Shown here: positions 1 to 64,000 of the stretch, one piece after another
Numbering within the stretch: position 1 is the stretch's first letter
How the letters are laid out: each line of letters opens with the position of its first letter
Assembly: GCA_014381825.1 (NCBI GenBank)
Contig: JACNKX010000114.1
Location: forward strand, 1-64,000
Source: Planctomycetota bacterium
GTDB taxonomy: Bacteria > Planctomycetota > Planctomycetia > Pirellulales > Pirellulaceae
DNA: 64,000 nucleotides
Direction of reading: 5' to 3'
The notes under the pieces: generated by a model
The model's input: only the letters and a program-made list of their open reading frames with translations
What the model was told of the DNA's origin: nothing
The model's database searches: none
Position numbers and translations under genes: made by a program

Positions 1-45
1 TAATCGCGACACCTGAGAAATCATTGATCAATTGGAGTACAGACC

Positions 46-1299
46 TTGAAGAACCACCCTGCTCTGCTCGCTTGTGTTTTCGTGATGCTGTTGATTGGAA
101 CGAGTTGCCATGTTCTGGCTGACGACTGGCCACAGTTTCGTGGTCCTGGCGGTTTGGGCGTCTCCGACGAAACGAACCTGCCCGTTAAATGGAGCGGCAC
201 GGAGAACCTCGCTTGGCGAACCGCGCTTCCCGGTTACGGGGCTTCGAGTCCGATCACGCTTGGTGACAAAGCCTATTTGACCTGCTACAGCGGGTACGGG
301 ACAGACGGCGACTCGCAGAACATGGACGATCTTCGCCTGCATGTCGTTTGTGTGAATCGCGACGACGGAAGCCTTGCTTGGGACAAGAAGGTCAAACCAA
401 CACTGCCCGAGTCAAATCGCGTGCGTGACCATGGTTATGCTGGCCCGACGCCGGCGACGGATGGCGAGTTTTTATACGTCTTCTTCGGCAAGACCGGTGT
501 GCTCAAGTTCGATTTGAATGGAAAGCAGATCTGGCAGGCAGGCGTCGGAACAGGCACGCATGGATGGGGATGCGGCACGTCCCCTGTGCTGTTCGAGAAC
601 CTCGTGATCGTCAACGCGAGTGTCGAGAGCGGCTCACTGGTCGCGATCGACAAATCGACCGGCGACGAGGTGTGGCGTGCTGGTGGTATGCGTAGTTCTT
701 GGAACACACCGCATCTCGTGCAACTCGCAAACGGCGAACAAGAACTCGTGGTTAGTGTCGAGGATCACATTCTTGGGTTCGATCCGAAGACCGGCGACGA
801 GTTGTGGCGCTGTGACGGAATTCACGATTACGTTTGCCCGAGTGTTATCTCGCAACAAGGCATCGTCTACGCCATTGGCGGTCGTACTTCGCGTGCGCTC
901 GCAGTTCGTGCAGGCGGCAGAGGCGACGTCACCGAGACGCACCAGTTGTGGGAAGCCAAGGCAGGTGCCAACGTTTCATCGCCGATCATCCACGATGGGC
1001 ACATGTACTGGGTCAGTGATCGGAACCAGGTCGCCTACTGTGTGCGGCTAGACGATGGCGAGATCCTTTACTCCGAGCGATTCCGTGGTCAGCCCTACGC
1101 TTCGGCGACAGCGGGTGACGGCAAAATCTACATTGCAACGCGCTATAGCGGAACGTACGTGCTGGCTGCAACTCCGGAGTTTACTCAGCTGGCGCACAAC
1201 GAGTTCGATGACAGTAGCACGTTTAATGCGAGCCCCGTCATCTCGAACGGCCAGATCTTGTTGCGTAGTGATCGATTCTTGTACTGCGTTGGCAAGTAG
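46..1299 (+). CDS. Secreted PQQ-like beta-propeller repeat protein
   Basis: A 417-residue protein with an N-terminal signal peptide (hydrophobic residues about 8-25, ending near LADDWPQFRG). The DWPQFRGPGG opening and repeated W-x-x-x-L/G-D-G-blade units (for example SLAWDKKV, GDEVWRA, GDELWRCDG) are typical of the PQQ_2/BamB-like seven- or eight-bladed propellers that are abundant in planctomycetes. The start is TTG at 46 with GGAG at 34-37. Such domains fold as scaffolds, and a bound quinone cofactor cannot be inferred. The gene stands alone, convergent with the peptidase at 1395-2084, and a nested palindrome lies between their stops. Confidence 0.85.
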   Translation: MKNHPALLACVFVMLLIGTSCHVLADDWPQFRGPGGLGVSDETNLPVKWSGTENLAWRTALPGYGASSPITLGDKAYLTCYSGYGTDGDSQNMDDLRLHVVCVNRDDGSLAWDKKVKPTLPESNRVRDHGYAGPTPATDGEFLYVFFGKTGVLKFDLNGKQIWQAGVGTGTHGWGCGTSPVLFENLVIVNASVESGSLVAIDKSTGDEVWRAGGMRSSWNTPHLVQLANGEQELVVSVEDHILGFDPKTGDELWRCDGIHDYVCPSVISQQGIVYAIGGRTSRALAVRAGGRGDVTETHQLWEAKAGANVSSPIIHDGHMYWVSDRNQVAYCVRLDDGEILYSERFRGQPYASATAGDGKIYIATRYSGTYVLAATPEFTQLAHNEFDDSSTFNASPVISNGQILLRSDRFLYCVGK

Positions 1300-1303
1300 C
1301 ATC

Positions 1304-1380
1304 GTAGCCGTCACTCTCCGAGTGACGAAGCCCACTGTTCTTTAAAAGGGTGGCTTCATCACTCGGAGAGTGATGGCTGC
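1304..1380. repeat. Nested palindrome (REP-like hairpin) between convergent genes
   Basis: Two 29-nt arms (1304-1332 and 1352-1380) are inverted copies matching at 26 of 29 positions. Each arm is itself a palindrome (TCACTC-tcc-GAGTGA, and TCACTC-gga-GAGTGA), so the unit can fold as one long hairpin or as two small ones. It sits between the stop codons of two convergent genes. It could act as a bidirectional terminator or be a mobile REP-type element. Confidence 0.75.
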
Positions 1381-1394
1381 TTTAGCAGACCGCG

Positions 1395-2084
1395 TTAGCG
1401 ACGACCTAGCAATCCGGATCGCATTAAGAAGTAGAGCAGCGTGAGTAGCGTGCTGATGACCGCGGCAACGTAGGTCAGGGCGGCCGCATTCAAGACCTTG
1501 TCGATACCGATTCGTTCCTCGGGATAGACGATTCCCGCTTCGACGACCAGTCGTTTGGCTCGTGCGGTTGCATCGAACTCGACTGGCAGGGTGACGATTT
1601 GGAATAGTAGCACACACGCGAACAGCAATGCTCCGATCATGACGAGGCTCGGGTGAACGAACAATCCAATCATCATGACGAAGTAACCGATGCTCGACCC
1701 AATTCCAGCCATTGGTACGAGCGCTGATCGAATGTGCAGCGGTGCGTAGTTCTTGGCGTGTTGGATGGCATGTCCCGCTTCATGACAAGCGATGCCGATT
1801 GAAGCGACCGATTGGCTCGAGTACACGCCCTCGGATAACGCCAGTTCTTTCGAGCTGGGGTTGTAGTGATCGCTGAGGAATCCACGCGTCGGAACAACTT
1901 TCACGTCGTGAATTCCAGCATTGTCGAGCAAGACCTGCGCTGCTTGAGCGCCCGTATAGCCCTTGATGGATGCCACCTGCGAATACTTCTTAAACCGTGA
2001 CTTAACAAGCATGCTGGCAGCGCCTGAAATAAGCAGCCCCGGTAGCATGACCATTAAGATGTAATTGATATCGAAGAGAAACAT
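1395..2084 (-). CDS. Zinc metallopeptidase, YugP family
   Basis: A 229-residue integral membrane protein of the putative neutral zinc metallopeptidase family (YugP type). Seen: an N-terminal membrane segment (about 8-25), the zinc motif H101-E-A-G-H105 inside GIACHEAGHAIQH, and three further hydrophobic segments in the C-terminal half (about 120-140, 143-165, 200-222). The length matches the family. The active site is expected to face the membrane surface or cytoplasm, and the substrate is unknown. The ATG at 2084 is the natural start. No operon partner: the next gene upstream is divergent. Confidence 0.88.
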   Translation of the reverse strand: MFLFDINYILMVMLPGLLISGAASMLVKSRFKKYSQVASIKGYTGAQAAQVLLDNAGIHDVKVVPTRGFLSDHYNPSSKELALSEGVYSSQSVASIGIACHEAGHAIQHAKNYAPLHIRSALVPMAGIGSSIGYFVMMIGLFVHPSLVMIGALLFACVLLFQIVTLPVEFDATARAKRLVVEAGIVYPEERIGIDKVLNAAALTYVAAVISTLLTLLYFLMRSGLLGRR

Positions 2085-2286
2085 TCAGCAAACTCCTTCG
2101 CTTTTGAGTTCAGCTGTCAAAGTGACAGCATCGAACTATCGATTAATACTATCGGCAATCGGCGTGCCGGTGGGTGAGCCGACGTGTTTTGAGCGATATC
2201 TCGGTCTCGGCCCGTTTTGGTATGTTGAAGCATCGTAAGCAGTTAACGTCGCCATCTTTATCAACTGTCAACCTAAAGGGCACCGA

Positions 2287-3051
2287 ATGAATGGCAGGAC
2301 ATCCAGCGTACTTGATTTGCCAGCAATCAGCGGTTGCTATCTGTTCCCACAGCCGCGATGCGTCCGCGACCCGTTTCTTGTTGAAGTCAACGGAGCCGAG
2401 TTGACTTGTTATCGCCAAGTTGTCGACCCGAACGCGTTCACGGTCGTGCACTTTCACGGCAACGGCGAAGCAGTGGCCGATTATGTGCCAGACTTTTCGG
2501 AAGAACTCTGCGGGCTGGGGCTCAATTCACTCTTCGTCGAGTATCGCGAGTACGGAGGTTCAACCGGGCAAGCACACCTCGTCGCCATGCTTGACGACGG
2601 CGAAGCTGCGCTCGCAGCAGCTCAAGTCTCTGTCGAAAAGGCCATCGTCTTTGGTCGTTCGATCGGTTCGCTCTATGCAATTGAGTTGGCTCACCGTCGG
2701 CCAAATATTGCGGGGCTTATCATTGAAAGCGGGATCGCCAATCCAGCCGAGCGATTTCTCGCCTACGCCGATCTAAAGACTGCCAATCTTGACGAGGCGG
2801 AGATCTTGGCGGAGGTGAAGCACCATTTCAATCACAAGGCGAAACTTTCTGGCTACACGAAGCCGTTGCTGATTCTGCATACAGAGCACGACGGCCTGAT
2901 CGACATTTCGCATGCTGAACGGAACTTGAAATGGGCGGCAAGCTCGCAGAAGCGTTTGCTCCGATTCCCTCGAGGCGATCACAATTCGATCATGGCCTAT
3001 AATTTCGACGAGTATCTCAAAGCGATTGCGAGCTTTGTGAAGAGCTTGTGA
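2287..3051 (+). CDS. Alpha/beta hydrolase
   Basis: A 254-residue cytoplasmic alpha/beta-hydrolase without a signal peptide. The oxyanion-hole strand VVHFHGNGEAVADY (about 53-66), nucleophile elbow G-R-S125-I-G, acidic residue in LHTEHDGLID and catalytic His in RGDHNSIM make a complete triad. It resembles the FrsA/BAAT-like hydrolases with the HGNGE motif; the substrate cannot be told. It starts at ATG 2287 and ends 14 bp from the convergent DUF1501 gene. Confidence 0.82.
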   Translation: MNGRTSSVLDLPAISGCYLFPQPRCVRDPFLVEVNGAELTCYRQVVDPNAFTVVHFHGNGEAVADYVPDFSEELCGLGLNSLFVEYREYGGSTGQAHLVAMLDDGEAALAAAQVSVEKAIVFGRSIGSLYAIELAHRRPNIAGLIIESGIANPAERFLAYADLKTANLDEAEILAEVKHHFNHKAKLSGYTKPLLILHTEHDGLIDISHAERNLKWAASSQKRLLRFPRGDHNSIMAYNFDEYLKAIASFVKSL

Positions 3052-3065
3052 GTACGTCTGGGTTT

Positions 3066-4453
3066 CTAGATCGCTTCGGCAATCGGTTGTGTGCCCGATT
3101 CGACCAGATACTGAGGACGTCCATTCAAGTCGCGAGCCGTCGCGTGATTCACGTCGATGCCGAGATTGTGATAGAGCGTCGCAAAGATCTCGCCGAACGT
3201 AACCGGTCGATCCGTTGCGTGTTCGCCGAGTCGATTCGTTGCCCCGATTACTTGGCCGGTTCGCATTCCGCCGCCCGCCAGCAAAGCGCACGAAACTCGC
3301 GGCCAATGGTCGCGTCCGCCTTTGGCGTTGATCTTCGGAGTCCGCCCGAATTCTCCCCAGACGATTACACTGACGTCACGCTCTAAGCCTCGTTCGTGAA
3401 GATCATCGACAAGTGCGGTAACAGCTTGATCGAGCAGCGGCATATCCTCGCGCGCACGTTTGTAGTTCCCGTAAGGAGCACCGTGCCAATCCCAGCGACT
3501 GAAGTTCAGCGAAACGACTCGCGCGCCCGCTTCGACCAATCGCCGCGCGATCAGGAAGTTCTCGGTAATCTTTGGCGCGCCGCCAACTTGAAAGATCGGA
3601 TCGCCCTTGCCGTACCGTTCGATCGTCTGCGAGTTTTCACTCGTCAAGTCAATCGCGTCGGCCAAGCGTGAAGAAGTGAGAATCCCCATCGCTTGCTGTG
3701 TGAAGGCATCGACACCATCGACCACGCCGCTCGCATCGAGATCGCGTTTAAAGCGATCGAACGAAGCCATCAGTTGCTTGCGATCCCGCAAACGCTCAAG
3801 TGTGATTCCTTCGAGTGTCATGTTCGGCGCGGCGCGTTCAGCCTTCTGCGTATTGCCTTTCGTTCCTTGGCCGCTTACGAGCCTGAATGGTGCATGAGCC
3901 AGTCCGAGGAAGCCACCATCGCCTGGAGTTCCCCAGGGAGCGTGGGCGGTCTTGTAACACATCGTTAAGTGCGGAGGGATAGCTTCATTGACCGGCCCTC
4001 GCAATTTTGAGACCGCAGCGCCCATCGCCGGCCAGCCGGTTGACGTCCTCGCGGCGAACGGCCCGTCATGCATTGAGAAGCATCGTGTCCGCCGGCCGCA
4101 CCGACCACCGAGCGGATCGGAATGTACTTGTCCATCGACGCGGCGATGCGAGGAAACATCTCGCAGATGTCGATGCCCGGGACATTGGTCTGAATCGGAA
4201 CGAATTCGCCGCGAATCTCCGACGGTGCGTCGGTCTTCACATCCCACATGTCTTGATGAGGTGGACCGCCGGGTAGGTAGATGTTGATAACCGCTTTGTG
4301 CGAGCGAGTAACGCCTGCTTCTGCTTCGAATCGCAAGAGATCCGCCAGCGTTAACCAGGCGGCCGACATCCCGCCGATCCGCAAGAATCCGCGCCGCGAC
4401 ATTCCATCGCAGAATCCGTCTGAACGTTCCGAACGACCGCTAATCGAAAGCAT
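3066..4453 (-). pseudogene. DUF1501 protein, frameshifted
   Basis: A DUF1501 (sulfatase/alkaline-phosphatase-like fold) protein read in two frames. The first part starts at ATG 4453 ([25 protein letters not shown]) with a twin-arginine signal and runs through [19 protein letters not shown]. The second frame picks up at [15 protein letters not shown] and continues intact to the C-terminal [21 protein letters not shown] region at 3066. The switch falls near 4028-4042, in the GC-rich string coding PAG/W. Together they would give about 462 residues, the usual length. Both halves are well conserved, so this is either a recent frameshift or a sequencing error. The usual DUF1549/DUF1553 partner is absent. 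Confidence 0.8.
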
Positions 4454-4501
4454 TTTAAATCACCTGACGAGTAACATTTCAAATACTAATTCGGCGAGAA
4501 C

Positions 4502-4783
4502 TCAACTCGCACCATTATGCAGAACGAAGGAAATGACCACAAGCGCGGCGCGACGACAGACGACAAGTTGCGGAAGATCAACGACGGCATTAACCAGCTG
4601 ATCAGCAAGTTCGCCGACGACGAGCGTGTGTTCTAGCTCGACATCAATCAAACGTTCTTGACGGAAGATGGCACGCTGACAAAGGAGATCATGCCCGACC
4701 TTCTGCATCCGCAACAGAAAGGTTATCAGATGTGGGCTGATGCGATGGAGCCGACGATCGCGATGCTGACGGGCGAAGGATAG
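4502..4783 (+). pseudogene. C-terminal remnant of an SGNH/GDSL esterase
   Basis: Read in the frame ending at TAG 4781-4783, this segment gives LRKINDGINQLISKFADDERVF, a stop, then [37 protein letters not shown]. That is the C-terminal third of the PAF-acetylhydrolase-like GDSL esterases common in planctomycetes, including the catalytic D-L-L-H. The N-terminal catalytic Ser region is missing and an in-frame TAG interrupts it at 4634-4636, where the family usually has an aromatic residue. It lies between two DUF1501 genes on the other strand. I take it to be a dead fragment. Confidence 0.75.
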
Positions 4784-4800
4784 AACTGTAACCTGCTCAA

Positions 4801-6198
4801 TTACCCGTACAGCGCTTCCATCGGTCGCCCAATCGTTGTCGCGACGGGCCGATCAAAGGCGTCGGTATAGTGCGCCGCGTGGTCGATGCCCAAGGCAGAG
4901 TACATCGTTGCGGCGACGTCCCACGGACCATAGCGTTCGGTGATTGGTTCTGCCGCGAGGCGGTCGGATTCGCCGAGTACAGCGCCTCGGTTGACTCCAG
5001 CGCCGGCCAAAACGATCGAATAGACCGACGCCCAATGCTTCCTTCCGGGAAGGTTGCCAGCGAAGTTTGGTTCCAACGCCACGCGAGGAGCGCGACCGAA
5101 CTCGCCCATGCAGACGACGAGCGTGTCGTCCAGCAGCCCTCGTTCGTCAAGGTCTTCTAGTAGGGTCGCAAAACTTTCGTCGAAGCGCGGCAGTAAGTGA
5201 GTCTTCATGGCGTCGAAGATGTCGTTGTGAGTGTCCCAGCCGTAGACGTCTGGATCGGTCGGATCAGCATCTTGCCCGCGATTGGAGTGGTTCCAAATTA
5301 CGTTGATGAACGGAACGCCCGCCTCGACCAGTCGGCGAGCCAACAAGCACGATTGTCCCGATCGGTGGCGACCGTACCGATCACGGAGTGCGTCCGACTC
5401 TTGGTTCAGATCGAACGCGTCGCGATAACGCGGGGAGGACAGCATTGCTAAGGCCTGTCGATAGAGATGACTCATATCGGCAAGCTTCTGATCCCCTGCC
5501 AAGCGATCGCTATAGTTGTCTAAGGTCTCTTTCAGCGACTTTCGCTTCTCCATGCGCACCGCTGGTAAACCGGCCTGAGGAGTCAGGCCAGGTAGTACGG
5601 CATCGGAGCTACGAGGATCGCCAACGACAAGTGGCTCGTATTCACGCCCCAGGAATCCGCCATCTTGGCCAGGAGAGATCAGGAACGGCACATACGCCGG
5701 CGCGTTGAGATGTACTGCTTCGTACGCAAACCGATTTGTAACACGCAGGCGTTTCAAGACGGCGCCGTACGTTGGATAGTCAGTTGGACTAGGTAACGGG
5801 TTCGACGAGATCCGTGCGTGGTATCGGCCCGTTAGCGCCAGATAGGTTGCCGAGCCGTGATCCAGGTCCCGGTGTGACATGCTACGGACGATCGTGTAGC
5901 GATCTGCGAGGCGAGCCAATCGCGGCAGATGTTCGCAGAGCTGAACACCGGGCGACGGAGTGGCGATCGAAGAGAAGGCACCTCGCACATCGAGCGGCGC
6001 ATTTGGCTTAGGGTCCCACGTCTCCAACTGGCTTTGTCCGCCACTCGCATAGACGAGAATTACCGACTTGGCACTGCCAAAGCCGCGCGGAACACGATCG
6101 CTGCTCTCGGAGGCATTCGTAAGCTGCGCAGCACTTGGGAGACTAGCCGTCGCTAGGCTAACGCGAAGAAATTCACGGCGATCGAAAAAACGAAGCAT
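4801..6198 (-). CDS. DUF1501 domain protein, Tat-exported
   Basis: An intact DUF1501 protein of 465 residues. The start chosen is ATG 6198 (MLRFFDRREFLRVSLATA), which places the twin-arginine signal (D-R-R-E-F-L-R) at the N-terminus; the upstream TTG/ATG options only add residues without signal features. Family landmarks are VILVYASGGQSQLETWDPKPNAP near the start, SHRDLDHGSATYLALTGR, and GEFGRAPRV followed by GRKHWASVYSIVLAG towards the end. It has an alkaline-phosphatase/sulfatase-like fold of unknown activity, secreted in folded form. It is a paralogue of the frameshifted copy at 3066-4453. Confidence 0.88.
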   Translation of the reverse strand: MLRFFDRREFLRVSLATASLPSAAQLTNASESSDRVPRGFGSAKSVILVYASGGQSQLETWDPKPNAPLDVRGAFSSIATPSPGVQLCEHLPRLARLADRYTIVRSMSHRDLDHGSATYLALTGRYHARISSNPLPSPTDYPTYGAVLKRLRVTNRFAYEAVHLNAPAYVPFLISPGQDGGFLGREYEPLVVGDPRSSDAVLPGLTPQAGLPAVRMEKRKSLKETLDNYSDRLAGDQKLADMSHLYRQALAMLSSPRYRDAFDLNQESDALRDRYGRHRSGQSCLLARRLVEAGVPFINVIWNHSNRGQDADPTDPDVYGWDTHNDIFDAMKTHLLPRFDESFATLLEDLDERGLLDDTLVVCMGEFGRAPRVALEPNFAGNLPGRKHWASVYSIVLAGAGVNRGAVLGESDRLAAEPITERYGPWDVAATMYSALGIDHAAHYTDAFDRPVATTIGRPMEALYG

Positions 6199-6320
6199 GC
6201 TAGTTGTCGAGGATGGAGGGACTTTTACTTTAATCAAGCATATCAAGCACTGTTGAGAAGACGCAAATGTGGAACATCGACCAATCGGGAGTCGTCGAGA
6301 GGTGAAGCGAAAGACTCCGC

Positions 6321-7157
6321 TCAGTGATCGAGCCAGTTGAGAACAACCTCGAACACCTCGTCGCTTTCTCGCTCCCAGTGTAACTCGTGGTAGAGATCAG
6401 AGAATATTTCGAGCGTACAGCACTCGCTCGCTCGTTCTGCGAACTCGACTGTCGCGTCGGATGAAGTGATCGGGTCCGACGTGCCATGCATTAGAAGTGT
6501 CGGCGTCGATAGTTGGTCGGCGTGATCGATCGCCCACTGGCCAGCGTCGAGCATCGCGACGGCTATGCGGGCGGAGACCTGGTCGTGGACAAGTGCGTCG
6601 GCCTTGTACGCTTTCGCCACAGCCAGATCGTGTGAAAGCTGTTCGGCTTCGATTCCCGTGCGAAATTGAAAAGAAGGGCAGACGCGTTGCAGGCATCGAC
6701 CTGCGATGTCTTTCCATCGAGCGGGTGGATGCGTGGGGCGTAATAACGGACTCGAAACGATGATGCCATTCAGGCTTGGTTGTCGGCGTAGAGCAAGGTT
6801 CAGGACCAAAGCTCCCCCAAAGCTTTGCCCGAACAGAAACTTTGGCGACAAATCGTCCGCAGCACTCATCTCGGCCAGCAGAGTTTCGACATCGTCTAGC
6901 AGCACGTCATAACTCGGCGCATCGCCACGTTTGCCGCTCGTTTGGCCATGGCCGCGTTGATCGTACGCGAATACGCGATATCCAGATGTCGCAAGAAGTT
7001 CAGCGAAAGGTCGGTACCGGCTTGAATGTTCGCCGAGTCCGTGGACGATGCCGATGGTGCCACGAATTTCCGACGACGGTATCCAAGACTGAGCGAACAG
7101 CGGTTGCGAGCCTTGCAGCTCGAACGTGTTGTGCTCTACAGAGATCCTGGGTGCCAT
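6321..7157 (-). CDS. Alpha/beta hydrolase, monoacylglycerol-lipase type
   Basis: A 278-residue serine hydrolase resembling lysophospholipase/monoglyceride lipase (Hydrolase_4). Motifs: HGLGEHSSRY (oxyanion region, about 39-48), the family signature D-Q-R-G-H-G (about 66-71), nucleophile G-Q-S112-F-G-G, acid D in HGTSDPITSS and His in LYHELHWE. There is no signal peptide, so it acts in the cytoplasm or at the membrane face. It begins 6 bp downstream of the sulfatase stop in the same direction, so the two are probably cotranscribed. Confidence 0.85.
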   Translation of the reverse strand: MAPRISVEHNTFELQGSQPLFAQSWIPSSEIRGTIGIVHGLGEHSSRYRPFAELLATSGYRVFAYDQRGHGQTSGKRGDAPSYDVLLDDVETLLAEMSAADDLSPKFLFGQSFGGALVLNLALRRQPSLNGIIVSSPLLRPTHPPARWKDIAGRCLQRVCPSFQFRTGIEAEQLSHDLAVAKAYKADALVHDQVSARIAVAMLDAGQWAIDHADQLSTPTLLMHGTSDPITSSDATVEFAERASECCTLEIFSDLYHELHWERESDEVFEVVLNWLDH

Positions 7158-7163
7158 TCGAGC

Positions 7164-8534
7164 CTACTTCGTTCTCGTGACTTCCGCTTCATTAACTTTC
7201 GGAAACGAGCGCGCAAGTTTCGCTTTTACTTCGGCGTATTTTGGATCATGTGCGAGGTTCTTCCATTCGTATGGATCCTTGTACTCGTCGTAGAGCTCTT
7301 CGCTGCCATCTTCATAGCGAATGTAACGCCACTGTTCCGAACGAACGGCGTGTCGTTGGAAACCGTGTGTCGTCAGAGCCGGTCGGTCCCACTTGGCGTC
7401 CGGTTCGGCAAGCAGCTTGCGAATGCTTGGTCCTTCGACGTGACGTGGCTTCTCCAGACCCGTAAGGTCGCAAAGCGTCGGATAAATACTCATGAAGTCG
7501 ACAGTACGACGGCTGATCTGGCCTTGTGGGGTAACTCCGGGCGCGACCCAAATCAGCGGCGCTCGCGTTGCTTCCTCCCAAAGGGCGAACTTTCGCCAAT
7601 GGTGTTTCTCGCCAAGGTGCCAACCATGGTCGCCCCACAAGACAACAATCGTGTTCTCGCGAAGCGCTGACTTCTCGAATGCATCAAGCAGCCGCCCAAG
7701 CTGTCCGTCGGCGTACGTAATCGACGCTAGATAAGCTTGTACTGCCTCTTTCCACGAACCAGCATCGCGAATGTTTTTGTGATCGCCTGTCGGTTTCGCT
7801 GTTTTCACACCGGCGGCAGGGATGTCGTCCAAGTCGTCCTCTTGATGTGGCGGCAAGACGATCTCTTCCAATGGATGCATGTCGAAGTACTTCTTCGGAA
7901 CGCTCCACGGCATATGCGGTCGAAAGATCCCACAAGCTAGGAACAACGGCTTGCCATGTTCACGCTCAAGTTGATCGATGCAGTAGCTGACGGTGTGATA
8001 ATCGTTAACCGCGTCGTCGCCACCCTTCAGCTGGGACCAGATAATCGAACCGATTGCCTTCTTGGAGAAGACTCCCTGGTTGTTGGCTTTGCCGCGCGCT
8101 GCATAGTCGTCCCATTCGTCGCGCCGACCGAACCTGCCGTGATAGATCTTGCCCGCACCGGCGACGTAGTAGCCGTTCGCACGAAAGTGCGAGTTGAGCG
8201 TTTGCTCGGGTTTGATATGTGGTCGGTAGTCGTTTGGATTGTGATAGACGCCGGTTGTCGACGGTCGCATTCCAGACATCAGCGCTGCGCGAGAAGGATT
8301 ACAAGCCGGAGCTGCGCAATACGCGTTGGCAAAACTAACGCCCCAACTCGCGAGGCGATCGAGATTGGGGGTGATTGTTTGCGGATTCCGCTCGAGATGC
8401 CCGACCCAATGGTTCAGGTCGTCCACGGCGACGAACAGCACGTTTGGTTTAGCCTCGGATTCAGCTGCACGCAGTTGGAGTGATGAGCTTGCGACTAAGA
8501 CGACGAGCAATGTGCTCAATGTGCGATTCTTCAT
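7164..8534 (-). CDS. Secreted sulfatase, iduronate-2-sulfatase-like
   Basis: A 456-residue sulfatase with a Sec signal peptide (about 1-24). The formylglycine motif is C78-N-P-S-R, a Cys-type site needing the anaerobic or aerobic formylglycine-generating enzyme. D38/D39 in VAVDDLNHW and the later LWGDHGWHLGEKHHWRKF segment supply the calcium and sulfate-binding residues. The GDHGWHLGEH-type block and overall length match the iduronate-2-sulfatase (S1_7-like) group. It probably desulfates a polysaccharide outside the cytoplasm; the exact substrate is not readable. It is followed closely by an alpha/beta hydrolase. Confidence 0.88.
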   Translation of the reverse strand: MKNRTLSTLLVVLVASSSLQLRAAESEAKPNVLFVAVDDLNHWVGHLERNPQTITPNLDRLASWGVSFANAYCAAPACNPSRAALMSGMRPSTTGVYHNPNDYRPHIKPEQTLNSHFRANGYYVAGAGKIYHGRFGRRDEWDDYAARGKANNQGVFSKKAIGSIIWSQLKGGDDAVNDYHTVSYCIDQLEREHGKPLFLACGIFRPHMPWSVPKKYFDMHPLEEIVLPPHQEDDLDDIPAAGVKTAKPTGDHKNIRDAGSWKEAVQAYLASITYADGQLGRLLDAFEKSALRENTIVVLWGDHGWHLGEKHHWRKFALWEEATRAPLIWVAPGVTPQGQISRRTVDFMSIYPTLCDLTGLEKPRHVEGPSIRKLLAEPDAKWDRPALTTHGFQRHAVRSEQWRYIRYEDGSEELYDEYKDPYEWKNLAHDPKYAEVKAKLARSFPKVNEAEVTRTK

Positions 8535-8689
8535 GCGACGAGCCTCGAAGGTGCGCGTTCTGAAGTGGTGTGAGTTCTGAATCGTTCGGCAGGTAGATCG
8601 CTACAGTTTGATCGGCCCCAACAAATGACGCAATGGAGTGGCAGTGACGGCCCATCGCTCGAAAGTCGCGAACCTTTCCGTGCCAGAGA

Positions 8690-10573
8690 ATGTCCGCCGG
8701 ACGAATGCGCGCCCAGAGCACACATTTTGTCGCAACGTCATTCGTGATAAAATTGCCTGTTCACGGCGCATCCAATCAAAGTCCAGCAAGGCCAAAGGCG
8801 GGAAAATTGCAGAAGAGTGCGAAGCGAACGCTCTGGGAGCTGACTGCTGGGCAGCGGGTCCGATATGCCTCGGCGATTGGTGCGATGGCGGTAGGGACTG
8901 TGTTCTTGCTGGTTGTTCCGTACGTTCTGCAACGTACGCTCGACACGATTACGACTGGTCAAGCGGATTGGTCTGACACCCTAGTTCCTGCCGGTATCGC
9001 CATCGTCGTCGCACATGCGTTGCACGGCTTCTTCACTTACCTGCGAGGACGTTGGGCGGCGGAAGCCAGCGAGGGGCTCGTCCGCCAGTTGCGTCATCGA
9101 TTGTACGAGCATCTGGAGCGATTGCCGTGCGACTACCACGACCATGTCGATACAGGCGATCTCGTACAGCGTTGTTCTTCAGACGTGGAAACGGTTCGGG
9201 TCTTTCTGGCGGCCCAGGTTGTCGAGATCGCTCGCGTCGCGCTTTTCGTCGCCGTTGCGATCCCGATCATGTTGAGCCAAAACCTGAAGATGACGCTTGT
9301 ATCGTCTTGTGTTTTGCCGGTGTTGGTGCTGTTCGCCGTCATGTTCTTTCGCAAGGTGCGCGGTGCCTTTAAGGACGTGGACGAAGCGGAAGCCAAATTA
9401 ACAACGGTCGTTCAAGAGAATTTGACAGGTATTCGTGTCGTGCGAGCGTTCGGTCGTCAAGAGTTTGAGATCGATAAGTTCCTGCAGCGAAACGGCAAGT
9501 TCAGAGATTTAGAATATCGCCTGTTCCATATCATGGCGAGATTTTGGACCTTGTCGGACGCCCTCGTGTTCTTGCAGGTCGGCCTCGTGTTGATTGGTGG
9601 GGCCTGGTTCGTGATCCACGGCGAATTGACGCTTGGCCAATGGGTGCTTTTCTTCTGGCTGGTTCGCACCATCATCTGGCCCGTTCGTCATATCGGACGA
9701 GTATTGGCAGATAGCAGCAAAGCGACCGTCGCGATTGGGCGAATTCAAGACGTGCTAAGCGAAGAGCCTGAGAGTGAACAGGACATAACCGACGAACCTG
9801 TTCGCGGGGCGATCGCAGTTCGTGATCTTTCGTTCGCCTATCGTGATGGCCAAGCGGCGCTCAACAAGCTTTCGTTGACGATCGAACAAGGCGAAACGAT
9901 CGCGTTGCTCGGGTCACCTGGTTCTGGCAAGACGACATTGGTGAATCTGTTGGTTCGCTTGTACGACTACACAGAGGGGACGATTCACATCGGCGACAGC
10001 GAGTTGCGGGAGCTGCGACGCGATTCCGTTCGTGACGCGTTTGGAATGGTTCTGCAAGATCCGTTTCTGTATTCACGATCCGTACGGGACAACGTCGTGG
10101 TCGGTAAGAGCTCGGCGGCCGACCATGAAGTCGAAGAGTCGGCTCGTGCGGCGGATATCCATGAGAACATCGTTGAGTTTCAAAATGGATACGACACGCT
10201 CGTCGGAGAACGCGGTGTGACGTTGTCCGGTGGCCAGCGACAGCGCCTGGCAATCGCTCGTGCCTTGCTAAAGCAACCGGAATTCCTGGTGTTGGATGAC
10301 AGTCTCAGTGCGGTCGATACTAAGACGGAAGCTCAGATTCTTCGAGCACTCGCATCGCGTCGGGGAAAACAGACGACGATTCTTATCGCGCATCGCTTGT
10401 CATCAACGCGACTGGCCGATCGTATCTTCGTACTCGACCACGGTCGCCTCGTTCAACAGGGGACGCACGACGAGTTGGTTGCAGCCGACGGTCCGTATGG
10501 ACGCTTGTGGGCGATTCAAGGCACGATCGAAGACGAGATCGAACGAGATCTGTCGGGAGCAGCCGACCGATGA
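8690..10573 (+). CDS. ABC exporter half-transporter with degenerate ATP site (subunit 1)
   Basis: A type-IV ABC exporter: six-helix membrane domain (about residues 60-350) then a nucleotide-binding domain. Walker A is GSPGSGKT (9911-9934) and the signature is canonical LSGGQ (about 10222-10236). Walker B is LVLDD, with Asp in place of the catalytic Glu. This is the pattern of the degenerate subunit in heterodimeric exporters (TM287/288, BmrCD, EfrCD types). The start is uncertain: ATG 8690 has a weak ribosome site, while TTG 8809 follows GGCGGG and would begin just before the conserved LWELTAGQRVRY. The stop overlaps the next gene as ATGA. Confidence 0.88.
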   Translation: MSAGRMRAQSTHFVATSFVIKLPVHGASNQSPARPKAGKLQKSAKRTLWELTAGQRVRYASAIGAMAVGTVFLLVVPYVLQRTLDTITTGQADWSDTLVPAGIAIVVAHALHGFFTYLRGRWAAEASEGLVRQLRHRLYEHLERLPCDYHDHVDTGDLVQRCSSDVETVRVFLAAQVVEIARVALFVAVAIPIMLSQNLKMTLVSSCVLPVLVLFAVMFFRKVRGAFKDVDEAEAKLTTVVQENLTGIRVVRAFGRQEFEIDKFLQRNGKFRDLEYRLFHIMARFWTLSDALVFLQVGLVLIGGAWFVIHGELTLGQWVLFFWLVRTIIWPVRHIGRVLADSSKATVAIGRIQDVLSEEPESEQDITDEPVRGAIAVRDLSFAYRDGQAALNKLSLTIEQGETIALLGSPGSGKTTLVNLLVRLYDYTEGTIHIGDSELRELRRDSVRDAFGMVLQDPFLYSRSVRDNVVVGKSSAADHEVEESARAADIHENIVEFQNGYDTLVGERGVTLSGGQRQRLAIARALLKQPEFLVLDDSLSAVDTKTEAQILRALASRRGKQTTILIAHRLSSTRLADRIFVLDHGRLVQQGTHDELVAADGPYGRLWAIQGTIEDEIERDLSGAADR

Positions 10574-12417
10574 CGCACGAAGATTGGAGCGATGACGATA
10601 GCGACGAGACAGTCGATTTGCGGCTGTGGCGCAAGCTGCTGAAATACACGCTGCATTATCGCCGCACGGCCGTGACGTTTTGTGTAGTGGCGTTCGGAAT
10701 GGCGGCCAGTGATCTAGGTTTTCCGATTGTAACGGGTAAGCTGATTGCTGATGTCGAAGCGAATGGGGCCGACGCGAATATTGCGTTCTATGGATGGGCA
10801 TACGGAGTGCTGGCAGTCTCGTTGTGCGCAAATATTTGTGCCTTCATTCTTTGTGCCGGCAAGATCCGAACGCACGTCAGCCACGACATTCGCCGCGATG
10901 CCTTTCAGCGTCTGCAAGAATTGTCATTCAGCTTCTACGACACGAAACCAGTTGGTTGGCTGATGGCCCGACTGACGTCCGACTGTAATCGGTTATCGAA
11001 CATACTTGCGTGGGGTGTGATGGACTTGATTTGGGGCAGCACGCTGATGGCGGGCATAAGCGTCGTGATGGTGATTTATAACTGGAAGCTTGCGATTGCT
11101 GTGCTCTCGGTCGTGCCAGTGCTGTTCGCTGTGAGCGTCTTTTTTCGTAAGCGGATTCTGCGCACATCGCGGCTGGTCCGCAAGGCGAACTCAAGGCTTA
11201 CAGGAGTCTACAACGAAGGCATCGCCGGTGTCCGAACGACGAAGGTCTTTGTACGGCAGGAGCAGAACCTTCACGACTTTGACCAACTTGCGGACAACAT
11301 GCAGGAACATTCCGTTCGCAACGCGATCTTGTCGGCGGTCTATCTGCCGATTGTGTTGACCGTCAGCAGTGTGGCGATTGCATTGGCACTCGTCCTGGGA
11401 GGGCACGAAGTCGTACTGGGCACTCTGGCGATCGGCGAAGTCGTCATGTTTATGTACTACGCACAGCTATTCTTCGCACCCGTCCAAGATCTTTCCGCGT
11501 GGTTTGCTGAATTGCAAATGGCTCAAGCATCCGCCGAACGAGTGTTAAGCCTGGTCGAGGCCGTGCCCGATGTGCGCGATACCGATTCGGTCACCCTACG
11601 GCTCTCTGAAATGGGAAGCGATGGGCATCCGGATGCAATCGGGCGGATCGAGTTTCAAGACGTCGGTTTTCGCTATCGCACCGGGCCGGAGATCATTGGA
11701 GCGCTCAATCTGGTGGTCGAGTCTGGTCAAACGATCGCGTTGGTCGGGGCGACAGGCGGCGGCAAGTCGACACTCGTGAATTTGCTCTGTCGTTTCTATG
11801 AGCCAACGGAGGGACGCATTGTGATCGATGGCATCGACTACACGGATCGCAGTTTGCGTTGGTTTCAATCTCACCTTGGCATCGTACTCCAGCAACCGCA
11901 CTTGTTCAGTGGAACGATCTGCGAGAACATCCGCTACGGAGATCTTGAGGCAACGCAGCAGCAGATCGAGGACGCCGCGAGGCTTGCGGGCGCGCACGAG
12001 TTCATCTCCGAGTTAGAGCAGGGCTACGAGACGTCGGTGGGAGAAGGCGGCAATCAATTGAGTCTCGGCCAAAAGCAACTCGTCTCCTTCGCACGTGCAG
12101 TACTCAAACGGCCACGACTGTTGGTGATGGACGAAGCCACATCATCGATCGATACGGAGACCGAACAGCAGATTCAAGCTGGCTTAGCTCGCGTACTTAC
12201 TGGCCGAACGAGTTTCGTCATCGCACATCGACTCTCGACGATTCGTGCCGCGGACCGCATTCTGGTCATCGAGAAAGGGAAGATTATTGAACAAGGAACG
12301 CACACCGAACTCGTGCGACAGGGCGGGCACTATCACGATCTGTACACGGAGCAATCCATGCGGGACATCGTGCGGATCGACAACGCCATGGATTCTGGTG
12401 CAGAAACACTCCAGTAG
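10570..12417 (+). CDS. ABC exporter half-transporter with catalytic ATP site (subunit 2)
   Basis: The partner of the preceding gene, 615 residues, starting at ATG 10570 in an ATGA overlap that implies translational coupling (an upstream start at 10507 would bury it in the first gene). An acidic N-terminus (EDWSDDDSDETVD) precedes the membrane domain. The nucleotide-binding domain has Walker A GATGGGKST and Walker B LLVMDEATSS with the catalytic Glu, but the signature is LSLGQ rather than LSGGQ. The composite sites of the heterodimer are therefore one canonical (this Walker B with the LSGGQ of subunit 1) and one degenerate. Exported substrate unknown. Confidence 0.9.
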   Translation: MTHEDWSDDDSDETVDLRLWRKLLKYTLHYRRTAVTFCVVAFGMAASDLGFPIVTGKLIADVEANGADANIAFYGWAYGVLAVSLCANICAFILCAGKIRTHVSHDIRRDAFQRLQELSFSFYDTKPVGWLMARLTSDCNRLSNILAWGVMDLIWGSTLMAGISVVMVIYNWKLAIAVLSVVPVLFAVSVFFRKRILRTSRLVRKANSRLTGVYNEGIAGVRTTKVFVRQEQNLHDFDQLADNMQEHSVRNAILSAVYLPIVLTVSSVAIALALVLGGHEVVLGTLAIGEVVMFMYYAQLFFAPVQDLSAWFAELQMAQASAERVLSLVEAVPDVRDTDSVTLRLSEMGSDGHPDAIGRIEFQDVGFRYRTGPEIIGALNLVVESGQTIALVGATGGGKSTLVNLLCRFYEPTEGRIVIDGIDYTDRSLRWFQSHLGIVLQQPHLFSGTICENIRYGDLEATQQQIEDAARLAGAHEFISELEQGYETSVGEGGNQLSLGQKQLVSFARAVLKRPRLLVMDEATSSIDTETEQQIQAGLARVLTGRTSFVIAHRLSTIRAADRILVIEKGKIIEQGTHTELVRQGGHYHDLYTEQSMRDIVRIDNAMDSGAETLQ

Positions 12418-12616
12418 GATCGCTAGTTTCTGGAGTTCGACTTCATTGCCGTTGTCGATTCGGCGGGGGTTTTCTTCGGAAATTCGGCCGAGCAGACGCC
12501 TAGTCGGGCGGTAAAAACATCGCCAAAACGGCCCGATCGCATTGTCAAGACGCGATGCAGCTCGATAATGAGTCCCTGGGCGACCCTATCCCACCCCCTT
12601 CTCGTACGGTTTCTCC

Positions 12617-13816
12617 ATGTCAGACGACGCAACTGCGTCCATCCCGACCTCCCTTTCCCTCTCCAAGCTTTGCGTCGAGGCGACCTCTCAATACGTAGCG
12701 AGGTTTGCTGACGAGCCACAATGGATTGTCGCCGCGCCTGGACGAGTCAACTTGATCGGGGAGCATACTGATTACAACGGCGGGTCTGTGCTGCCTGCTG
12801 CGATCGATCGCTACGTCGTGATGGTAGGTGGTCCTTCAGACGGTGATGCGTCTTGTATCGTCGGGGCTGACGTCGATGAAGAGGCGGTTGTCCAAGTCAC
12901 CGGAGCGATTAAGCCGGGACGGATAACTTGGTCGAGCTATGTCCAGGGCGTTGTCGCGGGCTTCGTGAATCGTGGCGAGCAGCTCTACCCCTTCAATGCG
13001 CTAGTTCGCTCGTCGGTGCCGCTAGGCGGCGGCTTGTCGAGTAGTGCGGCACTTGAGGTCGCGACCGCCACGCTGTTAGAGGCGATGCTCGGAGAAGAGA
13101 TCCTGCCTCTTGAGAAGGCGCTGCTCTGCCAGGAAGCGGAACACAAGTTTGCGGGAGTGCCTTGTGGCATCATGGATCAATTCAGCAGCGTTCTTAGTCA
13201 ACAAGATTCGTTGCTGCTCTTGGATTGCCGGTCTCAGGTCGTCGAGTTCGTACCTTTTGATGATCCCGCTGTGACGATACTAATTGCTAACAGCAATGTG
13301 AAGCATGAACTGACTGGCGGCGAGTATGCACAGCGTCGCGCCGAATGTGAAGCAGCGGCGAAGACGCTCGGTGTCGAGACACTGCGCGACGTCGTTAGCG
13401 AGCAACTTGAATTCGCGAGCGAACGACTCGGCTCGGTCAACCTTGGTCGTGTCAGACATGTTGTCGGTGAAATTCAACGCACTGTTGACGCGGCGAATGC
13501 GATTCGGGCCGGACGCTGGCAAGAGGTTGGACAATTGATGTATGACAGTCACGCATCGTTGCGCGACGATTTTGAAGTGAGCTGTGACGAGCTGAACTTG
13601 CTGGTTGAAATGACGAAGGAGATCGGCGACGCCGGCGGCGTGATCGGCTCGCGAATGACGGGCGGCGGATTCGGCGGTTGTACCGTCAGCTTGGTGAGGA
13701 CGAACGCAGCGCAATCAATCACGGAGGTACTTGCGCAACGGTACTTCCAGCAAACCGGAATTCAGCCGACACTATTCACTACTCGTCCCGCTCGGGGCGC
13801 GCATCGCATTAAGTAG
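12617..13816 (+). CDS. galK: Galactokinase
   Basis: A 399-residue GHMP-family kinase that phosphorylates galactose to galactose-1-phosphate. The galactokinase signature [16 protein letters not shown] (about 41-56) is present. Then come the GHMP ATP motif [13 protein letters not shown] (about 135-147), the catalytic Asp in GIMDQFSS, and the C-terminal MTGGGFGGC block. It is first in a galK-galE-symporter cluster, with 22 bp to galE. The ATG at 12617 lacks a clear ribosome site. Confidence 0.93.
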
Positions 13817-13838
13817 AATCAACGCTGGATCAGTTGCC

Positions 13839-14822
13839 ATGAAAGTTCTCGTCTCGGGAGGTGCCGGATATATCGGCAGCATCGTTGTTGAACAGCTTAT
13901 TCAACAAGGCGAGCGGGTTGTCGTCTTTGACAATCTGTCGCTTGGACACCGCGAAGCCGTGCATCCGGAAGCCAAGTTCGTACACGCGGACCTGAACGAC
14001 CGCATCGCCATTGATCAGGCGATGAAGCAGCACCAGCCCGATGCTGTCATGCACTTTGCGGCTTATTCGCTAGTTGGCGAATCGATGAAGTTCCCATTTC
14101 AGTATCTCGGCGAGAATGTCACGAACTTTTTGAATCTGCTGGAGAGTATGGTCGCGCATGACGTCAAGAAAATCATCCTTTCTTCGACCGCAAACTTGTT
14201 CGATGATCCAGAGCGAATGCCAATCGACGAGTCTGAGCGAATTGTGCCCGGCAGTCCCTATGGCGAATCAAAGTTCATTTGCGAACGCATGTTGCACTGG
14301 CTTGACCAAATTCATGACTTGAGGTTTGCGGCGCTGCGATACTTTAACGCCGCTGGCGCATCGACTGAACGCGGCGAGGACCATACGCCTGAGTTGCATC
14401 TTATCCCAATCGTCTTGCAGGTCGCACTCGGGCAACGTGAACGCGTCAGCATGTTTGGGGGCGACTACGACACGCCCGACGGAACGTGTGTCCGCGACTA
14501 TATCCACGTGTTGGATCTGGCACAGGCCCATATCCTCGCACTCCAGGCCCTGGACCAGGGAAGCCGGACTTACAACCTGGGCAATGGACAGGGATTCAGT
14601 GTCAAACAAGTCATCGAAACCGCTCGTGAGATTACGGGGCACGCGATCCCAGCAGACATTGTCGATCGGCGTCCCGGAGATCCGGCAACGCTGGTTGCGG
14701 GCAGCTCGAAGATTCGGGACGAGTTGGGTTGGCGGCCCGCTTACCCGGACTTGCAGGCTATCGTCGAAACGGCGTGGCAATGGCATCAGAGTCACCCGCA
14801 AGGTTACGCGACGCCCAGTTAG
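13839..14822 (+). CDS. galE: UDP-glucose 4-epimerase
   Basis: A 327-residue extended short-chain dehydrogenase that interconverts UDP-galactose and UDP-glucose. The start at ATG 13839 places the Rossmann motif at the N-terminus ([14 protein letters not shown]-x-x-G-x-x-G). The catalytic Ser/Thr region is ILSSTANLF, where most relatives have A-A-V-Y-G, and the Tyr/Lys pair is in [15 protein letters not shown] and [15 protein letters not shown] are family blocks. An upstream in-frame extension from 13731 would overlap galK and is not needed. With galK and the following symporter it makes a Leloir-type galactose-use cluster. Confidence 0.93.
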
Positions 14823-14870
14823 CAACGTTCGTATATCGAAGCCTTCTTCTCCATACAATGAACTAGATTT

Positions 14871-16481
14871 ATGGTCTTTCTCACTCTAGGTTCGTTCGCG
14901 TTTTGCACGGCACTCGTAGGCGCGATCACGTGGTATTTGACACGGCGTGATGACCACGGCAGTTCGGACGGCTACTTTCTCGCGGGGCGCACATTGACGG
15001 GTGGATACATCGCCGGTTCGCTGATGTTGACGAATCTGTCGACGGAGCAACTGGTCGGCTTGAACGGCGCCGCGTTCTCGGACGGAATTTGCGTGATGGC
15101 CTGGGAGGTCATCGCGGCGGTATCGCTCGTGGTGATGGCGTTGTTCTTCCTGCCGAAGTATCTGAAGAGCGGCATCGCCACCGTTCCACAGTTTTTAGAA
15201 AAACGATTCGATGGCGGAACGCGAACGATCACCACGATGATCTTTCTCTTCGCCTACGCCGTCATTCTTTTACCGATCATTCTTTATACGGGCGCGACAG
15301 GGCTGTCGGGGGTCTTGAATATGAGCGATCTGACCGGCATTGAATCTGATACGACGATCTTGTGGGGAACGGTTTGGCTGATCGGAATCATCGGGTCAAT
15401 TTACGCGATCTTCGGTGGTCTGCGAACAGTTGCAGTCTCCGACACGATCAACGGTTTTGGTTTGTTGGTCGGAGGTGTTCTTATCGTTTACTTTGGGCTC
15501 CAGGCGGTGAATGGCGACGGTGTCGTTGCTGCATTATCTGAGTTAAAGGCATCTCATCCCGAGAAGTTTAATTCGATCGGTGGTACGGAGCAGTCTGTTC
15601 CGTTTTCGACACTCTTTAGCGGTGTACTGCTACTGAATCTGTTTTACTGGACGACCAATCAACAGATTATTCAGCGGACGTTCGGTGCGAGGACTCTCGC
15701 CGAAGGCCAAAAAGGTGTGATCTATGCCGGCTTGTTAAAAGTCCTCGCTCCACTGATTCTCGTGTTGCCTGGGATCATTGCCTTCCATCTTTATAGCGTT
15801 GACGGACTTCATAAAGACCACGCGTACGGACATCTCGTCCAAGACGTCTTGCCGGCGCCGCTCGCTGGTTTCTTTGCGGCTGTAATGGTCGGTGCGATCC
15901 TGAGTTCGTTCAACTCGGCCCTAAACAGCACGGCGACGCTCTTCAGTCTTGGCGTTTATCAGCACATGATCAATCCGAAAGCCGAAGAGAAACAAGTGAT
16001 TCGATCGGGAAAGATGTTCGGCTGCGCGATTGCTGTGACGTCGATGACCGTCGCGCCGCTACTTGCCGGGCAGGACAGCATCTTTGGCTATTTGCAGAAG
16101 ATGAACGGACTGTACTTCATTCCCATATTTTCGGTCGTATTTGTCGGGATGTTTACGAAACGCGTCCCTGCAGTTGCCGCGAAGGTCAGTCTCGTCGTCG
16201 GATTTGCTGCGATCGCGTTGGGTTACTTCGTGCCGTTTTTGGCTGAATATGTCGAGGTGATTCACGAATTCCATTTCCTCGGACTTGTGTTCGTTTCGCT
16301 TATCGCCTTGATGCTGATCATCAGTAAGTTGTCACCACGCGAGACGGCTTGGGAGCACAAACATTCTGGTGCCGTCGACTTAACGGCTTGGCCGTTGGCT
16401 TGGCCGCTGGGTATCGGCCTCGTGATCTTTGTTTTAACGATCTATAGTTGGTTCGCTGACTTCTCCATCCTGACTGGATAG
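14871..16481 (+). CDS. Sodium:solute symporter, sugar (SglT/YidK) type
   Basis: A 536-residue inner-membrane protein with about 13-14 hydrophobic helices of the SSS/SLC5 family. The early segment [35 protein letters not shown] (split over residues about 24-60) and [20 protein letters not shown] in the middle match the glucose/galactose symporter branch. The position after galK and galE supports galactose or a related sugar as cargo driven by Na+; this is inference. ATG 14871 opens the first transmembrane helix. Confidence 0.88.
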
Positions 16482-16523
16482 CACCTCAGGACCGTTTGGT
16501 ATACGCTGGAAGTTGTCGACTGC

Positions 16524-16623
16524 GGAAGTGCTTGCACACCTGGTGGTGGCCCCGGTTTTCAAAACCGTTGGGAGTTGCGATAAACGCGGCTCCGGTGGGT
16601 TCGATTCCCATGCACTTCCGCCA
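16524..16623 (+). tRNA. selC: tRNA-Sec (anticodon UCA)
   Basis: A 100-nt selenocysteine tRNA. The acceptor stem is 8 bp (GGAAGTGC at 16524-16531 with GCACTTCC at 16612-16619), the hallmark length for bacterial tRNA-Sec, followed by encoded GCCA. The anticodon loop TTTCAAA carries TCA, which reads UGA. A long variable arm (GGAG-TTGCG / CGCGG-CTCC) and a T-arm (TGGG-TTCGATT-CCCA) follow. The gene implies that the genome makes selenocysteine; selA, selB and selD are not in this window. Candidate users are the two UGA-interrupted FG-GAP/ASPIC genes at 49736-52171 and 55468-57885. Confidence 0.95.
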
Positions 16624-16941
16624 TTTTGTCGGCACAACTTTCTCTGAGGCTTCTGCTTCTATTCAGCAACGATCTAGGATCGGAGTGTTTGCCGTACTTT
16701 GAAACTAGTCCTGCACCTAGTTCACCACGCAAAGCGCGGGTGAATCCGTGCCTCGTCAGGTTTGTGGGAAACACCCTGGTCGTGATCGGTTGTGATTTCT
16801 TGCGAACCTTCTGGGACATCAATTTGATTCATCGTTCCCCGGTCGTCCACGCATCTACGACAAAGTGAAGGAATAAACGCGGCGTGAATTGCGAAAGGTG
16901 TTTGTGGATAGACCGCATCAACCGATCAAAGGAGATTAGCC
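16624..16941. other. Intergenic stretch without a gene
   Basis: No convincing coding sequence on either strand. The only structure I see is a 9-bp hairpin with one bulged A (TTCACC-a-CGC / GCG-GGTGAA, 16721-16744), not followed by a T-run. A good ribosome site (GGAGA, 16931-16935) at the right edge belongs to the ExbD gene. Confidence 0.6.
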
Positions 16942-17412
16942 GTGTTGCGTTTTGTAACGAGCCGCTCTAGTCAGACCGACGATCATCGCCTGCAGATGTC
17001 GTCAATGATCGATATCGTGTTTCTGTTGCTGGTGTTTTTTGTGATGACGTTCCGGATTACGTCACAGGAAGGCGAGTTTGTGATGGCCGGGGCAGATGCC
17101 ATCGTAAGTGACGGCGAATCCCGAGGAACGAATCTGCCGCTGATCCTGCGATTAGACGCCTCACCGGAGGGACGATTGATTGCGATTAGCTTAAATGGAC
17201 AGCGCGCTACAAGTTTCGAGGAAGTGCAAGCTCGATTGATTGGGTTGGAGGAAGATGGAGCGTTGCGAGATGTTGTCATGACGGTCGACTGCGACTCGAA
17301 GTTGAAGTACGAGAATGTGATTGCTGCTCTCGACAACGTGACTGGCTATCGAGATGAGCTGGGCCAACTGAGGCCTTTGATTCGATCGACGAAGTTCGCG
17401 AATCGGCACTAA
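16942..17412 (+). CDS. ExbD/TolR-family biopolymer transport protein
   Basis: A 156-residue protein with one N-terminal transmembrane helix (about 25-42, IDIVFLLLVFFVMTF) preceded by the ExbD motif M-S-S-M-I-D-I-V-F; the conserved Asp lies in the helix. The periplasmic remainder is typical. Start GTG 16942 has GGAGA 7 bp upstream. ExbD proteins work with ExbB/TolQ to harness the proton gradient, but no ExbB partner is next to it. Its TAA stop overlaps the TAG stop of the convergent recombinase. Confidence 0.85.
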   Translation: MLRFVTSRSSQTDDHRLQMSSMIDIVFLLLVFFVMTFRITSQEGEFVMAGADAIVSDGESRGTNLPLILRLDASPEGRLIAISLNGQRATSFEEVQARLIGLEEDGALRDVVMTVDCDSKLKYENVIAALDNVTGYRDELGQLRPLIRSTKFANRH

Positions 17413-18350
17413 GCCCTCGGATGGAATCGATCGTGAACTTTCTTCAGCCGGGATTGATCGACGTGTGTGTAGATCTGCGTGGTTGCGATACTGGCATGTC
17501 CTAACATCTCTTGAACTTGGCGCAGGTCAGCTCCGCCGGCGAGCAAGTGCGTCGCGAAGCTGTGACGCATCGTGTGAGGGCTGATGGACTCGGGCGCTCC
17601 TGCACGAACCGCGTACTTTTTGACAAGTTCCCAAATGGCTTCGCGCCGCAATCGCCTGCCGCTGCGAGATAGAAGCAGCCAAACGGGCGGCGTGGCTGGG
17701 ACGGCCGCCAGTTGTGAACGCTCGTCATCTAAGTACTCTTGCACGGCCTTTCGGGCGAGGCGACCAATGGGAGCCAGTCGCTCCTTATTTCCCTTTCCGT
17801 GGCAAAGGCAGTAGCCTTCGGCAAGATGAACGTCGCTTGTTCGCAGGTTCGACAGTTCGGACGCGCGACATCCCGTAGCGTACAGAAGCTCGAGCATTGC
17901 GCGATCACGTCGCCAATAGGCATCGTAGCTTTGCGGCGATTGCAGAAAGCGGTCAACCATTTGCGGCGAGAGAACTTCGGGAACTCGCTGCCACAGCTTT
18001 TGGCTGCCCAGCAGTTCGGCGAGATTGTCCTTCAGCAAGCCTTCCAGCTGCAAGTAACGGAAGAACATCCGAAGTGCCACGATGTGGCGGGCAATACTCG
18101 CCGGAGCTAACTTCAATTCGTGAAGCGTCGCGGCAAAATCCGACAGATCCGCGATCTTTAGACCTGTTATGTTCCGGTTACCAAGCCACCGGCGAAATCG
18201 CTTGATGTCTCTCTGATAGGCTGCCACCGTGTTATCAGCCAGTCGGCACTCGCCCCGAAGGTAGTCGAGAAAGGCGGCGGTCAGCCGCTGTGTCGAATCG
18301 CCGCGTGCTTTCGGTTGTGGCGGCACTAATTTGCGGCGAGCGCGAGCCAT
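17409..18350 (-). CDS. xerD: Tyrosine recombinase XerC/XerD
   Basis: A 313-residue site-specific recombinase. The N-terminal SAM-like core-binding domain (FLDYLRGECRLADNTVAAYQRD) is followed by the catalytic domain with Arg in GCRASELSNL, Lys in HGKGNKERL, H-x-x-R in SPHTMRHSFATHLL, His in LGHASIATTQIY and the Tyr nucleophile in TQIYTHV. ATG 18350 (MARARRKL) is preferred over an upstream start at 18479, which adds residues with no similarity to the family. Probably the chromosome-dimer resolution enzyme; the XerC/XerD distinction is not certain from sequence alone. Confidence 0.88.
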   Translation of the reverse strand: MARARRKLVPPQPKARGDSTQRLTAAFLDYLRGECRLADNTVAAYQRDIKRFRRWLGNRNITGLKIADLSDFAATLHELKLAPASIARHIVALRMFFRYLQLEGLLKDNLAELLGSQKLWQRVPEVLSPQMVDRFLQSPQSYDAYWRRDRAMLELLYATGCRASELSNLRTSDVHLAEGYCLCHGKGNKERLAPIGRLARKAVQEYLDDERSQLAAVPATPPVWLLLSRSGRRLRREAIWELVKKYAVRAGAPESISPHTMRHSFATHLLAGGADLRQVQEMLGHASIATTQIYTHVDQSRLKKVHDRFHPRA

Positions 18351-18634
18351 AGGTGAGTTCAGATGATGTTGATTGCAGTTGGGAAGCCGTGGGGCAAGCG
18401 TGTATGCTATGCGGCTGCTGTTCTGAGTGATGCGACGCGGCGAACCAGCGACGTGCGATCCGTTGATCAGCCGGTGCATTGATGTTTAAGGATCTACCCT
18501 CCGATCACCGCCGAAGTGTCCGTGGCCTCGGCGGTGCTCGGTGGCAGTCCTGCGGATATTTTCGGTCTTTCGTGTCCAGCGACTCCATTCGACGCCCATT
18601 TAGGGCCAAGACCTAGTCAGTTGGAGAAGATTCC

Positions 18635-19945
18635 GTGCCGATTGTGCCGATTACGAAAGGTGTCGTGTCGGGCCAGTTGCCGATGCGACTTCAACGTTTC
18701 TGGAACGTCTTAGACCATAGATGCGAATCAAAGATGCAAAACATCGTTAACGAAAAGCCTTACCAATTCGTTCCACCTCACCGAGGTACGTGGTGGCCAA
18801 GCTTTATTCAGCGCTTCGATCTCTATGGGAGATGGCTCCGGAAGAGTGAAGGTGTGGTCAGCTACGAACTGCGACATGAGGAACGGCTGAGAGAGTCGCT
18901 CGACGCGGGAAGCGGCATCATGCTCGCCCCGAATCACTGCCGACCAGGCGATCCGCTGGTTTTGGGATGGTTGGCTCGGGATGTCGGTTTCCATGTGTAT
19001 GCGATGGCAAGTTGGCATCTGTTCACTCAGGACTGGTTTACCAGTTGGGCGATTCGCAAAATGGGTGGCTTCAGTGTCTATCGCGAAGGCATTGATCGAC
19101 AGGCGATTAACACCGCGATCGAGATACTAGAGAAAGCGGAACGCCCGCTCGTCCTCTTCCCGGAAGGTGCTGTTAGCCGAACGAACGACCGGCTGCACGC
19201 GTTGTTGGATGGAGTGGCGTTTATCGCTCGAACCGCCGCCAAACGCCGCGCTAAGCATGTCGAGGGTGGGAAGGTAGTTGTTCATCCAATCGCCATCAAA
19301 TACTTGTTTCGTGGCAACTTGGAAATGGTCGCTGACGAAGTTCTTTCGGACATCGAGCGTCGATTCTCATGGCTTCCGCAATGCCAATTGAATGTGTACG
19401 AACGCATCGTCAAGGTGGGTAGAGGTTTGCTGTGTCTCAAGGAAATCGAGCACTTTGGACAGGAGCAAGCGGGACGGTTCGAAGATCGCCTGACTGGGTT
19501 AGTCGACCGATTGCTTCAGCCGCTCGAAGAAGAATGGATTGGTCGCGCGCAATCTGGATCGGTTGTTCCTCGTGTCAAAGCATTGCGCATGAAGTTGATG
19601 CCTGACATGGTGAATGGCGAACTGCCGGAAGAGGAGCGGCAACGTCGGTGGAAGCAACTCACCGACATCTACGTAGCACAACAGGTTTCATGTTATCCTT
19701 CCGATTATCTGGCAAGGCCTTCGGTTGATCGCTTTTTGGAAACGCTGGAACGGTATGAAGAAGACTTGACTGACAAAGCTCGCGTACACGGTTCGCTTCA
19801 CGCGATCATCGAAGTTGGCGAGCCGATCGAAGTCAGTCCGAAGCGGGATCGGAATGCCAAAGTCGATCCTCTGATGGCACGAATCGAATGCGACCTACAA
19901 TCAATGCTCGCGCGGTTGGCGGATGAATCTCCCCTCATTCCGTAG
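18635..19945 (+). CDS. 1-acyl-glycerol-3-phosphate acyltransferase-like (PlsC) protein
   Basis: A 436-residue protein with the PlsC acyltransferase signature: N-H101-x4-D106 (LAPNHCRPGD), a GGFSVYREG block (motif II), LVLFPEGAVSR (motif III) and VHPIAIKYLF (motif IV). The C-terminal half (about 240-436) is an extension without a recognised domain. GTG 18635 has a well-placed GGAGA at 18623-18627, which supports this start over internal ATGs at 18683 and 18728. It probably acylates a glycerolipid or related acceptor at the inner membrane; it has no clear transmembrane helix. Confidence 0.82.
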   Translation: MPIVPITKGVVSGQLPMRLQRFWNVLDHRCESKMQNIVNEKPYQFVPPHRGTWWPSFIQRFDLYGRWLRKSEGVVSYELRHEERLRESLDAGSGIMLAPNHCRPGDPLVLGWLARDVGFHVYAMASWHLFTQDWFTSWAIRKMGGFSVYREGIDRQAINTAIEILEKAERPLVLFPEGAVSRTNDRLHALLDGVAFIARTAAKRRAKHVEGGKVVVHPIAIKYLFRGNLEMVADEVLSDIERRFSWLPQCQLNVYERIVKVGRGLLCLKEIEHFGQEQAGRFEDRLTGLVDRLLQPLEEEWIGRAQSGSVVPRVKALRMKLMPDMVNGELPEEERQRRWKQLTDIYVAQQVSCYPSDYLARPSVDRFLETLERYEEDLTDKARVHGSLHAIIEVGEPIEVSPKRDRNAKVDPLMARIECDLQSMLARLADESPLIP

Positions 19946-20107
19946 GCGTGTTTGGGCAAGGTGCTTGTCACGCGGCATAATCCTCAGAAACGATGCGACC
20001 GTTTGATTGGCGATCGTGCAGCCTACGGATACGTGACGTACGCTTTTGAATTCCTGTAATGCGCGCACACGGCGCGGCAACAGGTTGATGTTGTGGGGAA
20101 CACTGCG

Positions 20108-21331
20108 ATGGTTACGATCGTCTTCGCGCTTGCCGCCGCCAATCTGGGCTTGGGGTTTGCGCTCGCGATGGCGCTTGATCGACTCGCGGTATGGTCGATT
20201 CCTGGATCGGAGGGCGGAGTTGGAGCTGGCGGACGGGGTGACGGCGCGCGGTCGGAGGGTGAAGGTGACGAACGCGCGACGGTACGGAGTGACGATTGGT
20301 CTCAGAAACTCAAGCTCGCAGAGGTCGATCCCAAATCAGCCGTCGAAAGGCTGCTATGGATCGTCAAGTTGGAAACGAGTTCTCATCGCGAACACCTGAT
20401 CGGGCTAGACCGAGCGTTCTTCGACCCGATTTCGCCGCAACTGATTGCTAAAGAATTAAGGCAAAGGCTCGAAGCGTTTCATCTGCTCCTGGAGTCCTGG
20501 ATTGCCGAAGCAGACGCAGAGAGGGAGCAGCCGAGCCCCACTCGCGATGCGCTGGAAGAGCTGCTCCTAGATCAGGCGTTTCAGTTGAAGTCGTGCGCCG
20601 ACGGACTCGCCGACGCAGGCCGCGACGAAGTCGCAAGGCAACTAGCCACGGCGATGGCCCTAATCAATGGTTTGCGTGATCGGGCCGATGAGATCCTGTG
20701 TCAATTGTTAACGCAGCAAGACCGACTACACACCATTGCCGACCGGTATCGAACATATGGCGAGCGAACTACGTTGACTCGACTCGGCCTTGCCTCGCTG
20801 TTTGATGAATGGTGGTCCGAAGACGAAGAGCACGTTCGCCTCGTAAGCCTCGTGATGCTTGACCTAGACCGTTTCGAGCCGTTTACACGAAGGGTCGGTG
20901 CTGCTCGGGGCGACGTCGCGCTGCTGCGTTTTGGGGACATGTTACACGATCTCTTACGCAAAGATCGTGGATTCGATAGAGTTGCTCGCTTCAGTGGTCA
21001 GAGATTCGTCATGTTCTTGGGAGATACTTCATCCAAGAATGCTTCGAAAGGAGCCGAACGGATCCGGCAGACGATCGAAGCAACATCCTTTAGCATGGGC
21101 GAAGAAACATCGGAAGTTACAGCAAGTCTTGCTGTGGTCGAGGTCGGCAAATCGGAAGGGCCAGACGACTTCATCGTGAGACTCGAATCAACATTGAGCG
21201 ACTGTAAGAAGGCTGGCGGTAATTGCAGTCAGCTAAATTCGGGCGACGAGTCTGTACGGATTGAGCTGCCACAGTATCAGGTCAACGTCCACGTAATTGA
21301 GTTGGACGAAGAAGTCCTGCAGGTGTGCTGA
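20108..21331 (+). CDS. GGDEF-domain protein with degenerate active site
   Basis: A 407-residue protein with an N-terminal membrane helix (about 1-24, VTIVFALAAANLGLGFALAMAL), a helical linker (about 60-225) and a C-terminal GGDEF fold (about 230-385; LVMLDLDRFEPFTRRVGAARGDVALLRFG). The catalytic GGDEF loop reads S-G-Q-R-F (residues 296-300), so diguanylate cyclase activity is unlikely and it may be a c-di-GMP- or nucleotide-binding receptor. Start ATG 20108 follows GGGGAA with good spacing. It is convergent with prmC, 13 bp apart. Confidence 0.8.
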   Translation: MVTIVFALAAANLGLGFALAMALDRLAVWSIPGSEGGVGAGGRGDGARSEGEGDERATVRSDDWSQKLKLAEVDPKSAVERLLWIVKLETSSHREHLIGLDRAFFDPISPQLIAKELRQRLEAFHLLLESWIAEADAEREQPSPTRDALEELLLDQAFQLKSCADGLADAGRDEVARQLATAMALINGLRDRADEILCQLLTQQDRLHTIADRYRTYGERTTLTRLGLASLFDEWWSEDEEHVRLVSLVMLDLDRFEPFTRRVGAARGDVALLRFGDMLHDLLRKDRGFDRVARFSGQRFVMFLGDTSSKNASKGAERIRQTIEATSFSMGEETSEVTASLAVVEVGKSEGPDDFIVRLESTLSDCKKAGGNCSQLNSGDESVRIELPQYQVNVHVIELDEEVLQVC

Positions 21332-21344
21332 CTTTAATTGCAGT

Positions 21345-22229
21345 TCACCCAGCTCGCCGCTTTGCTACGACAACTCGTGCAAGGCCGGCCAGATCCTTGA
21401 GCGTTTGGGGCTCTTCGAAATCACCGTGCGCTCGTATGATCTGATGCGTCTGCGGCTCGATCATTGGACTCACTTCGAACAACAGGTATCCATCGGGAAC
21501 GAGTCGTTCGGCAGCCGCTGGTACCAAACGCTGGATGATCTCCGTTCCAGTTGCTCCTCCGCAGAGCGCGAGGTGTGGTTCGTAGCTCGCAACTTCTGGT
21601 CGCAGTTCCTGCATCTCCGGTTCGCTAACGTACGGAGGATTGGTGGCGATCAAGTCGAACCGCCGATCGTCGAGTTGGGCGAATAGATCGCTTTCGATCA
21701 ACTCGACTCGGTCGCCGACACCGTGTGTATCGATATTGTTTCTGGCGACGTGGAGGGCCTTTGAGCTGACATCGATCGCGGTGACGTTACACTTGGGGAC
21801 GTTCTTCGCCGCACACACGGCAACGACGCCGCTGCCAGTTCCGACATCGGCAATCGAGAGAGAAGACTTACGAACTCGCAGCTCTTTTGCAGCGTCGAGT
21901 AACGCTACCACCAGAAGTTCGGTCTCCGGTCGTGGAATCAGAACGTCAGGTGTGACCACAAAGTCGAGCGAGAAAAACTCTCGGTGCCCGACGAGGTAGG
22001 CGACCGGCTCCCCCTCGGCCCGACGCCGTACCAACTCGCGAAACTTGGTCCGGATCGCTTCGGGGGGCTCCTCATCGAACGCCGTGTAGAGTTCGATGCG
22101 CTCGCAGTTACGGGCAGTTGCTAACAGAACTTCCGCATCGAGCCGAGGGCTCGTGGAATCTTTCTCTTTGAGAAAGTCCGCCGTCCATTGAAGCAGCCGG
22201 CCTACCGTCCAAGCTTCTATTTCCGACAT
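21345..22229 (-). CDS. prmC: Peptide chain release factor N5-glutamine methyltransferase
   Basis: A 294-residue HemK/PrmC enzyme that methylates the Gln of the GGQ motif in release factors using SAM. The N-terminal helical domain is followed by a Rossmann fold with IADVGTGSGVVAVCAA (SAM site) and the signature N-P-P-Y in LIATNPPYVSEPEM. It lies 17 bp downstream of prfA, its substrate gene, in the classical rpmE-prfA-prmC order. Confidence 0.93.
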   Translation of the reverse strand: MSEIEAWTVGRLLQWTADFLKEKDSTSPRLDAEVLLATARNCERIELYTAFDEEPPEAIRTKFRELVRRRAEGEPVAYLVGHREFFSLDFVVTPDVLIPRPETELLVVALLDAAKELRVRKSSLSIADVGTGSGVVAVCAAKNVPKCNVTAIDVSSKALHVARNNIDTHGVGDRVELIESDLFAQLDDRRFDLIATNPPYVSEPEMQELRPEVASYEPHLALCGGATGTEIIQRLVPAAAERLVPDGYLLFEVSPMIEPQTHQIIRAHGDFEEPQTLKDLAGLARVVVAKRRAG

Positions 22230-22246
22230 CTGGGCATCTTTCGCGA

Positions 22247-23323
22247 TCAGGCAGGTTCATCCATCGAGCCGCGTAATGCATCGCGATCATGTTCGATCAA
22301 CGCGTCGGTAACCGGTTGTAGGTCGCCCGCAATAACTTGATCCAATTTGTACAACGTAAAATTGATGCGATGATCCGTGATGCGGTTTTCCGGAAAGTTG
22401 TAAGTCCGGATGCGTTGGCTGCGATCGCCGGACCCGACAAGCGTTTTTCGGTGGTCAGAGCGTTTCTTCTCTTCTTCCGCCCGTTTTGCATCGTAGAGTT
22501 TGGACTTTAGCAATCGAAGCGCGGTCGCCAAGTTCTTGTGTTGGCTGCGCTCGTCGGAGCACTGAACCATGATCCCCGATTCGTGATGGAACAGTCGCAC
22601 GGCCGACGCGGTTTTGTTGACGTGTTGACCGCCAGGGCCGGCGCTTGCCGCATAGCGTTGAACTTCGTATTCATCTGCCGTGAGTTCGATCTCGACGTCC
22701 TCCGGTTCGGGTAAAACGGCAACCGTCGCAGCCGAGGTGTGAATGCGTCCCTTGGCTTCGGTTTCGGGGACTCGCTGTACACGGTGACCACCACTCTCGT
22801 ATTGCAATTCACGAAAGACGCTATCACCTTCGAAAGCCAAAGAGATCTCCTTAAAGCCACCCAACTCGGTCGCGCTCGAATCGAGAATCTTGAGTTTCCA
22901 ACGCTTCTTCTCAGCATGCTTCTTGTACATTTCGAATAGATCACGAGCGAACAACGCGGCTTCGTCGCCACCAGTCCCTCCACGAATCTCCATCACACAT
23001 CGAGTTCGGTTAGCGTCTTCACCCCCAATTGTTTGCTCTAAAAGCTCGTTCCAGAGACTTTCGTTTTTCCCTTCAAGATTTGCCAATTCGTCGATTGCCA
23101 TTTGACGCTCTTCTTTGTCGTCACTCTCTGCCATTTCTCGCAGCTCGGCCATCTCTTCCCTGAGTTTCCGGAAGGTTCGATACTTCGTCGTCAGTTTGGC
23201 TAGCGAACCATGTTCGCGCGCAACCGCAGCCATCCGATTCGAGTCGACTTGAACCGCCGGGTCCGACATCAGTTGCTCGAGTTCTTCGAAGCGAGCTAGT
23301 TTTTCATCGAGCATCTTGCGCAT
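22247..23323 (-). CDS. prfA: Peptide chain release factor 1
   Basis: RF1, 358 residues, terminating translation at UAA and UAG. Motifs: coiled-coil N-terminal domain, anticodon-like P-E-T in [15 protein letters not shown], and the catalytic GGQ in [19 protein letters not shown] 23323 ([15 protein letters not shown]) matches the usual N-terminus; a TTG at 23344 would only add seven residues. RF1 does not read UGA, which is relevant to the UGA recoding proposed elsewhere in the window. Confidence 0.94.
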
Positions 23324-23429
23324 GGGAGAGCGACTTGTCCGCAAATAGAGAACGGGATGGAGACGTTCGGCGCATCATCCGAGCCAATGGAGGGCTAACG
23401 ATGAGCCGAACAAGATAGATGCCAGACAG

Positions 23430-23690
23430 CTAGGAGTCGGCTTTGGCCTTCGCCGGCTTCTTCTTGCCAGGCTTCTGAAGGCTTGCATACGTGCCCGCGG
23501 CGAACTTGTTCTGGAACTTCTCAATACGGCCAGCGGTATCGATATACTTCAGCTTGCCGGTGAAGAAGGGATGGCACAAATTGCAAATGTCCACCTTCAA
23601 CTCACTGCGAACGCTTCTCGTCGAAAACTTGTTTCCGCAACCACAAGTTACTGCGGTATCGACGTAGTTTGGGTGAATGCCGTCCTTCAT
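23430..23690 (-). CDS. rpmE: 50S ribosomal protein L31 (zinc type)
   Basis: An 86-residue L31. ATG 23690 gives the canonical [23 protein letters not shown]-terminus (split: MKDGIHPNY, then TCGCGN). C-x-C and C-x-x-C ([12 protein letters not shown]) form the zinc site, so this is the C-plus paralogue. A Lys/Ala-rich tail ([11 protein letters not shown]) extends it slightly. First of the rpmE-prfA-prmC set. Confidence 0.94.
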
Positions 23691-23801
23691 GTCCCAAGTC
23701 CTTGCGTGGCGAATACTTGCTAAGCTCTGCATCGATCGCATTTCGCGAAACCGCAATAATATCATCCGACCCAAAAGACCACAAGCCGCAGCAAATCGAC
23801 G

Positions 23802-23838
23802 AAAAAAGGGCGAGCAGAAGCTCGCCCTCTCGTTTTTT
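23802..23838 (-). terminator. Rho-independent terminator (bidirectional)
   Basis: A perfect 8-bp stem GGGCGAGC / GCTCGCCC (23808-23815 and 23820-23827) with AGAA loop. On the minus strand six T follow directly (A-run 23802-23807), ending the gene at 23865-24260. On the plus strand a T-run at 23833-23838 also follows, after five bases. Confidence 0.85.
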
Positions 23839-23864
23839 GTCGAATTGTCGTAGTAATCGGCGAA

Positions 23865-24260
23865 TCACACTTCTACTTCTTCCACATCGTCAAATTCGCC
23901 GTCTAGGTCACTATCTGTGTCGCCTTCCGCCTCGGCGGCTGCTGGGACTTTGGTGGGCGTTCCGACCTGCTGGTATCCGAGATCTCGCAGCACCTCCAGA
24001 ATCTCACTGCAAGTTGGAAACATACGTCCGCTGGAGCGTTTGTACGCGTCCATAGCTTGCATGAATTCGATCTCTTGATCCGAATAATCTCGCTCACAGG
24101 TGGTGGGATCAATCTGTCGACGACGTGGTACTTTACGGCGGGGGGCCTGTCGACGTTCTTCACCGACTGGGGTGTCCGCTTGGCGGCGATCATCGCTCGC
24201 CCGACGGTCAGTTGGTTCTCGGCGATCGAGTGTAACTTCATTCTTCTTCGTGCGTGCCAC
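23865..24260 (-). CDS. Conserved hypothetical protein with charged tails
   Basis: A 131-residue protein. The start is GTG 24260, chosen because GGAGGA sits six bases upstream; longer starts lack this. The N-terminal third is very basic and repetitive ([19 protein letters not shown], then [14 protein letters not shown]). A folded-looking core follows ([22 protein letters not shown], then [15 protein letters not shown]) and an acidic tail ([18 protein letters not shown]) closes it. The core resembles the short winged-helix-like proteins often seen in planctomycetes, but I do not recognise a function. It ends in a strong terminator. Confidence 0.7.
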
Positions 24261-24521
24261 AGTATTCCTCCAAAGCATCAGCCTGCGGAATACCCGTCCA
24301 TAGGTGTGTAGAGATAGCGATCCGGCTATAGAAGTTAAAGATCGGGAGGAGCGGATGTGAAAATGAAACGTCTGGGGAAAAAGAGAGGTTGTTCTGGCCC
24401 TTGCGGGTCGCACGGATATTAGCGTCTGCGGGAACATTCCGCATTTGCGGGCGATAAGAGCGCCCGAGCCAAGCTCAAGGTGGGACGGAGCAGAGTTACC
24501 GGTTCGGCGATTGCGACGTCG

Positions 24522-25172
24522 CTAGACGATCGACAATCGCAACTTTTGGAAGATTGCCTGCGGCTGAGCAGGTTGCGGATCGGAATATCCAGGTAACGTC
24601 CGACGCAGCGTATCGAAGGCAAGATTGAAGGTGGCAGCCAAAGGACGAATGCCGCTGGCAAGTTGATCAACTGGCTCAAGCATCCCGAAGCGATTGTCCG
24701 AGAGGTGGACCACCAACTGGCGCATCAGCCTTCGCAAGTCTTCTGTTTCTTGAGAGCTCAGTTGCCGAGTCGCGATCGATTGCGGAGCGGGCGCAACCAA
24801 CGCGAGTCCTCCCGCTCCCTGCTTTCCATTTTCACGGAGCCTGATCCGTTCGCCTGCGAGCGGGAGTAGAGCGATCATGAGCGCCGCTGCCGTTGCGAGC
24901 GCAGCCACCAATAAACGCCTCTTCCTTCGGCTCTTCCCGTCGAGTCGATTCTGATCGAGAACACGAACTCCCATATCCGAAGGGCACTGCGATTGCTCTG
25001 CGGTATACATCGTATGGGCATTAATCGCGTTAAACAGTTTGCGCTGACTTCGGATGAGCGCGTCGCAAGCGTCGCATTTGCCCGCATGCTCACGAAGCAA
25101 TTCGTCCCGTTCGACGACTCGTCGGTCGTCGAGCAACTGTTGGAGTCGCTGTTCAAACTTTACGCACTGCAT
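24522..25172 (-). CDS. Zinc-finger anti-sigma factor
   Basis: A 216-residue membrane anti-sigma factor. The N-terminal zf-HC2-like motif H-x3-C-x2-C (REHAGKCDACDAL) binds the partner sigma; a single transmembrane helix follows (RLLVAALATAAALMIALLPLAG, about 92-112), then a periplasmic domain of about 100 residues. It starts at ATG 25172, overlapping the sigma gene by 20 bp, so the pair is cotranscribed and probably coupled. The signal sensed is not evident. Confidence 0.82.
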   Translation of the reverse strand: MQCVKFEQRLQQLLDDRRVVERDELLREHAGKCDACDALIRSQRKLFNAINAHTMYTAEQSQCPSDMGVRVLDQNRLDGKSRRKRRLLVAALATAAALMIALLPLAGERIRLRENGKQGAGGLALVAPAPQSIATRQLSSQETEDLRRLMRQLVVHLSDNRFGMLEPVDQLASGIRPLAATFNLAFDTLRRTLPGYSDPQPAQPQAIFQKLRLSIV

Positions 25173-25716
25173 AACTCGATTCCTCAATCACTTCACGCTG
25201 CCGAAGGAAGCGAATCAGCTCGATTCGCGCTCGGTGAATCCATGTTTTGACCGTGCCCAATGGCCGGCTCATCGCGTCAGCGATTTGCTCGTAGCTCAGC
25301 TCATGCTGGTGGAACAAGACGAAGGCTTGACGGTAATCATCTCGAAGTTGCTCAAGGCCGAGCTGTACTTCCTCTGCCAAATGCATCGCCGGCGCAGCAT
25401 CTGGACGATGGTCGGGTACCGGTTCAATGAAGGCTTGGCTTGTGGGGCGCCGACGCCGAGATGCGAGCGCGGTACGGCAACGATTGCCGGCAATCGCGAA
25501 CAACCAAGGCTCAAAATCTCGTTCGTGATCCCATTTTCCCAAATTCTTTAACACGCGAACAAACGTCTCCTGGACTGCGTCTTCAGCGTCTTGGCGGTTT
25601 CCCAACATGCGGTAGGAGAGTCCGAATACCTGGCCTTGAAAGCGCTCGACGAGCGCTAACATGGCGGATTGCTCGCCCTTAAGGCAGCGATTTACCAATA
25701 ATCGGAGATCTTCCAT
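25153..25716 (-). CDS. ECF RNA polymerase sigma factor
   Basis: A 187-residue ECF (group 4) sigma factor. Region 2 is LGNRQDAEDAVQETFVRVLKNLGKW with the D-A-E-D-A-V-Q-E-T-F signature; region 4 is a helix-turn-helix (ELSYEQIADAMSRPLGTVKTWIHRAR). The linker between them is short. ATG 25716 follows GGAGAG. It is held by the membrane anti-sigma encoded immediately downstream. Confidence 0.92.
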   Translation of the reverse strand: MEDLRLLVNRCLKGEQSAMLALVERFQGQVFGLSYRMLGNRQDAEDAVQETFVRVLKNLGKWDHERDFEPWLFAIAGNRCRTALASRRRRPTSQAFIEPVPDHRPDAAPAMHLAEEVQLGLEQLRDDYRQAFVLFHQHELSYEQIADAMSRPLGTVKTWIHRARIELIRFLRQREVIEESSYAVRKV

Positions 25717-25863
25717 CAAGCCATTCTCTCCGGCACGCTTTATCAGTTTTAGAGTGCCGGTTACTGGGTGATACCCGACGCCGAATCATGTGGTTTCAGC
25801 GACAGAACGGAATTCGAGTCGCTTAGGTATTCTCGTCTTGGTCCGCGATCTTGGATGGCCACT

Positions 25864-25891
25864 AAAAAAGCCTGTCGCAGCGACAGGCTTT
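25864..25891 (-). terminator. Rho-independent terminator of the FHA gene
   Basis: A perfect hairpin with arms GCCTGTCGC and GCGACAGGC around 25870-25889. On the minus strand it runs into six T (A-run 25864-25869). It lies 30 bp after the stop of the FHA gene. Confidence 0.85.
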
Positions 25892-25921
25892 GATGAATCG
25901 TTACGGATCGTGCGTTTGCGA

Positions 25922-26599
25922 CTAGCGGTTGTTGAAAAACTTCTTCAACATGTCAGCCGCCGCGTCCCGCGACGAAGCCGCATCTTCTTTCTCACTCGTC
26001 GGTAACTTCCCGGGAGTCTGTTTCGCAGGCCGTTCGAGTTTCTTCGTTGCAGACTCGCCATTGTCCGATACGGGCAGGTCATCGCCGTCAACGCTGTCGA
26101 GGGTTCGCTTTGCAGCTTCGAGAGCAATACGATCCGTTTCGTCCAGCTTGAACTGCCGTGTTTCTGGGTCGGCCTTCTTCTTCTCTGATTTGTCGGCGTT
26201 GTCGCCTTCGTGCAACCATTCGTTGATGTCGAAATCTAGCGAAGCGCTATCGTCGCTAATCGTTGCGGGCGCTGCTATCGGTTCGGGCACACGCTTTCGG
26301 TTTTTGATCATGATTTCAAATTCAAGCCGCCCGATTTGCAAATGATCACCTGCTTCTAGAGATTGATCAGCGGCGAGTCGCTCGCCGTTCAAGTAGGTTC
26401 CGTTGCGGCTGTTCAGGTCACGGATGATGACTTCGTCGTCATCCTCGCTGACCAGGATCGCGCAATGATTGCGACTGATGGCTTCGCTCTTTGGACGCAT
26501 GTGACAGTCGTCGCCTCGCCCGATCAAGAAGCGTTTCACAGGAACTGCCAGTTCCTTGCCCGAGTTCTTCCCCGCGAGGACTTTTAACTTGACTTGCAT
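25922..26599 (-). CDS. FHA-domain protein
   Basis: A 225-residue cytoplasmic protein with an N-terminal forkhead-associated domain (about 1-95). Phosphothreonine-binding landmarks are present: FLIGRGDDCHM (G-R), ISRNHC (S-R-x-H) and DLNSRNGTYLNGERL (N-G). The remainder (about 100-225) is charged, low-complexity and without a domain, ending DMLKKFFNNR. ATG 26599 follows AAAGGTG. It probably docks a Ser/Thr-kinase target; no kinase is adjacent. Confidence 0.85.
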   Translation of the reverse strand: MQVKLKVLAGKNSGKELAVPVKRFLIGRGDDCHMRPKSEAISRNHCAILVSEDDDEVIIRDLNSRNGTYLNGERLAADQSLEAGDHLQIGRLEFEIMIKNRKRVPEPIAAPATISDDSASLDFDINEWLHEGDNADKSEKKKADPETRQFKLDETDRIALEAAKRTLDSVDGDDLPVSDNGESATKKLERPAKQTPGKLPTSEKEDAASSRDAAADMLKKFFNNR

Positions 26600-26798
26600 A
26601 TGCACCTTTCTTACCGATGGCGCGAGCTGCGCTGACGATGTGGAACTTGCTGCGCGGTAACGGGAGTTTGGAGTTTAAGTTGCCTCTAAACTAAACTCAT
26701 TCGCCCGATTCGCCATCGAACCTTTACCTTGCAAGGAAAAAGCTTAATGAAAAAGGAGGCAAACGTCAAATTATATAACACTTGCGGGGGAATGTTAG

Positions 26799-27536
26799 TC
26801 AACGTTTGTATGTCCAATTCTCGTCGGCGAATCTTGCACGTTCGATCTCCAACGCGAACGACGATTCGGTTTCCAGCAGGGTGGATGTCACTAGGTCGAA
26901 TCCGAATTCGCCGCTCAAATGTGCGGACCAGCGTTGTATTAACGCCCTGACATTGAGGGTGACGCCGGCGAGATCCTCTAGCCCTGGGAGGGCTTCGGCG
27001 AGAGGTGAACGAGACAGAAGGATGCTTCCGTGCTGAAGCAGCGCTCCCTGATGCCGGCGTTGGGCACTGCCGACAAATTTGGAATCGCCGATCAAAAGAT
27101 CAAGCGAGTTTCGCCGCTGAAAACAAAGGAAGTTGTCCGATTGTTCCTCCGCAGCTGCGTCACCACACAGTCGTGCTTTAATTCCATCTTCTGCCAAAGT
27201 CGCGATTAACGACAAGTGGAATTGCATTACACAGTCTTGGACCTCGGGCGAGAAGCGGTCCCGAATTGGCGTCACAAAGCTGTAGGTCAATTCATGATGA
27301 TGTATAATCGCGCCCCCTCCCGTAGCCCGGCGGATGACAGGCAGTTCTGAGCTGGGCGGATGTTCACTTCGAGCAGCGATTTTCTGGAAGTACCCCAGTG
27401 ACAAAGTCGGCTCGGCCCACTGATAGAACCGAAGCGCCGCGCCGCCGCCCTGCCCTGCCCCCAGAAGCAGCGTTTCATCGACCGCCATATTCCACGAGCC
27501 CCGAGCCGGCTCGTCGATGATCAGGCGGATGTCCAT
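26799..27536 (-). CDS. Lipoate-protein ligase family protein
   Basis: A 245-residue BPL/LplA/LipB-fold enzyme. Motifs: SWNMAVDETLL, the lipoyl-AMP-binding R-R-A-T-G-G-G-A-I-I-H (about 69-79) and the catalytic Lys in GDSKFVGSAQRRH. It closes the glycine-cleavage operon: its ATG lies inside the last 16 bp of gcvPB, so translation is probably coupled. The obvious client is the lipoyl Lys of GcvH encoded in the same operon. Whether it uses free lipoate or transfers octanoyl groups is not decidable here. Confidence 0.85.
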   Translation of the reverse strand: MDIRLIIDEPARGSWNMAVDETLLLGAGQGGGAALRFYQWAEPTLSLGYFQKIAARSEHPPSSELPVIRRATGGGAIIHHHELTYSFVTPIRDRFSPEVQDCVMQFHLSLIATLAEDGIKARLCGDAAAEEQSDNFLCFQRRNSLDLLIGDSKFVGSAQRRHQGALLQHGSILLSRSPLAEALPGLEDLAGVTLNVRALIQRWSAHLSGEFGFDLVTSTLLETESSFALEIERARFADENWTYKR

Positions 27537-28975
27537 TTTAACACGGGTTTGCGAGCTGCCTGGACTTCGTCGGGGCGGCTGATTGCCGTGGTGTGTGGGG
27601 CGTCATGCAGTAGCTCGGTTGCTTCGTCGGTAATTCGGAATAATGCCGCGGCGAATGCGTCGAGCGTTTCCTTGCTCTCCGACTCGGTTGGCTCGATCAT
27701 CATCGATTCAGCAACCGTGAGTGGGAAGTAAACAGTTGGCGCGTGGTAGCCGAAGTCGAGCAATCGTTTGGCGATGTCCATCGCGCTGATTCCTTTCGTC
27801 TTCTTTAATTCTCCAGCCGTTGCGACAAATTCGTGCATGCAGCGATCGCCGTGAGGAACTGGCAGAATGTGCTTGACGCGACTGAGCAAGTAATTCGCAT
27901 TCAATACGGCATTCTCAGAGGCGCGCCGAAGGCCATCTGCCCCGTGAGTCAGAATGTAGCAGTACGCACGTACGAGAACTCCCACGTTACCGAAAAAAGC
28001 TCGAACGCGCCCGATCGATTTGGCACGATCGTAGTCGAGCGCGAAGCGACCATCATGCTGACAAACCACTGGCGCAGGTAGATACGGCCCCAACTTTTCC
28101 GTGACGCAAATCGGCCCTGCGCCCGGGCCGCCGCCGCCGTGCGGTCCGCTGAAAGTCTTGTGAGGATTATAGTGCATCATGTCGGCACCAAAATCACCGG
28201 GGCGGGCGATGCCGAGTATGGCGTTCATGTTGGCGCCGTCCAGGTAGATCAATCCGCCCTCCTTGTGAACCAAGTCCGCGATGTCGGCAACTTGATCGTC
28301 GAAGATGCCCAATGTACTTGGATTCGTGATCATAAAAACGCCGACTTGATCGTCCAGCTTGGAACGCAAGTCTTCGAGGTCAACTAGGCCGCGGGAGTCG
28401 CTCTTAATCGTGACCGCGTCGAAGCCCGCCATTCGAGCACTCGCCGGATTCGTGCCGTGCGCGCTATCAGGGGTCAGTACTTTAGTACGCTTCTCACCGA
28501 GATCGTCGAAGTAGGCGGCCGCGACCATCAATGCAGTCAACTCGCCATGTGCTCCCGCCGCTGGTTGCAATGAGACCGCTGGCAGTCCCGAAATCTCGGC
28601 GAACATGCCTTGCAGCTCATGCAGTAGTTGAAGCAATCCCTGAACCGTATCGTCCGGTTGATACGGATGGAGATCGGCGATCCCGGGAAGGTTCGCGAGT
28701 CGCTCGTTTCGCTTTGGGTTGTGCTTCATGGTGCACGAGCCGAGCGGATAGAAGTGTGTATCGACGGACATATTTAATGTCGAGAGATTCGTGAAGTGCC
28801 GGACGACGTCTGGCTCGGTCACTTCTGGAAGCGGCGGAGGTGTCGTCGCGCGGCAACGCTCGGGCAAAAGGTCTTCGATCGGTCGCACCGGCACATCCGA
28901 CTTCGGAAACCGAGCCGCTCGACGACCGGGCTTGGAAAGCTCGAAGATGGGTTGAGTAGCTAGAGTGTTTCGCAT
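27521..28975 (-). CDS. gcvPB: Glycine dehydrogenase (decarboxylating) subunit 2
   Basis: The C-terminal-type half of P-protein, 484 residues, PLP-dependent. The PLP lysine is in MHYNPHKTFSGPHGGGG; PLGSCTMKHNPKRNE and AHGELTALM are further family blocks. The start chosen is ATG 28975 (MRNTLATQPIFELSKPGRR) next to AAGG; ATG 29011 would overlap gcvPA by 23 bp without a ribosome site. It pairs with GcvPA to decarboxylate glycine and pass the aminomethyl group to lipoylated GcvH. Confidence 0.93.
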   Translation of the reverse strand: MRNTLATQPIFELSKPGRRAARFPKSDVPVRPIEDLLPERCRATTPPPLPEVTEPDVVRHFTNLSTLNMSVDTHFYPLGSCTMKHNPKRNERLANLPGIADLHPYQPDDTVQGLLQLLHELQGMFAEISGLPAVSLQPAAGAHGELTALMVAAAYFDDLGEKRTKVLTPDSAHGTNPASARMAGFDAVTIKSDSRGLVDLEDLRSKLDDQVGVFMITNPSTLGIFDDQVADIADLVHKEGGLIYLDGANMNAILGIARPGDFGADMMHYNPHKTFSGPHGGGGPGAGPICVTEKLGPYLPAPVVCQHDGRFALDYDRAKSIGRVRAFFGNVGVLVRAYCYILTHGADGLRRASENAVLNANYLLSRVKHILPVPHGDRCMHEFVATAGELKKTKGISAMDIAKRLLDFGYHAPTVYFPLTVAESMMIEPTESESKETLDAFAAALFRITDEATELLHDAPHTTAISRPDEVQAARKPVLKWTSA

Positions 28976-28988
28976 GTCCTTCGATGCC

Positions 28989-30356
28989 TTATACGGAGAC
29001 AACCGAGTCATCGACTGACGCGCGAGTCAAGCTGTCAGCTAACTGGTCGATTTCATGTTTCGTTCGTTTTTCGGTAACCGCAACGAGGAAGCAGTCGCTG
29101 AGATTGGGATACCATGTCGAAAGTGGAATTCCCGCTAGAATCCCCGACTCGCTACACTCGGCCAAGACGTCGGCAACCTTGCCTTTGGTGTCACGAATCA
29201 CAAACTCTTTGAAAGTTGGCTGCTGGAATGCCAGCTCAAATCGTTCATCAGCGACGAGTTGTTCGATGGCGTAGCGTGACTTCTGAAGGCACAGCTCCGA
29301 AGCTTCGCGGAGCCCTTGTGGCCCTAGGGCCGAGAGGTAGATCGCAGCTCGGAGCGCGAATAAGCCTTGATTCGTGCAGATATTACTGGTCGCCTTCTCG
29401 CGGCGAATATGCTGTTCTCGCGTTTGCAGCGTCAACACCCAGCACCGCTTACCACGGCGATCGGTGGTCTGACCCGCGATGCGGCCTGGCATTCGGCGAA
29501 CAAATTTCTCTCGACAAGCCATGATGCCGAGGTAAGGCCCACCGAACTGCATCGGCGAGCCAAGTGATTGGCCTTCCGCCACGACCACGTCCGCGCCAAG
29601 GTCGCCGGGGCGTTTCAGCTGGCCCAGGCTGATTGGATCGCAAGAGACGACGAACAACGCTCCGTGTTCGTGAGCAATCCCGGAGATCCGTTCCGCATCT
29701 TCGACGCAACCGAAGAAATTCGGTTGTTGTAACAACACGCATGCTGTGTCGTCATCGACGGCTTCTTCTAGCTCTTCGATCGAGACGATGCCTGCGGGCG
29801 AACCGACGGTGATCAATTCAGCGTCGAGATGCGTGAAGTAAGTTTCGATGATCTGACGATATTCAGGGTGGACGCTCGCCGTCGTCACTACTTTTGAACG
29901 CTTCGTCACGCTCATACACAGGAGTACCGCTTCAACCGCCGCGCTGCCACCGTCGTACAGACTGGCGTTCGAGACGTCCATTCCAGTCAACTGGCAGATC
30001 AGCGTCTGATATTCGAACGTGACCTGGAGATTGCCTTGACTGACTTCCGGTTGATACGGCGTGTACGAAGTATAGAACTCGCCACGCGAGGCGATTGCAT
30101 CCACCACGGCGGGGACAAAGTGGTCATAGCTTCCGCCGCCAAGGAAACAGGTCTTCTGTCCAGCGTGCTCGTTCTTTGCGGCCAGAGCCTGCATGTGTTG
30201 CGTCAACTCCAACTCGCCCATGGCGGCCGGAATATCGAGAGGACGCTCTAATCGCAACGAATCGGGGATCGGAGCAAACAGATCGTCAATCGATGCCGCG
30301 CCGATTGCGTCGAGCATCGCGTGTTGATCTTCAGGCGTATTAAATGTGTAAGGCAT
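28989..30356 (-). CDS. gcvPA: Glycine dehydrogenase (decarboxylating) subunit 1
   Basis: The N-terminal-type half of P-protein, 455 residues. Diagnostic blocks: FLGGGSYDHFVPAVVDAI, FYTSYTPYQPEVSQGNLQ, and VEGQSLGSPMQFGGPYLGIM. The two-subunit P-protein is the usual arrangement in planctomycetes, Thermus and Bacillus. It precedes gcvPB by 13 bp. Confidence 0.94.
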   Translation of the reverse strand: MPYTFNTPEDQHAMLDAIGAASIDDLFAPIPDSLRLERPLDIPAAMGELELTQHMQALAAKNEHAGQKTCFLGGGSYDHFVPAVVDAIASRGEFYTSYTPYQPEVSQGNLQVTFEYQTLICQLTGMDVSNASLYDGGSAAVEAVLLCMSVTKRSKVVTTASVHPEYRQIIETYFTHLDAELITVGSPAGIVSIEELEEAVDDDTACVLLQQPNFFGCVEDAERISGIAHEHGALFVVSCDPISLGQLKRPGDLGADVVVAEGQSLGSPMQFGGPYLGIMACREKFVRRMPGRIAGQTTDRRGKRCWVLTLQTREQHIRREKATSNICTNQGLFALRAAIYLSALGPQGLREASELCLQKSRYAIEQLVADERFELAFQQPTFKEFVIRDTKGKVADVLAECSESGILAGIPLSTWYPNLSDCFLVAVTEKRTKHEIDQLADSLTRASVDDSVVSV

Positions 30357-30414
30357 CGGATGAGAGGGTCTGTGTTAGGTGTTGAGATGATTTGTCTTCT
30401 GGCTTCGACGATCC

Positions 30415-30810
30415 TCAGCCTTCTTCGGCGCACTGCTTCTGGTAGGCGGCTGAATCGAGAAGCTTAGCGAGGGAGCTTTCGTCCGCCAGCTTAACCTTGA
30501 GAATCCAACCGGCGTTGTACGGATCGGAGTTCAGAGTTTCTAGCGAATCGGGGAGTCCCGCGTTCACAGCGACGATCTCGCCGGTCACGGGGCTGTAGAG
30601 CGGGCTGACGGCCTTCACGGATTCGACCTCGCCGAACTCTTTACCCGCTTCGACTGTTGCACCAACGGAAGGAAGCTCCATGTAGACGAGATCGGTCAGT
30701 TGCTCGACGGCGAATGCCGAGATGCCGACGGTCGCCACCTTGGCACCATCTTCGTCATTGACCTTGGCCCATTCGTGCGTCTCGGCAAATAGCAGTTCGT
30801 CGGGGTTCAC
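30415..30810 (-). CDS. gcvH: Glycine cleavage system H protein
   Basis: A 131-residue lipoyl carrier protein. The lipoylated lysine is in EVESVKAVSPLYSPV. The start is GTG 30810 (NPDELLFAETHEWAKV) with AAAGGA eight bases upstream; the longer open frame to 30924 runs back into gcvT. It shuttles the aminomethyl group between P-, T- and L-proteins. Confidence 0.93.
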   Translation of the reverse strand: MNPDELLFAETHEWAKVNDEDGAKVATVGISAFAVEQLTDLVYMELPSVGATVEAGKEFGEVESVKAVSPLYSPVTGEIVAVNAGLPDSLETLNSDPYNAGWILKVKLADESSLAKLLDSAAYQKQCAEEG

Positions 30811-30862
30811 CGTGAATTCCTTTCGTCTTATTAGGCGCGAGCCACTTGCGCGTTGGCGCGAC

Positions 30863-31981
30863 TCACTTAATGTCTCGTTTGTAGAAGGGCAACGCCACGA
30901 CTCGAGCCTCTGCGGCGCGTCCACGAATGTCGACGGCCAATTTTGTACCTAACTCCGCCGCATCGGGCTGAACATAAGCCATCGCAATCGGTCGCTCAAG
31001 CGTCGGTGAGAACGTGCCGCTCGTCACTTCCCCGATAACTGCGTCGCTCGAGAGTACGGGATAGTGCTCACGGGGAACTCGTTTGCTGTCGATCTCCAGG
31101 CCGATTCGGCGCAGTTGATTGGGAAGCTGTTTGAGTTCTTTGAGCGCAGAGGCGCCGATGAAGTCACGGTCTTTCAAGTGAACCGCGAAGCCCAACCCTG
31201 CTTGAAATGGGTCGATCGTTTCCGACAACTCGTGCCCGTATAGAGGCATCGCTGCTTCTAATCGTAATGTGTCTCTCGCGCCTAGTCCGACGGGCTGGAT
31301 GCCGAACTGTTCTCCTTCAGCGAATAGGTTCTCAACGACGCTACTCGCGGACTCCGCCGAAACGATCAATTCGCATCCATCTTCGCCCGTGTAACCCGTG
31401 CGGCTGACGATGACTGGGTGACCAGCGATCTGCGCGGTTTGGCCCGAGTAGTATCGCATGTTGCTCAATTGCACATCGGTCAACGGCTGTAATGCGCTAA
31501 GAGCGTCTGGCCCTTGAACGGCGAACATCGCTGTTTCTACAGTCTGGTCCCGAATCGTCACGCCATCATCGCTAGACAGATGTTGCTCGACCCAGGCAAC
31601 GATCTTTGCACGATTGCTCGCATTGACAACGAGCAAATGAAATGGCTTGTAGTCTGCATCAGCGAGATGGTAAACGAGCACATCGTCGAGAATGCCACCG
31701 GATTCGTTGGTCACGAGAGAGTAGCGAATCAGCCCTTGTTCTAGTCCGACGACGCGTCGGGTGAGCAACCGGTCGAGAAACGTCGCCGCTCCTTCCCCAT
31801 CGAATCGCAAACGCCCCATGTGCGAGATATCGAAGACGCCGATGGCGTTGCGCGTAGCCCTATGTTCTTCGACAATCGACGAATACTGAACCGGCATCGA
31901 CCAGCCCGCAAAGTCCACCATTCGCGCGCTGCGAGCAACGTGCCAATCGTAAAGCGGCGTGTGTGCGAGGGCAACTTCCAT
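30863..31981 (-). CDS. gcvT: Aminomethyltransferase (glycine cleavage T protein)
   Basis: A 372-residue folate-dependent T-protein. Landmarks: TPLYDWHV and VDFAGWSMPVQY at the N-terminus, GVFDISHMGR, SRTGYTGEDGCEL, and a C-terminal barrel (EVTSGTFSPTLERPIAMAYV). It leads the gcvT-gcvH-gcvPA-gcvPB-lipoate-ligase operon; L-protein (lpd) is elsewhere. The 145 bp upstream (31982-32126) show no glycine riboswitch that I can recognise. Confidence 0.93.
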   Translation of the reverse strand: MEVALAHTPLYDWHVARSARMVDFAGWSMPVQYSSIVEEHRATRNAIGVFDISHMGRLRFDGEGAATFLDRLLTRRVVGLEQGLIRYSLVTNESGGILDDVLVYHLADADYKPFHLLVVNASNRAKIVAWVEQHLSSDDGVTIRDQTVETAMFAVQGPDALSALQPLTDVQLSNMRYYSGQTAQIAGHPVIVSRTGYTGEDGCELIVSAESASSVVENLFAEGEQFGIQPVGLGARDTLRLEAAMPLYGHELSETIDPFQAGLGFAVHLKDRDFIGASALKELKQLPNQLRRIGLEIDSKRVPREHYPVLSSDAVIGEVTSGTFSPTLERPIAMAYVQPDAAELGTKLAVDIRGRAAEARVVALPFYKRDIK

Positions 31982-32126
31982 GTAGCGATCCGTGAGCCAA
32001 AGGCGTGTGCGTTCTTAACCGCACATGACTCACGAAATTGTAGCTAAACCGAGGCTGCCCGCTAGCTGGGCGAGTGCGTACTCTCAGTTCTAATTGCACA
32101 TTCACGATGTGCTAATCTCAGCGACG

Positions 32127-32399
32127 TCAGCTAAAGCCGGACGTGCAGGCTGGGGCCGTGTAGCGTCGTTGGGGACGCGGGGCCGAGACGAATTGTGTCT
32201 GGTATCCGTCCGCTGAGGGTGCATCGGCTTGTTCCGGTGTCGCTAGTTGAGATGGGGCGGCCACGTTGTCAACGGCTTGGTCGCGGTGGGACGCCAGATC
32301 GAAAGGCTTGATTCCGCTTGTCGTTGCACACCCGGTCCAGGTCACTGCGACAAGTGCCACTGCGATTTGATACCATCGAATCCTTGACTTAATCCGCAT
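32127..32399 (-). CDS. Small putative lipoprotein
   Basis: A 90-residue protein with a lipoprotein signal: positive start (MRIKSRIRWYQ), hydrophobic core and lipobox T-W-T-G-C at about residues 19-23. The mature part is Pro/Ala/Gln-rich, without a domain. ATG 32399 is supported by GGAGG seven bases upstream; a longer frame from 32453 is not needed. It lies upstream of the gcv operon on the same strand. Function unknown. Confidence 0.65.
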   Translation of the reverse strand: MRIKSRIRWYQIAVALVAVTWTGCATTSGIKPFDLASHRDQAVDNVAAPSQLATPEQADAPSADGYQTQFVSAPRPQRRYTAPACTSGFS

Positions 32400-32591
32400 A
32401 CCTTGACCTCCAGCTTGAATCGTTGTCCTCGACTGTCGGTCTTTTCGGCACAAAAGCTTTAGTCAGTTCGTGAGCTGGGACACATTCGCAGAAATAGTCG
32501 CCCAATCTTGCGGAAACGAGAGCGCTTCGGGTGATGTGGCGCGACCACAGGAAATGGGAGGTTTTCGCGTGAGTGCTAGCCGAACTAGCCC

Positions 32592-34934
32592 TTACGAACC
32601 GCGGCTTCCACGTCGTTTGTCTTTGCCCGCTGCCTTTTTTGCGGTTGGCTTCTTGTCGGCTCCACGTCGCTTGCCGCCCGATTTGTCTGCGGTTTGATGC
32701 TTTCGCGAGCCGCCGGGCGATCGACCGCTCGATTTCATTGAAGACGAATGCGTCGTTTTCTGTGATGCTACGATGCGAAAATCTAGCGAACGCCGATCGA
32801 CGTCTACGTGAGCGATCTCGACTCGGAGTAAATCACCTAAGCGGAACGAGTTTCCGGCGCGACGGCCCACCAGGCTGTGCGTGTCCGCATCGAATTGGTA
32901 GTTGTCGTCTTGCAGTGACGAGATGTGAATCAACCCGTCGGCTGGCAATTCACGACCGCACGCGAACAATCCGAATCGCTCGACTCCCGTGATCACTGCA
33001 TCCATCTCTTCGCCGACGCGCGAACTGAGATACGTCAGCAGTTTGACCTTGATCAACTCGCGTTCCGCCGATGCCGCACGTTGTTCGCGTTCCGAACAAT
33101 GTTCGCCGAGCAGAGCTTGTTTGTCGAAGTCGTTCGGCGGTTTTTTGCCTCGGACAATGGATTCAATCATCCGATGAATGGTCAGATCAGGATAGCGACG
33201 AATCGGTGATGTGAAGTGACAGTAGTTGCGGCTGTTCAATGCGTAATGCCCTTCGACCTCCGGGCTGTAGACCGCCTTCTTCATCGCTCGCAAGACCGCA
33301 TAGTGAACGGCGTGCTCTTCCGGTTGACCGACGACTTGTTCGACGACTCGCTTGATCTCGAAGCGACTCTCCAAACTCTCGCACTCAATTCCCAACTCCC
33401 GCATGAACTGAGCTAGGTTTTTGAGTTTGAGTGGGTCGGGCTTCGCGTGAACTCGTCTTAGAAAGTGCAACTCGTGATCCGAGAGCAGCGTCGCGACGGC
33501 TTCGTTCGCAGCGAGCATAAACTCTTCGATGATCTGATGGCTTTCGCTATGCTTTGCGAGATGTGCGCCACTCACCTTGCCATCGTTGTCCAAATCGATC
33601 TTCACTTCAGGCAATGTCAGCTCGATCGAACCACCGCTAAGCCGCCGCCGTCGCAAGATCATCGCCAACTCGTACATTCGCCCAACGAGATCGAACACTT
33701 TCGGTTCCAACTTCTCCCGCCACGGCTGTCGATCCTCAATATATTCGTCGATTTCTTCGTAGTTGAAGCGATGTGCGCTCTTGATCACCCCGCAAAATGC
33801 TTCGGTCGCCACCGGCACGCCTTCGGGCGTGAACTCGATGACCGCGGTCTTTGTATAACGAACACGATGCGGCTGGAGACTGGCCAGATTGTTCGATATC
33901 ACTTCCGGAATCATCGGAATGACACGATCTGGTAGATAAACACTCGTCGCCCGATCACGCGCTTCGCGGTCCAGCGGCGAGCCCTTCGGCACAAAGTGCG
34001 AGACATCCGCGATATGTACGCCGAGTCGCCAATGACCGTTGTCGAGCTTCTCGAGCGAGATCGCATCGTCAAAGTCGCGAGCGTCGAAAGGATCGATGGT
34101 GACCACTGTATCGCCCGTGAAGTCACGGCGATCTTCGCCAATCGACTCGTCGAACTTGTCGGCCTGCTCCCTTGCCGCTTCAAGCACATCGTCTGGAAAC
34201 TCGTCTGGCAAGTTGAACTCGCGGATGATCGATAGCGTGTCGATTCCCGGTGTTCCGCGTGCGCCGAGTACTTCGACGATGACCGCTTCGCCATCGCGTG
34301 TGTGCGATGGAAAGTGAACCATCTCGATGACGACCTTATCGCCGCTGCGAGCATTCTTTGCACCGGCATCACCGACGAATGTGGGTCGAGCGAAGACTTT
34401 GCCATCGACTTGGACAAAGCCCATCTCCGTGCGTTCAAAGTAAACGCCAACGAACTGATTCTTGTCTCGTTCGAGAATCTCGACGATCTCGCCCCGAGTC
34501 CGCTCGCCCCCGGCGCCCTTCTTTAGTCGAACCGCGACCAAGTCACCGCTGGATGCGTCGAGCGTCTTCTTCTCGGAGATGTGAATATCATCGCCGAGCC
34601 GTTTTTTAACGTCCGGATCTTTGGGCCGCACAAAGCCAAATCCAGCCTTCGCTTTGCGAAACGTACCGGTAACGACGTTGGTCGGCTTGGGGGCATTGGA
34701 CGCAGCAGTCGCGGACTTGCCGCCCGGCATCGCCACCAAATGCTTCTCGCCATACGCCAGCTTGCCCTTCTTCGCGAGCCGCTTCACGGCTTTGCGAACT
34801 TCGGAGATTCGTTCCTTTGGCAGCCCCAACTTCTTGGCGATTACTCTCGGTTTGACAGGCTGATAGTTAGGTCGAGAGACGAACGCCAACACCGCATCTG
34901 CTAGATCAGCAGGATCGATTTCTTTTTCTTCCAT
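32592..34934 (-). CDS. rnr: Ribonuclease R
   Basis: A 780-residue RNase II/R-family 3'-5' exoribonuclease. Order: N-terminal winged-helix (about 1-60), cold-shock OB domains (GTFRKAKAGFGFVRP), the RNB catalytic core (DPFDARDFDDAISLEKL with the Asp ligands; HIADVSHFVPKG; HYALNSRNYCHFTSPIRRYPDL), an S1 domain (ITGVERFGLFACG) and a very basic tail (KKAAGKDKRRGSRGS). A tail like this favours RNase R over RNase II. Start is ATG 34934, or GTG 34952; neither has a good ribosome site. Confidence 0.92.
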   Translation of the reverse strand: MEEKEIDPADLADAVLAFVSRPNYQPVKPRVIAKKLGLPKERISEVRKAVKRLAKKGKLAYGEKHLVAMPGGKSATAASNAPKPTNVVTGTFRKAKAGFGFVRPKDPDVKKRLGDDIHISEKKTLDASSGDLVAVRLKKGAGGERTRGEIVEILERDKNQFVGVYFERTEMGFVQVDGKVFARPTFVGDAGAKNARSGDKVVIEMVHFPSHTRDGEAVIVEVLGARGTPGIDTLSIIREFNLPDEFPDDVLEAAREQADKFDESIGEDRRDFTGDTVVTIDPFDARDFDDAISLEKLDNGHWRLGVHIADVSHFVPKGSPLDREARDRATSVYLPDRVIPMIPEVISNNLASLQPHRVRYTKTAVIEFTPEGVPVATEAFCGVIKSAHRFNYEEIDEYIEDRQPWREKLEPKVFDLVGRMYELAMILRRRRLSGGSIELTLPEVKIDLDNDGKVSGAHLAKHSESHQIIEEFMLAANEAVATLLSDHELHFLRRVHAKPDPLKLKNLAQFMRELGIECESLESRFEIKRVVEQVVGQPEEHAVHYAVLRAMKKAVYSPEVEGHYALNSRNYCHFTSPIRRYPDLTIHRMIESIVRGKKPPNDFDKQALLGEHCSEREQRAASAERELIKVKLLTYLSSRVGEEMDAVITGVERFGLFACGRELPADGLIHISSLQDDNYQFDADTHSLVGRRAGNSFRLGDLLRVEIAHVDVDRRSLDFRIVASQKTTHSSSMKSSGRSPGGSRKHQTADKSGGKRRGADKKPTAKKAAGKDKRRGSRGS

Positions 34935-35154
34935 TGCTTTTACTGTAGTCACTTGTTGAAAGGAGAGCTATGGGGTCAAGGCAGACAGCCATCTAGATGG
35001 GATCGCAAGAGTTCAGTCGATCCAAGCTCGATAGCTGCGCCCGCCAGCGCTCGGCCCAATTCTGAAGCCACGCGACCTCAGCTACGACTCCGATCTGCCA
35101 ATTGCTTCTTCCTGCAATCTGGCGTGCCCGTCACTGCTGTTCGCGGCCATTTGT

Positions 35155-37119
35155 CTAGCCAAGGATTTCCCAAAATTCGTGGCCTTCTTCTGTCTCACGC
35201 TTTTCGAGTCCGCGATCGTGCGGTGTTGCTTGGAATCTAATTGCCTTATCCATGTCGTTCATAACGTCTTTCGCTGCACCGACGTAGCCGTGTCCGATTG
35301 AGTCCATATCAACTTTGTCTACGCGAACCGTATCGATCCCATCGAACACGGTAACAGGCGGATGATACCCGACTCGGTCGTGCCAGTTCACGATTGACGA
35401 TGCCCAAACGGCCCAGTCGCGAGGTGATGCGTACAACGTTGTCTGCAAAGCTGCTTGCTGATAGACGGCACAATTCTGCTGAAAGACTTCGACATCAACA
35501 TCTGGTGCTGCCAAGAGGATCTGACCGAAAGCCTTAGGATTCTTGCTCCTAACCTGATCGATGACGTTCTCCATCACCTTCAGGACGCCTCGGTTGCCCA
35601 TGCTGTGAGCGATCAGGTGGATCTTCTTTCCGCCGCTCTCTTGCAAAATCTGTGTTAGAAACTCAGTCAACAACGGCTCGGATGCCTCGATCGTCGCGCC
35701 GTCGGCGACATATCCGATCAACCTCCCGAGCGAAGGCCAACTGAAGAACGCCGTAAGCCCGGGGAAGTTCATGTCGGCGCTGATCTGAGCGGCGCGGATC
35801 GCCGCGTCTTTGAAATTGACGCGGAAACCATGCACAAACACGAGTACATCTTGCTCGTTCGTAGGTGCATTCTTTAACTGTTCGCGTGCTTGCTGCCAAA
35901 ACACATCGTCCTTCAACGGTGTGATCGAGTCGTTGTCTAGCCTGACCGTGTCGTCGATCCCTGTCCACAGCTTCCACCAGAAGGAGGAACTCAAAGTTCC
36001 TTTCTTGCGATGGTCCTTGGGTACGCGTACCGAACACGTTCCGTAGTTCAGTTTGTTTTCGCGTTCGGTCCCGTAGCCTTTTGATGGTTTCGCCGGGTCT
36101 TTGAGCTTCCGATTGGTTCCGTAGAACAACTTCACTTTCGGAACTGCTGCGTCGCCGCTCCCTTCCTCAACGACGGGTGCTTTATCCGTAATGATGTATG
36201 GCCAACCCGCTTGCGAGCGGGGCGTTCCGAGTGACAGACCTGAGATGGCAATGTCCGGATCAAACATCCGAGGATCGTTGGTCACGAAGTGCGGGGCCTC
36301 GCGGTCCGGAAGTCCTAGAATTCTGATCTTGCTGCGACCTAACTCAACGGCTGTAGCGTAGTCGCGACCGTACGCAAGAGCTTCGTAGAAGCCGCTGGAG
36401 AATTGCGTTGCCGATTCGTCATCAATCCGCGAAGTCATGCCAACGACACACGGAACACCACGACTTAGCAATGCATCCGCCTGAGCAGCGGACCAGCAGG
36501 AGTTCAACGTAACGCATTCGACGCGACCTCCGACCGTTTGAAACAGCTCACCTAGTTCCTCTGCCTCGACGATCTGTTGGCCGCCCGTTTCATCGGCAAA
36601 GATCAAATTGCCTTCGGGCGTGCCATGCCCGGCGAAATGGACGACCATAGGATCGTGGGCTAGCAACAGCCCGGACAAGTCGGCGGCACCAGTCGCCATT
36701 CGTGAGAAGACGCGAAGGTCGCGTTTCGGCTTCTCAACGAACAACTGCTTCGCTATGACGGCAGCTTCTTGTTCGAGGGCCAGTGTGGTCATTCCTTGCG
36801 CGTTCGCGGCAACAACGAGAACGTCGCTAGGTCCCGACTCGCTGGCCTTGTTGGGAAGGTCGATTGCTTCTTCCAAGGCAACTGGATTGATCTCTTTGAT
36901 TGCTCTTTCGAGCTGGTCCAACTGCTTGTGATTCTCGGCGTACTCGATCAGTGAACGCACGCGACCGTTGCGAGACTGCCCTTCTGCGAAGCTTTTTGCC
37001 ACTGCGGGAAAGTGATCGAAACAGAGGTCATTGAACTCTTGTTCCGAAAGCTTGTTAGCAATGGTGGTCATGAGTTGTGCGCGGGATAGTGACACTTGCG
37101 ATACCCTCTTTCGATTCAT
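35155..37119 (-). CDS. EAD1-CHAT protease-DUF900 hydrolase fusion
   Basis: A 654-residue three-part protein. Residues about 10-80 (LSRAQLMTTIANKLSEQEF, then LCFDHFPAVAKSF and RVRSLIEYAENHKQLDQL) resemble the death-like EAD1 adaptor domain of prokaryotic conflict systems. Residues about 98-300 form a CHAT caspase-like protease with H165 in VVHFAGHG and C208 in TLNSCWSA. Residues about 328-640 form a DUF900-type alpha/beta hydrolase with S506 in IAHSMGNRG, Asp in ASPRDWA and His in SIGHGYV. Both catalytic sets look intact. ATG 37119 overlaps the upstream STAND fragment as ATGA. The probable role is a regulated suicide or defence effector activated through EAD-EAD contacts; that is inferred from architecture. 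Confidence 0.8.
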   Translation of the reverse strand: MNRKRVSQVSLSRAQLMTTIANKLSEQEFNDLCFDHFPAVAKSFAEGQSRNGRVRSLIEYAENHKQLDQLERAIKEINPVALEEAIDLPNKASESGPSDVLVVAANAQGMTTLALEQEAAVIAKQLFVEKPKRDLRVFSRMATGAADLSGLLLAHDPMVVHFAGHGTPEGNLIFADETGGQQIVEAEELGELFQTVGGRVECVTLNSCWSAAQADALLSRGVPCVVGMTSRIDDESATQFSSGFYEALAYGRDYATAVELGRSKIRILGLPDREAPHFVTNDPRMFDPDIAISGLSLGTPRSQAGWPYIITDKAPVVEEGSGDAAVPKVKLFYGTNRKLKDPAKPSKGYGTERENKLNYGTCSVRVPKDHRKKGTLSSSFWWKLWTGIDDTVRLDNDSITPLKDDVFWQQAREQLKNAPTNEQDVLVFVHGFRVNFKDAAIRAAQISADMNFPGLTAFFSWPSLGRLIGYVADGATIEASEPLLTEFLTQILQESGGKKIHLIAHSMGNRGVLKVMENVIDQVRSKNPKAFGQILLAAPDVDVEVFQQNCAVYQQAALQTTLYASPRDWAVWASSIVNWHDRVGYHPPVTVFDGIDTVRVDKVDMDSIGHGYVGAAKDVMNDMDKAIRFQATPHDRGLEKRETEEGHEFWEILG

Positions 37120-37409
37120 TTGCCTGCTGCCGGAATAGACAAAGACGCTTTGTGGCAGGCGAGCGGGTGCACCGGAATCCAAGCTGCTGCCCGTTGTGGA
37201 TGCTCGCAGCCTGAAGGCTGTACTCCAACATTGAGAAACCGCTCGGCGATTGCGGTCTTGCCGGCTCCGCCCATGCCAATCAATGCACAAACTCCGTGGC
37301 CTCCAGCACGCCACCAATCGCAGATCTGCTCGAACTGCGGGCGATGCTGCCAATCGCGGGCATGTGGCAGCGTGTGTACGAAGTAGTTGGTTTGATTGCC
37401 GTCGGCCAC
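37116..37409 (-). pseudogene. N-terminal remnant of a STAND NTPase (P-loop only)
   Basis: A 97-codon frame from GTG 37409 (AAGGGG upstream) reading NYFVHTLPHARDWQHRPQF, then CALIGMGGAGKTAIAERFL: the opening of a STAND/NB-ARC-type ATPase with a complete Walker A. After the P-loop the reading deteriorates and stops at 37116-37118. In the neighbouring frame, LPQSVFVYS just upstream of the CHAT start looks like the next piece of such an ATPase. The sensor is therefore probably broken by frameshift and deletion. Its stop overlaps the effector start (ATGA), so a coupled short peptide is an alternative reading. Confidence 0.6.
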
Positions 37410-37636
37410 GGATGATCCCCTTCTGATGTCGACAGTATGAAGGGATTCAGCCGGTCGCTCAAGCCAGCACAACCGATACGATCGATGCATCCAAGGCAGT
37501 TGGCACTAACGGAGGCCAACGGTAACGAGTGACGTAGGCTTTCGCGGTAGCTTCTGGAAACTCTCTGCCACGAAACGGGGCATAGAAGCGGCCTAGCCGT
37601 CGGGTTAAACGAGTTGTTCTGAAGGAAGATCGTCAC

Positions 37637-39049
37637 GTGATACCGCAAAATATGCTTCGGATTCGGCATGAACGGTCGTTGATCGATGCGCTATTGAGAG
37701 CGTCGGATGCGGGTTGCATTGGATTGGGGTTTGCGGTGGCGGCGATGTATCCGAAGACGTTGGTCGATGCGAACTACTTTCTGGCTGCGGCGGTAACGGT
37801 CATTACGGTCTTTTTGATTGGAGAGATTGTTGGGCTCTATCGCAGCTGGCGCGGTGTTGCGATCTATCGTGAGATCGCGGCTGTCGAGTTGACTTGGGTG
37901 TACAGCACCGCTGCTTTGCTTGTCGCGGCGTTTCTGACTCGTTTTACGGACCACCTGCCACGGGCAGCGCTGTTGATCGTTGTTGCTGTTGTCGCGATTC
38001 TATTCGCGGCGACTCGTATCGCGATTCGAATGGTGCAGCGGTCGCTGCTGGCTAGGGGAATCAACACGCGCAAGTTCGCGATCATCGGAGTAACCAACCT
38101 TGGCATTCGGCTTGCTCGCAACATGGAAGACGCACCTGAGCTGGGCCTTGAGTTTGCTGGATTCTTCGACGATCGGCCGGCGACTCGAACGAGCGATATC
38201 CCGGATGGACTCGGCAAGCTGTTGGGGACGATTGGTGAACTGGTCGACATGGCACAGCGGGGCGAGATTCATCGCATCTACATCACCCTCCCAATGCGAG
38301 CCGAGAAGCGAATTCGTCACTTGCTGGACCAGTTCGCTGACTCGACAGCATCGGTTTACATCGTGCCCGACTTCTTCGTGTTCGAACTGCTTCATTCACG
38401 CTGGACAGATATTGGCGGATTGCCAGTCGTCAGTGTCTTCGAAAATCCGTTCTACGGCGTTGACGGTGTAGCGAAGCGGATCTGTGATGTCGCCTTGGCG
38501 TCGATGGCTTTGGGAGCGGCGGCCTTGCCGATGATGGTCGTTGCCGCATTGATTAAGCTGACATCGCGAGGCCCAGTCTTTTTCAGACAGCGGCGATACG
38601 GATTGGACGGTCGTGAGATCTTGGTGTGGAAGTTTCGCAGCATGCGAGTGGCGGACAACGGGCCTATCGTGAAGCAAGCGACGAGAGGCGACTCGCGGAT
38701 CACTCCGCTCGGACGGTTCTTGCGTAAATCATCCCTCGATGAGCTTCCTCAACTGTTCAACGTCCTCGAAGGCAACATGTCGCTCGTCGGCCCGCGACCT
38801 CACGCGACGGCTCACAACGAGCAATATCGACGTCTGATCCCCGGTTACATGCTGCGGCACAAGGTCAAGCCTGGGATCACGGGGCTGGCGCAAGTTCTCG
38901 GGTGGCGCGGCGAGACGGATACGCTCGACAAAATGTCGAATCGAATTCAGTGCGATCTTGAGTACATACGCGAGTGGTCGCTTTGGATGGACTTGAAGAT
39001 TCTGTTCAAGACCGTGTTCGTCGTGTTTAAACAAGAGAACGCGTATTAG
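37637..39049 (+). CDS. Exopolysaccharide polyprenyl glycosylphosphotransferase
   Basis: A 470-residue WcaJ/WbaP-type sugar transferase that starts repeat-unit synthesis on undecaprenyl phosphate. Four N-terminal transmembrane helices, a CoA-binding-like domain (ITNLGIRLARNMED type, about 150-250), a fifth hydrophobic segment (about 280-310) and the bacterial sugar transferase domain: FFRQRRYGLDGREILVWKFRSM, KSSLDELPQLFNVLEGNMSLVGPRP and KPGITGLAQVLGWRGET. GTG 37637 has GAAGGAAG eight bases upstream. It opens an EPS gene group with acetyltransferases, a methyltransferase and a Wzz-like protein. Confidence 0.9.
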   Translation: MIPQNMLRIRHERSLIDALLRASDAGCIGLGFAVAAMYPKTLVDANYFLAAAVTVITVFLIGEIVGLYRSWRGVAIYREIAAVELTWVYSTAALLVAAFLTRFTDHLPRAALLIVVAVVAILFAATRIAIRMVQRSLLARGINTRKFAIIGVTNLGIRLARNMEDAPELGLEFAGFFDDRPATRTSDIPDGLGKLLGTIGELVDMAQRGEIHRIYITLPMRAEKRIRHLLDQFADSTASVYIVPDFFVFELLHSRWTDIGGLPVVSVFENPFYGVDGVAKRICDVALASMALGAAALPMMVVAALIKLTSRGPVFFRQRRYGLDGREILVWKFRSMRVADNGPIVKQATRGDSRITPLGRFLRKSSLDELPQLFNVLEGNMSLVGPRPHATAHNEQYRRLIPGYMLRHKVKPGITGLAQVLGWRGETDTLDKMSNRIQCDLEYIREWSLWMDLKILFKTVFVVFKQENAY

Positions 39050-39073
39050 TTTGTTAGCAGTCAGAAGTTCAAC

Positions 39074-40201
39074 ATGCGTGTTGTTGAAGTTAACGAAATC
39101 GAACAGCTCGAAGCGCACCGCGATGACTGGGCGCGCCTTCTCGCAGAGACGCCAAACGCATCGTTCTTTCAGACGCTGGAGTGGCTCTCCGTTTACTGGC
39201 ATCATTTCGGGCAAGACCAACGGTTGCGAACGCTGCTCGTTTACGACGATGATCAACTCAAAGGGATATTGCCGCTGGCGGTGACCAACGTTGCAACTCG
39301 CGGCGGTCCGTTGCGGAGGCTTGGTTACCCCTTGGACGCTTGGGGGACACAATACGGACCGATTGGCTCGAACCCCCAAGCTGTATTGACTGCGGGATTG
39401 AGTCACGTGCAAAAGACCATCCGCGACTGGGACTTGTTGGAGCTAGATTGGACACCGGGGAACCTCCACGACGAGGTCGGACGTTCTTTCGCCAACATCG
39501 GCGTGCAACCGCAAGTTTTCTCACGAGATGACATTTCCCAGATCGACCTGTCACAGGAGTGGGACACGTACTGGATGGGACGTCACGGGAAGCATCGCAA
39601 TAACGTGCGTCGCGCAGAAAAGAAACTTGCAGAAATCGGGTCAGTCGAGCTGTTGCACTGGTGCTCGGACGGTATCCTGAAATCCAACGACAACGCCGAG
39701 CAACATGCTCGCTGGGATCTGTACGATATATGCGAAGGCGTCGCCGGCAAAAGCTGGCAAGCATCCGCCGCGAACGGCACTACGCTGACGCATGGAGACG
39801 TAAGGCCATTCTTGCGCGATGTCCACGAAGTCGCCGTCCAGAGGGGCGCTGTTTCAATCTATCTCCTTTCTGTGGTCGGAGAACCCATTGCGTTTTCCTA
39901 CAACTATGTATTTGGCGGAACGGAGTATGGATTGAGGATGGGATACAACCTGGAGTTCAAAAGTGCGAATCCGGGGACTGTCTTAATCCATCGCATTCTC
40001 CAGGATGCCTTTGCCAGGGAGCAACTCGTTTTCGATCTGGGAGAAGGGGACAGCAGCTACAAACATTCCTGGCGTACCAATGTGTTACCGAGCGTTCGTT
40101 TCTGCCACTACGCGAAATCCAGCTTGAGGGCACAAGCATTGCGATGGAAACGGCATTGGTGGGGTGCATCCATGAAGCCAGTCCAGGGACGTTCGGTGTG
40201 A
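39074..40201 (+). CDS. BioF2-like (CelD/FemAB-type) acetyltransferase, copy 1
   Basis: A 375-residue protein with duplicated GNAT-like fold of the CelD/BioF2-like group: ASFFQTLEWLSVYWHHFG near residue 30, a central RHGKHRNNVRRAEKKL segment, and a C-terminal ISYLLSVVGEPIAFSYNY-type block followed by FDLGEGDSSYKHSWRTN. Such proteins occur in exopolysaccharide and cellulose gene groups and probably acylate a sugar or lipid. It follows the sugar transferase by 24 bp. A paralogue lies on the other strand at 40747-41946. Confidence 0.8.
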   Translation: MRVVEVNEIEQLEAHRDDWARLLAETPNASFFQTLEWLSVYWHHFGQDQRLRTLLVYDDDQLKGILPLAVTNVATRGGPLRRLGYPLDAWGTQYGPIGSNPQAVLTAGLSHVQKTIRDWDLLELDWTPGNLHDEVGRSFANIGVQPQVFSRDDISQIDLSQEWDTYWMGRHGKHRNNVRRAEKKLAEIGSVELLHWCSDGILKSNDNAEQHARWDLYDICEGVAGKSWQASAANGTTLTHGDVRPFLRDVHEVAVQRGAVSIYLLSVVGEPIAFSYNYVFGGTEYGLRMGYNLEFKSANPGTVLIHRILQDAFAREQLVFDLGEGDSSYKHSWRTNVLPSVRFCHYAKSSLRAQALRWKRHWWGASMKPVQGRSV

Positions 40202-40244
40202 TGACCGCCAGCGGTTGTTCAGCCGCGACCTCGAATGGCATCGG

Positions 40245-40745
40245 CTACTTGAGCAGAACGTCAAGGACACGGCTGACGAGGTTGCGACCGCGGCGGCGGA
40301 GCAACTGCAATATCGTTTCGTGATTGACTCGAATCGGCGTCGCAGCACCAAACGCCTCTTCAGCGAACTCACGCGCGAGTTGCTCTGCTTCTTGCTGGCT
40401 GCTGCGAAGTTGTGCCTTCAACGGGCACTGTGTATCCGAATGGACATGTACTGACACGCTATCGTCACGATGCTGTTGCACGTAAAGCGTGTGCGGGAAC
40501 AGCGTACACTCGCGAGGTCGGGCATCGTAAACAGCGCAACCGTCGTTTTGCCAATTCGGACAGGTGGCTCCTTCCTGCTGGCTGACGACCACCAGGGGCC
40601 CTTCTCTCTCGACAACGATCTGGTCGGTGTGCTGTTTGAAACAGCGGTTGAACTCGAGTTGTGTGAGCCGGAGGCCCGACAAGTGCGTGCAACAATCTTG
40701 ATCGATCGTACACCCAGTACACGGGTTTGATTGGGTGACGTCCAT
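40245..40745 (-). CDS. YkgJ-family cysteine cluster protein
   Basis: A 166-residue protein with the Zn/Fe-chelating CxxC-x5-CC cluster at its N-terminus (C-T-G-C-TIDQD-C-C) and further cysteines in ATCPNWQNDGCAVYDARPRECTLF (split at CPNWQNDGC and RECTLFP) and DTQCPLKAQ, as in the YkgJ/CxxCxxCC family. Function of the family is unknown. It starts 1 bp after the stop of the acetyltransferase copy 2, so they are cotranscribed; it is convergent with copy 1. Confidence 0.82.
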   Translation of the reverse strand: MDVTQSNPCTGCTIDQDCCTHLSGLRLTQLEFNRCFKQHTDQIVVEREGPLVVVSQQEGATCPNWQNDGCAVYDARPRECTLFPHTLYVQQHRDDSVSVHVHSDTQCPLKAQLRSSQQEAEQLAREFAEEAFGAATPIRVNHETILQLLRRRGRNLVSRVLDVLLK

Positions 40746-40746
40746 C

Positions 40747-41946
40747 TTACGAGCCCGCCGTTACTTGTACTTGTGGCGCTGGTTCGGCGGCCAATTCTTT
40801 GCTGCGCTGATTTGAGTCATCCGAGTTTGTCTGCCGTTGACTTTTCATCCAGCGAGCCAGACGCAACGCCTGTGCCTTGGGAGTCGACGCGTACTGTCGG
40901 ACGCGATAGCTCGGTTCGAGCCGTGTTGTCCAGAATCGCTTGTAATCGAGGCAAGTTGGGCCAAAATCGAGTACGCGGTCGCCGCGCGTAAAGCTGTCTT
41001 GGATCAGGCGTGTCCAAAGCGCGTTGCCCGGCGCGAGCTTGGCGAGATCCGGAGCAAAGCCGACACGCATGAGATCGACATAGCCTTCGTAGTGGTATCC
41101 ATATGCGAATGCGATCGGCCGCTCGTCTAGGAGCAGCAAGTTGAGATCGACCGCGCCGGCATTGATCGCCGCCAAATGAGCATCACGAAGCAGCGGACGC
41201 ACATGGTCGTGATGCATCGTGTTGCCATCGACAAGTCCATCTTGCCAACTGTTTCTGGCGATCGACTCGCACGCGTCGTAGAGATCCCAACGCGGTTCAA
41301 CTTCGGCCACCGACGTTCCGCCGGGTCGGTAACGCTCGTATCGAATTGTACCGAGTTCGCTCAAACGTCTTTCGCAGCGCTCCACGTTTCGGCGACGGTT
41401 CTTTTGTGCTCTTCGTGTTTTCCAGTAAGCGTCCCAGTCGCCGGCGAGGTCCAGCATTGCGACGCGAGTGGCTTCGTCACACTCTTGTCCAGCAAGGTTT
41501 ACGGTCGTTGGCTCTGCGTCCGCATCAACGGACCGCAGCGCTCCTGTCGCACTGGCAACTGGAATCGTTGTGAAATCGACCAGATCGAACTTCAATCGTG
41601 AACTCCACACGTGATGCAACGCAGCGAGCATCGTTTCGTCAGGTGAGGCGCTGATCGGACCGTAGAAGCTGCTCCAACCATCGATTGGAAAACGAAGGAC
41701 TCGCATCGCCCCGCACGATGTTGCCTCTTGCTTGATACATAGGGGAACAAATCCGGTTGGTTTCCCGTCTTCCTCGGTTGCGACAACGAACAGCGTCTCG
41801 TCAGCCGTCGCATGTTTCCATCGCGAGGCCAGCCACTCGACGGACTGAAAGAACGATGCGTGCGGCGTGATGGCGAGTAACTGTCGCCACGCAGTTGCGT
41901 ATTCCGACAGTTGTTCGACGTCGCGAAGTTCAAAGATGCGATCCAT
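40747..41946 (-). CDS. BioF2-like (CelD/FemAB-type) acetyltransferase, copy 2
   Basis: A 399-residue paralogue of 39074-40201, with the same ordered blocks: HASFFQSVEWLASRWKHA, the GWSSFYGPISASPDE strand, WKTRRAQKNRRRNVERCERRL, and VLDFGPTCLDYKRFWTTRLEP. A Gln/Ser/Ala-rich tail (QRQTNSDDSNQRSKELAAEP) extends it. It lies between the YkgJ-like protein and a methyltransferase on the minus strand, within the EPS region. Probably a polysaccharide-modifying acyltransferase. Confidence 0.8.
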   Translation of the reverse strand: MDRIFELRDVEQLSEYATAWRQLLAITPHASFFQSVEWLASRWKHATADETLFVVATEEDGKPTGFVPLCIKQEATSCGAMRVLRFPIDGWSSFYGPISASPDETMLAALHHVWSSRLKFDLVDFTTIPVASATGALRSVDADAEPTTVNLAGQECDEATRVAMLDLAGDWDAYWKTRRAQKNRRRNVERCERRLSELGTIRYERYRPGGTSVAEVEPRWDLYDACESIARNSWQDGLVDGNTMHHDHVRPLLRDAHLAAINAGAVDLNLLLLDERPIAFAYGYHYEGYVDLMRVGFAPDLAKLAPGNALWTRLIQDSFTRGDRVLDFGPTCLDYKRFWTTRLEPSYRVRQYASTPKAQALRLARWMKSQRQTNSDDSNQRSKELAAEPAPQVQVTAGS

Positions 41947-41967
41947 GTTTGGTTCCGACGTCTGTGG

Positions 41968-42852
41968 TTATGAGGATTCAACCAGTTCCTGCTCGTGGTC
42001 CATTGCTTCACTGGCATCGGAGCCCTTGGCTTCGTGGCGTTCTTCAATCGGTTGAAGGCGAGCGACGGCCCAACCGAACCAATTCAGTTCATATTCGACC
42101 GGTGTGAAGCCCGCTTCTCGCAGTTCTTCGCGCAATTCTTCCCAAACAAAATGGTGGTGGTAGAGCGGTGATTCGGGGTCGAGGTGATCGCCAACTTCGA
42201 CAGGGAACTCGCGACGACCGCGCAGCCTTCGGAGGATGTTCGCCAAGGCCGCTTGCATGCGGAACGCGAGTGTATCGCGCTCGCGCGTGTAGAAACCTAG
42301 GACTAATGGCGCATCGGCGCGAAGCGACTTTCGGATTGCTTCGAGTAACGCAATGCGGTTCGTTCGATCATGCACATGCGAGATGAACTTACGGGCGACA
42401 AATACCGCGTCGTAGGGCTCGGTTTTGCGCGGGACCTCGAACCTTGTAGCCGTTTTGATTGTCGCTGTGCTTTCTCGCAGCGTTAGCTCACGTCGCGACG
42501 CTTCGCACAGAGCGGGGCCGAACTCGACCCCCGTTGTGTCGTATCCAAGTTCGTTCAGGCCGACGAGTTCCCGAACGCCGCCTGCACCGACGACGAGGAC
42601 AGACTTGGCGTCGGTGAAGTGTTCACGAACGATATGCCGCTCCCACGGCTCGAGGCCTCGCTCCGTCTCGGCAGAGACATCCACCGGCTTGGTTTCGTCA
42701 AAAGGATAGGTATCGAAGGCCTGGAACGACTCGTCGTCAACCAGTCCCATGAAGATGCCTGACTGAATGGCTTCCAGCCAGGACGAAAACTTCAGCGTTG
42801 CCCATTGCGAACGCTTGAGCCATTGAATTCCCAGAGTGTTCAGCGGATGCAT
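41968..42852 (-). CDS. Class I SAM-dependent methyltransferase
   Basis: A 294-residue methyltransferase: VLVVGAGGVRELVGLNELG (motif I, about 86-104), TTGVEFGPALCE (motif II acidic residue) and YDAVFVARKFISHVHDR (motif IV region). It starts at ATG 42852 and lies 21 bp upstream of acetyltransferase copy 2. The EPS context suggests a sugar O-methyltransferase; the substrate is not readable. Confidence 0.8.
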   Translation of the reverse strand: MHPLNTLGIQWLKRSQWATLKFSSWLEAIQSGIFMGLVDDESFQAFDTYPFDETKPVDVSAETERGLEPWERHIVREHFTDAKSVLVVGAGGVRELVGLNELGYDTTGVEFGPALCEASRRELTLRESTATIKTATRFEVPRKTEPYDAVFVARKFISHVHDRTNRIALLEAIRKSLRADAPLVLGFYTRERDTLAFRMQAALANILRRLRGRREFPVEVGDHLDPESPLYHHHFVWEELREELREAGFTPVEYELNWFGWAVARLQPIEERHEAKGSDASEAMDHEQELVESS

Positions 42853-42930
42853 GGCCTGCTCCTCACTAAGTTGTTTCCCGCTCCGAACTCTCGAAGACCA
42901 TGGATCAGTTGCTCACGGGAACATGACGTG

Positions 42931-44502
42931 TTATTTGGTCCGTTCGTCCTCTCGCCGCTTCCGACCTTCATCTGGCGAAGTTTCAGCTTGGTCTTCGCCA
43001 CGCCGCCCGAATTGTGGTGTGTCGTTCGCTCGTCGCGAGCGTGATTGGTCTTCCGCCCGACGACCGACTCGTGCCCCGCCCTGCGGTGTGGCTTGCTGAC
43101 GATCCGATCCCCTTCGCCCGATCCCCAAGTAGTCGGTCAGTCGGCGGCTTCGACTGCCCTCGGGGCCGATTGGCACCACCAAGAAGACCAAACCTGCTCC
43201 GGTCATGAGTCCACCTAGCAGGCCGATGCCAACGATGGTTGTTCGGCCAGGACCGATCGGCGAATCACCAACTTGCGGCTCCTGAAAGCGAGTAATCAGA
43301 CTGGTCGCCTGCGAAGACGATTGCGTGGCCGTCGCCGTTGCAAGGTCTTGTTTGGCTTGTTGCACGATGCTCGTTCGCTGTTCGACGTCGTTGACCAGGA
43401 CGGCGTATTCAGCACGCAGTCCCGCGAGTCGGCCGAGTCGAGCCTGTAAGTCATCCAGTTGTTTCGTTAGCGAGCTGACCTGTCGCAGTGTTACCTGAAG
43501 GTCCGTTTCGCAGCTTCCGATTGCCGACGCGAGTTCCGATCGCAAGCTCGAACGTACAGCTTGTTCGCCTTGGATGGCTGCTTGGACGAGTGGATGGCCG
43601 ATGCTCATCTTGCCCTTCAGATCGGACGTGCGTAGTTGTGCGTCGACAAGTCCATCCTTTAACCGCTTTAACGATGGCTGAGCGGCGAACATTGAGCTGG
43701 GCATCGCGAGTAACTCGTCGGGGTCGTCCTTTGCAGTGACGAGAACTCCCAGCAACTCGCGATGAGCTTCGACTTCGCTCTCCCGTTGACGGATTTCCGC
43801 TTTTACTTGGTTCAAGGCCGTGCGTAGATTTCCATCACCCGAGCCCGATTGGTTCAGCACTCGTAGCTCCGCCAAATCGCGACCAACTTCGCGTTCCATC
43901 GCGGAGAGTGAGTTAGTGGCCCGTTGTAGGTCAGCCGTGGCGAGTTTAAGCGACTCTTTCAACTCCGTGGTCACGCTTCCCGCGCGAGCATTTCGCAACT
44001 TGCCAAGATGTGTTTCGAGCTGATCACAGACGGCGTCGGTGCGAGAAATAGCATCCGCTGGCGTCTTTCCCTTGACGGATAGATAGAGAACTTCAGTCGT
44101 GCCGAGTTCGGAGCCGGTTGGGGCTACGACCGAGATGCTCTCTTGCAATGCTTGAATGTCCGCGTCGGTCGGGAACTTCTTCTTTCCTAAGAGCGACTTC
44201 GGTGTGCCGAGTTGCTTCAACGCGGCCGAGACGACACCCGAACTCTTTGCGACCTCGACGATGGTTTCGTGGAACGCTCGCATCGATTCCGTACTATCGA
44301 ATCGACCCTGACGATTCATTCCACGAGCTTCATCACGAACGACGAGCGCTTGCGACGCTTGCCAAGTTGTAGATTTTGCAACGGCATAAAGTAGCGCGAC
44401 CGTCGTCATTGCTACAGTCGGAATGACCCACAACCAGACGTAAGTACGAAACGCCTTCAGCAGGCTCATTACCGTCTGTAATAACGGATTTGGTGCCGAC
44501 AT
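42931..44502 (-). CDS. Wzz/GumC-like chain-length protein
   Basis: A 523-residue inner-membrane protein: a helix near residues 20-40 (WLWVIPTVAMTTVALLYAVA), a long periplasmic coiled coil (about 150-390, rich in LKESLKLATADLQRAT-type heptads) and a second helix (about 415-435, GIGLLGGLMTGAGLVFLVV). The C-terminal cytoplasmic tail is very charged (RRGSDRQQATPQGG to the end) instead of a tyrosine kinase. This is the polysaccharide co-polymerase layout. ATG 44502 follows GGGA. It likely sets EPS chain length. Confidence 0.8.
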   Translation of the reverse strand: MSAPNPLLQTVMSLLKAFRTYVWLWVIPTVAMTTVALLYAVAKSTTWQASQALVVRDEARGMNRQGRFDSTESMRAFHETIVEVAKSSGVVSAALKQLGTPKSLLGKKKFPTDADIQALQESISVVAPTGSELGTTEVLYLSVKGKTPADAISRTDAVCDQLETHLGKLRNARAGSVTTELKESLKLATADLQRATNSLSAMEREVGRDLAELRVLNQSGSGDGNLRTALNQVKAEIRQRESEVEAHRELLGVLVTAKDDPDELLAMPSSMFAAQPSLKRLKDGLVDAQLRTSDLKGKMSIGHPLVQAAIQGEQAVRSSLRSELASAIGSCETDLQVTLRQVSSLTKQLDDLQARLGRLAGLRAEYAVLVNDVEQRTSIVQQAKQDLATATATQSSSQATSLITRFQEPQVGDSPIGPGRTTIVGIGLLGGLMTGAGLVFLVVPIGPEGSRSRRLTDYLGIGRRGSDRQQATPQGGARVGRRAEDQSRSRRANDTPQFGRRGEDQAETSPDEGRKRREDERTK

Positions 44503-44638
44503 TGCTATTCCCAATCGTTAGAGTTCCTACAACACGACCGCTCGCCCGCGTCAACGCGCAGAACGGACCCGCAAATATAGGTCGTGGGAAAGAGAATGTG
44601 CCGGAGCGGAAAGCACGGTCGTGACCAGGCAGGCTAAC

Positions 44639-45607
44639 TCACGCGTCTTCGCCCTTGAAGAACTTCCGCCCCATATTGGGTTGATAGGGGGTCCAGCTGT
44701 TACCGGCGTTCACGTCGTCGGCGATCAGTTGCTTGACGGTATAGATTTTGGAATCGAGATTGTCCAAGAAATGAAGAGCGATCGCTTCGAGAGTCATCGG
44801 AAGCTTCGGGCTGCCAAATTCGTACTCACCATGATGGCTGACGATCATGTGTTTTAGCCTTAGAGCCATCTCGATCGGGAATGGCTCGCCGGCTAGTTTC
44901 TCCGTTTCGCGGATCTTCTCTTCGAGCATGCTGACCGCCATAACGATGTGTCCAATGAGCTGGCCTTCGTCGCTATAGGACAGTTCTCGTTCGTAGTTCA
45001 ATTCGTCGATCTTTCCGATGTCATGCAGGAAGGCTCCCAGCAGTAGCAGGTCCGGATCAAGGCCGTCGTAGTGAGGTGCGACGAGTGACGAGAGCTTCAT
45101 CAGGCTCAATACGTGCTCCAACAGGCCACCGCGATAGGCGTGATGATTCTTGATTCCCGCGGGCGCGGAGGAGAACTTCTCCATGAAGGTCTCGTCCATC
45201 AGGTAGGACTCGGCTAAGTTTCTCAAGTGATAGTTTTTGATCGCTCGCAGCATTTCAGCGACTTCCGTCGCCAGTTTGCCCACGTCCGTAGAACTGAGCG
45301 TTACAAAGTCCTCTTCGACGACCTTCTCTGGAATGACCGGATCGACACGAGTGACGATCATCTGGATCGTACCGTTGTAGAGCTGAGTGGTGCCGTTGAT
45401 TCGAACGTAATCGCCGTTCTCGAAGCCGTCGGCGATCCGTTCGTTCGCGTTCCACATCATTCCGTTCACCGAGCCGGACTTATCGGCCAGCCGCATCGCG
45501 ATGTATAGATTCCCGTTGCGATTGGTCCGCAGCTGCTTTTCCGAGACGAGAAACACCTCGTCGACCGATTCGTTTTCTGCGAGCTGGTTGACAAAGCGAC
45601 GTGACAT
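44639..45607 (-). CDS. YhaM-type 3'-5' exoribonuclease (OB-fold plus HD domain)
   Basis: A 322-residue protein: an N-terminal OB/tRNA_anti domain (about 10-95; GNLYIAMRLADKSGSVNGMMWNA) and an HD phosphohydrolase domain with H-x...-H-D (HHAYRGGLLEHVLSLMKL, GAFLHDIGKIDEL, MIVSHHGEYEFGSPKLPM). This matches YhaM/CBF1, which degrades RNA or DNA from the 3' end. Single gene with a clean ATG at 45607. Confidence 0.88.
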   Translation of the reverse strand: MSRRFVNQLAENESVDEVFLVSEKQLRTNRNGNLYIAMRLADKSGSVNGMMWNANERIADGFENGDYVRINGTTQLYNGTIQMIVTRVDPVIPEKVVEEDFVTLSSTDVGKLATEVAEMLRAIKNYHLRNLAESYLMDETFMEKFSSAPAGIKNHHAYRGGLLEHVLSLMKLSSLVAPHYDGLDPDLLLLGAFLHDIGKIDELNYERELSYSDEGQLIGHIVMAVSMLEEKIRETEKLAGEPFPIEMALRLKHMIVSHHGEYEFGSPKLPMTLEAIALHFLDNLDSKIYTVKQLIADDVNAGNSWTPYQPNMGRKFFKGEDA

Positions 45608-45801
45608 GGGCGAACTTTCGGCGAGGAATTGCGGTCAATAGAGAACGAGCGATTCTAGGAGTCAGGTGCAATACGTTCAAGGATGCGGCGTCAGCGGCCG
45701 TAGCGATAGGGCGTATTGCGACTTAACGTCGATGTTCCATAGAATGCCGCTGCCTGTTGGTTGCACGAAGCGACCACCAGCGAATTCAAACGGAGAGACA
45801 G

Positions 45802-47310
45802 ATGGGAAAGAAACAGAAGAACGCGATCAGCCCGACACGCGCGGATGACTACCCCGAATGGTACCAGCAGGTGATTAAGGCCGCCGAGCTTGCGGAGAAC
45901 TCCGACGCTCGTGGATGTATGGTCATCCGGCCTTGGGGATACGCTATCTGGGAGAATATGCAGCGAGTTCTCGATCGTATGTTTAAGGATACGGGGCATG
46001 TCAACGCGTACTTCCCGCTCTTTATTCCGTTGAGCTTCATCGAGAAGGAAGCAGCACACGTCGAAGGGTTTGCGAAGGAATGTGCTGTTGTTACCCATCA
46101 CCGTCTCGAGCCAGGACCGGACGGCGGACTAGTTCCGGCAGGACCGCTGGAAGAACCCTATATTGTGCGGCCAACGAGCGAGACGATCATTGGTGCGACC
46201 TATGCGCGTTGGATTCAGTCGTATCGCGACTTGCCGATCTTGATTAACCAGTGGGCGAATGTTGTGCGTTGGGAGATGCGAACGCGACTGTTCTTGCGGA
46301 CCGCCGAGTTCCTCTGGCAAGAGGGGCACACGGCTCACGCGACCGAGCAGGAAGCGATCGACGAGACGCGTCAAATGCTCGAAGTCTATGCGGACTTTGC
46401 CGAGAATTATATGGCGATGCCGGTGATTAAAGGCGAGAAGACGGAGGCCGAACGATTTCCTGGTGCGGTGCAGACATACGCCATTGAATCGATGATGCAG
46501 GACCGCAAGGCATTACAGGCCGGCACATCTCACTTCCTCGGCCAGAACTTTTCACGAGTTCAAGAGATAAAGTTTCAAGATCAAAATGGCAAGGAAGAGT
46601 ATTGTTGGACGACGTCCTGGGGCGTTTCGACTCGATTGGTTGGCGGCTTGATCATGACACACTCCGACGACGATGGTCTGATCATTCCTCCACGGTTAGC
46701 TCCCAAGCACGTTGTCATTTTGCCGATCTACCGCAATGACGAAGAGCGATCGCAAGTGATTCCTTACTGTGAGAGTTTGAAGAAGGAACTTGAATCGCAA
46801 TCGTACTCGGACGGCAAGGTGGAAGTTCTGATTGACGACCGTGACGTGCGAGCCAAACACTGGGAACACATTAAAAAGGGCGTCCCGCTTCGCGCCGAAG
46901 TCGGTCCCAAGGATATCGCTAAAAACTCAGTCTTCCTTGGTCGTCGCGACACGGGCGAGAAACAAGGCATTGGACGCGACGAATTTGTTACGACGGTCGC
47001 TTCGGTGTTGGATGAGATTCAAAACGGGCTCTTCGAGCGCGCGAAGACTCTGCGCGAAGACAACACTCGTGATATCGACAACTTAGAGGATTTCACAGCT
47101 TACTTCACACCGCGGAACGCGGAACGTCCTGAGATTCACGGCGGCTTCGCGAACTGTCACTTCGTAGAAACGCTTGAAGTCGCAGAGATTTTGAAGAAGC
47201 TAAGGGTCTCCATTCGTTGCGTGCCGATCGGACAAGAGGAAGTGCCTGGAACTTGCATCTTCACCGGCCAGGCCACGACTCAACGTGGTGTCTTGGCAAA
47301 AGCGTATTAG
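45802..47310 (+). CDS. proS: Prolyl-tRNA synthetase, archaeal/eukaryotic type
   Basis: A 502-residue class II synthetase lacking the bacterial editing insertion. Motif 2/3-type blocks: RPTSETIIGATYARWIQSY, WEMRTRLFLRTAEFLWQEG, and GGLIMTHSDDDGLIIPPRLAP. An anticodon-binding domain follows (PIYRNDEERSQ) and a C-terminal domain ending in TKAY-like AKAY. This is the ProS type 3 form known in archaea, Thermus and some planctomycetes. ATG 45802 with GGAGAG upstream is preferred over 45757. Confidence 0.93.
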   Translation: MGKKQKNAISPTRADDYPEWYQQVIKAAELAENSDARGCMVIRPWGYAIWENMQRVLDRMFKDTGHVNAYFPLFIPLSFIEKEAAHVEGFAKECAVVTHHRLEPGPDGGLVPAGPLEEPYIVRPTSETIIGATYARWIQSYRDLPILINQWANVVRWEMRTRLFLRTAEFLWQEGHTAHATEQEAIDETRQMLEVYADFAENYMAMPVIKGEKTEAERFPGAVQTYAIESMMQDRKALQAGTSHFLGQNFSRVQEIKFQDQNGKEEYCWTTSWGVSTRLVGGLIMTHSDDDGLIIPPRLAPKHVVILPIYRNDEERSQVIPYCESLKKELESQSYSDGKVEVLIDDRDVRAKHWEHIKKGVPLRAEVGPKDIAKNSVFLGRRDTGEKQGIGRDEFVTTVASVLDEIQNGLFERAKTLREDNTRDIDNLEDFTAYFTPRNAERPEIHGGFANCHFVETLEVAEILKKLRVSIRCVPIGQEEVPGTCIFTGQATTQRGVLAKAY

Positions 47311-47418
47311 AAGTGTTGTTGTTCACTCCGAGGCAATTAATTCACAGACTCTCCGCAAACGAACGGCTTCTCGCTGAGCGAAAAGCGACGATGGCGATCG
47401 CCATCCGAAAGAACCGAC

Positions 47419-47958
47419 ATGGGCGCGATTGCCGAACCGAAACCCGTGCTGCTGCTACTCGGTGCATTTAGTCGCCATGAGGCAGCGCTCGACTGGGCGA
47501 GAGAGATGGCTGAGGCCGCTTGGGGGACAACAGCGCTAACGAGCAAAGTATTTTCGTTTGCCGACACAGATTACTACGAAAAGACGATGGGAGCGGGCTT
47601 AAAGAAGACGTTCTTTGCGTTCGAGCAACTCCATGATTCAAGCGTCTTGATCGATGTCAAACTCCACACGAACGACCTCGAAGAGCAGTACCGCGTGCAG
47701 AATGTTCACACGGAGCTGCGCCCCCTCAATCTAGATCCAGGATACGTCACCGAAGCCAAGCTTGTCCTCGCAACGACGAAAGACCGCGACCATCGACTTT
47801 ATCTCGGACGAGGAATCTTTGCTGAGGTGACTTTGCACTACCATCGTGGCGACTGGACGACGCATCCGTGGACCTATCCCGACTATCAATCCGCAGAGTA
47901 TCACGAATTCCTTACGCAGTGCCGTGATTATTTGCGCGAGCGATATCGAAACGGCTAA
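47419..47958 (+). CDS. DUF4416 family protein
   Basis: A 179-residue cytoplasmic protein matching DUF4416: KPVLLLLGAFSRHEAAL, FADTDYYEKTMGAGLKKTFFAFEQL, RPLNLDPGYVTEAKLVLATTKDRDHR and YLGRGIFAEVTLHYHRGDW. No function has been established for the family. It follows proS on the same strand after 108 bp. Confidence 0.85.
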   Translation: MGAIAEPKPVLLLLGAFSRHEAALDWAREMAEAAWGTTALTSKVFSFADTDYYEKTMGAGLKKTFFAFEQLHDSSVLIDVKLHTNDLEEQYRVQNVHTELRPLNLDPGYVTEAKLVLATTKDRDHRLYLGRGIFAEVTLHYHRGDWTTHPWTYPDYQSAEYHEFLTQCRDYLRERYRNG

Positions 47959-48089
47959 CGCGGCGGGCAGGAACTATCTTATCCAGGCGGTAGCTGAAGT
48001 TGTAAAAACTCAGTTCTTCCCAGATGACGGCTGAATTTCTGCAAATCCAGCTACGGTAAACTCAAAGATCCAGTTGCCCCGCGATTGGG

Positions 48090-49148
48090 TCAGGTGGTCG
48101 CCACGACCCGGCGGTTACTATCACCGGGCTTTAGCTTCCAGATGTACGCGTCGACGATGAAGTGATGGATGTTGATCACGGCAATGACGAGTAGCACGCT
48201 TTCGGCGGGACCAAACCCAAATAACATGTAAGCCTGGGGCCAGCAGTTAAACAGGCCATAGCCCAGCAGCAGACTCACCGCGTAGAACGCGAACGCATGG
48301 TACAACGGTCCGCGTTTGTTCTCAGGGCGGGCCATTTGATCCTTAATGTGGAACACCGTGGCGATCGCCAGATACTGAATGCCGTGGAACACAGTCGCCC
48401 AAATATAAGCATCATAATGTGAGAACACGATGAACCAAATGCCATTGGTCACGACGACTAACAAACTAATCAAAGGCATTGGTTTTCCCTGCGTCTTCCA
48501 GACGCGAACGTAGAGATACCACGGCAGCACGATCGCCAAGCCACCTAACCCGGCAGCCACCAGGCCGAATGAAAGTGCCCACGGTGCGTCGGCAATCGCA
48601 GTTGCATCGGGCATGAACCACCACAGGAAGTGCTTGTCCGTCGATTGCAACAGGACTCGAATGAACGGGATGACGGCGATCCACCACAGGAGCCGTTTGT
48701 TATCCGGTGTCAGGTTGCAGCCGGATCGATAGCAATACATGACCGCAATGCCATAGGCTTGAGCCGCATAGTGAAAAGGTGACCAACTCAAGTAGATCGC
48801 TTGCAAATAGGGCCCTGCAAGATCGGCAAAGAGCATACACAGCGTCAGAATCGCGATCGTCACGATCGGAAACGCCATCGTTAGAAATGGCAACGCCGAC
48901 CGTGTCCCTGGTTTGGCGTAGAGGCGAACGGTCGATGCCGCAAAGTGGGCGCTGTTGCTGCACAGAATGAACCAGGGCAGCATCGAGAAGGACATCATCG
49001 CACGATCGCCCATGCTGGCGCGGGCAACTGGGATGACCAGGAGACTCAAGCCGCCGCCGATCAACAGATAATCGAACAGCGGGTGGACGAAGCATCGGCC
49101 GATGAGTGGCGAGTTGTTCGTGTTTCGAATCGATCCTGCCTTCGCCAC
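48090..49148 (-). CDS. Polytopic membrane protein of unknown function
   Basis: A 352-residue protein with about eight to nine hydrophobic helices and conserved-looking His-rich turns (SWSPFHYAAQAYGIAVMY, NIHHFIVDAYIWKLKPG). The H-H-x-x-x-D-x-x-I-W end recalls membrane-embedded metal-binding or Brp/Blh-like proteins but is not proof. GTG 49148 lies 3 bp after the stop of the TPR gene, so it is the last gene of the cytochrome-SGNH-ASPIC-TPR operon. Not assigned. Confidence 0.7.
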   Translation of the reverse strand: MAKAGSIRNTNNSPLIGRCFVHPLFDYLLIGGGLSLLVIPVARASMGDRAMMSFSMLPWFILCSNSAHFAASTVRLYAKPGTRSALPFLTMAFPIVTIAILTLCMLFADLAGPYLQAIYLSWSPFHYAAQAYGIAVMYCYRSGCNLTPDNKRLLWWIAVIPFIRVLLQSTDKHFLWWFMPDATAIADAPWALSFGLVAAGLGGLAIVLPWYLYVRVWKTQGKPMPLISLLVVVTNGIWFIVFSHYDAYIWATVFHGIQYLAIATVFHIKDQMARPENKRGPLYHAFAFYAVSLLLGYGLFNCWPQAYMLFGFGPAESVLLVIAVINIHHFIVDAYIWKLKPGDSNRRVVATT

Positions 49149-49151
49149 GTG

Positions 49152-49739
49152 TTAATAACCTCGCAAAGGAAATTCCAAGGCGCGTCGCGCGTTCTCATTC
49201 GCCGGGTCCAACCGTAGCGATTCGCGATAAGCGACCGCTGCTTCATCTTTTTGCTCCAACGCCAAAAACGCCGTGCCCAGGTTGCTGTAGGCGACCGACG
49301 AGTGTGGATCCAATCGCAACGCGACTTGCCCGTGTGCCAATGCTTCGATCACGCGTCCTTGGCCAAGCAGTCCCGAGACAAGTTCCGTCCTTACTTCCGC
49401 ATCTTTGGGTTGCAGCCGCACGAGCTTCTCCAACGTGCTGACGGCGGTAGCAACATCCCCCGCCTGACGAGCAGCCTGCAGCAGTTCACGGGCTGTCGTG
49501 TCGTTGTCGATGTCGATCTGAGCAGCCGCTTGCATCCAAGGAAGTGTCTGCTGATATCCTTCGTTCTCGAATGCCGTGCGGAGTTCACTGATGTACTCCA
49601 CGCCCACTCCTGGAATCGCATGATAACGCACCAGTGACCTGAAGATTCCAGCACACAGGGATGCCAAGAAGATTACGACGCTTAGCCAAAACACGAATGG
49701 ACCAGCCCTTGCTTTCAGACTGTCATATGCAGACATCAT
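49152..49739 (-). CDS. Membrane-anchored TPR protein
   Basis: A 195-residue protein with one N-terminal helix (about 13-32, GPFVFWLSVVIFLASLCAGIF) and about three TPR units (for example LEKLVRLQPKDAEVRTEL, ALRLDPHSSVAYSNLGTAFLALEQ). It probably sits on the outer face of the membrane as a scaffold. Its ATG overlaps the stop of the UGA-interrupted FG-GAP gene (ATGA at 49736-49739), so it belongs to the same operon and is translationally coupled to readthrough of that gene. Confidence 0.82.
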   Translation of the reverse strand: MMSAYDSLKARAGPFVFWLSVVIFLASLCAGIFRSLVRYHAIPGVGVEYISELRTAFENEGYQQTLPWMQAAAQIDIDNDTTARELLQAARQAGDVATAVSTLEKLVRLQPKDAEVRTELVSGLLGQGRVIEALAHGQVALRLDPHSSVAYSNLGTAFLALEQKDEAAVAYRESLRLDPANENARRALEFPLRGY

Positions 49740-52171
49740 TCATCTCGACCGGTTGGAATCATGGTGCCAGGCTGGACCGTCGAGATCGTGCCACCGGCCT
49801 CGTCGATCACAATGTGCCGATCGCCATCAAGATCCGTCAACTCGTGTACCGTACCACTGGGCCAGCGGACAATCAGTTTGTCCACGGTGTCACGATCGGC
49901 TAACCCGAAATGGACAAAGCTTGCTGCTTGCGAGTGAAAGGTGTTGGATGGATAGAGTTCACGGACGAGGCGACGGTCGCCTAAAACGACGGTCAGACGC
50001 GCACCGATCCCCAGGCTGTTGCTCTTGCTACCACGTAGCGAGACCTTGAGGTAACTCTGCATTGGAAAGTGATTCTCGAACAACAAGAGCGGCCCACCGC
50101 CCACTTGACGAACCAGCAGATCCATCTGGCCGTTGCCGCGAAAATCAGCCGCCACAACCGATCGTCCGTCGCCATCGGAATCGGACCCTGTGAGATAGCT
50201 GATGTCTGCGAACCGTCGATTCCCCAGATTGAGGAACGTCCGATTTCTTTCAAAGCCACTCAAGTTGTGGCGAAATGCGATCGTCCAAGGATCGTCCTCC
50301 CAGAACTCGCCAAGCTCCAAATCTGGCGCGGCCGGCGCACTGCAGGTGGCTGCCCGATCAAACGGCTGTGACACGACAGCCATCCAGAAGCAGTTTCACC
50401 CGTCAGGTTTGGCTCGCTCTTTACTCATGAAACCGCACGTGGCATGAATATCCAGCCAGCCGTCGTTGTTCAGATCGACGAGACGCGAGCCCCAGCCCCA
50501 GCCAACCGCGGCGATGTCGTCTCGGTTCTCAGTCGGATCGAATTTGCAGTCGCCTTGGTTGATATGCAACTGGCTGCCGGCAACCATGCGACGCAGCTTG
50601 GCCATCGTCGTGGTGTCGTAGAATTTCGACGATAGATTATCCATCACGCGGTTGCCCGCCTTCGAATACATATTCGATACGTACACATCAATGTTCCCAT
50701 CATTATCGACGTCACCGGAGGCCAAGCCCATCGATCCGAAGTCATCGGAATGCTCGGCGACTTGCTGCTGGGCGAACGTGCCGTCTTGCTGGTTAACAAG
50801 CAACGCACCCGCTCCGAATTCGTGAATGACATACACGTCCGGCCAGCCGTCATCGTTGGCGTCAAGCCAGTTGGCCGTAAAGGCTGAGCGTTGACCACCG
50901 CCAGCTCCGGCAGCTTTCGTTACATCTTCGAACATGCCGTTGCCCGTGTTGCGAAGCAATTGATTGTTTTCCGCAGCGCCACTCTTGCCGTCGATCCAAG
51001 AACCCTGATTGAATTGACTCACGTCGGCTCGCGTTATGTAAATGTCAATCAATCCATCACGATCGTAATCCACGACAGTGCCGCTGATTCCTTCGATCTC
51101 ACCCGCGATGATCAGTTGAGTGAGATTGCTGGCACGCGTTGCGTCCTGGAACTTCGCGCCGGAGTCGTTTCGGAAGACCGCGCGCCCTAGGAAGATCAGA
51201 TCCTCCCAGCCGTCATTGTCAATATCGGCAAACAGGGCATGGTCGGCACCAGGCAGCGTCGGCAGTCTGAGGTCATACGTGGCATCTTCGAAACGCCCGT
51301 CCGGCAGGCCACGATACAGGAATGTCGAGCGGATCGAAAGTGGCTCCGTGACTAAGACATCGGTGTAGCCATCGCGGTTGAAATCACACAAGTAGATGCC
51401 ACCCGTTCCCACGACTCGCGAGCCGGTTGTGGTTGTCCAGTTGTCGTGCAACGTACTTAGCAGCAACCCACGCTCAGCAGCGACTTCTCGCATCAACACA
51501 TCTTGCGATTTGGCGGAGTCGATTTGCGTGACTTCGCAGTTGGACCACCACCCCTCGGCATCAAGATTCTCCCGCTGGGGCTCGCTGATTGTAAAGTTGA
51601 ATGCGACGACGATCTCCCGAGGTTGTTGCTCATGCCTGCCACTGATCCGCAGGCGACATCGTCCGTTCCAGTCACCGGCGAGATCACTGCGTGACGTCGG
51701 TGCCAGCGACAGCGTGGCAAACTGCACCACGGGAGCGCTGTCAAACGCACTTCGGAGCGTTAGCAGCCACTCGATGAACTCGAAACGATGAAGCTCATGG
51801 GTCGTGCCGACACTTCGATGCAGCGAAATGAAGTCGTTTTCAAAGCGAGTTTCGGCGTGGGGCTCAGTAACGCTGCCGCGGAAATCAGCCGCCAGCGTCT
51901 TGACCAGTTCATCGCCCTGTCGCTGCTGAATTGCCTTGCTGATGGCGCGCCAGCCGTACTCACTGAGCACGTTGCCGTGGTGCTCGCATTCCCAAAGGAA
52001 CTCTCGTTCATCGTCGGGAAGATAGAGCGAACTCTCGATCGTTACGTTGGCCTGTGTTTCGCTGCCAGAGTCATCAAAAACCGGACTGCGACCGCGATAG
52101 AGCAACGAGGCAGCGACACACGACGTGATCGCCACGACACCAACCACGGTATATATGACGCGACCACGCAT
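49736..52171 (-). CDS. FG-GAP/ASPIC-UnbV protein with in-frame UGA (candidate selenoprotein B)
   Basis: An open frame of 811 residues if the single UGA at 50396-50398 (residue 592) is read as selenocysteine. Order: N-terminal membrane anchor or signal (about 5-25), a conserved unnamed domain (about 45-190, perhaps NTF2-like), FG-GAP/VCBS repeats (about 215-585; DFNRDGYTDVLV, DIDNDGWEDLI, DYDRDGLIDIYI, DVDNDGNIDVYV, DLNNDGWLDIHA), the motif AKPDG-U-N-C-F-W, and an ASPIC/UnbV domain (about 700-800; IGARLTVVLGDRR, LIVRWPSG). Without readthrough it would lack ASPIC. A SECIS-like hairpin follows the UGA. No ribosome site precedes the internal ATG 50383. Part of a five-gene operon. Confidence 0.8.
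50364..50381 (-). promoter_or_regulatory. Candidate bacterial SECIS hairpin in gene B
   Basis: On the minus strand a 6-bp stem GGCTGT / ACAGCC closes a six-base loop CGTGTC; it begins 15 nt after the UGA and the loop starts at nt 21, with G at its second position. It may extend by U-G and A-U pairs. The 18 nt are identical, at the same spacing, to the hairpin in gene A (57264-57281). Confidence 0.7.
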
Positions 52172-52287
52172 TGTTAACCGAATAGCTACACCGCTTGAAG
52201 AAAATTCAGGAGTAAGTGCTTCGTTGATTTTAGACTAACAGGGCCGTTTTCGCATCGCAACGTGAGCCCGCTAACAACAAGCGAAGA

Positions 52288-54099
52288 TCACATTCTCTTC
52301 CTCGCCGACGATGTCTTCAACAACTTTTGGACTCGGGGATCGTTCGGAGCGATTTTAACGACTCGGTCCAAGACTTCCTGCGCCTCGCTCAGCTTCCGTT
52401 GGGCTCTGTACGATATAACCGCACCAACATACCCAGAGGCATCCCAAGGCCGTCGCAGTATATGCCGTTCGAAGGACGCTAACGCAAGCTTCTCTTGCCC
52501 GCTGGAAAGATAGGCATTCCCCATGACGATCAATACGTTTTGCGTCATGCTTTCTAAAGTCTGATTGGGGAATAACTCCTGATCCACATGCGGCAACGCG
52601 GCGTAGGTCACCCGCCAACGGTCCTGCACCAGCTTAGCTTCCTCGTCGCGCCGTGACGACAAACGGAATGGCCAGACTCCAAGGATTCCAACGGTTTGTG
52701 CATCGGCGACCAGATGATCAAAGGGAGTTATCTGCAACAGACGATCACGTTGCTGGTCGTCTGGAAGCCGTTCAGCGTGCCAAGATTTTCCCAATACCTC
52801 CTCGACGATGCATTCTGCAAGAAATCTCGCCGCTTGCCAGTGGCCGTTCAGATTGTAGTGTACGTGCTCCAGGAATAGATCGCTTCCAGGAGCGGGAAAG
52901 CGAGACACGCCTTGGAATTGCGCCGCCACGTCACAGAAATGGACGCCAGCGGGCTCGTCGTTCGCCACTTCGCGGACGACGTTCGAGAACGAGCTTGGCG
53001 CGCGGAACCGGCAGCCATCTAAGTCTGCCGCGAGCGTATAGGCATCGGCGGCCTCCGCGTGACGTTCCAGTATTTCGAAACATTGTGCCTGACGGTAGGC
53101 GAGCAACGGATGAGTCGGGTCAACTCGGCGCGCCTCCGTCAACGTCTTCAGCGCAAGGTCGAACTTTTTGTACGAAAAGTGCCGCCTCGCTTCCTTCAAC
53201 TGTGAAGCTTGCTCGTCCGCTTCGCCCTCCGTTCGTGTCAATGAAGAATTTGTCTGCAAAGGACTGAGGTCACGAAGGTTGGATGGAACACTCGACAAGA
53301 CGATTGGAATTTGTGAGCGGTTCGCGATAGCAACGATCTTCTGCAGATTAGCACGGTATCGCGTCTGTGTGCTGTTGAAGACTTTCCCGTCCAACGGAAT
53401 GGCGATGTCCGCTGGCAGCGTTTCGATTAAATGTGAATCGGTTCGCCTAGGGATCATCGAGAGAGCCAGTTGAAATGATCGCTGCCGCCGCAGTGTCTGG
53501 ATAAGAGGGTAGAGTGTTGGCGTCAGGCTGCTCGACGTCGAAGCGGAGCCACCAGGACCGTAAAACTCGTTGTGACCCGAGTGGACCACGATCAAATCGG
53601 GGTTACAAGCGACTGCTTGCCGCACGACGTCGACTTCGCTGAAGCTGTTGATCGAGGTGATGCCCGCATTCAACACCTCGAACTGCATCTCGGGCAACTG
53701 CTGCCCGAGAATCACCTCTAGATGTCTCGGCAAAGCAAGCTCGAACGGGTAAGGAAATCCGGCTACCGTCGAACCACCAACGACAACGATGCGATAAGTG
53801 GACTCCGGCTTCTGTAGTTCAAACTGACGTGGTTCTGGGCCAGGCAAATCCTCCGGACCGTAGTAGGCTCGATCGACTGGTGCGTTAAATTCGTATGTCG
53901 TGGTTGAGGCAGCATAAGGCGCTTTTATCATCAGCCGTGTGTCGTATCCATAACCGAACAACCGCAGCGCAAGTTCCAAGAGAACGAACGGAGCTAAAGA
54001 GATGGAGATCGCCAACAACCGAAACAGCCACTTACGGCGTGATGAGATGCTGGTCCGAGAGTTAACCGTCGGCGAATCGCGTGCGTTATCCGAATTCAT
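52288..54099 (-). CDS. Membrane-anchored SGNH-hydrolase-like protein with TPRs
   Basis: A 603-residue protein: an N-terminal helix (about 27-50, LFRLLAISISLAPFVLLELALRLFG), then an SGNH/GDSL-like domain (IVVVGGSTVAGFPYPFELA in block I; INSFSEVD; DLIVVHSGHNEFYGPGG with N in block III; LEHVHYNLNGHWQAARFLA with the C-terminal D/H block) and TPR-like helices inside and at the end. Block I is G-G-S-T rather than G-D-S. ATG 54099 overlaps the cytochrome stop (ATGA), so the genes are coupled. Probably an extracytoplasmic sugar or lipid esterase. Confidence 0.78.
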   Translation of the reverse strand: MNSDNARDSPTVNSRTSISSRRKWLFRLLAISISLAPFVLLELALRLFGYGYDTRLMIKAPYAASTTTYEFNAPVDRAYYGPEDLPGPEPRQFELQKPESTYRIVVVGGSTVAGFPYPFELALPRHLEVILGQQLPEMQFEVLNAGITSINSFSEVDVVRQAVACNPDLIVVHSGHNEFYGPGGSASTSSSLTPTLYPLIQTLRRQRSFQLALSMIPRRTDSHLIETLPADIAIPLDGKVFNSTQTRYRANLQKIVAIANRSQIPIVLSSVPSNLRDLSPLQTNSSLTRTEGEADEQASQLKEARRHFSYKKFDLALKTLTEARRVDPTHPLLAYRQAQCFEILERHAEAADAYTLAADLDGCRFRAPSSFSNVVREVANDEPAGVHFCDVAAQFQGVSRFPAPGSDLFLEHVHYNLNGHWQAARFLAECIVEEVLGKSWHAERLPDDQQRDRLLQITPFDHLVADAQTVGILGVWPFRLSSRRDEEAKLVQDRWRVTYAALPHVDQELFPNQTLESMTQNVLIVMGNAYLSSGQEKLALASFERHILRRPWDASGYVGAVISYRAQRKLSEAQEVLDRVVKIAPNDPRVQKLLKTSSARKRM

Positions 54100-55250
54100 T
54101 CGTCGCCCGCCTGCGTCGCGTCGCTCCGATCGGCGCGCACGCGAATCCAATGATCGTGAAATTTGATGCCGCGGTGAATGTCGATGGCTGGCATGTGACA
54201 CTGGATGCAGTTCGTTTTTGGCGAGACCGGACAACGCGTGGGATTTGGTTCGCCATGACAGCTTAAGCAACGTTCGACGTAATGAGCGGCGTCGCGTGAG
54301 ACCGCTTGGTGTGGGTCATGACAGGTCGTACATCGCAAACGCCCTTCGCTTTCCGAGAAGCAACGGGACTGAAGAAGCCCGACGGATTGAAATCTGACAA
54401 TTCGAATGTCGTTCGGTGACACGTCCGCACTCGATTCGGAATGAGCGAGGCGATGGCAGCGGCCACACATCTCGACTTCCTCTCGCGCCGATTGCTGGGT
54501 GAGCCCCGTATATGCGTCCTCGGTATCGTTCTTCATCGCGGTCACGTGTTCACCGGCGGGACCGTGACAATTCTGGCATCCAACGTGTGGACTGAGGTTC
54601 TCGATTTGCTGCCGCACGATCTTACCTTGCGTTGTGTGGCATCCAACACATGATGTCAACTTGTCGCCGCGCAGGAGTTTTCCAAAGTGCTCGACTTCCT
54701 GCGTCGGCCTGTGCGCGCGGTGTCCTGGTGTTAAATCAAGGTCCCAGCTGTGCTGGTTCGGATCGTCTTTGTTCGAATACAGTGAAACTCGATGTTCGAT
54801 ACCGATCGTGTCTCCCAAACGGTCGGGGTTAAGTGACAGGAACGTAATCGCGTTTTGTCCCGAGCCCAAGAGGTAGGGAAGTTGAAAGTGATCATCGCCG
54901 AACTGCTTCGGAATCGAGACCGATAGCCCTGACGCTTCATCAAAGTGATACTCGTAGGCGTATGGTCGCTCTGGATCGTTGAACGTTTGCCCAGCCAGCC
55001 AGCGGGCGACATCTGACTCGGCGGTGAGTTGAAATGTGTTCGCGTGTCCACTGGCGCGATAGTCATTGGCCTGATCCGAGTGGCATTCCGCGCACACTCG
55101 CTCGGCCACATAGAGACTCTTGGTCACGGTAGAGATCGGCGAAGAATCTGACAGATTGCCAGCATCCAGGCCACGATACCACCTAACAACGACCGCAAGC
55201 AGGCTGATCGTCGCGACAATCGATAAAGTGTTCCGAACTCGACTTCGCAT
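54096..55250 (-). CDS. Multihaem (seven CxxCH) cytochrome c
   Basis: A 384-residue protein with an N-terminal membrane anchor (about 9-25) and seven CxxCH haem motifs: CAECH, CVGCH, CQNCH, CGRCH, CTTCH, CLSCH and CIQCH. Spacing and the ASGHANTFQ opening resemble cytochrome c554/c' -like multihaem proteins of planctomycetes. Located outside the cytoplasmic membrane, where it would move electrons. It leads an operon with the SGNH, FG-GAP/ASPIC, TPR and membrane genes, and is divergent from a second FG-GAP/ASPIC gene. Confidence 0.88.
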   Translation of the reverse strand: MRSRVRNTLSIVATISLLAVVVRWYRGLDAGNLSDSSPISTVTKSLYVAERVCAECHSDQANDYRASGHANTFQLTAESDVARWLAGQTFNDPERPYAYEYHFDEASGLSVSIPKQFGDDHFQLPYLLGSGQNAITFLSLNPDRLGDTIGIEHRVSLYSNKDDPNQHSWDLDLTPGHRAHRPTQEVEHFGKLLRGDKLTSCVGCHTTQGKIVRQQIENLSPHVGCQNCHGPAGEHVTAMKNDTEDAYTGLTQQSAREEVEMCGRCHRLAHSESSADVSPNDIRIVRFQSVGLLQSRCFSESEGRLRCTTCHDPHQAVSRDAAHYVERCLSCHGEPNPTRCPVSPKTNCIQCHMPAIDIHRGIKFHDHWIRVRADRSDATQAGDE

Positions 55251-55288
55251 GAGATCCGCTATCTTGAGACGCGACGTGGTGAACTGAA

Positions 55289-55330
55289 GAGCACTTCATT
55301 ATAAAATAGTGAGTTCAATAGCAAGTGCTC
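55289..55330. promoter_or_regulatory. Inverted repeat and possible promoter between divergent genes
   Basis: Perfect 8-bp arms GAGCACTT (55289-55296) and AAGTGCTC (55323-55330) enclose 26 bp that include a minus-strand TATAAT (55298-55303) placed 45 bp before the cytochrome start. The arms could bind a dimeric regulator of both divergent units. No matching -35 is clear. Confidence 0.4.
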
Positions 55331-55405
55331 GCAGAGCAAGGGATTCATCCAGAATGCGTCGTGATCGATCTCGTACCTCACGTCGCTCGAAATTGTCAGT
55401 AGGAT

Positions 55406-55449
55406 GGGCACTCTTGCCCGTCCGCGCGATTAGTCGGGCAGGAGTGCCC
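55406..55449. repeat. Nested palindrome in the leader of gene A
   Basis: Inverted arms GGGCACTCTTGCCCG (55406-55420) and CGGGCAGGAGTGCCC (55435-55449) match at 14 of 15 positions. Each arm is itself a palindrome (GGGCA-n4-TGCCC). Same design as the element at 1304-1380 but a different sequence. It lies just before the start used by the FG-GAP gene. Confidence 0.65.
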
Positions 55450-55467
55450 CACCTGCAAAATCAACTG

Positions 55468-57885
55468 ATGCAGTGTAGTACTGCTGCAGTTCTCGTCGTT
55501 CTCCTTGTCTCATGTCGTTCCAAAGACTCCACCTTGCCAGTAGTGCCTGCAGAAACGGGGCAGGTCCGCAATTCGCCAGAATCGGCAACCCTAGCGATTG
55601 AGAAGCAAGAGCACATTTGGGAGACCGAGCACGTCGCGTTCGAGTTGGAGCAGAAGTTCGGCAGGACGCTCAGCCGGGCGCTTCGGGAGCGCGATGGGGA
55701 CGCGATTCAAGCCTTCTGCCGTGACAGTTTTGAAGCTTGTCTCCCAAGTTCGGAAACGCATGCTCGACATGACCTCGGACACGTGGAAGAAGACCGCAAG
55801 GACGCTCTTTATGGCCCGGGCAGCGTACACGGCGCGGCGAAATTCGCGAATTATCTGCAAACATATTTCAAGCACTTCGATGAGATCGACAAGGTCACAT
55901 GCCGAGTGCTGGATCTGCACGCTGACAACAATGACACCAAGACGGGATATTGGGATGTGACTCTGTATCTGACTGGCGTCGGTAAGGATCGTCAGCAAGG
56001 ATTCCTTGAGTTCACGTCGGAGCACTTGCTTCGCTGCTACTTTACCAGCGACAAAGAAATCGAGATCGGGAAGATTCTCGACCGATGGGTCGTGGGCTAC
56101 GAAGTACGCCGGCGCGCGTCCAGTCCGCTGTTCGAGGAGGCCACCAAGCAGGCGGGCTTGGAGCAAATCGACATTCCCGATAACTGGACCGTCGCCCGAG
56201 ACAAGGTCCGTCAGTATCACACGCAAATGGCTGCCGCGGATTTCGATCGAGATGGCTTTTGTGATCTCGCGTTTGCCAGTTCGAATGGCCGTTGGCGTCT
56301 TCTGCGATCCATTGCAGGGGAGAAATTTGAAGAAGTGACAGACGAGTGCGGGTTGCCGGTTTGGGCTGATGAAGAGCCTCGCTCGCGGAGTGTCCGCGAT
56401 CAGGTGTATCTCGCAACATGGATTGACTTCGACAACGATGGCTACCCTGATTTGATTCTGGGAGACCGTCTTTACCGAAATCAGGAGGGTCGTCGTTTCG
56501 AAGATGTGACGGACCGATCAGGGCTCGTATTTGGCTACAACCCCCGAGGTTTGGTCGTCGCTGATTACGACTGTGACGGTCGGCTCGATCTGTACGCCCT
56601 TTACCAGCTTCCGAGGACAACGAATCGCGACGGAGCGCCCGGCTGGGTCGGAGACGATGAGACCGGCTTAGAGAATCATCTCTGGAGGAATATGGGCGAC
56701 GGTCAATTCGCGAATACGACGGAACTCTCCAACGCTGGCGGCGGCAAGCGTCAATCGTTCGCCGCTTCCTGGTTTCATGCAACTGATGACCACTATCCGG
56801 ACCTCTACATTGCCAACGACTTCGGAACGAATGTCCTGCTGATCAATCAGGGCAATGGAAAGTTCCGTGATGGCTCGCGGGAAGCAGGCGTTTCGGACTA
56901 CGCGACGAGCATGGGCGTGGCCACGGGAGATCTAACGGGAGATGGTCACTCAGAGATCTATGTCGCCAACATGTTCTCAAAAATGGGGCGGCGGATCATC
57001 GCTCATGTTGCCGCCGACGATTATCCGGACGGAATCTTTCAGCAGATCCAAGGTTCTTGCGCGGGGAATCGGTTATACACCGCGGACGGCGGCGAAAGCC
57101 GCTATCAGGAAATCAGCGAGGATTCCGGCGTGAATCCTGTTGGTTGGGCGTACGCGCCGGCGCTGGCTGATTTCGATAGCGACGGACAGCTGGATATCTA
57201 TGCGACAACGGGCTTTCTTAGTTTCGAACGCAGCAAGCCCGATGGCTGAACGTGCATGTGGCGGGCTGTCGTGTCACAGCCACTTGATCGAACATCGCAA
57301 ACCGAGCAGCTTGGAGAGATTGATGCTGCGGCCGGCGAGTTCTGGGTTCGGTCCGTGTTCCAAATGCCGCAGCTCGGGCATAACCTCAGCGCCTTCGAGG
57401 CGAATCGCCTGTTCATGAATGTCGATGGCCAGCAGTTCCTCGACGCGTCGTTCGCATCGCAAGCGAACATCGATTCCGACTCTCGCTCAGTGATCGTTGG
57501 CGATATAGACGCGGATGGAGACGTCGATCTGCTGGTTGGCTCGGTTGGTGGAGGCCCAGTGCGGATATTCCTGAATCACATTCCCACAGAACACCACAAA
57601 GTTCGAATCGAGTTGCAAGGGACGAGTTCGAATCGAGCGGCGATTGGCGCGCGAGTCGTCTTGCGTTGTGGGGCGAAGACCATCACGCGCGATCTGTTTC
57701 CTGCCAACGGATTTATGGGGCAGAGCCCCGCCGAGTTGTTGGTTGGAGTTGGACAAGCGACAACGATCGATCGTCTCACGATCCGCTGGCCGAACGGAGA
57801 ATTGCAAGAGCTGGAAGATCTGCCAGTCGATCAGAACACTCAGATCGTCGAAGGTCGAGAAGGCTATCAGTCGGTCAGCTTCTGA
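55468..57885 (+). CDS. FG-GAP/ASPIC-UnbV lipoprotein with in-frame UGA (candidate selenoprotein A)
   Basis: An open frame of 805 residues if the single UGA at 57247-57249 (residue 594) is read as selenocysteine. ATG 55468 gives a lipoprotein signal (STAAVLVVLLVSC); starts upstream would run through a palindrome. Order: unnamed N-terminal domain (about 45-200, as in gene B), FG-GAP/VCBS repeats (DFDRDGFCDLAF, DFDNDGYPDLIL, DYDCDGRLDLYA, DFDSDGQLDIYA), the motif SKPDG-U-T-C-M-W, then the ASPIC/UnbV domain (IGARVVLRCGAKT, LTIRWPNGELQ). Paralogue of gene B, with U at nearly the same residue number. A SECIS-like hairpin follows. The 3' end overlaps the convergent TPR gene by 19 bp. Confidence 0.8.
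57264..57281 (+). promoter_or_regulatory. Candidate bacterial SECIS hairpin in gene A
   Basis: Stem GGCTGT / ACAGCC with loop CGTGTC, starting 15 nt after the UGA; the apical loop begins at nt 21, similar to the spacing in formate dehydrogenase mRNA. All 18 nt equal those of gene B (50364-50381), although four codons immediately 5' of the UGA differ in wobble bases. Confidence 0.7.
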
Positions 57886-58892
57886 ACTTGTTCGCGGTAG
57901 CGTTTCGCTTCCTCGGTTCGTCCGGACGATGCCGCCGCACGCGCCAGTAAGGAAACTAGACGGCGATCGTTTTGGTAATGCTCGTAAAGAGGTTCCAGAT
58001 GCTTTAACGCCTCTTCCTCACGCCGATCAAAGATCAGTAGCTCGGCCTCGAGAAGCCTGCATTCCAAATCATAGGGACTTAGCGTCAAAGCCTTCTCGAG
58101 CGTCTCCATCGCCTGTTCGACGTGCCCCTGATCCCGCAACGCCTTTGCCAGAAACCGATAAGCATTGACATCGTTCGCATTCCGTTCGAGACACCATTCC
58201 GCTTCTTCCTGACTGCGTTCCGGCTGGCCTCCTTCGGAATATGCATAGCTCAGGTTGATGTGTGCCGCATAGTTATCTAGGTCGAAATCGAGCGACCGTT
58301 GCAACGAGCCGATCATTTCGCCTGGGCGCTGCAGATCGTCCAAGATCTCCGCGGTTAAAAAGTGAGCTCCTCCGTGCTGCGGATTTAATTCCGTACTCCG
58401 CCGCGCATACGGAAGCGCGTCGAGAGGACGTCGCTCACGGAAATACAGCTCGGCAAGCGTCAACTGCGGCCACCAGTCTTCGGGTGCCCTTTCCGTTAAG
58501 TCCAGCAGCGTTTTCTCAGCTTCATCAATGCGCTCTGTGGCCAGACAGATGCTAACAATTTGACGGCTTGCGTCGAAATAGGCCTCCGAATCGGAAGGCA
58601 CGTTGCGAAACGCTTCCAAGGCCTGGGGCCGATCAACCTCTGACAGGACCAGTCCTAACTCGCTGTGAACGCCCCAATCCTCTGGATACTTCGCCAAGTG
58701 CTTTCGGTAGTACTCAATCGCCAAGTCGAATTGCCCTACTTCTAGTGACTCTCGCGCTACTAACAACGGTGCAGGCGGAAGCAGCATCCGGGCGATCGTT
58801 GCCGTGCCCCAGATGACAGAGACAACGGCGAGCAACAGCAATAACCGCTTCAGACGCCGCGGCTTTCGAGTTGTGGAAGTGTTGTCTGACAT
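57867..58892 (-). CDS. Membrane-anchored TPR protein
   Basis: A 341-residue protein: N-terminal helix (about 16-35, LLLLLAVVSVIWGTATIARML) then about seven to eight TPR units (FDLAIEYYRKHLAKYPEDW, LTLAELYFRERRPLDALPYAR, AMETLEKALTLSPYDLECRLLEAELL). Probably a periplasmic or cell-surface scaffold. It lies 30 bp after the ASPIC gene at 58923-60677 on the same strand, so they are likely cotranscribed, and is convergent with candidate selenoprotein A. Confidence 0.85.
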   Translation of the reverse strand: MSDNTSTTRKPRRLKRLLLLLAVVSVIWGTATIARMLLPPAPLLVARESLEVGQFDLAIEYYRKHLAKYPEDWGVHSELGLVLSEVDRPQALEAFRNVPSDSEAYFDASRQIVSICLATERIDEAEKTLLDLTERAPEDWWPQLTLAELYFRERRPLDALPYARRSTELNPQHGGAHFLTAEILDDLQRPGEMIGSLQRSLDFDLDNYAAHINLSYAYSEGGQPERSQEEAEWCLERNANDVNAYRFLAKALRDQGHVEQAMETLEKALTLSPYDLECRLLEAELLIFDRREEEALKHLEPLYEHYQNDRRLVSLLARAAASSGRTEEAKRYREQVQKLTD

Positions 58893-58922
58893 GCTTTGGA
58901 TCGTTCGGCAATACAGTAGGTC

Positions 58923-60677
58923 TTATTCTCGTCCACTTCCTTCAACCAAACGCCACAAGCGATTCTCCCCCAGATCATTCCATGACTCACGTCGCTCGCC
59001 AGGCCATGTAACCGTAACCTCGCGTACCTGATCTAACGAGCCAAGACCTATCAACATGGTCCTCTCATCGCAGGAAAGGTAACTTCCTCCGGCTTGGACG
59101 GTACGAATGAGCACTCGATCACCAAGATCGATTTGCAATGTCGCGCCGACACCATCGCGATTGCTCGTAATGCCAACCAACTCGACCCGCAACTGCCCAC
59201 CAATCTCTTTGGCATCGTTCTGTAACAGGGCCGTCTTGCTGTTGAGCTGGTTGATGGCGACATCCGAATCACCGTCTCGATCGTAGTCCGCGATCGCTGT
59301 TCCGCGGCCAACGTGTGGCTCGCGAAAGTAGTGGCCGGAAGATGCAGAGACATCTCGAAGCCGCGATCCACGCTCGTTGTAGAAGACTTGCGCTAGCTGC
59401 GCAAACGATCCGTTGCGGCCAATCTCCTGCAAACGGTCGTGAATGTGCCCGTTGGCGGCGAGCACATCAAGCCAGCCGTCGTTGTCAAAATCAGCGAATG
59501 AAACGCCGAATGCCAATCGTGGTCGACTTGATGCTCCAAGTCCCATCTCATCCGTGACGTCTGAAAACAGAAGATTTACCTCGTTGCGATAGAGCGTGTT
59601 CGTTTCGTCGTAGAAGTTCGTGATGAACAAATCCAACTGACCGTTGCCGTCAACATCTCCAACTGCCAAGCCCATGCTGGCCTCCCGGGCACCATGCCGA
59701 TTGGTTGACGTGCCGGAATCCGCGCCGCGATCGGTGAATTTCCCGTTACCGCGGTTCTCCCAGAGGTAATTTGGTGTCGTATCGTTGGCCACATAAAAGT
59801 CTATGTCACCGTCCTGATCTAAGTCTGCGGCGATGACCCCGAGACCCTGACGGCCTTTCCCTTCCGCGACCCCGGCAGCCTTCGATATCTCAACGAATTG
59901 GCCGTCGCCTGCATTGCGGTACAGCAGGTCTGGCATTCTGTCCAACTCATTAGGATGACACGCGATGTGAATTGTCTCGTCGGCTGCTGTATGTTCACAA
60001 ATGGGATAGTCTTCAGGGCCAAGTTTTGAGTAGTTGGTGATGTACAAATCGATATTTCCATTCGCGTCGACGTCACCCCATGCGCAGCTCGCACTCAAGC
60101 GTCCGGGGGAAGATTGTTGCGGGATTTCGACCGGCGTAAGAGTGCCATCCCCGTTGTTGTGGAGAAGGGTATTGGCGTGGTAGCCAGTCACGCACAAGTC
60201 GGCGAAGCCGTCGTTATCGTAGTCCGCGGATGCGATCCCCATTGAGTAACGAGTGTCGAGTAATCCAGCTTGACGTGTGACTTCCGAAAATGTTTCGCCT
60301 TCGCGGTTATAGAACAACGCATTGCTGGGCAGCTCTTCGTTCGAGTCGCCATCGAACGAAGCACCCTGACAGCAATACAGATCCGGCCAGCCATCGTGAT
60401 CAAGATCGAACCAACCGATGCCCGACCCCATCACCAGGTGAACATGACGTTGCTCGGTGAGCGGAGAGTAATGACGAAAGCGTAACCCCGTGGACTTGGC
60501 GGCATCGACGAATCGGAAGGGTCCGACGGACAATTCATCCGGTCGCGGTGACGCGGTGGAAGTCCGCGTTTGGGCAACTCCATTCTGCCGCTTACCGTTC
60601 GGAGAATCCGCGCCTGAGCAGCCAACAACCAGGACGATGGCAACAGCGATCCAAATTCCCCTGACACAGGAAAGCAC
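58923..60677 (-). CDS. FG-GAP/ASPIC-UnbV (CRTAC1-like) lipoprotein
   Basis: An uninterrupted homologue of the two UGA genes, 584 residues from GTG 60677 (GAGAGG six bases upstream); GTG 60704 is the longer alternative. The lipoprotein signal ends VVLVVGC. FG-GAP repeats: DLDHDGWPDLYCC, DYDNDGFADLCV, DVDANGNIDLYI, DLDQDGDIDFYV, DVDGNGQLDLFI, DFDNDGWLDVLA, DYDRDGDSDVAI; ASPIC/UnbV domain at the end (GVGATLQIDLGDR, VTVTWPGE). At the place of the PDG-U-x-C-x-W motif it has the ordinary NGHIHDRLQ loop. Exported, possibly Ca2+-binding; function unknown. Confidence 0.88.
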   Translation of the reverse strand: MLSCVRGIWIAVAIVLVVGCSGADSPNGKRQNGVAQTRTSTASPRPDELSVGPFRFVDAAKSTGLRFRHYSPLTEQRHVHLVMGSGIGWFDLDHDGWPDLYCCQGASFDGDSNEELPSNALFYNREGETFSEVTRQAGLLDTRYSMGIASADYDNDGFADLCVTGYHANTLLHNNGDGTLTPVEIPQQSSPGRLSASCAWGDVDANGNIDLYITNYSKLGPEDYPICEHTAADETIHIACHPNELDRMPDLLYRNAGDGQFVEISKAAGVAEGKGRQGLGVIAADLDQDGDIDFYVANDTTPNYLWENRGNGKFTDRGADSGTSTNRHGAREASMGLAVGDVDGNGQLDLFITNFYDETNTLYRNEVNLLFSDVTDEMGLGASSRPRLAFGVSFADFDNDGWLDVLAANGHIHDRLQEIGRNGSFAQLAQVFYNERGSRLRDVSASSGHYFREPHVGRGTAIADYDRDGDSDVAINQLNSKTALLQNDAKEIGGQLRVELVGITSNRDGVGATLQIDLGDRVLIRTVQAGGSYLSCDERTMLIGLGSLDQVREVTVTWPGERRESWNDLGENRLWRLVEGSGRE

Positions 60678-60759
60678 TTTGTCCCTCTCGAAGATTCCCC
60701 TCACTCAGTGCTGATTTAGTCGTGCGATTCGCATGCAACCTTACTGCCTCGCAGACAAC

Positions 60760-60796
60760 AAAAAAAACCGCCCGGCTGTCAAATTCAGCCGGGCGG
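60760..60796 (-). terminator. Rho-independent terminator of the DUF1559 gene
   Basis: Perfect 11-bp stem (60768-60778 with 60786-60796) around a 7-base loop; on the minus strand eight T follow (A-run 60760-60767). It lies 43 bp after the DUF1559 stop. Confidence 0.9.
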
Positions 60797-60838
60797 ACTG
60801 CGTTGAGCTAACTGCACGTGTAATTCAGGTGGGAAATA

Positions 60839-61933
60839 TCAATTGCCCGTAAATACACTAGCCTCCCCTCCTGATCTTGTGCCAGTGCCTCGCCAGATCT
60901 GTACGTCCACCGTTTCCGGCACGAATTTTACACTTCCATCAGCGTATGCTGCTAGGGCACCACCAGGATGCAGGCTGGAAATTGGCCGCCGACCTCGATT
61001 GCCGTTGTTGTGGTTATCTACCCATTCAACGATGTCAGGACAGCAGTTCTTGATTGGACAATCTTTCGGATTCACCGCGTTGGTCGAGTTGTCGCCAATG
61101 CTAATTGGCGGACGGCTCTTGCACGCAGCAGCACTTAGCTTGTAGTTGTTCGGAGGATAACTGGTATCCGCACCGCAGAAACCGGTTTCGACGATCCAAC
61201 GGTCGCATCGTTGTCCCGTGTGGCTCCCGCCGGTCGTTCGCCAGTACGGAACTCCTCGATAGATCTCGCCGACCATCACGGTATTGGCGGTTCCGTCGCC
61301 GAGGAGCGCCATCTTTACCGTCGAGACCGTGCTTCCCATTCCGAAGACCCCAAGGCGGCTTTTAACTGAGCTAAACGGATTCGCGTCGCTTCCCCAAATG
61401 CCGCCGTAGTTGGTTGGAGCGTTAGCGCCGTTGCGTTGCGCCGAATCGGTGGGACACTCGTAGCCGGAAATCCGCACTTGGTTCGGATCCGTAGGGCCCG
61501 TCCAGGCTGGTTGCGACGAGTAGCACGTCGTGTCACGAATGACATCGAAATTGATCCGATCGTATAGTGGCTGTTGTTCCATATAGGGCAGAATTAGTGC
61601 TCGCCAACTCCAAGCCGTCGAATTAAACCAGCCTGGACATCCAGGATAGGAAGTGACGGTGGAGCCGAATGGTTGTGTGCCACCACCGACCAGTTGTCCG
61701 CCACGAATCGGCGGAAAGACTTTATAGGTGTCGTGATAGTTGTGGATCGCCAGTGCAATCTGCTTAAGATTATTCCCGCAACTCATCCGACGTGCGGCTT
61801 CTCGCGCCGCCTGGACCGCCGGCAGTAACAACGCCACCAAAATACCGATGATCGCGATGACGACCAGGAGTTCGACTAGCGTGAAACCGCGCCTGCGCCG
61901 CCAGTTCCTAAGCAATCTGTGATGTAATCTCAT
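60839..61933 (-). CDS. DUF1559 protein with prepilin-type signal
   Basis: A 364-residue planctomycete DUF1559 (SBP_bac_10-like) protein. Type IV prepilin signal [25 protein letters not shown] (split: [10 protein letters not shown], then VVIAIIGIL) with Glu at mature position 5; [20 protein letters not shown] follows. The C-terminal H[15 protein letters not shown] motif is diagnostic. Probably a secreted or cell-surface pseudopilin. Strong terminator downstream; divergent from a small lipoprotein gene, as is common next to DUF1559. Confidence 0.93.
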
Positions 61934-62164
61934 GTTGGCTCACTATTAGAAAAAAATACAAATTAAGCTCAACGAAGCTAGAATTCTATCGGTTTGCCCG
62001 AGCAAACACCTTAGTTAATTCAGCTACAACATAAAGTTACAGTACGCTGCCGTCAACAAAACGCCTAGGAATACTCTACAACCTGCCGGGATCAGCTATG
62101 ATGCCGTTTTGAGCCCTCCGTTTCCAATCCATGCGCAATTTGCATATTAAAGAAAGGTGCACCG

Positions 62165-62344
62165 ATGAAAAAGTTAACTGTGTTGGCGTTTACAATCCTC
62201 CTCGGAAGTTTGATGGGGTGTGGTGGCGAAGGCGTAGATTCTTCTGCTGCAGGCCCACCCACCAGTCCAGAACAGGACATGTCAGCGATCGAGCAAGGGG
62301 TGAAATCCGGAGAAATCGATGCTGCGTCATACGGCAAGGAATGA
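62165..62344 (+). CDS. Small lipoprotein
   Basis: A 59-residue protein: MKKLTVLAFTILLGSLMGC signal with lipobox L-M-G-C, then a short Ser/Gly/Pro-rich linker and SPEQDMSAIEQGVKSGEI. A ribosome site AAAGGTG precedes the ATG. Small lipoproteins of this kind often sit beside DUF1559 genes in planctomycetes, here divergently. Function unknown. Confidence 0.7.
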   Translation: MKKLTVLAFTILLGSLMGCGGEGVDSSAAGPPTSPEQDMSAIEQGVKSGEIDAASYGKE

Positions 62345-62564
62345 GCGAGATACGGCAGTCCGGCATACGTCTGCCTGTGGACGCGATGTGAATTGCCGTT
62401 CAGGTGTTTCGGCCCGACTCGTCAACACGGCGGGTAGTTTTTTATGGAAGCAGGTTCTTGTCGGACGCGTGATACTATCGGCGGAGTGTCTAGGTCGGTG
62501 TCGCAGGTTATCATCGAAGGTACCAATAAACTGTCCGCCGTTGCGCCGCTGAAAACTAATCCGC

Positions 62565-63707
62565 ATGACTTTGGAATCCACCATCTGGTTTGCGGCCAGC
62601 TCGATCATACCAAGCTTCTTGGTTGCTTTTGTGGCCACGTTTGTGGTGCGTCGGATGGCATTGCGGTGGGGGCTGGTAGATCAGCCGAATCATCGGAAGG
62701 TGCATGTTTCTCCCGTTCCACTCGGTGGTGGCCTCGCGATCGCTTTGGGGGTGGTCCTGCCGTTTGCTGCCGGGACGCTTGCGCTGCTGCTGATGGATCA
62801 GGAATCGCTTGCAAAAGTTGTCCCCGAATTTGCCTTAGAGCATTTGGAAGGCTTGCTTGAACGGCTTCCCGGTTTATGGTTCATGCTGGGCGGCGCCTTG
62901 GTCTTGATGACTTTGGGGTTGATTGATGATCGGCGTGGCGTCGATTGGAAGATTCGTCTGTTCGTACAATTTGCGGTCGCGACAGTTTGTGTCGCGACAC
63001 AAGGTTGGCAACTGACCGCGTTCATCGACGTTCCGCGAGTGGGGTGGATCGTATCGGTTACACTCTCGTCAATCTGGGTCGTGGCTCTGATTAATTCGTT
63101 TAATATGCTGGACAACATGGACGGCTTGTCTGCCGGTGTAGCTGCGATTGCCGCTTCGATCCTAGCGACCGTGATGCTGATTTCGCCCGCCGCGCCGCGG
63201 CCTCAGTTGTTTGTCGCGGGATTCTTGTTCGTGTTGGTTGGCGCGTTACTCGGGTTCCTATTCCATAATCGACCGCCTGCGAAGATCTTCATGGGAGATG
63301 CAGGAAGCTATTTCATTGGTTTCTGCATCGCAATTGCGACGCTGCTCGCCACCTACGCCGGCTATACAGTAACTGCGCCTGGAGCACACGCAGTTTTGGC
63401 ACCGCTTTGCGTGATGGCAGTCCCCTTGTATGACATGACGACCGTTCTGTGGCTTCGGATACGTGAGGGGCGAAGTCCGTTTGAGGCCGATAAAAATCAT
63501 TTCTCGCACCGATTGGTTGAACTCGGACTGAGCAAGACGCAAGCCGTTCTGACCATCTATCTCACGACGGCAACGTGCGGACTCGGCGCGCTGTTGTTGC
63601 ATCAGGTCGATCTCTTCGGTGCGTTCGTCGTTGCTTTATTGATTGTCTTTGTCTTGCTGCTGATCGCGATCTTGGAGTCGACTCGTCGAGGGAATGATCA
63701 GCAGTGA
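62565..63707 (+). CDS. MraY/WecA-family undecaprenyl-phosphate sugar-1-phosphate transferase
   Basis: A 380-residue polytopic enzyme with about ten to eleven helices. Motifs: DQPNHRKVHVSPVPLGGG, LGLIDDRRGVDWK (D-D), the N-S-F-N-M-L-D-N-M-D-G block, KIFMGDAGSYFIGF and the C-terminal ADKNHFSHRLVELG (H-x-x-H-R). This is the WecA branch, which starts O-antigen or EPS repeat units. ATG 62565. Its stop overlaps the next start (GTGA). Confidence 0.9.
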   Translation: MTLESTIWFAASSIIPSFLVAFVATFVVRRMALRWGLVDQPNHRKVHVSPVPLGGGLAIALGVVLPFAAGTLALLLMDQESLAKVVPEFALEHLEGLLERLPGLWFMLGGALVLMTLGLIDDRRGVDWKIRLFVQFAVATVCVATQGWQLTAFIDVPRVGWIVSVTLSSIWVVALINSFNMLDNMDGLSAGVAAIAASILATVMLISPAAPRPQLFVAGFLFVLVGALLGFLFHNRPPAKIFMGDAGSYFIGFCIAIATLLATYAGYTVTAPGAHAVLAPLCVMAVPLYDMTTVLWLRIREGRSPFEADKNHFSHRLVELGLSKTQAVLTIYLTTATCGLGALLLHQVDLFGAFVVALLIVFVLLLIAILESTRRGNDQQ

Positions 63708-64000
63708 GTAAGCGACGTCGCCATATTTCGAATCCCGGTACGTCGGCGACTGACGTCCCCGCGACATCAAGTGAAAGATTGCGGCCGCTTTGGCTCGGAG
63801 CCGTTACGGCGCTGTTCGTTGCAACTCCCTTGATTCCCAGCGAAGCCGCCCCTTCCGGGCTCGGCGTATCGTTGCTGATGGCCTGGTTCACCCTGTGCGC
63901 CGCATTCATGGTGATGGGTGCGCTGCAACGTAACCTGCGACTCCGCATCGGAGCGACTGAGATCGGTGTATTTGTGTTTGTCGCACTCCACTCGCTTAGC
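63704..64000 (+). CDS. O-antigen ligase/polymerase-like protein (5' part)
   Basis: Starts at GTG 63704 inside the WecA-like stop (GTGA) and runs off the window. The visible 99 residues are a basic N-terminus (SKRRRHISNPG) and two to three hydrophobic helices (RPLWLGAVTALFVATPLIPSE, GVSLLMAWFTLCAAFMVMGAL, EIGVFVFVALHSL). The start-up pattern and neighbour fit the O-antigen ligase (Wzy/WaaL) group, but the diagnostic domain lies beyond the edge. Confidence 0.5.
   Translation, partial: MSKRRRHISNPGTSATDVPATSSERLRPLWLGAVTALFVATPLIPSEAAPSGLGVSLLMAWFTLCAAFMVMGALQRNLRLRIGATEIGVFVFVALHSLS

Follow-up and report, generated by a model that had tools for sequence, protein, structure and literature searches.

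An apparent selenoprotein family on a CRTAC1-like propeller in planctomycetes and related bacteria

Results

Two genes of one family with an in-frame UGA

The window, which is the whole stretch of DNA analysed here (64,000 nucleotides, positions 1 to 64,000 of contig JACNKX010000114.1, assembly GCA_014381825.1, from a member of the Pirellulaceae), contains two genes, A and B, each of which has a single internal TGA in its reading frame (Table 1). When the two proteins, which are 31% identical, were aligned, the TGA was found to lie at the same codon in both, within a common motif, KPDG-U-xCxW-xAVVSQP. Domains of the FG-GAP and UnbV/ASPIC families (PF13517 and PF07593) were found over the Pfam cut-off in both genes, and no NCBIfam family was over the cut-off for either of them. 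An earlier reading of the same DNA, made from the letters alone (the sequence-only reading), had proposed gene A as a candidate selenoprotein after noting that its frame was open but for one TGA, that the ASPIC/UnbV domain was encoded after this codon and that the residues flanking the UGA were alike in gene B; the coordinates of the frame, the position of the domain and the likeness of the flanking residues were all confirmed. The terminal stop of gene A is itself a TGA. The N-terminus of its product is lipoprotein-like, as judged by eye and without a prediction tool. A third copy of the family is present in the source genome, on another contig (C227).

The neighbourhood of these genes was also examined. 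Between genes A and B there is a GDSL-like hydrolase (below the Pfam cut-off) which is fused to TPRs (52288-54270). Cytochromes like the multihaem protein encoded next to gene A were found beside five other family members (L056, L076, L077, L058 and L060), and none was found beside the near orthologue L075. A general link between the family and cytochromes was considered and rejected, as open reading frames with at least three CXXCH motifs were near only 10 of 41 genes (genes A and B share one of these, and some of the stretches were short). The cytochrome neighbour is limited to the clade of gene A.

Table 1 Features of the window, and the Cys-bearing paralogues found in other genomes.
Feature	Position	Strand	Basis
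tRNA-Sec, anticodon tca	16524..16623	+	ARAGORN; Rfam RF01852, 67 bits (gathering 47) at 16524-16619
Gene B, second putative selenoprotein of the family of gene A	49736..52171	-	Pfam and alignment to gene A
UnbV/ASPIC domain encoded after the UGA in gene B	49814..50011	-	63.1 bits
SECIS-like hairpin in gene B, identical to that of gene A over its 18 letters	50364..50381	-	Alignment row
UGA codon of gene B, putatively read as Sec	50396..50398	-	Aligned with the UGA of gene A
Multihaem cytochrome of c type with 7 CXXCH motifs, divergent to gene A	54096..55250	-	
Gene A, putative FG-GAP propeller/UnbV-ASPIC selenoprotein, 805 residues, Sec as residue 594	55468..57885	+	ORF reading and Pfam
UGA codon of gene A, putatively read as Sec	57247..57249	+	Homologue column
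SECIS-like hairpin of gene A, GGCUGU, loop CGUGUC, ACAGCC	57264..57281	+	Pairing, covariation, synonymous constraint
UnbV/ASPIC domain encoded after the UGA in gene A	57640..57840	+	72.1 bits, Pfam
FG-GAP/ASPIC paralogue, ordinary, without internal UGA (for comparison)	58923..60704	-	
Cys-bearing (one Gly) paralogue clade	L101:9513-10652; L253, L262, L265, L267		Motif DYCTRYWCHDVY in L101

Sec machinery of the source genome

The absence of selA and selB from the genome would have spoken against the proposal. Both were found, selA (565 bits) adjoining selB (352 bits) on contig C59, together with selD (345 bits) and the tRNA-Sec of Table 1, all of which scored above their cut-offs. The selD gene, located at G000:C135:32266-33192 (L251), also has one TGA inside. 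Both strands were read and the frame was picked by eye; the UGA in this frame sits in the motif CAG-U-AGK. As this matches UxxK, the SelD motif given in Table 1 of PMC1​3188914, it is most likely that SelD, a selenoprotein already known, is also made with Sec at a UGA in the source organism. A second selD-like gene (284 bits), without a stop, was found on contig C45.

Conservation of the UGA across the family

We searched 117 relative genomes with a profile of genes A and B, scoring up to 16 candidates per genome, and found matches in at least 42 genomes at E 1e-30. The 150 rows listed comprised 42 over 340 bits, which we call group 1, and 108 under 255 bits, which we call group 2. Among the matches listed, the column of the putative Sec (U) contained TGA in 41 of the 42 group-1 genes, genes A and B included. 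The only exception, L093 from genome G019, has GCC (Ala) at this position and has lost the Cys as well. A 43rd row, above 250 bits, was the truncated end of one of the counted genes, and four group-1 rows had an extra TAA or TAG beside the TGA, which we took to be terminal stops without verifying each singly. Group 2 consists of longer proteins, and one TGA was found inside each of the 108 rows listed. For this group 40 regions were examined, giving 51 rows at E 1e-30; 3 of these were short of the U column, and TGA was present in 47 of the 48 which reached it (46 directly and one with an alignment slip of one column), the other being a Cys paralogue.

A search of named GTDB contigs gave 547 relatives, of which the best 80 were used; these are partly the same genes as those in groups 1 and 2. 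All 82 rows above 150 bits which reached the column in this set of the best 80 of 547 had TGA (82/82), no Cys homologue was found among these 82 rows, and 10 further rows above 120 bits fell short of the column. The same UGA was found in a complete chromosome, CP036526.1 (K23_9), and in CP011806.1 (Acidobacteria bacterium Mor1). Other family contigs, among the best 80 of 547, were labelled Verrucomicrobiales, Akkermansiaceae, Gemmataceae, Isosphaeraceae and Phycisphaeraceae.

It should be noted that frames were split at TAA and TAG when read, so these two stops could not be detected at the column in the profile-based counts. A codon-agnostic DNA pattern was a separate source of counts: over 392 genomes of the phylum it gave 16 matches in 10 genomes, 3 of them in the source genome, and its reversed control gave no matches in the same 392 genomes. 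TGA was present in 15 of the 16, the other was TCG and unrelated by eye, and there was no TAA or TAG. Because TGA occupies the site in 41/42 group-1 genes, 47/48 group-2 rows and 15/16 codon-agnostic matches, its position is not due to chance. Ordinary stops or random codons in homologues would have refuted the sequence-only reading; relatives instead keep the UGA at the codon of gene A in each of these sets and in the named contigs.

The region after the UGA appears to be under at least as much constraint as the region before it. Eight pairs of genes were compared, two of which were dropped for a saturated synonymous rate; in the 6 usable pairs, which share sequences, dN/dS was 0.06-0.13 after the UGA vs 0.11-0.19 before it, and was lower after it in all 6.

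Cys, Gly and Ala forms

Homologues with Cys at the position of the putative Sec, a further check suggested for the proposal, do exist: they are 4 genes from two genomes (G110 and G079), and they form a separate paralogue clade. One gene of this clade, L267, has Gly at the column; it belongs to G079, which has four copies of the clade. The motif at the site is DYCTRYW in the Cys clade vs DLUSFFW and DGUTCxW in the UGA genes. A scan of the examined loci for further Cys forms gave 5 raw matches, only the L101 gene (two overlapping rows) being a real counterpart.

A tree was built from 41 rows, comprising a random 18 of the 41 group-1 and 18 of the 47 group-2 UGA rows, together with the row with Ala and the 4 Cys genes; L267, which has Gly, was left out. 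The Cys genes made up one side of a branch (support 100/100). The Ala gene was nested in group 1 (94/93), which is what a loss of Sec would give, and its lineage seems to have lost Sec. The root is not known, and long branches caution against rooting.

Co-occurrence with SelB

SelB was found over the cut-off in 65 of the 117 genomes. Among the matches listed, the family was present in 38 of the 65 genomes with SelB vs 4 of the 52 without it (Fisher: P = 5.7e-9; counts were tallied by hand and shared ancestry was not corrected for). Three family genomes without SelB over the cut-off (G004, G036 and G065) have a tRNA-Sec of 65-69 bits, and because of this we read the gap as one of assembly, selB probably being missing from these assemblies. 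In 49 genomes without SelB over the cut-off, the Ala gene of G019 was the only relative spanning the site among the matches listed. The best tRNA-Sec score in G019, which has no selB match, was 50.7 bits, above the Rfam gathering threshold of 47. We read this as another tRNA and not as tRNA-Sec, since second-best matches in two Sec-using genomes score 47-49.

A SECIS-like hairpin after the UGA

A short hairpin follows the UGA in both groups: GGCUGU-CGUGUC-ACAGCC, 14 nt after the codon, in group 1 and GCGACA-GGUCG-UGUCGC, 11 nt after it, in group 2. Stem cells were paired in 98.8% of cases in the 41 rows of group 1, where 3 cells were changed on both sides (compensatory), and in 98.6% of cases in group 2, where 5 were. 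None of 500 shuffles reached the values of either group for paired cells or for two-sided cells. Two other measures were reached more often, the number of pair types in group 1 by 16/500 shuffles and the number of pairs with two-sided changes in group 2 by 22/500. When the pairing partner was slid by +2 or +3 in group 1, covariation was 0.082 or 0.072 vs 0.057, yet only 37% or 65% of cells then paired. When the 45 bases which follow the UGA were folded, the minimum-energy structure contained the full six-pair stem in 33/41 group-1 and 34/47 group-2 rows.

Synonymous constraint was seen at the same place. In group 1, codons +6, +7, +8 and +10 after the UGA were represented by one codon in 95-98% of rows. 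Among background columns the most uniform reached 0.68 where codons are 4/6-fold degenerate (64 columns) and 0.82 where they are 2-fold degenerate (63 columns); codons +2 and +11 were at background level. That this hairpin is a SECIS-like element is strongly supported by these comparisons of sequence, with no data on SelB binding. The loop of the group-2 hairpin resembles that of E. coli fdhF. Two group-2 proteins (L131:4577-4624 and L118:4496-4543) appear to have a hairpin of the group-1 type with the loop CGUGUC, which would mean that the SECIS type had switched in situ.

A hairpin, GCGCA-GGUCG-UGCGC, also forms downstream of the selD UGA in a local fold of 26 bases. Its loop, GGUCG, would be common to SelD and the group-2 element, a likeness that is only suggestive because the hairpin is absent from the minimum-energy fold of 51 bases.

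We also counted the group-2 SECIS pattern, allowing up to 2 mismatches, and found 23 matches each in G006 and G065, 12 in G071 and 10 in G092. Over all 117 genomes, 6 matches were obtained with the reversed pattern as control. These are pattern matches and not verified genes. Of those in G065, the assembly of which is fragmented, three have 2 mismatches and two are at contig starts.

Predicted structure and domain architecture

The predicted model of the gene A protein (pLDDT 85.9, pTM 0.89) was best matched by murine CRTAC1 (9etn; Z 39.5, rmsd 2.6, 454 residues aligned), and aldos-2-ulose dehydratase was also among its structural matches (Z 23.4). Below rank 1, the Foldseek rows were for the most part large proteins of propeller or repeat type, for which the rmsd was poor. 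One weak Foldseek match was to the NTF2-like ketosteroid isomerase fold (E 8.7e-4, aligned range not shown), from which we infer that the N-terminal part of the modelled protein looks NTF2-like.

In this model some 65 residues (582-646), among them the putative Sec at 594, separate propeller strands 576-581 and 647-651; pLDDT at residues 581-650 is 66-81. Positions which are invariant in the 41 group-1 rows include D592, G593, U594, C596, W598, P605, E624, W626, N639, L640, S641, E644 and N646. The U-x-C motif, which the sequence-only reading had called redox-like, is present in all 41 UGA rows of group 1. It is absent in group 2, where the site is mostly U-S-x-x-W without the second Cys, and the redox idea was widened here to a group fused to thioredoxin. 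A WxxxCxxC motif was found about 260-290 residues after the putative Sec in 36 of 47 group-2 proteins, with 11/47 lacking the motif as searched, and in 4/4 of the group-2 proteins scanned Pfam placed a Redoxin/AhpC-TSA domain (PF08534, PF00578) and TPRs downstream.

Discussion

The Sec machinery, the conservation of the UGA, the dN/dS values and the SECIS-like hairpin support the proposal that gene A encodes a selenoprotein, since those refuting results which could be looked for in sequence did not appear. From the sequences we are close to certain that the UGA codons of genes A and B are decoded as Sec. The joint claim that the two proteins are Sec-decoded and are also redox selenoenzymes is one we hold to be likely; the redox reaction is inferred, and there are no selenium or protein data.

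The following mechanism may be proposed. SelB with its Sec-tRNA would read the UGA as Sec, guided by the short downstream hairpin, an inference from sequence which has strong support. The protein would be exported or lipid-anchored, to judge from its N-terminus, and would consist of a seemingly NTF2-like N-terminal part, followed by a CRTAC1-type propeller of FG-GAP repeats and, at the C-terminus, an ASPIC domain, with the stretch 582-646 around the Sec as the putative redox active site. Sec may pair with the Cys two residues on in group 1 (U-x-C), and in group 2 (U-S-x-x-W) it may be re-reduced by a thioredoxin-like CxxC domain of the same chain, which most members carry. In the clade of gene A alone, electrons could be exchanged with the multihaem cytochrome encoded alongside, and neither substrate nor cofactor has been identified. 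The product is probably an extracytoplasmic selenoenzyme on a CRTAC1-like propeller, a thiol/selenol oxidoreductase by an inferred reaction. This redox reading rests mainly on the thioredoxin-like fusion of group 2 (WxxxCxxC in 36/47).

That Sec is inserted as a metal ligand or structural residue, and not as a redox centre of the thiol type, is unlikely but remains a serious possibility. Aldos-2-ulose dehydratase, matched by the model, has an active-site metal according to the title of its entry, the propeller has many Asp-rich repeats which we take to be of the calcium-binding kind, and group 2 has no second Cys. However, a purely metal-binding or structural role sits poorly with the thioredoxin-like CxxC in most group-2 proteins, with U-x-C in every group-1 UGA row and with the use of Cys at the site in a separate clade.

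A UGA codon can always terminate in part, and without protein data a programmed stop may be imagined, in which the UGA usually terminates to give a truncated propeller and is occasionally passed by ordinary read-through, Sec having no role. We consider this very improbable, as it is opposed by the association with SelB, by the hairpin with its synonymous constraint, by a dN/dS which is no higher after the UGA than before it and by the lack of TAA or TAG among the 16 codon-agnostic matches.

Almost no weight can be given to the synthesis of two polypeptides by a stop at the UGA and a restart at the ATG at 57256, 7 bases after it. Such a restart is unlikely because Met is found there in only 7 of 41 homologues, and it would also leave out the invariant Cys and split the propeller. 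The sequence-only reading had placed a conserved Cys and Trp at or before this ATG, which is correct for the Cys; the Trp is the codon just after it. Finally, most of the genomes are metagenome assemblies by title, but a sequencing error, a pseudogene or a reassigned UGA codon can practically be ruled out by the same UGA in CP036526.1 and CP011806.1, by the occurrence throughout the family of a single UGA at a single codon, by the TGA which ends gene A and by purifying selection.

Returning to Sec-decoded redox enzymes, we favour, with reservations, the wider view that these proteins make up a class of extracytoplasmic selenoenzymes which is new and is built on a CRTAC1/integrin-like propeller, the catalytic Sec being placed between two blade strands and served by a second Cys or a fused thioredoxin. 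By the SECIS-pattern counts there would be some 20 or more paralogues in some Planctomycetota, making the class a main selenium sink, and it would also occur in genomes labelled Verrucomicrobia and Acidobacteria. To our knowledge this would be the first selenoprotein family on a CRTAC1-type propeller. If the view is correct, one unrecognised family is a main selenium sink in some Planctomycetota, and more selenium would be needed in the phylum than is known so far because of members present in many copies, two genomes having 23 SECIS-pattern matches each. Ordinary gene calling is expected to cut such genes at the UGA, from which we infer that many family proteins are present in databases as fragments. 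The family also provides a clean test case, with two SECIS types with frozen codons, a Cys clade and a lineage which is seemingly without Sec by loss.

Judging by title, we found no published selenoprotein with UnbV, ASPIC, FG-GAP or CRTAC1 in open-licence PMC papers, the only ones covered. Table 1 of PMC13188914 (2026), which contains 119 prokaryotic selenoprotein families by the paper's own count, has no FG-GAP, ASPIC, UnbV or CRTAC1 family, and a word search of its main text gave none. This would appear to be a large selenoprotein family of planctomycetes and related bacteria which is not found in the published catalogue. It may have been overlooked because the method of PMC12013277, according to that paper, may miss families without Cys homologues. 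The same paper gives a bacterial record of at least 46 selenoprotein genes over all families, with which the 23 pattern matches of this one family in each of two genomes may be compared. Sec use in planctomycetes is described in PMC4807772, the only directly relevant paper that was found on these bacteria, the accessible text of which names other proteins.

Three known systems can be compared with this family. CRTAC1 and other ASPIC-UnbV (PF07593) proteins with FG-GAP (PF13517) have the same propeller and C-terminal ASPIC domain as gene A; unlike CRTAC1, the family of gene A has a UGA, putatively Sec, between two propeller strands and an extra N-terminal part, and group 2 adds a thioredoxin-like domain and TPRs. 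We know of no enzymatic activity of CRTAC1. The thioredoxin-like proteins of the TlpA/Redoxin type correspond to the domain fused downstream in group 2; here, unlike in those proteins, the thioredoxin-like domain would be a partner domain, and the putative Sec sits in the propeller. With the bacterial selenoproteins that depend on SelB and SECIS the family shares selA, selB, selD, tRNA-Sec and a hairpin that follows the UGA at a distance of 11 nt in group 2 and of 14 nt in group 1, and it differs from those already known in being absent from the 119-family table of PMC13188914 and in having up to 23 SECIS-pattern matches per genome.
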